DNA of 33,222 nt from Acidobacteriota bacterium (GTDB lineage: Bacteria > Acidobacteriota > Thermoanaerobaculia > Gp7-AA8): NCBI GenBank assembly GCA_003223635.1, contig QHVS01000156.1:1-33222 (forward strand), in the 5' to 3' direction. The stretch's first letter is position 1. Every line of letters begins with the position of its first letter. The notes under the pieces were generated by a model. It was not told the origin of the DNA. It saw nothing but the letters and a program-made list of their open reading frames with translations, and did not search any database. Both the position numbers and the translations under genes were made by a program. This document shows, piece by piece, positions 1-33,222 of the stretch.

Positions 1-1
1 C

Positions 2-1582
2 TCCACCGATCTCTACGTCGACAAGGCGTCCGTCCTGAACCGGCCAAAGCGCGAGGAGTCCTACTTCTTTCCCTTGTACCGCGACGGGCTGCGGGAGCTC
101 ACGTTCACTCCTCAGGTGACGCAAGCCGATTTGAACGGCCTCCTCTCCACACTGGAAATCAAGGACCGCGATCTCGGACCGGGCGACGACATGGTCAATC
201 ATCTCTGGCGTCGCGATCTGACCACAATCACTCACAGCGCGATCGATGGTATCGGTGAGTCAGAAGACGCGGGAGAGGGAGGAGCCAGCGAGCTGCACGG
301 CCTGATCGCCGAGTTGGCGGACAAGATCAAGAATCCAGCCGCCCCCACCCTGGGCCAATCCTACGCGTTCGTGCTCGATGCCGACATGAAGGTGGCTGCT
401 CAGGACCTCCACTATGACGCCACGACGATGCGTCGCACGTTCGAAGAGAATCCGGCCGTTCTGCGGTTGTCGGACGAGCAAGCCGCGCAGCTCCGCGCGG
501 AGCTTGGAGAGGATCGCGATCAAATTCTTGTGGAACGCTTCATCGAGATCCTGCTGGTGATCGTTCGTTCACCGGGAAAGTCGATCGACGGGGCGGTGCT
601 CGCTCCAGTCTTCCAGCAGCTGGCCGACGCATATTGGAACGCACACGACTACGCTCGTGTGGCGGCGATTCTGACGCCCGTCCTCGCGGCTGCCAGCGAT
701 GCTCCTACTCCCGAGCATCGGGCGGCGATGGCGGATGTGGTTCGCCGCTTCGTCACTCCGGAGCGGCTGAACATCATCCTTCTCGATTTTGTCGGCGGAG
801 CGCTCGCGCCAAAGATCGCCATGCGCTTCTGGGACTTCGTGCCCGACGAGGTTGTCTGGCCGATTCTGCTCGACGCCTGGTCGCGTCTTCCGGAAGGTGA
901 AACGCGGACGCTGGTACTCAACGCACTGCGCACCCGTCTGGCCAGAAACCTCGACCTGCTGCGGCAGACGCTCTCCTCTCCGGAGCCCGCTCGCATCCGG
1001 GCCGCACTGGCGCTGCTCGATGCGAAGACGGAAAAGATCTTCATCAATGACGTCATCCGCCTGGCCGAGCACCCGGAGGAGTCGATCCGGATCAAGGGGC
1101 TGGCGGCAGCGGCGCGAGTGGGTGGGCCGGCAGGATTCGAAGTCCTGTGGAAAGCGATGGAGAGCGACCCTTCGAAATCCGTTCGCCTCTATGCCTTTCG
1201 CGCGGTTTCCACGACGCAGTGGCCGGGATTTGCACCGCGGCTGCAAGCGCTGGTGACCGACTCTCAATTCGCCCAGCGGCCAGCGTGGGAGCGCGAGAAA
1301 TACGTGCGCCTTCTTGGCGCAATCGCCGGCCCGCAGGCTCAGCCTCTATTCGAATCATGGATCCCGTCGAAGCGCTGGTTGTGGCAGACGAAGGACCTGG
1401 AGATGCTCGAGCTGGCGCTGCGAGGGCTCGGCTCGACCGGAGCCAGCGGATTGGAACGGGTGCGGGCGCTCGCAGCGGGCGGCGGGAAGCCTGCCGAGGT
1501 CGCGAGGAAGGTCCTGGAGAGCCTCTCTGGCGAAGGGGGTCTCGAAGGGAAGCGAACCCTGGCCGGCTCGAGCAAGCCATGA
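2..1582 (+). CDS. HEAT-repeat domain protein (5' end outside window)
   Basis: Frame stays open upstream of the listed ORF start to the window edge (STDLYVDKASVLNRPKREESYFFPLYRDG...); helical repeats such as 'ARIRAALALLDAKTEKIFINDVIRLAEHPEESIRIKGLAAAARVGG'. Confidence 0.75.
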   Translation, partial: STDLYVDKASVLNRPKREESYFFPLYRDGLRELTFTPQVTQADLNGLLSTLEIKDRDLGPGDDMVNHLWRRDLTTITHSAIDGIGESEDAGEGGASELHGLIAELADKIKNPAAPTLGQSYAFVLDADMKVAAQDLHYDATTMRRTFEENPAVLRLSDEQAAQLRAELGEDRDQILVERFIEILLVIVRSPGKSIDGAVLAPVFQQLADAYWNAHDYARVAAILTPVLAAASDAPTPEHRAAMADVVRRFVTPERLNIILLDFVGGALAPKIAMRFWDFVPDEVVWPILLDAWSRLPEGETRTLVLNALRTRLARNLDLLRQTLSSPEPARIRAALALLDAKTEKIFINDVIRLAEHPEESIRIKGLAAAARVGGPAGFEVLWKAMESDPSKSVRLYAFRAVSTTQWPGFAPRLQALVTDSQFAQRPAWEREKYVRLLGAIAGPQAQPLFESWIPSKRWLWQTKDLEMLELALRGLGSTGASGLERVRALAAGGGKPAEVARKVLESLSGEGGLEGKRTLAGSSKP

Positions 1583-3069
1583 CCGACCCGACGAAGTCGC
1601 AGCAGCCGACCCAGCGCGTCACGATCGACGACCTCGCCCTGCGCGGCGCGGACAACGTGCTCGGAGAAGGCCCGAATGCCGTGATGCACACCTGGTTTCA
1701 GCTCTTTCGCACCGCGCAGATTCACGCCATCGACAATCAGGCGCTGCAGCGGCCGATCGTGGCCATGGTTGAAATGACGAACGACGTGGTTCCACGTGAA
1801 GGCCACGTGTCATTCCAGGCGAAAGACAAATCCATTTTCGTCAACGGCGCGAAGCTTCGCCTCTCGACGGATGAATACGAGCTGGCCGGGGCAGTCTTCG
1901 ATTTCTTCGAAGAGCGCGGGATGGGGGGCTTCACCATCAGCAAGCCGATGGACGCAGACGCAGTGCGCAAGCTCCTGGCGGTGCTGGTATACACACCGCC
2001 GGCCGATCGAAAGTTCGAGAAGCTGGACGCGGCGCTCAAAGCGGCGGGCATTCCGTTTCGCCTCAACAAGCCGCTCGGCGCATCAAAGAGCAATGAAGAA
2101 ATGGCGCTCGAGCGCCGCAGTTACACGTTCTTCACTTACTCGAAGCTCGTCGTCCTCTATCGCAGCCTGATCAGCGACGACAAGCTGAACATGCAGCGGC
2201 GAACGTATTACTTGAAGAAGATCGCGCGCACCATACAGGCGCTCGTCGACATCTGCATCGAGGACGACCACACGTTCCTGGGATCGTCTTCGGTGAAGAG
2301 CGGCGAAGCCTACGCGCCGCATCACGCCGCCAACGTCGCGGTCTTGTCGATCGCCCTCGGCGAGAAGCTCGGCCTCTCCAAAGTCGCTCTGGCCGATCTT
2401 GGTCTGGCCGCGGTGTTTCATGACGTAGGCATCCGGTCCTGCCCCGCCGAACTTCTGGAAAAGCGGCAGGCCCTTGACGCGAGCGAACGGGCGGTCATCG
2501 AGCAGCATCCGCTCCGTTCGGTCGAGTATCTTCTGCAGGAACGCACGTTCAGCAAGTCCGTGCTTTCCCGCATCGTGGTGGCCTTCGAGCATCACCGGAC
2601 GTACGACGGCGCCGGATATCCCTTCGGCAGCCGCCGGCCCGACCTGATGGCGCGTATCGTGACCATTGCCGACGTGTACGACGCCCTGACGACCCAACGT
2701 CCCTGGCGAAAGGCCCATCTGCCCGACGAGGCGCTGGGAATGATGATGCGCGAGTCGGGAAAGCGATTTGATCCGGCGCTTCTCTCCGTGTTCGTCAATA
2801 CTCTGGGGCTTTATCCGATCGGCACGCTCGTCCGACTGGACAGCGGTGAGCTTGCAGTCGTGGTCTACAGCGGCGGCGAAGGCGAGCGCATCAGCCGGCC
2901 GATCGTCGCCCTTCTGGGGCGCGATGGGAAACCGGCAGGAACCGTCGATCTCGCCGAACGCGCGCCCTCAGGCAGTTACAAGCGCACCGTCACAGCATCC
3001 GAAGATCCGGCAAAGTATGGTCTGCAGACCTCCGCGTTCGTCGCCGGCAGCGCGGGAGTGACACAGTAA
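1579..3069 (+). CDS. HD-GYP-like domain protein
   Basis: ATGA overlap with upstream CDS; motifs HHAANVAV, FHDVGIR, IEQHPLRSVEYLL, HHRTYDGAGYPFG, ADVYDALTTQRPWRKA. Confidence 0.85.
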   Translation: MTDPTKSQQPTQRVTIDDLALRGADNVLGEGPNAVMHTWFQLFRTAQIHAIDNQALQRPIVAMVEMTNDVVPREGHVSFQAKDKSIFVNGAKLRLSTDEYELAGAVFDFFEERGMGGFTISKPMDADAVRKLLAVLVYTPPADRKFEKLDAALKAAGIPFRLNKPLGASKSNEEMALERRSYTFFTYSKLVVLYRSLISDDKLNMQRRTYYLKKIARTIQALVDICIEDDHTFLGSSSVKSGEAYAPHHAANVAVLSIALGEKLGLSKVALADLGLAAVFHDVGIRSCPAELLEKRQALDASERAVIEQHPLRSVEYLLQERTFSKSVLSRIVVAFEHHRTYDGAGYPFGSRRPDLMARIVTIADVYDALTTQRPWRKAHLPDEALGMMMRESGKRFDPALLSVFVNTLGLYPIGTLVRLDSGELAVVVYSGGEGERISRPIVALLGRDGKPAGTVDLAERAPSGSYKRTVTASEDPAKYGLQTSAFVAGSAGVTQ

Positions 3070-3072
3070 CTC

Positions 3073-5259
3073 ATGGTCGATCGGCGCGATCGTCTTGCCG
3101 GAATGACCGGGACGCCGCCGAGCGCGGCGAACACGCCGACGCAGCGGCTGGAGCGAACGGTCGTGTCCCCCCGCCCAGCCCGACGTCAGGCATTGCTGTA
3201 CGCGCCACCGCCCGTCGCGGCCGCGCCGTATCTCACGATCCTGGAATCCGAGGGCCTCGACGTACTCGTGGCGAACAGCATGGACAGCGCCGCGGTACTC
3301 CTGTCCAACGCTTCTCCCGCGCTGATCATCGCGTTGGTGCCGGTGCTGGGCGACGAATTGCGTGAGCTGTTCCGGAAACATGCTCCGAACGCCGAGATCC
3401 GGGCGCTTCCCGGGCTGACGCCGATGCTCGAAGATGCGGTGGTGCGGCCGCGCGACGCGTTCGAATTCGCCATCCGGACCATCGTGGCCGCCGCCGGCGT
3501 GATTTCCGCGTCACGAAAGACACCGCGGGAGCGGACGGTGCGCATTCTCCAATTGACGGAGGGCGCTACAGCGGCGATGCGCTTCTCCGATACCGACGCT
3601 GCTGCCGCTCGGGTGATCGCCGCGCTTTACGACGTGCCGCAGGCGCTCTCCGGAGATGAGAGCGGCGCGCGAACCGAACGTGACCACGAAACACGAAGAC
3701 GTGAGCGAGACACTCACCGTTCGCTCCTCGCGGAGTTTATCGCCGGCCTCCAGTCGCCATTCCCGATCATCGTCTCGCCATCGCCCGGCGATCCCGCGCA
3801 GCGGCTTCCCGTGCCGCTGGAGATCGTGGAAGCGGCGGGGGCCTTCGCTCTGCTCCAGGAAGCCCGGATTCCGCAGGCCGCGGTGGCCCTTCGCAAACTC
3901 GCTGTGTCAGGCGACCTGCATCCAATCGCTGTCGAGGCGATCATCAAGGCCGCCGCGCAGGAAACCGATGCCGCAGCTCGCGGCCGCATTCTCATCATCG
4001 ACAGCGATGCCGGCGCGCGGAACCTCCTCGCCTTGCGCCTGGCCAATGAAGGTTATGGCACCGATGCCGCTGCCGATGGCCGCGCGGCGCTGGAGATCAT
4101 CCGCCGTGAGCCACCGGCGCTGATTATCAGCGAGACGGTCCTGGCAGGAATGGACGGCTTCACGCTGCTGGACACGCTCCGGCGGGAAGGGCGCAACATT
4201 CCGTTCGTCTTTCTTTCCGCGCGCAATGATGCCCTCTCCATGAACAAGGGACTGCTCCTTGGCGCGGCCGACTTCCTGGCCAAGCCGATCAACACCGAAG
4301 TCCTGATGACGAAGCTGCAGAAGCTCCTGGGACAGGCGCTTGCGGCCGCAGAGGTCTCGGCGCGCATTTCCCTCTCCGACGTCAGCAGCGGGTCGCAACA
4401 GCACCCGACCGTCACGTACGCCCAGCTCGAGCCGGGCGTTTCCATCCTCGGGCGTTTCCGTCTCGTCGCCGATCTCGGCGAGGGCGGCATGGGCAAGGTA
4501 TTCCGCGCGCGCGACGAGCGGCTGGAAGAAGACGTCGTGATCAAGGTGATGAAGGAATCGCTGACCGGCGATCCGAAGACGCTCGAGCACTTCAAACGCG
4601 AAATCCGTCTGGCGCGCAAGATTTCTCATCCGGCCGTCGTCCGCATCTTCGACTTCTGGGAAGTCGGCCCGTTGAAATTCGTAACCATGGAGTTCTTGCC
4701 GGGAACCGATCTGGCGAACGAAATCGAACGGCGGGGAGCGTTTCCGCTACCGGTAGGGCTGCGCATCGCCGCAGAATTCTTCGAGGGTCTCGCCGCCGCA
4801 CACGAGCTCGGCGTCGTGCACCGCGGCATCAAGCCGCACAACGTTTTTCTTCTGAGCGGAGGCCGGGTCAAGATTCTCGATTTCGGCATCGCCCAGGGAC
4901 TGGACCCCGAGCGACCGGACCACACCGTCACCACGAGCGTGATCGGAACGCCTGACTACATGAGTCCCGAACAGCTCGTGGGGCAGAAACTCGATGCGCG
5001 CACCGACATTTACTCCGCCGGCGTAATGCTGTACGAGTTGCTGACCGGGTCGCTTCCGTTTGATGACTCCGACCGCGCGACGGCCGTTACGTCGCGGCTG
5101 CATCGAGATCCGTTGCCGCCGTCGCGCTACAACGCGAAGATCCCGGCCGCGGTCGACGAATTCATCCTTCGCTTGCTCGCTCGCAACCGCGAGGAGCGAT
5201 GCCAGGAGGCCCGCAGCGCGGCGACGGAGCTGCGCAATATTTTGCGATCGCTGCGGTAA
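3073..5259 (+). CDS. Receiver-domain / Ser-Thr protein kinase fusion, likely with an extra N-terminal receiver-like domain
   Basis: Receiver-like RILIIDSDAGARNLLALRLANEGY...LIISETVLAGMDGF...FLAKPI, then kinase LGEGGMGKVF, VVIK, HRGIKPHN, DFG, GTPDYMSPEQ, DIYSAGVMLYELLTG. Confidence 0.9.
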   Translation: MVDRRDRLAGMTGTPPSAANTPTQRLERTVVSPRPARRQALLYAPPPVAAAPYLTILESEGLDVLVANSMDSAAVLLSNASPALIIALVPVLGDELRELFRKHAPNAEIRALPGLTPMLEDAVVRPRDAFEFAIRTIVAAAGVISASRKTPRERTVRILQLTEGATAAMRFSDTDAAAARVIAALYDVPQALSGDESGARTERDHETRRRERDTHRSLLAEFIAGLQSPFPIIVSPSPGDPAQRLPVPLEIVEAAGAFALLQEARIPQAAVALRKLAVSGDLHPIAVEAIIKAAAQETDAAARGRILIIDSDAGARNLLALRLANEGYGTDAAADGRAALEIIRREPPALIISETVLAGMDGFTLLDTLRREGRNIPFVFLSARNDALSMNKGLLLGAADFLAKPINTEVLMTKLQKLLGQALAAAEVSARISLSDVSSGSQQHPTVTYAQLEPGVSILGRFRLVADLGEGGMGKVFRARDERLEEDVVIKVMKESLTGDPKTLEHFKREIRLARKISHPAVVRIFDFWEVGPLKFVTMEFLPGTDLANEIERRGAFPLPVGLRIAAEFFEGLAAAHELGVVHRGIKPHNVFLLSGGRVKILDFGIAQGLDPERPDHTVTTSVIGTPDYMSPEQLVGQKLDARTDIYSAGVMLYELLTGSLPFDDSDRATAVTSRLHRDPLPPSRYNAKIPAAVDEFILRLLARNREERCQEARSAATELRNILRSLR

Positions 5260-5266
5260 TCAGAGT

Positions 5267-5422
5267 TCATCCTGAGCGCGGGCGGGCCGAGGGGTGGGAG
5301 CGAAGGATCTCCGGTGGCGCAGCGGGGCGAGTGCCATGGTCAGCGCGCGTGGCGAAGAGGATCGCTGTGCCACCGTAGATCCTTCGCTCCCACCCACCAC
5401 ACACACACTCGCTCAGGATAGA
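5267..5422. repeat. Long imperfect inverted repeat, intergenic
   Basis: Left arm 5267-5326 pairs with right arm about 5361-5422; includes 18 nt perfectly complementary (ggtgggagcgaaggatct 5293-5310 / agatccttcgctcccacc 5377-5394). Confidence 0.85.
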
Positions 5423-5434
5423 CTGCACGGGGCA

Positions 5435-7039
5435 GTGCTGCCCGCTATCCTCGCCGCTTTGATCCTCACCAACGGAAAGATCTGGATCGGCGACGCTTCC
5501 ATGGCCGCGGCGATGGCCATCGAGGGAAATCGGATCATCGCTGTGGGGTCCAACGCCACGATCGCCAAACTCACGACCGCGAGCGATCAAGTCATCGATC
5601 TTCACGGCCGTCTCGCCGTTCCCGGCTTCATCGACAACCACACGCACTTCATCGAGGGTGGATTCGAGCTCTCGCGCGTCCAACTTCGCGATGCCGCGAC
5701 ACCGCAGGAGTTCGCCCGCCGAATCGGCGAATACGCGGGAAAGGTGGGGAAAGGAAAATGGGTGACTGGTGGCGAGTGGGATCACACCATCTGGAACCCG
5801 CCGGCCTTGCCAACGAGGCAGCTCATCGACGCCCGAACGCCCGAGAATCCGGTCTTCGTGTACCGCCTGGATGGCCATATGGCCTTGGCCAATTCGCTGG
5901 CCCTGAAACTCGGCGGCGTCACGCGGGACACTCCCGATCCCTCCGGCGGAACGATCGTGCGCGATTCGAGCGGCGAACCGACCGGCATCCTGAAAGACGC
6001 GGCGACATCGTACGTCGAACGAGTGATCCCTTCGGCGACGACGGACGAGCGCATCGCTGCCGCTCGCGCGGCGTTGGCCGAAGCGGCCCGCTTCGGCGTG
6101 ACGGCGTTCGGCGACATGTCCAGTGGGGAAGCGTTCGAAGACTTCAGAGCCTATCAGCGCCTGGAAAAGGATGGCTTGCTGACGGCGCGTGTCTATCTGT
6201 TCACGCCGATCGCCGAATACAAACGGCTCGTCGCCGCATCTGTGGAGAAAGCCTTCGGCAGCGATCGCCTGCGCGTCGGCGGACTGAAAGGATTTGCTGA
6301 CGGTTCGCTCGGCTCGTCGACCGCGGCGTTTTTCGAGCCGTTCTCCGATGACCCCAACAACCGCGGCTTGACGATGGAGGCGATGGCCGACGGCAGGATG
6401 AAGTCGTTTGTGACCGACGCGAACTCCAGCAACCTTCAGATCGCCATTCACGCCATCGGCGATCGCGCGAATGACGAAGTGCTCAGGATCTACGAAACGA
6501 TTCCCAACGAGCGAGAGCGGCGCTTCCGGATCGAGCATGCCCAGCATCTGAGCCCGGCGCTGATCAGACGCTTTGCCGACGACCGCGTGATCGCCTCCAT
6601 GCAGCCCTATCACGCCATCGATGACGGGCGGTGGGCGGAGAAGAAGATCGGCCACGAGCGTTCGCGCTGGACCTACGCGTTCCGGTCGTTGCTCGATTCC
6701 GGCGCAGTCGTGACGTTTGGATCCGACTGGACCGTCGCACCACTCAATCCCATCCTGGGCGTTTACGCCGCGGTCACCCGGCGAACGCTCGACGGAAAGA
6801 ATCCCAACGGGTGGATTCCCGAGCAGAAGATCACCGTGGAGGAAGCGCTGCGCTGCTACACCGCGAACAACGCCTGGGCCATGTTCCGGGAGAAGGAGAT
6901 CGGGAAGATCGCGCCCGGCATGCTGGCCGACGTGGTCGTGCTGTCCGATGACCTCTTCAAGATCGCGCCGGAGAGAATCGACGGCGTCAAAGTGGATTAC
7001 ACAATCTTCGACGGTCGCGTGATTTACGAACGGCATTAG
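5435..7039 (+). CDS. Amidohydrolase family protein (YtcJ-like)
   Basis: GTG start chosen downstream of the inverted repeat (VLPAILAALILTNGKIWIG); motifs VPGFIDNHTHFIEGG, GFADGSLGSSTAAF, IHAIGDRANDEVL, FRIEHAQHL, FGSDWTVAPLNP. Confidence 0.85.
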   Translation: MLPAILAALILTNGKIWIGDASMAAAMAIEGNRIIAVGSNATIAKLTTASDQVIDLHGRLAVPGFIDNHTHFIEGGFELSRVQLRDAATPQEFARRIGEYAGKVGKGKWVTGGEWDHTIWNPPALPTRQLIDARTPENPVFVYRLDGHMALANSLALKLGGVTRDTPDPSGGTIVRDSSGEPTGILKDAATSYVERVIPSATTDERIAAARAALAEAARFGVTAFGDMSSGEAFEDFRAYQRLEKDGLLTARVYLFTPIAEYKRLVAASVEKAFGSDRLRVGGLKGFADGSLGSSTAAFFEPFSDDPNNRGLTMEAMADGRMKSFVTDANSSNLQIAIHAIGDRANDEVLRIYETIPNERERRFRIEHAQHLSPALIRRFADDRVIASMQPYHAIDDGRWAEKKIGHERSRWTYAFRSLLDSGAVVTFGSDWTVAPLNPILGVYAAVTRRTLDGKNPNGWIPEQKITVEEALRCYTANNAWAMFREKEIGKIAPGMLADVVVLSDDLFKIAPERIDGVKVDYTIFDGRVIYERH

Positions 7040-7075
7040 TACCGCTGGCAACCTGCCGCTGGAAGCCGGCGGTAC
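7039..7075. terminator. Hairpin between convergent genes, possible bidirectional terminator
   Basis: gtaccgctggc ... gccggcggtac, 10 of 11 pairing, between convergent CDS ends. Confidence 0.45.
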
Positions 7076-7078
7076 CGA

Positions 7079-7651
7079 TCACCCCACGATCACATCCAGC
7101 TCGTTGATGATCTCGTTGATCGAGTGGAAGCGAAGCGACGCCGGGTCGGAGATCAGCCCGTCGAGCGCCGGTGTGGCGAAGCCGGCAGCGGCCACTTGCT
7201 GGCGCAGCGGAAGCGCTTCCGCCCGCAACTGATCGGGCGGGTGCGGCAGCGGCTCTTGCGCTGCCCCTTCCGGTCGATAGGTCTGGCGCTCGATGGCCAC
7301 CCGCCGCGCACGGAGTTTCGATTGAAACGCGCGAATCGCGTTGCTGACTGCAGGCGAGAGCGACGTCGCCTGTTTCAACTGCGCCACATCGGCCTGAAGC
7401 ATCTCCAGCGCCGGGATGACATTCGTTGCGTCTGCGGCGCTCAGCTCGTTGACGATGGCCGCAACATCATTCAACGCGAAGTCGATGTCGTTGACGGCCG
7501 CGGCGCTCAACGACTGACCGGCCATTTCCACCGCGTTCATGAGAACGGTCATCGACAGGCGCAACTGCGAGGCGAACATCTCATCGGTCACAGCGTCGAC
7601 TACCGTCTTCAATTGGAAGACCGCTGCTTCCAGCATGACCACATCGTTCAT
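7079..7651 (-). CDS. Uncharacterised helical protein, overlapping the slipin gene
   Basis: 190 aa ORF; start overlaps the stop of the slipin CDS by 4 nt; no family recognised. Confidence 0.6.
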
Positions 7652-8403
7652 TGACGTTTCACCAGCTCGGCAAGGCCGCTCAGGATGTCGATGGGGAGCG
7701 GGAACACGATCGTGGTGTTCTTTTCAACTCCGATCTCCGTCAGCGTCTGCAGATAGCGGAGCTGCAGCGCCACCGGTTCGCTAGCCAGGATCTTGGCCGC
7801 GTCGGCCAGCCGCTGCGAAGCGGCAAACTCGCCTTCGGCATGGATCGTCTTCGCCCGCTTCTCGCGCTCGGCCTCCGCCTGCTTGGCCATGGCCCGCAGC
7901 ATCGACTCCGGCAGGTCGACCTGCTTCACCGCGACGTCGGCGACCTTCACTCCCCACGGCTCGGTGTGTTGATCGAGGATGCTCTGCACGCGGGTGTTGA
8001 GCGCATCGCGATGTGCCAGCAGCCCGTCGAGCTCGACCTCGCCCAGGACCGAGCGGAGCGTCGTCTGCGCGAACTGGGACGTCTGGTACCGGTAATCGAA
8101 AACCTCGACCACGGCGCGGCGGGGGTCGACCACGCGGAGAAAGACGACCGCATTCACCTTCAGCGTCACGTTGTCGCGAGTGATGATGTCCTGCGGCGGC
8201 ACCTCGAAGGCCTCCTGTCGCAGCGACACGCGCACCATGCGATCGATCGGGGCGAAGACCAGGAAAATCCCCGGCCCCTTCGCCTCCTGCAGCAGCCGGC
8301 CCAGCCGGAAGATCACTCCTCGCTCGTACTCCGGAAGGATCTTGATCGAGCTGAGGATATAGATGCCGAGGATGATGATGATGACGAGCAGACCGACGCT
8401 CAT
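7648..8403 (-). CDS. Slipin / SPFH (stomatin-prohibitin) family membrane protein
   Basis: [37 protein letters not shown]...[20 protein letters not shown]...[22 protein letters not shown]; longer ORF trimmed to this ATG. Confidence 0.9.
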
Positions 8404-8462
8404 AGTTCTCTCCTGACCAGTTGGGCGGCGAGATTGTATCGGATGCCGGCTGCTAACCGGCG

Positions 8463-9731
8463 CTACTCTGCGGGTTCTACGCGCAGGTGCAGCCCGTCGA
8501 CGCCGCTGACCCGCACGCGCGTCCCTTCCGGCAGGGATGTCGGCGCCACGGCGTTCCACAACTCACCGTGCACGAATACTTTCCCTTCCGGACCGAGCTG
8601 TGTTCGCGCCACGCCGATCTCACCGATCATCCCCTCCCGTCCCGTGGCCACCCGCACACGTCGCGCGCGAAGGACGAGAGTGGTCAGGAAGATGGCGATC
8701 AGGCCGATCGGCACGCTGACGATCAGTGCCGTTAGGAGATGGACCCGCATCTCCGGAATCGGACCGTCGACCAGGAAGAGGGCGCCGAAAATCATGCAGA
8801 TGATCCCGCCGATGCCCAGAACGCCATGGGTGGCGTACTTGGCCTCGAGAGCGAAAAGCGTGAATGCGAGGAGCAGCAGGGCCAGGGAGGCGTAGCGGGT
8901 GGGCAGCAAATTGAGCGCGAAGAGCGCCAGAAGAATGGAGATGACGCCTACCACTCCCGGCACGACCGCGCCGGGATGATTGAACTCCGCAAAAATCGCC
9001 AGCGCGCCAAGGGCGAACAGCAGGAAAGCGATGTTGGGGTCCATCAACTTCGAGAGCAGCCGCTCCTTGAGCGACATGTCATAGGTTCGAAGGGGCTTTC
9101 CGACGAGATGCAGCGTGGTCGTGGAGCCGTTGTATCGACGCAGTGTTTTCCCGTCGAAGGCCTGGAAAAGCGATGGCAGATTGGGCGCCACCACGTCGAT
9201 CAACTTCTGGTGCAGGGCCTCGTCTTCGGTGAACGACTTCGATTCGCGCACGGCGCTCTCGGCCACCGTGACGTTGCGGCCGCGACGCGCAGCGATCGTG
9301 CGCATGAATGCCGCCGCATCGTTCTCCATCTTCGTCTTCATGATCTCATCCATCTTTTCGCCGAAGACGACAGGATGCGCCGCGCCGGTGTTCGTGCCCG
9401 GCGCCATCGCCGCGATGTCCGCGGATTCGAGGATGAAAAAGCCTGCCGATGCCGCCCGGGCCCCCGCCGGCGCCACATAGACAATCACCGGCACGCGGGA
9501 GGTCATGATCTTCTCCACGATGGAGCGGGTGGAGTCGATCAGTCCGCCGGGGGTTCGCAGTTCGATGACCACCGCGTCGTCATTCGTGCGGGCCGCTTCA
9601 GTCAACGCCCGTCCGATGAACTCGTCGCTGATCGGATGAATCATGTCGTCGACCGTGATCTTCAGAATCGCGGCCTGCGCGCAGAGGGGGATGGCGAAAG
9701 CGAGTGCGCTGAGCAGAAATCGACGCGGCAT
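8463..9731 (-). CDS. NfeD family protein (ClpP-like serine protease plus NfeD domains)
   Basis: Signal peptide; [48 protein letters not shown]; multiple TM helices; C-terminal OB-like [28 protein letters not shown]. Confidence 0.9.
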
Positions 9732-9740
9732 GCACGAATT

Positions 9741-10094
9741 CTACTGCTCTGCGCAGTCGTGAACGGTATCGATGAGCAGTCCGAACTCGAGCGGCTTTCG
9801 CAGGGTCGCCCGGACCGGGAGATCGGAGCCCGCTGCCGTGCCGGCGACGATCAGGCGGTTCCGGAGCTCAGGCATGGTGGCGACCAGGTCCCGAATCCAC
9901 TGCGCGCCGCTCGGTGACATCGCCGGGTCGACCAGAATGGCGTCATAGCGGCCCGTGCGCAGTTTCTGAGTGAACGCAGCCGCCTCGGCCGTCACGTCGA
10001 CGGCGTAGCCTTGTCTCTGGAGAATATGGAGGATGAGGGCGAGGACGATTTCGTCAGCGTCGCCGACGAGCACCCTCTTACGAGCAACCGACAA
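9741..10094 (-). CDS. Stand-alone response regulator receiver-domain protein
   Basis: RVLVGDADEIVLALILHILQRQGYAVDV...YDAILVDPAMS...LRKPLEFG; TTG start with upstream GGAGG. Confidence 0.7.
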   Translation of the reverse strand: MSVARKRVLVGDADEIVLALILHILQRQGYAVDVTAEAAAFTQKLRTGRYDAILVDPAMSPSGAQWIRDLVATMPELRNRLIVAGTAAGSDLPVRATLRKPLEFGLLIDTVHDCAEQ

Positions 10095-10186
10095 CGGCCG
10101 GTACCTCCGACTTCTAGCGTTCCGTGGGGAACGGCATCGGAGACTCTCCGCAGCCGTGCTCGCCTATAACTCGGCGGGCGCTGCAG

Positions 10187-10372
10187 TTATTTCAAATAAC
10201 TGTGTGCGGCTTCCAGACGGCGACGGGACGAGGTCGCTTCGCGACGCAGCGCCGCGTGATCGTCATAGAGCGAATGACCGCAGGCCGCGCAGAGCTGATC
10301 CTCATCGACCAACTCCGCCGCGGCGAAGCGGCATGAACATAGCCCACACACGATGTCCAATCTCTCTTCCAT
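10187..10372 (-). CDS. Small zinc-ribbon-like protein (61 aa)
   Basis: MEERLDIVCGLCSCRF...QLCAACGHSLYDDH; paired CxxC motifs; ORF trimmed to this ATG. Confidence 0.55.
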   Translation of the reverse strand: MEERLDIVCGLCSCRFAAAELVDEDQLCAACGHSLYDDHAALRREATSSRRRLEAAHSYLK

Positions 10373-10380
10373 CAGCACTC

Positions 10381-10746
10381 CTATTTGGGAACGTAGCTCG
10401 CCTCCGCGATTTCGCGTTCTTCTCTCATTCTTCGAGTCTCGGCGATCAGGCGGAGATCGAAGAGGATCTGCTCGTAATCGTCGTCGCGCGGACCGTCGAC
10501 CAGATCGGTGAACTGGCCGGCAGCCGCTTCGCCTCTGGAGAATTCGAGCAGCTTCTTTGCGTCGCCGAGGGCCAGGCGGAGATAAAACTCGAGGTCCTCT
10601 GACAACTCGGCCGAACTCTCGGCGCGACGGGCAAGCGACAGGGCCCGCGCGATGAAGCGAACCGCGTCGGCCGATTTCGCCCGACACCAATGCGACCACT
10701 CGTTTGGAGAACGGGTCGTTCGGATTTCGAAACGTCGTTCGTTCAC
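10381..10746 (-). CDS. Hypothetical protein
   Basis: GTG start preceded by AAAGGAGG; VNERRFEIRTTRSPNEWSHWCRAKSADAVRF... Confidence 0.55.
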   Translation of the reverse strand: MNERRFEIRTTRSPNEWSHWCRAKSADAVRFIARALSLARRAESSAELSEDLEFYLRLALGDAKKLLEFSRGEAAAGQFTDLVDGPRDDDYEQILFDLRLIAETRRMREEREIAEASYVPK

Positions 10747-10763
10747 GCCAGCCTCCTTTGAAG

Positions 10764-11180
10764 TCATCTCCATAGCGCCAGAATGATTCCCGCGATCACG
10801 AAGGAGACGAGGTTGTACCCGGAGTTGATGAGCCAGAGCGCTTTCGGTTGCGACGAGAAGAGCGCGGTGGCCAGGCTCGTCGCAGCGGCGAATCCCACCC
10901 AGCAGAAAACCCCGACCAGAGCGCCGCGGAGGGGAGTGACCGGGGGAAGATGTCTGATGACCACGGCGAGCGAGGCAGCGATGAGCAGTCCGCAGATGAA
11001 TGCCATCAGAAGCAGCAGGGGCATGGGGCCAGAGGCGGCCTTCATCTCCTCTTCGCTTTTCCCCATCAGCCGGATCCACGGCTTGGCGAAGAGAGCCTTG
11101 GAGTACCAGAGTCCACCGAGGATGAAGATGACGACACCGCTCACCAGGACGGCCCAGTAATTGATGTGAGGAATTGGCAT
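10764..11180 (-). CDS. DUF1761 family membrane protein
   Basis: MPIPHINYWAVLVSGVVIFILGGLWYSKALFAKPWIRLMGKSEEEMK...; four TM-like segments. Confidence 0.8.
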   Translation of the reverse strand: MPIPHINYWAVLVSGVVIFILGGLWYSKALFAKPWIRLMGKSEEEMKAASGPMPLLLLMAFICGLLIAASLAVVIRHLPPVTPLRGALVGVFCWVGFAAATSLATALFSSQPKALWLINSGYNLVSFVIAGIILALWR

Positions 11181-11190
11181 CGGATCCCTC

Positions 11191-12588
11191 CTACTCCGGC
11201 GCGAAGTCGGGCGACGGTTCGTAGTTGAAGAATTTGGTGATGTCGTTGCGGAAAACGAGCTTGAAATCGCCGATCGGCCCGTTGCGCTGCTTGGCGATGA
11301 TGATTTCGGCGATTCCCTTCTCCTCAGTGTCCCTGTTGTAGACCTCATCGCGATAGATGAAGGCCACCAGATCGGCATCCTGCTCGATCGAACCCGACTC
11401 GCGCAGATCGGCCAGCTGCGGGCGATGATCGCCGGTGCGCTGCTCCGGCCGCCGCGATAATTGCGACAGCGACACAAGCGGTACGTTCAGCTCCTTGGCC
11501 ACGGCCTTCAGGCCGCGCGAGATCTGGGAGATCTCCTGGTTGCGCGACTCGACCTTTCCTCTGACCGACATGAGCTGCAGGTAGTCGATCATGATCAGGT
11601 CGAGGCCCGCTTCCATCTTCAAACGCCGCGCTTTGGCCCGCATCTCCATGACGTCGATGCCGGGCGTGTCATCGACAAAGATCTTCGCTTTCGCCAACCG
11701 GGCCGATGCTTCGGCCAGATCGCGCCAGTTGCGCTCGGAGAGCATGCCCCCTCGAATCAAGTGATTGGGAACGCCTGACTCGGAGGAGAGGATACGCAAG
11801 CCGATCTGCTCCCTCGACATCTCCAGCGAGAAAACCCCCACCGAGTAGAGCCGCTGCGCCGGCGCGCGGGGCGTTCCGGCGCGATCGGGGATGGCGATCG
11901 CCTCCGCGATGTTCATCATGAAGCTCGTCTTGCCCATGGAGGGACGCGCGGCGAGGATGATCAGGTCCTGCGGCTGGAAGCCGGAGGTGTATTCGTTGAA
12001 CCGGTCGTAGCCGGTGGGGATACCGGTGATGAGTTTCCCGGCATGCTGAAGCTGCTCGATCGCCGCCATGTTCTGGCGGTTGATGCGATCGAGAGCGACG
12101 AAACCCTTGTCGATGCTCCCTTCGGCGATCTCGTAGAGCGATCGCTCGGCGATGGACATCACCTCGGTCGATTCGCCGGGCGCGTCGAGCGCGGCGCGCA
12201 TGACGCTGTTGCCCATTACGATCAGCCGCCGCAGCATCGACTTTTCCTTGACGATCCGCGCGTATCGCTCGACGTTGGCGATGTCCGGGATGCCATCCAC
12301 CAGGGAAGTGATGTAGGCGAAACCGCCGATGCCATCGAGTTGGGCGCGCCTGAACAGTTCCTCTTTCAGGGTCAGGGCATCGATCTCCCGACTCTGCTCA
12401 GCCAGCTGACGCATCGTGGCGAAAATCGCGCGGTGAGAGTCTTTGAAGAAATCCTCGGTCTGTACCAGACCGATCACGCGGTAGAACGCGTGGTTGTTCA
12501 TGAGAATGGAGCCGAGAACGGCACGTTCGGCGTCAGGGCTTTGCGGAAGCGGCCGATCGAGAACCGTATCGAGTTGAACCGCACTCAT
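11191..12588 (-). CDS. dnaB: Replicative DNA helicase DnaB
   Basis: PQSPDAERAVLGSILMNN, LIILAARPSMGKTSFMMNIAE, FSLEMSREQIGLRILSSESGV, IDYLQLM, SLSQLSRRPEQR, DLRESGSIEQDADLVAFIYRD. Confidence 0.97.
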   Translation of the reverse strand: MSAVQLDTVLDRPLPQSPDAERAVLGSILMNNHAFYRVIGLVQTEDFFKDSHRAIFATMRQLAEQSREIDALTLKEELFRRAQLDGIGGFAYITSLVDGIPDIANVERYARIVKEKSMLRRLIVMGNSVMRAALDAPGESTEVMSIAERSLYEIAEGSIDKGFVALDRINRQNMAAIEQLQHAGKLITGIPTGYDRFNEYTSGFQPQDLIILAARPSMGKTSFMMNIAEAIAIPDRAGTPRAPAQRLYSVGVFSLEMSREQIGLRILSSESGVPNHLIRGGMLSERNWRDLAEASARLAKAKIFVDDTPGIDVMEMRAKARRLKMEAGLDLIMIDYLQLMSVRGKVESRNQEISQISRGLKAVAKELNVPLVSLSQLSRRPEQRTGDHRPQLADLRESGSIEQDADLVAFIYRDEVYNRDTEEKGIAEIIIAKQRNGPIGDFKLVFRNDITKFFNYEPSPDFAPE

Positions 12589-12757
12589 TGGACGATTGCC
12601 GGGAATTTTCCTTCCGGTTTTCTTCCGAAAAAGTTTTCAGAAGGAAACTCGCAGCCCATTCCGCAGCGCATCCGCAGGCCGCGCTGGCCGCAAACTGTTG
12701 ATCCCACGCCCTCCACACCTTTTCTTTCTAAGTTTTTCGATTGTGCTGCAAACCGTC

Positions 12758-12786
12758 TTGACACGGAAAAGCAGGGCACGAACTAT
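12758..12786 (+). promoter_or_regulatory. Putative sigma70-type promoter for the PPIase gene
   Basis: TTGACA (12758-12763), 17-nt spacer, AACTAT (12781-12786); upstream of 12968 start. Confidence 0.5.
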
Positions 12787-12967
12787 TTTCGCTCAAGACG
12801 AGACGATCGTTCGAAAAATCTCACGATTCGATTCAGGGTTGTCGGTTCGTCAGCGCGTTCTTCATTCTTCATTCGAACTTCCCGATCTACTCTTGGTAGA
12901 GGATCGGAATTGGCCCCACCCGAACCATGTTGGTCACCGGGTCGTCGAAACTCCGTCAGGAGGAAAC

Positions 12968-13897
12968 ATGAAACGAATCGTTCTCGCGCCGCTCATCGCG
13001 GTCGCCCTGCCGATGTTCGCCCAAGCGCCGCAGCAGCAGCCCGCCCCCGTGCCGGATGCGCAAAGGCCGGTGGCCATCATCAACGGCGAGGTGATCACCG
13101 CCGAGAAGCTCGACCGCCTCTACGACCACATGGGCGCGCAGATGCGCGCACAGTACGCCAGGACCGGCGGCAAGGCCGCGTTTCTGGAGACCTACCTTCG
13201 CAAGCGGCTGATGATTCAGGAAGCGCTCAAGGCTGGCTTCGACAAGCGGCCGGACGTGCAGGCCGACTTCGAAGCCGCGAAAGAATCGGCGCTCTTCGAC
13301 CGCTATGTCCGCGACGTCGTCGCCGCTCCGATCGTTACCAGCGCGGAAATTCGCCAGTACTATGACCAGCATCCCGACGACTTCCTCACTCCCGAGCAGG
13401 TGAAGGTGCGCCACATCGTCATCGGTCCGCGGGCACGAAACAAGGAGGAAGCGCAGATGGCGATCGAGCAGATCGCCGCTCAGCTGCATGCCCAGAATGC
13501 GGCCGTGAAGTCGACCGACCCTGTCGTCGCAGCGCAGATACGCGCCCGGAACTTTGCCGAACTGGCGCGCAAGTACTCGCAGGATGGCTCCGCGGAGTCG
13601 GGTGGTGACCTCGGATGGGTCAATCGAGGCCAGCTCGATGCAACCTTCGAGGAGGCCGCCTTCCAGATGAAGAAGGGCGTTACCAGCGGCGTGATCCAGA
13701 CGAACTTCGGCTACCACCTCATCTTTGTGGAAGACAAGAAGCCGGTCGGCACAGAGCCGTTCGAGCAGGCCCAGCCGTCGATTCGAGAGTTCCTCATGAA
13801 CCAGCACGCCGCGGACGTGATGAGCGCGGTGACGAAGCTGACGAACGAGCTGAAGGCGAACAGCAAGATCGCCCTGCATCCCGAGAACATCCGGTAA
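12968..13897 (+). CDS. Parvulin-type peptidylprolyl isomerase (SurA/PrsA-like), secreted
   Basis: Signal peptide; VKVRHIVIGPRARNKEEA, FAELARKYSQDGSAESGGDLGWVNRGQLDATFEEAAFQM, VIQTNFGYHLIFVEDKKP; SD aggagg upstream. Confidence 0.93.
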   Translation: MKRIVLAPLIAVALPMFAQAPQQQPAPVPDAQRPVAIINGEVITAEKLDRLYDHMGAQMRAQYARTGGKAAFLETYLRKRLMIQEALKAGFDKRPDVQADFEAAKESALFDRYVRDVVAAPIVTSAEIRQYYDQHPDDFLTPEQVKVRHIVIGPRARNKEEAQMAIEQIAAQLHAQNAAVKSTDPVVAAQIRARNFAELARKYSQDGSAESGGDLGWVNRGQLDATFEEAAFQMKKGVTSGVIQTNFGYHLIFVEDKKPVGTEPFEQAQPSIREFLMNQHAADVMSAVTKLTNELKANSKIALHPENIR

Positions 13898-13900
13898 CCC

Positions 13901-14818
13901 CTACGCATCCTCCGCCCTGGTCCGTGGAGCGAACCGGCCGAAGTAGCGCCGGATCCAGATCAGGAATGCGAAGTAGGCGATCCAGGCCACCGCGGCGAGG
14001 CCCCACAGCAGCGGATTGCCGAAGATCTGCTCGAGGTGCATGGCCCGAATCTGCGGCGTCATCACCCCCATCTGTTCGTAGACCCGGTTTATATCGGTTC
14101 TGGCCAGCATCAGAGCGGCGAAAACGCCGCCAATGAGCTGCAACAGCACGAGCGTCCACCACGCCGATTCCTTCAATCGATAGAGCTGCACGGCGACGAA
14201 GGCGAGTAGCGCGGCCAACGCCAGCGCGGTGAGCGTGGCAGGCGCGCCGCTGAGCACCGTGCCGAACAGTGGGATGACAGGGCGCGCGGCGTTGGCAATC
14301 AACACCACCGCGCCAAAGGCCAGCACCAGCGAGACGCCGAGAACCGGGAGCGGAACGCGATCGGTCCAGCGCACCTGGGTGTCATTCGTTTCGACGGTCG
14401 CTCGCACGTCCCGTCGACCGTAAAACAGGATGAACACCAGCGGCAGGATGACGTAGATCAACGCGACCAGCGCGGTCACGAAAACGGTGACCATCCGAGC
14501 GGCCGATGGCGGCACCAGTACCATGATGTGGGGCATGACGAGAATGAGCATCGCGCCAGAGATGACGCCGCTGATCAACCAGATCCAGCTCACAACGAGA
14601 GCCAACGCCCGGGCCCAGCGGCGCTTGCGAATGGATCCGATTCCAACCGCGAACAAATACGCGGCGAATACCGCGTAGACGAGCAGATTCTGGGCGATGG
14701 AGGCCTGCGGAACCGTTGAAACTGCCACCGTGGCCAGGATGATCAGCAGGCAGATCGCCCCTCCGATGAGGTGAATGATCCCGAAAAAGACGAGAGCGCC
14801 GCTTCGATCCTTCAACAT
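13901..14818 (-). CDS. Multi-pass membrane protein of unknown function
   Basis: 305 aa ORF with repeated hydrophobic segments. Confidence 0.65.
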   Translation of the reverse strand: MLKDRSGALVFFGIIHLIGGAICLLIILATVAVSTVPQASIAQNLLVYAVFAAYLFAVGIGSIRKRRWARALALVVSWIWLISGVISGAMLILVMPHIMVLVPPSAARMVTVFVTALVALIYVILPLVFILFYGRRDVRATVETNDTQVRWTDRVPLPVLGVSLVLAFGAVVLIANAARPVIPLFGTVLSGAPATLTALALAALLAFVAVQLYRLKESAWWTLVLLQLIGGVFAALMLARTDINRVYEQMGVMTPQIRAMHLEQIFGNPLLWGLAAVAWIAYFAFLIWIRRYFGRFAPRTRAEDA

Positions 14819-14854
14819 GCCGGACCGCGGTGTCCAAATTCGATGCCGAGTCGG

Positions 14855-15886
14855 CTAGGAGACGGCGGTGGCGGCTCGTTTGGCCCCGTGTGCGCTCTCC
14901 CAATCCTCGGCTTCCGGGGAGAAGAGGTTGATCCTTGCCTTCTTGTACTCCCGCGTCGGATAAAGCGCTTGCTTCTCCGTCAAGCCGCTATCGATGGCCA
15001 GATCGTTGATGATCGACTCGCATTCATCGACTGAGCGGCCGTGAACGATCGTGTAGAGGTTGTAGGGCCAATCCTCGTACGTTGGACGCAGATAACAATG
15101 GGAGACTGCGCGATTCTGGGACATCTTCGAGCCAAAGTCGTCCACTCGGTTCTCGGGAACCACCCACACGCCCATCGCGCTGGCGGAGAAGCCCGGCTTT
15201 CGTGACTGGACCACCGCTCCGAAGCGCCGGATCTGGCCGCGCTTGAGGAGATTCTTCGCTGCGGCGAGCAACTCGTCCGCGGCGACTTCGCCGTTCTTGG
15301 CCAGCGCATCGAACGGGCGCGGCTGCAGCGGCAGATCGCGCTGCAGCAGACGAACGCATTCGATCTCCAACGGAGTCAGCGGAACATATTTCTCGTCGCT
15401 GTGCCCGTCTTCCGTTCCCTGCCCTTCGCCACCGTCGCCGCCGCTGTGCTTGAACAGCTTGAGCGTCGGCAGGGAGCGCACCGTCGAGCATCCCGCCTCG
15501 TCGCCCAGGATCTGGATGGTCTTCTCCAAACCGAGCCTGGAGGCAGGGGCTACGGCAATGGTGAACCACAGGTTGAAGTCATTGTTCCGTCGATAGTTCT
15601 GGCTCACGCCGGGGTAGGCATTGATCACGGACGCCGCCTCATCGATTCGTTCCGGCTCGACTTTCGCGGCCACCAGAGATGAACGATAGCCGAGCGCGCG
15701 GGCATCGAATTGCGCGGAAAGCTGCCGCACAATCCCTTCGCGTTTGAGACGCTCGGTGCGTTTGATCACCTCTTTTTCGGACATGTCGATGGTCTGTCCG
15801 ATGAAGGCAAACGGAGTTGAAACGAGCGGAAGCTCACCTTGCAGAGCACCCAACAACTCCCGGTCCCGTTGATCGATTTCCTGCAT
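14855..15886 (-). CDS. Fused siroheme decarboxylase-like protein (AhbA/AhbB, NirDL-type; Lrp/AsnC fold)
   Basis: Two tandem Lrp-like modules; signatures NYRRNNDFNLWFTIAV and HCYLRPTYEDWPYNLYTIVHGRS. Alternative in-frame start further upstream (MQFIPTPTKK) possible. Confidence 0.8.
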   Translation of the reverse strand: MQEIDQRDRELLGALQGELPLVSTPFAFIGQTIDMSEKEVIKRTERLKREGIVRQLSAQFDARALGYRSSLVAAKVEPERIDEAASVINAYPGVSQNYRRNNDFNLWFTIAVAPASRLGLEKTIQILGDEAGCSTVRSLPTLKLFKHSGGDGGEGQGTEDGHSDEKYVPLTPLEIECVRLLQRDLPLQPRPFDALAKNGEVAADELLAAAKNLLKRGQIRRFGAVVQSRKPGFSASAMGVWVVPENRVDDFGSKMSQNRAVSHCYLRPTYEDWPYNLYTIVHGRSVDECESIINDLAIDSGLTEKQALYPTREYKKARINLFSPEAEDWESAHGAKRAATAVS

Positions 15887-15959
15887 ATGGATCCTCGGCT
15901 CGAAGAGCTTTTTTGTCGGCGTGGGGATGAACTGCATTGTAGCGTGATCGACACAATTG

Positions 15960-16370
15960 TCACCACTGCAATGAAGGCGGTGCAATCGCGCCGGCGTCCG
16001 GCACGGTGAGAATCGGGTATTCCGCCGACGAAAGGCGCTCATTCGGCGTGCCGCCGGCAGCGGCCAGCCAGGCCAGGTGGTGCCGAGAGGCTTTCTCCAC
16101 AGCTCCTCGATCAACGCCACAAAAGACGGGAGGGAATGGCTCCAATCGCTTGAGGGCGGCATCAAAAAGACGCCCAGCGCCCCGGTACGTCCCGCGCTGA
16201 ACGTGATGATAGGCCGCCGCAATCTGAATCATTCCCTGCAAAAACTGCTCGATGTCGGTCTCCGCCGCGAGCCACAGCGTCTCCCATGCCTCGTGGGCTT
16301 CCCAGAATTCGCGGCGGTTGAAATGATCCATGCCCGCCGTGAAGTGGGTGACGAAATCGGGCTTGGACAT
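15960..16370 (-). CDS. DUF309 domain-containing protein
   Basis: GMDHFNRREFWEAHEAWETLWL...FLQGMIQIAAAYHHVQRGTYRGAGRLFDAAL. Confidence 0.8.
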   Translation of the reverse strand: MSKPDFVTHFTAGMDHFNRREFWEAHEAWETLWLAAETDIEQFLQGMIQIAAAYHHVQRGTYRGAGRLFDAALKRLEPFPPVFCGVDRGAVEKASRHHLAWLAAAGGTPNERLSSAEYPILTVPDAGAIAPPSLQW

Positions 16371-16371
16371 G

Positions 16372-16457
16372 GTGCTCAGTGCTCGGTGCTCGGTACTCGG
16401 TGCTCGGTACTCGGTACTCGGTGCTCGGTACTCTACTAAGCACTGAGCACCAAGCAC
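16372..16457. repeat. 7-nt tandem repeat (GTRCTCG) with inverted copies
   Basis: About nine heptads (gctcagt gctcggt gctcggt actcggt gctcggt actcggt actcggt gctcggt actctac), then about three reverse-complement heptads (taagcac tgagcac caagcac). Confidence 0.9.
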
Positions 16458-17451
16458 TAATCTCCGGCGCGCGTTCCCCTTCTCAATGTTGCACACATCG
16501 CCGCGGTGAAGTCCGAAGTGGTCCCCTTTCCGCCGATGTCGCGCGTCCGATGCTCGGGACCGGAGTCCAGAACCTTGACGATGGAGTCCTGGATGCGCTT
16601 GGCGGCTGACATTTCGCCGATGTGCTGCAACATCAGGACGGCAGACTGCAGCATCGCCAGCGGATTCGCCTTGTTCTGCCCGGCAATGTCAGGGGCACTG
16701 CCATGCACGGCTTCGAAAAGCGCGCCGTTCTCGCCGATGTTGGCTCCTGCCACCACCCCCAGCCCGCCCACCAGCCCTGCCGCCAGATCAGAGACGATGT
16801 CGCCGTAGAGATTCTCCAGCAGCAGGACGTCGAACTGGTTCGGATTGATGACCAACTGCATGCAGAGGTTGTCGACGATCTTGTCGTCCGCCTCGATGTT
16901 CGGATACGCCTTGGACACCTTGTCATGATGTTGGCCTTGTGCACAGCGGTGACTTTCTGGCGGCCGTGCGCGCGAGCGTACTCGAAGGCGAAGCGGGCGA
17001 TGCGAGTCGAGGCCCGCTCAGTGATGATCTTCAGCGACTCCACCACGCCGGGGACGACCTCGTGTTCCAGACCGCTATACAGATCTTCAGTGTTCTCCCT
17101 CACGACGACGAGATCGACATTCTCGAACCTGGTGATGATGTTCGGCATCGATTTCACAGGGCGCAGATTGGCGTACAAATCGAGCATTTTGCGCAGCCGG
17201 ACGTTGACCGAGGTGAATCCGGTCCCCACCGGCGTGGTGACCGGGCCCTTCAGGGCCACCTTGTTCCGCAGGATCGAGTCAAGAACCTCCTGCGGCAGGG
17301 GATCCCCGAATCGCGCCAGGGCCTCGGAGCCGACGAAATAGGTCTCCCAGTCGACCTTGACCCCTGTGCATTCGATGATCGCCACGACGGAGGCAGTGAC
17401 CTCCGGGCCGATGCCGTCACCCGGCAGAAGCGTGATCTTGTGCGGAGCCAT
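16457..17451 (-). pseudogene. NAD-dependent isocitrate dehydrogenase, split by a frameshift near 16921-16926
   Basis: N-terminal part (MAPHKITLLPGDGIGPEV...VVVRENTEDLYSGLEHE...VHKANIM) and C-terminal part (VSKAYPNIEADDKIVDNLCMQLV...ENLYGDIVSDLAAGLVGG...) lie in different frames; a conserved segment is missing at the junction. Confidence 0.8.
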
Positions 17452-18436
17452 CGAGCCATCGTTTCACGCGCCGCTGCGCGTCGTCGAGTGAAAAATCGAG
17501 CGGAAACAGCATACCCAGCTCGACAAACTCGGGCAGTTCGCGCAGACATTGCTGCACGCTCTCCAGCGTGGCAGGGATGAACTCGAGGTAATGCAGCCGC
17601 CCGCGTTCGATCGGCTGGCGGGAGAAGGTGCCGAGGATCTTCATCGAGCGCTGGAGGAGGGTTCCAAAGTAGCGGGAACGCAAGCCGTCATCCGCAGCGC
17701 GCAGAACGGCGTAGTAGCTGACCAGCTCCAGTTCCAGGGTCTCTCCCAGAATTCTGGCCACTCCGCGATCGCGCAGCAGGGAGGCCAGATCGTACGTATC
17801 AGGTCCCATTCTCAAGTCTTGATAATCGATGATATAAAGCGTTCCTCTTAGGATGTGTATATTCTGGCCATGATAATCACGGTGACATAGCACATATGGA
17901 TGTCGCGATATATTCTCGGCCAACCGGCGGAAGAGCGGTTCCAGCCGCCGGCTTGTTTCCGGCCGCACTCCCATCAGCTTTTCTACATAGAACTCCCGCG
18001 TCATCTCCAGTTCGGCCGTGAAGAAGTCGGCGGAGAACGGAGGATTGACCGAGCCGGCCGTTGCCCGCTGAAACGCCACCAGAGTTTCAATGGCTTTGCG
18101 ATAGAGGCGAATGCCTTCCTGGCGATCTTCGTGGAGCAAGTCGAACAATGTCCGGCCCCCGACGTCGCGCTGCAGTACGACCGCGTCGGAATGCTGCAAC
18201 ACCTCCGGGACCTGGCCGTGGGAGACCACCGCCCCATAGGCATCCAGGAATTGCCGCAGTTGGGCCCGGACCTCATTGGGGTAGTAGGCCAGCATGTGGG
18301 TCGAGCCGTCGGGAAGGCGAATCCGGAAGTACCGCCGCACCGAAGCATCGCCGGGCAGCGCCTCGACGCTCCACCCCTCCCCAAGCCATTCGCGAAGGAA
18401 CCTCGCCGCTTCGTCGGGGAGTCCTGGTTCGGCCAT
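17417..18436 (-). CDS. Aminoglycoside-phosphotransferase-fold kinase (AmgK-like sugar kinase)
   Basis: YVLCHRDYHGQNIHILRGTLYIIDYQDLRMGPDTYDLASLLRDRG; overlaps the IDH start by 35 nt. Confidence 0.8.
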   Translation of the reverse strand: MAEPGLPDEAARFLREWLGEGWSVEALPGDASVRRYFRIRLPDGSTHMLAYYPNEVRAQLRQFLDAYGAVVSHGQVPEVLQHSDAVVLQRDVGGRTLFDLLHEDRQEGIRLYRKAIETLVAFQRATAGSVNPPFSADFFTAELEMTREFYVEKLMGVRPETSRRLEPLFRRLAENISRHPYVLCHRDYHGQNIHILRGTLYIIDYQDLRMGPDTYDLASLLRDRGVARILGETLELELVSYYAVLRAADDGLRSRYFGTLLQRSMKILGTFSRQPIERGRLHYLEFIPATLESVQQCLRELPEFVELGMLFPLDFSLDDAQRRVKRWLDGSAQDHASAG

Positions 18437-18460
18437 GGTCTACGGGCTTGTGATCACGTC

Positions 18461-18503
18461 GGGATCCTTCGGCGCTGCGCGCCTCAGGATGAGGCTCGCC
18501 TCA
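18461..18503. repeat. Dispersed intergenic repeat copy plus short hairpin
   Basis: ggatccttcggcgctgcgcgcctcaggatga shares its ends with the inverted-repeat arms at 5267-5422; followed by tgaggc-tc-gcctca. Confidence 0.55.
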
Positions 18504-19139
18504 CTTAGGTGCGGGTCCCTTCTCGTCCGCGCGCGCGTCGCGGATGACGATCCGCTCGATGGTGGTCGGCGAGTTCGGACGGTCGTTCGCACCACGCGGC
18601 GCGTTGACGATCTTGTCCGCGACGTCCATTCCCTTCGTCGCCTGTCCGAACACCGTGTATTGGCGGTCGAGGAAATTGGAGTCCTTCACCACGATGAAGA
18701 ATTGAGAGGAGGCGCTGTTCGGATCCTGCGCTCGAGCCATGGACACGACTCCCCGCTTGTGCGGGATGGCGTTGAATTCCGCTTTGAGGTGGGTGCCGGA
18801 CCCGCCCGTCCCCCAGGTATTGACGTCAGGGCTCTTCGTATTCGGATCCCCGCCCTGAATCATGAATCCGGGAATGACCCGATGAAACTTCGTGCCGTTG
18901 TAGAACCCCTTCTGGGCCAGGTCGATGAAGTTCTTGACGTGATTCGGAGCCGCCTCAGGGAAAAACCGAATGTCGATCTCGCCGGCGGTGGTGTGGATTT
19001 CGGCTACTTTGTTCTGGTAGTCGCTCATCGTTCCCTTCTTTTTCGCCGTCTTTGTCTTTGCCGTCGACTTCGTGGCGGCGATGATTTGCGAGCCGGCGAG
19101 AAGCATCAGCGCCAGCGAGAGATAGACCAGTCGTTTCAC
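18501..19139 (-). CDS. Cyclophilin-type peptidylprolyl isomerase, secreted
   Basis: Signal peptide; EIDIRFFPEAAPNHVKNFIDLAQKGFYNGTKFHRVIPGFMIQGGDP...SASSQFFIVVKD...YTVFGQATKGMDVADKI. Confidence 0.95.
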   Translation of the reverse strand: MKRLVYLSLALMLLAGSQIIAATKSTAKTKTAKKKGTMSDYQNKVAEIHTTAGEIDIRFFPEAAPNHVKNFIDLAQKGFYNGTKFHRVIPGFMIQGGDPNTKSPDVNTWGTGGSGTHLKAEFNAIPHKRGVVSMARAQDPNSASSQFFIVVKDSNFLDRQYTVFGQATKGMDVADKIVNAPRGANDRPNSPTTIERIVIRDARADEKGPAPK

Positions 19140-19154
19140 GCACTCCTCCTTTTT

Positions 19155-19174
19155 GTGGAGCGCGTGCGCTCCAC
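19155..19174. repeat. Short hairpin in the leader of the cyclophilin gene
   Basis: gtggagcgc-gt-gcgctccac, 9-bp stem. Confidence 0.6.
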
Positions 19175-19277
19175 CGGGCGCGAATCGTACTACTAGTCAT
19201 GGGACAAGGACGATGAGGACAACTGTGGAACGCCGCCGGAGGGACAGACGGCGGCGCTCCCGATCTCCAGGATGCGA

Positions 19278-19691
19278 TCAGACTTGACTGCGTCCGGTGA
19301 AGGGCTCGTTGCGATTGGAGCCGCTCTCGTTCGATGCGCGTTCGCGCGAATTTCCGCTGCTCGTGTTGGCCGAGCCTCGATCGGAGGCGTGTCCGATGTA
19401 CGACTGCTGCTCCGTATCGGTGTGACTGGCCGCTCCGGCCTCCATCGAACCATCTCCGGAGGTCTGGCGCGCTCGTCCGCGGCTGTGACCTCCCTCGCGC
19501 CCGATCGCCGACATATGCGCGCGATCGCGACTTACGGCTTCTCCACCTTTGCGTCCGGCCACGCGCGCTTCATCGGACGAAAACTCATGAGCAGTTCCCT
19601 TGGCATGAGCTGCCCTTCCGCCCTTGCTCGCAATCTCACGCTGTTTGGCCGGGTCCATGGACGCAAAACCGCGCTTACTCGTGTTTGCCAT
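19278..19691 (-). CDS. KGG-repeat (Con-10/GsiB-like) stress protein
   Basis: KRGFASMDPAKQREIASKGGRAAHAKGTAHEFSSDEARVAGRKGGEAVSRDRAHMSAIGREGGHSRG. Confidence 0.85.
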   Translation of the reverse strand: MANTSKRGFASMDPAKQREIASKGGRAAHAKGTAHEFSSDEARVAGRKGGEAVSRDRAHMSAIGREGGHSRGRARQTSGDGSMEAGAASHTDTEQQSYIGHASDRGSANTSSGNSRERASNESGSNRNEPFTGRSQV

Positions 19692-19921
19692 GAAGGTGTC
19701 TCCTTTGGTGTCCAGTTTGGTATTGCGCGACTGTTTTTGCACCACCTTGAACCAGGCTTAGGCGGTTCACGAAATGTGCCAGTAACCCGCGGAAATCCGT
19801 GTGTTTTCGAACCTTTGCGTTGAGCACCGCGCGCTCAGAAACGCCGCGTCACATCGACGCGGATCGAGCAGACGAAGAACAACAGGATATCGGTGAGTAG
19901 GGAGAAAGAGGGCGGATTTGG

Positions 19922-20012
19922 CGGAGAGAGAGGGATTCGAACCCTCGGTAGAGCTTTTGGACCCTACGGCGGTTTAGCAAACCGCTGGTTTAAGCCACTC
20001 ACCCATCTCTCC
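19922..20012 (-). tRNA. tRNA-Ser (anticodon GCT)
   Basis: Minus-strand GGAGAGA...TTTGCTAAA anticodon loop, long variable arm, GGTTCGAATCC T-loop, closing TCTCTCC. Confidence 0.93.
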
Positions 20013-20090
20013 GTGGCTCGAGATTGAAGAAAAACTTGGAACGTTAAGAAAGAGCGCGCGCGATTCCCGCCGCATTCTACTTTCATTTGG

Positions 20091-20177
20091 CGGAGGAGGT
20101 GGGATTCGAACCCACGGTACGGTTTGCCGTACGGCGGTTTTCAAGACCGCTGCCTTAAACCACTCGACCACTCCTCC
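20091..20177 (-). tRNA. tRNA-Ser (anticodon TGA)
   Basis: Minus-strand GGAGGAG...CTTGAAAA anticodon loop, long variable arm, GGTTCGAATCC, closing CTCCTCC. Confidence 0.93.
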
Positions 20178-20219
20178 GGACGGAACGTTTGTTGAACGGC
20201 GTCGCGCGACGGCGAATTT

Positions 20220-21197
20220 CTACGGAATGAGCGTGACGTCGAGCGTGATCTTCAGCTTCAGCTTCCGATGCTCGCGCAGCTCCTCGGCCGTCAGCGCAAG
20301 CGGCACGGTCACCTCTTTGACCAGACTGTCGGCGGCGCGGCGCTCTGGTTTGGGTGGTGCGGCAACGCCGCCGAGCTCCGGCAGCGAATCGAGGATGCCA
20401 TCGGGCAGCGGAATCTCGATCGACGCCGCTGCCATCTCCGGCGGTGGCGAGAAATCGACATCATCAAACGGGCTCTTCTCCGCGACGACCTCCTCGGCTC
20501 GCGGAAGTGCCGATTCTTCGTCCCACACGGTCGGCAACGGCCGCTCTTCCGCCGGCGCGTCGGCGTTGAGGACCCGAATCTCCCGTTCCAGCGGCTCCGA
20601 TCCTTCCAATCCGTACTTCTTGACCAGATTACCGAGGACGAGTTGCGTCATGCCCTTCAACGTCTCCTCGACGCCGAACCCACTCGTGGCCACGGATTCG
20701 AAATGTGGAACGCCGAGCTTGTTGACATCGCGCTGAAGCTGCGCCACCGGCAGAGCGTTGGGCAGGTCGCGCTTGTTGTACTGGAACACCGTGGGGATCT
20801 CGCGCATGCGCACGCCCTGACGCTTGAGGTTGTCCTCCAGGTTCTGCAGTGATTCCAGATTGGCGTCGAGCGCGATGTCCTGACTGTCGGCCACAAACAC
20901 GAGGCCGTCGGCTCCTTTGAGCACGAGCTGGCGTGTGGAGTTGTAGTAGACCTGCCCCGGCACCGTGTAGAGCTGCAGCTTGGTGCGCATGCCGCGGATC
21001 TTGCCGAGGTCGAGGGGGAGGAAGTCGAAGAAGAGAGTGCGATCGGTCTTGGTGGACAGAGAAAGCATCTTGCTCTTGCTGTTCGACGGCAGAGAGTCGT
21101 AGATGAACTGCAGGTTCGTGGTCTTCCCGCAGAGCCCTGGTCCGTAGTAGACGATCTTGGCGGTGATCTCCTTGGTGGCGTAATTGAAGAGGACCAT
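20220..21197 (-). CDS. MglA-like small GTPase with about 130-aa C-terminal extension
   Basis: ITAKIVYYGPGLCGKTTNLQFIY, TLFFDFLPLDLG, LYTVPGQVYYNSTRQLVLKGADGLVFVADSQ, FQYNKRDLPNAL; extension ends KLKLKITLDVTLIP. Confidence 0.9.
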   Translation of the reverse strand: MVLFNYATKEITAKIVYYGPGLCGKTTNLQFIYDSLPSNSKSKMLSLSTKTDRTLFFDFLPLDLGKIRGMRTKLQLYTVPGQVYYNSTRQLVLKGADGLVFVADSQDIALDANLESLQNLEDNLKRQGVRMREIPTVFQYNKRDLPNALPVAQLQRDVNKLGVPHFESVATSGFGVEETLKGMTQLVLGNLVKKYGLEGSEPLEREIRVLNADAPAEERPLPTVWDEESALPRAEEVVAEKSPFDDVDFSPPPEMAAASIEIPLPDGILDSLPELGGVAAPPKPERRAADSLVKEVTVPLALTAEELREHRKLKLKITLDVTLIP

Positions 21198-21249
21198 GGC
21201 TGTCGATTGAGCGTAGCGAAGCAGTTATCGTGAGTCAACGCGGCGCGGC

Positions 21250-21255
21250 TATAAT
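21250..21255 (+). promoter_or_regulatory. Putative -10 element (TATAAT) for the riboswitch/btuB transcript
   Basis: TATAAT about 12 nt upstream of the riboswitch; no convincing -35. Confidence 0.45.
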
Positions 21256-21261
21256 CCGCCC

Positions 21262-21440
21262 AGCTCATTAGCAACCCAGTCTGAAACAGCGAACGGGAAG
21301 CCGGTTCAATGCCGGCGCGGCCCCCGCCACTGTGACCGGAGACGACTCACGCCATGCGCGCGTGGCGCCCCACTGCGAAAAGCGGGAAGGGAGCGTGAGA
21401 AGGATGACCCGGAAGCCAGGAGACCGGCTGTTTCGGACAC
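21262..21440 (+). ncRNA. Cobalamin riboswitch
   Basis: gaacgggaagccggttcaatgccggcgcggcccccgccactgtgaccgg ... ggaagccaggagaccggc (B12 box); next gene encodes a BtuB-like receptor. Confidence 0.93.
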
Positions 21441-21472
21441 AGAAAGCTCACCAGCTTCGGAGGGAAGTCGTC

Positions 21473-23302
21473 GTGAAACCGCTCATCTCATCCATCCTCC
21501 TTCTATTCGTTTCCTCGCTCGCTTTTTCGCAGACCAAAGTCACCGAAGAGATCATCGTCACCGCTTCGCAGTTGCCGGAGACGGTCGAGTCGACTCCCGC
21601 GGCGGTCACCGTCGTAACCCGGGAGGACATCGATCGCCATGCGGCGCGCGATCTCGCCGATGTGCTCCGTGAAGTTCCAGGATTGGCCATCAGCCGCAGT
21701 GGTTCGCTGGGAAAAGCGACATCGCTCTTCACTCGCGGAGCGGCCTCCACGCAGACCCTGGTGATGTGGAACGGCATCCCCATCAACAATCCTTACTTCG
21801 CGGGCTACGATTGGGGACGCTTCTCCACCGCCGGCGTGGAGCAGGTGGAAGTCGTGCGAGGGCCCTTCTCCGCGCTCTATGGATCCGAAGCGATGGCTGG
21901 CGTGGTGAACGTGCTCACTACGCCGCGGGGGAGCGGCCTGCGCGGAGAGGTGCAGGGCGGAAGTCATGGTCTGCGCAACGCACTCCTCTCCGGCGCCTAC
22001 GTCGGCTCAACGACACAGGTTAGCGCCGCGTTCGAGCATCGGCAGGACGACGGCTTCGATCCAAATGACGACTTCCGCGAAACCAGCGGCAATCTCTTCG
22101 GGAAATGGTCGCCCTCGCCCACGTTCTCGCTCGGCCTGGCCGCGCGCTACACATCGTACGATCTGGGGATTCCCTTCGACGTCAACGCGACAGGCGATGC
22201 GCTGGTGCCGAGTCTGCAGCGTCGCCAGGATGGAAACGAATTGCAGGTCGCCGTTCCGCTGCAGAAGACCGTCGGGCCGCTCACGTTTGATCTGACTCTG
22301 TCCGACAGCCGGCGCCGCGATGATTTCCGCGATCCGCAGGATCCGTTCGGATTTGTCAACGCGCGGACGGATTCGACGCAGCGCCGGGTCCGTCTGTCCG
22401 GGCAGGCGCAGACCGCTGCTGGAACGATCATCGCCGGCGGCGAGATGCAGCGAGCGACGGTCGACGACATGAGCAACTTCGGCGTGAATCTCGACAACAG
22501 CCGCCGCGATGCGCGATCGCTCTTCATCGAGGATCGCTGGCGAAGCGCCACTGGCCCGGCGTCGCGGATCGAGCTGAGCGCCGGCGTCCGCTACGATCGA
22601 TTCGACACATTCGGCAGCCAGACCTCGCCCCGCGTCGGCGCAGCCTGGATCAGCGGGCCGAACAAATGGCGAATCGCGTATGGAGAAGGATTCCGAGCGC
22701 CATCCGTGGGCGAGCTCTACTTCCCGTTCTCCGGCAATCCCAATCTGCGGGCCGAGCACACCCGCAGCGCCGAGGCAGGCTACGACGCGGTCATCGGCAA
22801 TGGACTCTTCTCGATGACGTTGTTCAGCAGCCGCTTCCGCGATCTGATCGTCTTCGACAATCGCAGCTACGCGTTCGGCAACATTGGCCGCGCGCGAAGC
22901 GACGGGATCGAGCTGGGAATCGAAGACCATCTGACGCCGGCCCTCTACGCCGCGCTCAGCTACACCAATCTGCATCGTGACGAGGACGAATCGACCGGCG
23001 AGCGCCTGCCGCGACGGCCGAAGCACAGCGGCTCCGTTTTTGTCGGCTGGCGCTCCGGATCATTGGATGCAAACGTCGCTCTGATCCACAGCGGAGCGCG
23101 TTTCGATCTCATCCCGATCGCGCCATACTCTCGTGCCGTCAATAGCGCGTACACGACCATCGACACGAACCTTCAAATCCACCTCGGCCGCCTTACGCCA
23201 TTTGCAAAGGTGGAAAACCTGCGCAACGAGCGCTATCAGGAGGTTCTCGGATTCGTATCGCCCGGCCGGCGAACGATTGTGGGACTTCGATTCGATCTGT
23301 AG
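21473..23302 (+). CDS. btuB: TonB-dependent receptor, BtuB-like vitamin B12 transporter
   Basis: GTG start with signal peptide; TEEIIVTASQLPETVESTPAAVTVVTREDI, plug and beta-barrel, C-terminal GRRTIVGLRFDL. Confidence 0.88.
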   Translation: MKPLISSILLLFVSSLAFSQTKVTEEIIVTASQLPETVESTPAAVTVVTREDIDRHAARDLADVLREVPGLAISRSGSLGKATSLFTRGAASTQTLVMWNGIPINNPYFAGYDWGRFSTAGVEQVEVVRGPFSALYGSEAMAGVVNVLTTPRGSGLRGEVQGGSHGLRNALLSGAYVGSTTQVSAAFEHRQDDGFDPNDDFRETSGNLFGKWSPSPTFSLGLAARYTSYDLGIPFDVNATGDALVPSLQRRQDGNELQVAVPLQKTVGPLTFDLTLSDSRRRDDFRDPQDPFGFVNARTDSTQRRVRLSGQAQTAAGTIIAGGEMQRATVDDMSNFGVNLDNSRRDARSLFIEDRWRSATGPASRIELSAGVRYDRFDTFGSQTSPRVGAAWISGPNKWRIAYGEGFRAPSVGELYFPFSGNPNLRAEHTRSAEAGYDAVIGNGLFSMTLFSSRFRDLIVFDNRSYAFGNIGRARSDGIELGIEDHLTPALYAALSYTNLHRDEDESTGERLPRRPKHSGSVFVGWRSGSLDANVALIHSGARFDLIPIAPYSRAVNSAYTTIDTNLQIHLGRLTPFAKVENLRNERYQEVLGFVSPGRRTIVGLRFDL

Positions 23303-23320
23303 CGGTACGCCTCGTGCTTG

Positions 23321-25111
23321 ATGGGGCACGCGACGATGAGCCACACCACATCTGATTTCCTCGTGCAGCGCCTCTTCGACTGGGGCGTCCGCCGCGTCTA
23401 CGGATATCCCGGCGACGGAATCAACGGAATCATGGGAGCGCTCGATCGAGCCGACGGCAAGATCGACTTCGTTCAGGTGCGTCACGAGGAAATGGCGGCG
23501 TTCATGGCCTGCGCCCACGCCAAGTTCACGGGCGAGGTCGGCGTATGCCTGGCCACCTCAGGACCGGGAGCGATTCATCTTCTCAACGGACTCTATGACG
23601 CCAAGCTCGATCACCAGCCGGTGGTGGCCATTGTCGGGCAATCATCGCGGATGGCCATGGGCGGCTCGTACCAGCAGGAAGTCGATCTGCAGACGCTCTT
23701 CAAGGATGTGGCCTCCGAATACGTCCACACGGCAATGGTGCCCGCCCAGATGCGGCACCTCATCGATCGGGCCATCCGCATCGCGCGCGCGGAGCGCACC
23801 GTCACCTGCATCATCGTTCCGCACGATCTGCAGGAGGAGAAGATGGCGGAGCCGCCTCACAAGCACTCCACCGTCCATTCCGGCATCGGCTTCTCCACGC
23901 CTCGCGTCGTGCCGCGGGACGAGGATCTTCGCCGCGCCGCCGACGTGCTCAATGCCGGCGGGCGGGTGGCGATGCTCATCGGAATCGGCGCCGCCGGTGC
24001 AGCTGCTGAAGTGATCGAGGTCGCCGATCTCCTCGGCAGCGGCGTGGCCAAGGCACTCCTGGGAAAAGCCGTGCTCCCCGACGCCCTCCCCTTTGTCACC
24101 GGTTCGATCGGCCTCCTGGGCACGAAGCCGAGCTTCGTCATGATGAGCCAGTGCGACACGCTGCTCATGGTCGGCTCGAGCTTCCCCTATTCGGAGTTCC
24201 TGCCGGACGAGGGTCAAGCGCGCGGCGTCCAGATCGACATCGACTCACGGATGCTTTCCCTTCGCTATCCGATGGAAGTGAATCTGACCGGCGACAGCAA
24301 GGAGACCCTGCGCGCGGTGATCCCGCTGCTGAAGCGCAAGCGGAATCGGCAGTGGCGCGAAAAGCTGGAAAAGGAAATCGTCGACTGGTGGAAGTTGCTC
24401 GAAGCGCGAGCCATGATCGACGCCAAGCCGGTCAATCCGCAGCGCGTGTTCTGGGAGCTCTCGCCGCGCCTCCCGGAGCGATGCATCGTGGCTGCCGACT
24501 CCGGATCGGCGGCCAGCTGGTACGCGCGCGACTTGAAGTTCCGCGAGGGAATGATGGGATCGCTCTCCGGAAATCTGGCCACCATGGGACCGGGCGTTCC
24601 CTATGTAATCGCCGCCAAGTTCGCGTTCCCCGACCGGGTGGCCATCGCCTGCGTCGGCGACGGCGCATTCCAGATGAACGGCATGAACGAGCTGATCACC
24701 ATCGCCAAGTACTGGCGCGAGTGGAGCGATCCGCGCCTGGTCATCTGCGTGCTGGCCAATCGCGATCTGAACATGGTGACCTGGGAGCAGCGGGTCCTGG
24801 CCGGCGATCCGAAGTTCGAGGCATCGCAGGACGTTCCCGATTTTCCATGTGCCCGGTACGCCGAGTCGATCGGACTGAAAGGAATTCGGGTCGACCGCCC
24901 CGAGCGCGTCGGCCCGGCATGGGATGAGGCGCTGGCCGCCGACCGACCGTGCGTGATCGAGTTCATCACCGATCCGGAAGTGCCGCCTCTGCCGCCACAC
25001 ATCAGCCCCGAGCAGGCTCGTAACTTCATTAAGTCACTGCTCCATGATCCTGACAGGGGCCACATGCTGAAGCAGTCCCTCAAAGAGATGCTGGAGGCGT
25101 TCAGGAAGTAA
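23321..25111 (+). CDS. Thiamine-pyrophosphate-dependent enzyme (pyruvate oxidase / acetolactate synthase superfamily)
   Basis: GYPGDGINGIMGAL, QVRHEEMAAFMACAHAKFTGEVGVCLATSGPGAIHLLNGLYDAK, CVGDGAFQMNGMNELITIAKYW...NRDLNMVTWEQR. Start could be 23336. Confidence 0.88.
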   Translation: MGHATMSHTTSDFLVQRLFDWGVRRVYGYPGDGINGIMGALDRADGKIDFVQVRHEEMAAFMACAHAKFTGEVGVCLATSGPGAIHLLNGLYDAKLDHQPVVAIVGQSSRMAMGGSYQQEVDLQTLFKDVASEYVHTAMVPAQMRHLIDRAIRIARAERTVTCIIVPHDLQEEKMAEPPHKHSTVHSGIGFSTPRVVPRDEDLRRAADVLNAGGRVAMLIGIGAAGAAAEVIEVADLLGSGVAKALLGKAVLPDALPFVTGSIGLLGTKPSFVMMSQCDTLLMVGSSFPYSEFLPDEGQARGVQIDIDSRMLSLRYPMEVNLTGDSKETLRAVIPLLKRKRNRQWREKLEKEIVDWWKLLEARAMIDAKPVNPQRVFWELSPRLPERCIVAADSGSAASWYARDLKFREGMMGSLSGNLATMGPGVPYVIAAKFAFPDRVAIACVGDGAFQMNGMNELITIAKYWREWSDPRLVICVLANRDLNMVTWEQRVLAGDPKFEASQDVPDFPCARYAESIGLKGIRVDRPERVGPAWDEALAADRPCVIEFITDPEVPPLPPHISPEQARNFIKSLLHDPDRGHMLKQSLKEMLEAFRK

Positions 25112-25121
25112 GATCGGCCAA

Positions 25122-28100
25122 GTGTCGGAACGAGAGATCGCTCGCAACGTCGCAACATCGGACGCGGCCCACCCGTCCGAGCGCGACGAGATCCGCAGGT
25201 TCGAGCCGATTTCGTTCGAGAATGGGCGGCCGGTTCGCCCGCGCATCGAGCACTACGACCGCGTGCAGAACGTCAATGTCGATGCCGCGGCGCTGGCCGC
25301 GGCGCTGCGGCAGCAGATCCGTGGGGAAGTGCGCTTCGATGACGGCTCGCGCGCGCTCTACGCCACCGATGCCTCCAATTACCGGCAGGTCCCCATCGGC
25401 GTCGTTCTGCCCCGCGACGCCGACGACGTCATGGCCACCGTGGCATTGGCGCGCCAGTTCGGCGCGCCGATCCTGGCCCGCGGCGGAGGCACGTCCCTGG
25501 CCGGGCAGTGCTGCAACGTCGCCGTGGTGCTCGATTTCTCGAAGTACATGCACGGCATCCGCGAGCTCGATCCGACGCAGCGACACGCCTGGGTCGAGCC
25601 GGGCATCATCCTCGACGATCTGCGCAACGAGGCGGAAAAGCACAGCCTGACTTTCGGCCCCGATCCCGCCACCCACACTCACTGCACCATCGGCGGAATG
25701 ATCGGCAACAACTCCTGCGGCGTGCATGCGCTGATGGCCGGCAAGACGGTCGATAACATCGACGAGCTGGACGTCCTCACCTACGACGGCCTGCGCCTCC
25801 GCGTCGGCCCCACGTCGGAGGCTCAGCTCACCGCCTTCATCGACGAAGGCGGCCGCCGCGGGGAGATCTATCGCGCACTCCGAGACATCCGCGATCGGTA
25901 CGCCGACCAGATTCGCATCCGCTACCCGAAAATCCCCCGGCGCGTGTCGGGCTACAACCTCGACGAGCTGCTGCCGGAAAACGGATTCAACGTCGCCCGA
26001 GCCCTGGTCGGGACCGAGAGCACGTGCGTCATCGTCCTGGAAGCGAAGTGCCACCTCGTCCATAGCCCCCCTTCTCGCAGGCTGGTCGTCCTCGGCTACA
26101 AGGACATTTACATCGCAGCCGACCACGTCCCGCAACTGCTGGAGTTCAAGCCCATCGGGCTGGAGGGGATCGACGATCGTCTGGTCGATGACATGAAAGC
26201 CAAGGGGTTGAACATCGACAACCTCCGGCTTCTACCGGAAGGACGCGGCTGGCTGCTGGTGGAGTTCGGAGGCGAGACGAAGCAGGAATCCGACGCGGGG
26301 GCGCAGCGATTGATCGACGCCCTGAAGTCGTGGAAGGACGCGCCATCCCCGAGACTCTACGAGGACAAGCGGCAGGAAAAGATGGTCTGGCAGATCCGCG
26401 AGTCCGGCCTCGGCGCCACCGCCTTCGTTCCCGGCAAGCCGCGCACCTGGGAAGGATGGGAAGACTCGGCGGTCGATCCGAAGCATCTCGGCAAATACCT
26501 TCGCGATCTGCGCCGACTCATGGACAAGTACGGCTACATCGGCGATCTCTACGGTCACTTCGGCCAGGCTTGCGTTCACACACGAAACAACTTCGATCTG
26601 GAGAGTGCGCGGGGAATCGCCACGTTTCGCGCCTACATCGAAGAGGCGGCGGATCTTTGCGTCAAGTACAACGGATCGCTCTCCGGCGAGCACGGCGACG
26701 GGCAATCGCGCGCGGATCTGCTGCCGAAGATGTTCGGGCAGGAGCTGATCACCGCGTTCCGGGAGTTCAAATCCATCTGGGATCCTCAATGGAAGATGAA
26801 TCCCGGAAAAGTGGTGACTCCTTACCGTCCCACTGAGAACCTCCGTCTCGGCCCGGAGTTCCGGCCCTGGTCACCGGAGACGCACTTTCATTTTCCGGAA
26901 GACGAAGGGCGCATCGATCGAGCTGTCTTGCGCTGCGTGGGCGTCGGCAAGTGCCGGCGCATGGAAGCAGGCACGATGTGCCCGAGCTTCATGGCCACGC
27001 GCGAGGAAGAGCATTCCACGCGGGGCCGCGCGCGTCTGCTCTTCGAGATGTTCGCCGGCAAAGACGTTCCGGCGACCTGGCGCAATGAAACGGTGAAGGA
27101 CGCGCTCGATCTCTGCATGTCGTGCAAGGGATGCAAAGGCGACTGCCCGGTCAATGTCGACATCGCCACGTACAAGGCCGAGTTCCTCTCCCACTACTAC
27201 GCGGGACGCCTGCGACCGATCGGCGCCTACACCATGGGTTGGATCCATCGGTGGTCGCGCCTCGCGTCGCTCGCGCCAGACCTGGCGAATCACATCCTGT
27301 CACTGCCGATGATCAAGACACTCGGCGGCGTGGCACCGGAGCGGCGGATGCCACAATACGCGGCCGAGACCTTCGTGAAGCGATTCCGCAAACGTGGAGC
27401 GACGAGCGGCGCTCCGTCCGATCGCCGCGTCGTCCTGTGGCCCGACACCTTCAACAACTACTTTCATCCGGAGACGGCGATGGCTGCGGTGGACGTGCTC
27501 GAGGCCGCCGGCTATCAGGTCACCATTCCGCGAAAGTCGCTCTGCTGCGGACGGCCACTCTATGACTGGGGCTTTCTTGGGACGGCGAAGTCGCTTCTGC
27601 GCGGCGCGATGAAGGAACTCAAGCCGGCGCTGGACGAGGGTCTGCCCATCATCGGTCTCGAGCCGAGCTGCGTTTCGGTCTTTCGCGACGAGCTGCACAA
27701 TCTCTTTCCCACGAACGAAACCGCACGCCGGCTGGGCAGCGCTGCCGTGACCCTCAGCGAATTCATTCGACGCGAAGGTGACCGGTTCAAGCTCCCTCGA
27801 TTGAAAGGCAAAGCGATCGTGCAGGCCCATTGTCACCACGCCGCCATCATGAAGTTCGAGCCGGAAGTGGAGCTGCTGCGCACGATGGGGCTGGACGTCG
27901 AGCATCCCGACTCCGGATGTTGCGGGATGGCCGGCGCATTCGGCTTCGAACGCCGTCACTTCGAGATCTCCATGCGCGTCGGCGAGCGCGTCCTGCTGCC
28001 GAAAGTACGGCAGGCCTCGGCGGACACGATCATCATCGCCGACGGATTCAGTTGCCGCGAGCAGATCGCGCAAGCCACCGGTCGCGAGGCGCTGCATCTC

Positions 28101-28133
28101 TCGCAGGTTCTACAGATGGCGCTCCGCACGTAA
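25122..28133 (+). CDS. FAD-linked oxidase with C-terminal Fe-S/CCG domains (YdiJ-like D-2-hydroxyacid dehydrogenase)
   Basis: ARGGGTSLAGQCCNVAVVLDFSKYM, GGMIGNNSCGVHAL, SGEHGDGQSRADLLPKMFG; CMSCKGCKGDCPVNVD; CCGRPLYDWGFL and HCHHAAIMKF...GCCGMAGAFGFE. Confidence 0.92.
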   Translation: MSEREIARNVATSDAAHPSERDEIRRFEPISFENGRPVRPRIEHYDRVQNVNVDAAALAAALRQQIRGEVRFDDGSRALYATDASNYRQVPIGVVLPRDADDVMATVALARQFGAPILARGGGTSLAGQCCNVAVVLDFSKYMHGIRELDPTQRHAWVEPGIILDDLRNEAEKHSLTFGPDPATHTHCTIGGMIGNNSCGVHALMAGKTVDNIDELDVLTYDGLRLRVGPTSEAQLTAFIDEGGRRGEIYRALRDIRDRYADQIRIRYPKIPRRVSGYNLDELLPENGFNVARALVGTESTCVIVLEAKCHLVHSPPSRRLVVLGYKDIYIAADHVPQLLEFKPIGLEGIDDRLVDDMKAKGLNIDNLRLLPEGRGWLLVEFGGETKQESDAGAQRLIDALKSWKDAPSPRLYEDKRQEKMVWQIRESGLGATAFVPGKPRTWEGWEDSAVDPKHLGKYLRDLRRLMDKYGYIGDLYGHFGQACVHTRNNFDLESARGIATFRAYIEEAADLCVKYNGSLSGEHGDGQSRADLLPKMFGQELITAFREFKSIWDPQWKMNPGKVVTPYRPTENLRLGPEFRPWSPETHFHFPEDEGRIDRAVLRCVGVGKCRRMEAGTMCPSFMATREEEHSTRGRARLLFEMFAGKDVPATWRNETVKDALDLCMSCKGCKGDCPVNVDIATYKAEFLSHYYAGRLRPIGAYTMGWIHRWSRLASLAPDLANHILSLPMIKTLGGVAPERRMPQYAAETFVKRFRKRGATSGAPSDRRVVLWPDTFNNYFHPETAMAAVDVLEAAGYQVTIPRKSLCCGRPLYDWGFLGTAKSLLRGAMKELKPALDEGLPIIGLEPSCVSVFRDELHNLFPTNETARRLGSAAVTLSEFIRREGDRFKLPRLKGKAIVQAHCHHAAIMKFEPEVELLRTMGLDVEHPDSGCCGMAGAFGFERRHFEISMRVGERVLLPKVRQASADTIIIADGFSCREQIAQATGREALHLSQVLQMALRT

Positions 28134-29962
28134 TGCGCTACCGGCCCATCGGCGAATACGGAATCATCGGCGACACGCGGTCGGCAGCGCTCGTCTCGCT
28201 GCAGGGATCGATCGACTGGCTCTGCTGGCCCCGATTCGACAGCCGATCCCTCTTCGCCAGAATCCTCGACTACGAACACGGGGGCTATTTCGCCGTCCAG
28301 CCGTCGGTCGCTTTCACTGCAACGCGCAAATACATCGATCGCACGAATGTGCTGGAGACAACGTTCGAAACGGAGAGCGGAATCGCCCGTCTCCTCGATC
28401 TCATGCCGGTCATGCGCGAGGAGGAAAAGAAGCGGCGCCTGACGCCATTCCGACAACTGCTGCGCCGCATCGAGACCATCGACGGCGAAGTGCCGCTCGT
28501 AGCGCACTTCGAGCCGAGACCCGATTACGCCCGGGTCGTTCCGGAGATTCGGGCGAAATCGCGCGACATCATCGTCTGCGAAAAGGGACCGGCCGTCTTT
28601 CATCTGCGCAGCGATGTCGAGTTCGCGTGTGCAGGGGGGACGGCCGAAGTGCGCTTCACTCTTCGGAAGGGCGAGCGCCGTTTCTTTGCCCTCAGCTTCG
28701 ACGACCACGCGCCCGCGGTTTTTCCGCACATCGGTGCTGAGGCTCAGGGTGAGATCGAACGGACAGTTGATTTCTGGCGGCAATGGTCGTCGAACTGTGC
28801 GTACGAAGGCCCGCACGCCGACCGGGTCCTCCGCAGCGCCCTGGTCCTGAAACTCCTGACCTACGCCCCATCAGGAGCGATCGTGGCCGCGCCCACCACA
28901 TCACTTCCTGAGCGTCCCGGCGGTGTTCGGAATTGGGACTATCGATATTGCTGGCTGCGCGATGCCGCCTTCACGGTCGCCGCGCTCGACGACTGCGGAT
29001 TCCAGATTGAAGGAGGTGCATTCGTCGATTGGATGCTGTATGCCACGCGCCTGACTCATCCCAGCCTGCAGATCCTCTACGACGTGTTCGGCGAGGCGAG
29101 GCTGCCTGAATCGATCCTCGGCCACCTGGAGGGCTATGACCGCTCCGCTCCGGTGCGCATCGGAAATGATGCGCACCATCAATTTCAACTCGATGTCTAC
29201 GGAGAGGTTCTCGGCGCCGTGGAAGAGCACTTCCAACGCAATGGCGACGGTTTCAACCGCGACGTGCAGGGCGTGCTCTGCCGCATTGCGGACGTCGTGG
29301 TCCGGCGATGGAAAGAGCCCGACAGCGGTATCTGGGAGAAGCGTTCCGCGCGTCAACAACACGTCCACGCCAAGGTGATGGCCTGGGCCGCACTCGATTG
29401 CGTGGAGCGTCTGGTGAAGAAGAGTCTCATTCGCGGCGTCGACACACTTCGCTGGCAGCGCACAAAGGACGAAATCCGAGACACCGTTCTCGAGCATGGA
29501 TTCAACAGGGAGATCGGCAGCTTCGTCGCCATTCTGGATGGCGACGAGTTGGATGCCAGCCTTCTCTCCCTTTCGCGCGTCGGTTTTCTGAAACCGGACG
29601 ACCGGCGCATCCTCGGAACCATCGACGCGATCCGTCGTACACTCGGCCGCGAAGATCTGCTGTATCGCTATGAGATACGCACGGACGACGGTCTGCCGCC
29701 TGGCCAAGGGGCATTTCTTCCCTGCAGCTTCTGGCTCGTCGAGGCGCTGGCCCTCGCTGGACGAGAGCACGAGGCGCGTGACATCTTCGAGACGCTCGTC
29801 GGACGGGCCAACGATCTCGGGCTCTTTTCGGAAGAGATCGACGTTGACAGCGGCGCCCTCCTCGGCAACTTCCCGCAGGCGCTCACACACGTCGGATTCA
29901 TGAACGCGGCGTTCTGCCTGCACAAGACGATGACCGGTCGGAGTCAGCGATTGCGTTCATGA
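28133..29962 (+). CDS. Glycoside hydrolase family 15 protein (glucoamylase/trehalase-like)
   Basis: MRYRPIGEYGIIGDTRSAALVSLQGSIDWLCWPRFDS; GVRNWDYRYCWLRDAAFTVAAL; SEEIDVDSGALLGNFPQALTHVGFMNAA; TAATG overlap with upstream stop. Confidence 0.93.
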   Translation: MRYRPIGEYGIIGDTRSAALVSLQGSIDWLCWPRFDSRSLFARILDYEHGGYFAVQPSVAFTATRKYIDRTNVLETTFETESGIARLLDLMPVMREEEKKRRLTPFRQLLRRIETIDGEVPLVAHFEPRPDYARVVPEIRAKSRDIIVCEKGPAVFHLRSDVEFACAGGTAEVRFTLRKGERRFFALSFDDHAPAVFPHIGAEAQGEIERTVDFWRQWSSNCAYEGPHADRVLRSALVLKLLTYAPSGAIVAAPTTSLPERPGGVRNWDYRYCWLRDAAFTVAALDDCGFQIEGGAFVDWMLYATRLTHPSLQILYDVFGEARLPESILGHLEGYDRSAPVRIGNDAHHQFQLDVYGEVLGAVEEHFQRNGDGFNRDVQGVLCRIADVVVRRWKEPDSGIWEKRSARQQHVHAKVMAWAALDCVERLVKKSLIRGVDTLRWQRTKDEIRDTVLEHGFNREIGSFVAILDGDELDASLLSLSRVGFLKPDDRRILGTIDAIRRTLGREDLLYRYEIRTDDGLPPGQGAFLPCSFWLVEALALAGREHEARDIFETLVGRANDLGLFSEEIDVDSGALLGNFPQALTHVGFMNAAFCLHKTMTGRSQRLRS

Positions 29963-29976
29963 GCGAAGCGCCGGGT

Positions 29977-30034
29977 GAGGGGCGCCCCTCATCCGGCCTT
30001 CGGCCACCTTCTCCCCGCTCGGGCGGGGAGAAGG
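29977..30034. terminator. Palindromic dispersed repeat / bidirectional terminator
   Basis: gaggggcgcccctc (29977-29990), ggccttcggcc, and a 12-bp stem ccttctccccgc-tcgg-gcggggagaagg (30007-30034) between convergent genes. Confidence 0.75.
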
Positions 30035-30037
30035 CAC

Positions 30038-30517
30038 TCATAGGCGCGGCACGTAGAACGCGCCGAGAATTGCGCCATAGACGATGTGGACCAGGATGGT
30101 GATGATCGGCGTGTTGCGCCCGTAGTTCGTGGCCAGAAACCCGGGAGGCTCCAGAAGCCGCGTCGGCTCAGGACCGCGAGAATCGGAGACCATCCGCGGG
30201 TGCACGCCGGGCAGCAACGGCAGAACCACCACGACCACGACGGTCCCCTGGATCGCACCGAGCACCGCGCCGAACCACCACGTCGCCAAGTGCACGTTCT
30301 CGAAGAAGAGCGCATAGACGATGGCGAAGATCCAGCCGTTGAAGAGGTGCAGAACATAGCCGATCACTTTCGCTCGATCTCGATCCGCAGTGATCATCGT
30401 TCCCACGATGAAAGGAATGTCGATACGGGTCAGCCCCAGCGCCTGCCCGGCGATGGTCAGCGTGGTGAGAATGACCGTCGCGGCAAATCCCCACAACAAA
30501 ATGGATGGAAGGTTCAT
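30038..30517 (-). CDS. Hypothetical membrane protein
   Basis: MNLPSILLWGFAATVILTTLTIAGQALGLTRIDIPFIVGTMIT...; several TM-like segments; trimmed to this ATG. Confidence 0.7.
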   Translation of the reverse strand: MNLPSILLWGFAATVILTTLTIAGQALGLTRIDIPFIVGTMITADRDRAKVIGYVLHLFNGWIFAIVYALFFENVHLATWWFGAVLGAIQGTVVVVVVLPLLPGVHPRMVSDSRGPEPTRLLEPPGFLATNYGRNTPIITILVHIVYGAILGAFYVPRL

Positions 30518-30538
30518 GTTTTGCTTCGACTCCGAAGT

Positions 30539-31525
30539 ATGCAATACAAACCGGAGGTCGTTGTCATCACCGGCGCCTCGGCCGGGGTGGGGCGGGCCAC
30601 GGCGCGGGCGTTTGGACGACGCCGGGCAAACGTGGGACTGATCGCTCGGGGCCGCGACGGCCTCGACGCGGCGAAGCGGGAGATCGAAGAGGCGGGCGGC
30701 GAGGCCATCGTGCTTCCGCTCGACGTCTCCAATCACGATGCGGTCGAGCGCGCCGCCGGCGAAGTGGAGGACGCGTTCGGCCCGATCGACATCTGGATCA
30801 ACAACGCGATGCTCTCGGTCTTCTCACCGATCATGCAGATGGAGCCGGACGAATATCGCCGCGTCACCGATGTGACGTATCTCGGAACCGTGTGGGGAAC
30901 GTTGGCCGCCCTACGGCGGATGAAACCGCGCGACCGCGGCACCATTGTGCAGGTCGGCTCGGCGCTCGCCTACCGCGGAATCCCGCTGCAATCGGCGTAT
31001 TGCGCAGCGAAACATGCCATGCAGGGATTTCACGACTCGCTCCGCTGCGAGCTGATTCATGACAAGAGCAAGGTACGCGTGGTGATGGTGCAGATGCCGG
31101 CCCTGAACACGCCGCAGTTTCGGTGGGTGAAGAGCCGTCTGCCGCGCAAGGCGCAGCCGGTGCCGCCGATCTTTCAACCCGAGGTCGCCGCCGAGGCGAT
31201 CGTGTGGGCGGCATACGGCAACCGCCGGGAGGTCAATGTCGGCTGGCCGACGACGGCGGCAATCGTCGGAAACAGTTTCATGCCCGGATTGGGCGACCTC
31301 TACCTGGCGAAGCACGGCTACGAAGCACAGATGATCGACGAGCCTGAGAATCCGAATCGCCCGGATAATCTGTGGAGTCCACTGCCGGGCGATCACGGTG
31401 CGCATGGCGTGTTCGACGATCGGGCCACCGATCGAAGCATCACGTTCGAGCTGAATCAACGGCGCGGCTGGATCCTGGCGGGAGCGGCAGCGCTCTTTCT
31501 CGCATGCGCTCTCGCTCGCCGGTAA
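30539..31525 (+). CDS. SDR family oxidoreductase with C-terminal TM-like segment
   Basis: VVITGASAGVGRATARAFGRRRANVGLIAR, INNAM, VGSALAYRGIPLQSAYCAAKHAMQGF; C-terminal GWILAGAAALFLACALARR. Confidence 0.92.
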   Translation: MQYKPEVVVITGASAGVGRATARAFGRRRANVGLIARGRDGLDAAKREIEEAGGEAIVLPLDVSNHDAVERAAGEVEDAFGPIDIWINNAMLSVFSPIMQMEPDEYRRVTDVTYLGTVWGTLAALRRMKPRDRGTIVQVGSALAYRGIPLQSAYCAAKHAMQGFHDSLRCELIHDKSKVRVVMVQMPALNTPQFRWVKSRLPRKAQPVPPIFQPEVAAEAIVWAAYGNRREVNVGWPTTAAIVGNSFMPGLGDLYLAKHGYEAQMIDEPENPNRPDNLWSPLPGDHGAHGVFDDRATDRSITFELNQRRGWILAGAAALFLACALARR

Positions 31526-31542
31526 ACTCAGAGGGAGGCTTT

Positions 31543-32043
31543 ATGGAGGCAAAGGCAAGACTCTTCGGGCATCCCGTCCATCAGATGCTGGTCGTCTTCC
31601 CGCTCGGACTGCTGGCAACCTCCTTCTTCTTCGATGTCGCATATCTGATCGTCCATCGCAGTGAGCTGGCAGTGGTCTCCGACTGGATGATCTTCGCCGG
31701 CGTGATCGGCGCCGTCATCGCCGCAGTGTTCGGGCTCATCGACTGGCTCTACATTCCGCGCCGAACGCGCGCGAAGAAAGTCGGTTTCTGGCACGGCCTG
31801 GGCAACATCATCGTCGCCGGCCTGTTTGCCGCGAGCTGGTTTCTCCGCCGGCCTGATCCCGCCGATCCGGCGATCCTAACGATCATTCTCTCGGCGATCG
31901 GCATGGGCATCGCACTGATCACGAGCTGGCTCGGCGGAGAGCTGGTCGACCGCTATGGCGTCGGCGTCGCCGACGGCGCGCACCTCGACGCGCCGGGCTC
32001 GCTCAGCGGCCGTCCGGCATCCGAGAACCGCGTGACCTACTAG
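31543..32043 (+). CDS. DUF2231 domain-containing membrane protein
   Basis: KARLFGHPVHQMLVVFPLGLLATSFFFDVAYLI...GLIDWLYIPRRTRAKKVGFWHGLGNI; SD agggagg upstream. Confidence 0.82.
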   Translation: MEAKARLFGHPVHQMLVVFPLGLLATSFFFDVAYLIVHRSELAVVSDWMIFAGVIGAVIAAVFGLIDWLYIPRRTRAKKVGFWHGLGNIIVAGLFAASWFLRRPDPADPAILTIILSAIGMGIALITSWLGGELVDRYGVGVADGAHLDAPGSLSGRPASENRVTY

Positions 32044-32831
32044 GTGCCCGCGCTCTTGCAGGTGGTGTTCAACGCGCGCACGGTCCCATTCAGCACCTGC
32101 ATGCCGAATGAACCATTCTCGAGGTAGAAGTTGATGGCGTCCTCGATCATGTTCTTGGCCACCGGATCGAGATTGTTCTGCAGCGGCTTCAGATTGAGGC
32201 CGCCGATCGCAAACTTCGTCCGGATCGCGCCTGCGGTCATGACTCGGCACTGCTTGATATCCAGCAGCGGATCGAAGCGGATTTCGAATCGAACGTCCGA
32301 CGCCGATCCGCCGACGCCGAAACGCTTGCTGAAGTGACAGAGCTTCGTCGGATTGGTGAGGTTCGGCCGGACGCGCACCATCAGGGCATTCATGGTGATG
32401 CGATCGACCACAAACTGAAGCAGGACGCCGGTACCGTCCATGCGAAGCGATGGCGCGCCGGGACGGAAGTTGAACTCGCCTGCGCTGGCCTTGATCCCCA
32501 GGCAGTCGTTGATCATGTACTTGTTTCCGCCGATCAGCGCCATGTTGATCTGCCAGTTCGCCACTTCGTGGCCGAGAGCCTGAAAGAACTGCTGCGCGTT
32601 CTGCAGATCGCTGACATGCTTCGCGGCGGCGGTGCTTGCCCCGGCACTGACACTGATGGGTAGTGCAATCCTGGCTGGCGGTGGTGAATCGGGCTTGTTG
32701 TCCTCGTTCTCCGAGGGCGGTGAGACCTGCCCTTTCTTAAATCCCGAGACAGTGAGACCGCCCTGGGCCAAGGCGGACGTGACGATCAGAAGCGTCGAGA
32801 ATCCCACGAAAAGCCGATGGCTCATGCGCAT
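32040..32831 (-). CDS. Secreted hypothetical protein
   Basis: Signal peptide MRMSHRLFVGFSTLLIVTSALAQ; no family recognised. Confidence 0.65.
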   Translation of the reverse strand: MRMSHRLFVGFSTLLIVTSALAQGGLTVSGFKKGQVSPPSENEDNKPDSPPPARIALPISVSAGASTAAAKHVSDLQNAQQFFQALGHEVANWQINMALIGGNKYMINDCLGIKASAGEFNFRPGAPSLRMDGTGVLLQFVVDRITMNALMVRVRPNLTNPTKLCHFSKRFGVGGSASDVRFEIRFDPLLDIKQCRVMTAGAIRTKFAIGGLNLKPLQNNLDPVAKNMIEDAINFYLENGSFGMQVLNGTVRALNTTCKSAGT

Positions 32832-32888
32832 AGCGTTCTCCCAGTGCGAAACATAGTTCCCGGCGGGCGCGGCGCGTTACTTCATTGC

Positions 32889-33222
32889 TTAGATCCGCGT
32901 GAGCCTGGCGTACTTGGCGATGAATTTCTTGGAGCCGGCGCGGTCGAAGTAGACCGTCAGCTTGGCATCGGGACCATTCCCCTCAATGGTCAGGATGGTT
33001 CCCTCGCCGAACTGCTCGTGGCGGACGCGCGCGCCTCGCTTGAGCTCCGCGCGCTGCCCATCCGGAGGCATCGCTCGAATCGCGGACGGATCGAATTGCA
33101 CGGGCGCGTTCTCGAAGAACGACGCGATGTTCTTGACCGTGTCGAGCGCCTGCGCGGGCGCCGGCGTCCCGCTGAGAGGCCTCTCGCGCCAACTGCCGCC
33201 ATACGATGCCTTGCGTGCCAGG
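32889..33222 (-). CDS. ATP-dependent DNA helicase UvrD/PcrA, C-terminal part (gene runs off window)
   Basis: ARKASYGGSWRERPLSGTP...LKRGARVRHEQFGEGTILTIEGNGPDAKLTVYFDRAGSKKFIAKYARLTRI, typical PcrA/UvrD tail; frame open to the window edge. Confidence 0.8.
   Translation of the reverse strand, partial: LARKASYGGSWRERPLSGTPAPAQALDTVKNIASFFENAPVQFDPSAIRAMPPDGQRAELKRGARVRHEQFGEGTILTIEGNGPDAKLTVYFDRAGSKKFIAKYARLTRI

Follow-up and report, generated by a model that had tools for sequence, protein, structure and literature searches.

The HEAT-repeat protein and the HD-GYP-like protein encoded by two overlapping genes at the start of the window (the whole 33,222-nt stretch of Acidobacteriota DNA that was analysed here) probably form a two-gene heteromeric sensor/phosphodiesterase complex, of which the version in the window would bind its nucleotide instead of hydrolysing it. 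We infer this function from sequence and give the reading a probability of about 0.6. The initial annotation had grouped the two genes with a receiver-kinase fusion gene immediately downstream and had pointed to the three together as a candidate undescribed system; what emerged from our analysis is a two-gene HEAT/HD-GYP module, and a three-gene system was not supported. The main feature of the locus, an N-terminal domain common to the HEAT and HD-GYP proteins, had been overlooked. In a literature search that covered a minority of subscription journals, no paper was found that describes paired HEAT and HD-GYP genes.

All three genes are located on the plus strand. The HEAT-repeat gene (1..1582), whose product matches HEAT_2 (PF13646) above the curated cut-off, is truncated 5' by the edge of the window, with 526 of 583 amino acids inside; its start was recovered on contig C354 via an exact 34-bp overlap, which gave the full protein of 583 amino acids. 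The HD-GYP-like gene (1579..3069, 496 amino acids) matches HD_5 (PF13487, 3.5e-24), and the lineage-specific fusion gene (3073..5259, 728 amino acids) matches Response_reg (1.9e-21) and Pkinase (3.3e-49). The first two genes overlap by the ATGA at 1579-1582 (context gccATGAcc), and the TAA stop codon of the second, at 3069, is followed by CTC and then by the ATG of the kinase gene at 3073; both the overlap and the 3-nt gap are as originally described. Pairwise dN/dS was about 0.12-0.28 for all three genes, with dS near saturation; like the motif counts given below for the HD-GYP relatives and for the kinases of this genome, these values speak against chance as the source of the deviations. Promoter and terminator scans found nothing clearly over chance. 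Further along the window, at 7648-9731 on the minus strand, a slipin/stomatin-like gene lies beside an NfeD-like protease gene, both named by reading the sequence. Slipin/stomatin-like and NfeD-like genes are a common gene pair, and they are also found close to the module at a related locus, L010.

The N-termini of the HEAT and HD-GYP proteins were found to be homologous over about 140 amino acids (hhalign probability 99.2%, E 1.4e-19, 142 columns). This domain covers residues 30-175 of the HD-GYP protein (1666..2103); of the copy in the HEAT protein, the initial ~57 residues are encoded upstream of the window and the remainder at 2..256. Control comparisons with column-shuffled profiles reached at most 0.1% and those with other domain pairs at most 0.7%, and the score was about unchanged when alternate halves of the sequences were used. 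The domain matched no Pfam family and no solved structure in the PDB. All five of its matches in the genome of the window belong to the two HEAT/HD-GYP pairs of that genome. At held-out loci, that is, loci that were not used for model building, a HEAT gene was located directly upstream of 14 of 21 domain-bearing HD-GYP genes and of none of the 29 domain-less ones (Fisher p 1.2e-7, a test that ignores shared ancestry); these groups were defined by presence of the domain, and the neighbouring gene was the only free outcome. For six of the remaining seven genes the upstream gene carries the shared domain with a weak or absent HEAT signal, which brings the total with an upstream partner to 20 of 21; no partner was found for the seventh, L152. 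The upstream partners at L161-L165 have, besides the shared N-terminal domain, a C-terminal part with little or no recognisable HEAT repeat. In the HD-GYP tree, the domain-bearing genes lie on one side of a single branch (support 74).

When HD-GYP relatives were gathered from Acidobacteriota and their neighbouring genes mapped, a large gene was found directly upstream of nearly every member of the subfamily, often with an ATGA overlap, and 39 of 42 of these upstream partner proteins had a HEAT_2 match. Of 396 Acidobacteriota genomes, 107 were matched in a family profile search, and in about 30 of these the match spans just the HD-GYP half. The same pair is present in four Nitrospira genomes, in one Methylomirabilota genome and in one unclassified genome with two pairs, which were found by searching the genomes behind other loci, and also at L011, whose phylum is unassigned. 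The genome of the window contains a second pair (L104, G000 contig C86, 5865-9180). The HD-GYP protein of this second pair has an intact HDIGK motif and NYP in place of GYP, a form that also occurs in G008. Six loci (L080, L081, L082, L083, L085 and L087) contain two pairs in tandem, in the order HEAT-HD-HEAT-HD; because the leading pairs and the trailing pairs group in clades of their own, the module was duplicated as a unit. Furthermore, the distance matrices of the HEAT and HD-GYP proteins were correlated (rho 0.68, compared with at most 0.19 in 2000 permutations), although vertical inheritance alone gives some correlation of this kind. Unusually long upstream partner frames of about 1200 amino acids, possibly fusions, were observed at L083 (1539-5144) and L090 (1939-5640). 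Genes following the HD-GYP gene in some relatives, assigned as alpha-L-rhamnosidase-like by reading of the sequence, were considered and rejected as part of the module, as most relatives lack them.

The HD-GYP domain of the window protein (about residues 225-410, 2251..2808) is predicted with confidence by AF2 (pLDDT 90 for the protein), the top Foldseek matches are all HD-GYP structures, and a beta-rich C-terminal extension follows in the AF2 secondary structure (2809..3066). The HD dyad, the GYP motif and all seven metal ligands (H249, H281, D282, H310, H338, H339 and D365) are present, and the two deviations read in the initial annotation are real: HDVGI stands for HDxGK, with Ile285 (2431..2433) at the position of the Lys, and HHRTYDGAGYP (residues 338-348, 2590..2622) stands for HHExxDGxGYP, with Arg340 at the position of the Glu. 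A test for co-variation of the altered motifs had been suggested, and co-variation was not borne out, since the loss of the HHE Glu is family-wide, that of the Lys is clade-specific and the kinase change discussed below occurs in the window only. Among 112 HD-GYP sequences, the HHE Glu is absent from 71 of the 72 with the N-terminal domain and kept in 39 of the 40 without it, the single Glu-less case among the latter being the 3' half of a gene with a frameshift. In unpaired HD-GYP proteins HH is followed by Glu, in paired ones mostly by a hydrophobic residue or by Arg. The HDxGK Lys is kept in 62 of the 72 domain-bearing relatives, and it has been lost in the clade of the window (I/L/L), in a related Tyr/Phe/Ser clade and at L074, losses which amount to two changes when counted by tree. 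The missing HHE Glu is a signature of the domain-bearing HD-GYP family, to which the clade-specific loss of the Lys was added as a second step; the one being family-wide and the other confined to one clade and one more branch, the two changes are separate steps. At the Nitrospira loci L012-L015, HD-GYP proteins that lack the N-terminal domain have Leu or Ile for the HDxGK Lys and keep HHE and GYP.

The best sequence and fold matches of the window protein, PmGH (4mcw), PA4781 (4r8z) and V-cGAP3 (5z7c), share with it the HD-GYP fold and the metal ligands. The window protein differs from these in its replaced HHE Glu, its constant HEAT partner gene and its new N-terminal domain, and, together with its clade, in having lost the HDxGK Lys. 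In PmGH, hydrolysis of c-di-GMP is abolished by K225A, the position equivalent to Ile285, and is not abolished by changes in GYP (PMC4159591), and the Lys loss in the window protein therefore makes impaired catalysis likely. However, PmGH belongs to the trinuclear E/D-T-G group, while the window protein, like the HEAT-paired HD-GYP family, has Tyr at the position of PmGH E185, as in the group with Y/F at this position that is predicted to be binuclear (PMC4159591), and the effect of K225A may thus not transfer exactly. The unconventional inactive HD-GYP protein Bd1817 of Bdellovibrio (3tm8), to which the window protein has a fold match with an E-value of 3.8e-8, likewise has a metal-bound HD-GYP fold whose signature is altered. 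It is the GYP tyrosine that Bd1817 is missing (PMC4159591), whereas in the window protein GYP is intact and the Lys and the Glu of HHE are gone. The closest parallel to the proposed mode of action is found in FimX-type degenerate c-di-GMP enzymes, in which an altered enzyme domain binds a ligand or partner (PMC12943098), although these have GGDEF/EAL domains instead of HD-GYP and binding by the window protein is a proposal from sequence.

We propose that the HEAT and HD-GYP proteins would assemble via their common N-terminal domain, that in most members the HD-GYP subunit would hydrolyse a cyclic dinucleotide, c-di-GMP or a similar one, and that the HEAT solenoid would relay the signal onwards to other proteins. 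The HD-GYP subunit in the clade of the window, which has Ile or Leu for the Lys yet keeps the metal ligands, the GYP motif and the Arg that binds guanine (Arg374, the equivalent of PmGH R314), may mainly bind the nucleotide and serve as a sensor. The 18 GGDEF and 10 PilZ matches in the genome of the window suggest that c-di-GMP is probably present in this organism. Binding rather than catalysis had already been suggested in the initial annotation; for the HD-GYP protein this agrees with a conserved active-site change and a likely impairment of catalysis, while the three-gene unit in which it was placed did not hold. Alternatively, the HD-GYP protein of this clade could still be an enzyme, one whose intact metal centre hydrolyses c-di-GMP or some other phosphodiester at a low rate or with a changed specificity, under regulation by its HEAT partner. 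This could account for the conservation of the seven metal ligands, GYP and Arg374, for purifying selection on the gene (dN/dS of about 0.18 relative to L010) and for the existence in Nitrospira of HD-GYP proteins that have HHE and GYP but no such Lys. We consider it unlikely in view of the loss of activity in PmGH K225A (PMC4159591), and because the sister Lys-less group also lacks GYP, which fits a release from catalysis.

The product of the fusion gene consists of a degenerate receiver-like N-terminal region (residues 39-125, 3187..3447; weak matches to receiver-domain profiles, E 5e-5 and 5e-4), a second receiver domain (3988..4317) with Glu354 (codon 4132-4134) at the phospho-acceptor position, and a Ser/Thr kinase domain (4462..5205). 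The kinase shares the VAIK Lys and the DFG motif with PknB-type bacterial Ser/Thr kinases and differs from these in being placed behind an unusual receiver and in having, in the window, HRG for HRD (G585, codon GGC at 4825-4827). The possibility that residues 126-300 are an eroded HD-GYP domain found no support, with an hhalign probability of 0.2% and no match to Pfam or PDB profiles in this region; the AF2 model of the fusion (pLDDT 39, too few homologues) was too poor for use. Matches of the fusion in PADLOC, which might have pointed to a defence system, were generic kinase matches. A search with its N-terminal part found the gene in G000, G006 and G014 only, and G010, from the same family, has a HEAT/HD-GYP pair without a kinase gene beside it. 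Of the gene order HEAT/HD-GYP/REC-STK whose conservation the initial annotation proposed to check, it is the HEAT/HD-GYP part that recurs, and the kinase gene is, to judge from its occurrence in three genomes, a local and recent addition to the pair and not part of a conserved unit.

A non-canonical signalling system of three genes, in which a HEAT scaffold would act with a binding-only HD-GYP protein and a pseudokinase, is therefore very unlikely, as the kinase is missing from the majority of pair-bearing genomes, G010 among them. In each of the three genomes with the kinase gene, the three genes do stand next to one another, and the receiver Asp is replaced by Glu in all three orthologues, so that this receiver would not be phosphorylatable in the usual way. 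However, both kinase orthologues (L010 and L058) have HRD, one base from HRG, and the altered motifs do not co-vary. That two consecutive proteins deviate at catalytic positions thus holds as a conserved feature for the HD-GYP protein and, in the kinase, for the window alone, where the enzyme is probably inactive. Among the 27 kinases of the genome with a readable motif, 26 have HRD and the fusion kinase is the sole deviant. The single-base difference, GGC for GAC, may reflect either a sequencing or assembly error or a recent loss. An error in this metagenome-assembled genome, which would make the kinase an ordinary one and is compatible with the two-gene complex, is a possible but not a favoured explanation: the orthologues have HRD, and two related loci each contain a frameshift or deletion that could be assembly errors too, while the three frames of the window are otherwise intact and its HD-GYP motifs all fit those of relatives. 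The frameshifts affect the HEAT gene of L010 and the HD-GYP gene of L058, and the kinase orthologue at L010 (5142-7250) is missing 20 residues, among them the VAIK Lys, through an in-frame deletion or an assembly artefact; these defects may reflect assembly quality.

HD-GYP proteins are usually annotated singly as c-di-GMP phosphodiesterases, whereas the proteins described above make up an entire branch of the family, from soil and sediment bacteria that resist cultivation, with a fixed protein partner, an unnamed shared domain and a changed signature motif. A bolder extension of the two-gene complex, which we regard as tentative and rather improbable, is that the shared domain is a dedicated hetero-assembly domain of a new type of cyclic-dinucleotide complex present in at least three phyla, with the HEAT protein acting directly as effector and the partner tuning the residue that follows HH. 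If the pair is a complex, to annotate these HD-GYP proteins as simple phosphodiesterases would be incorrect or would tell only part of the story, and the HEAT protein would be a candidate cyclic-dinucleotide effector.
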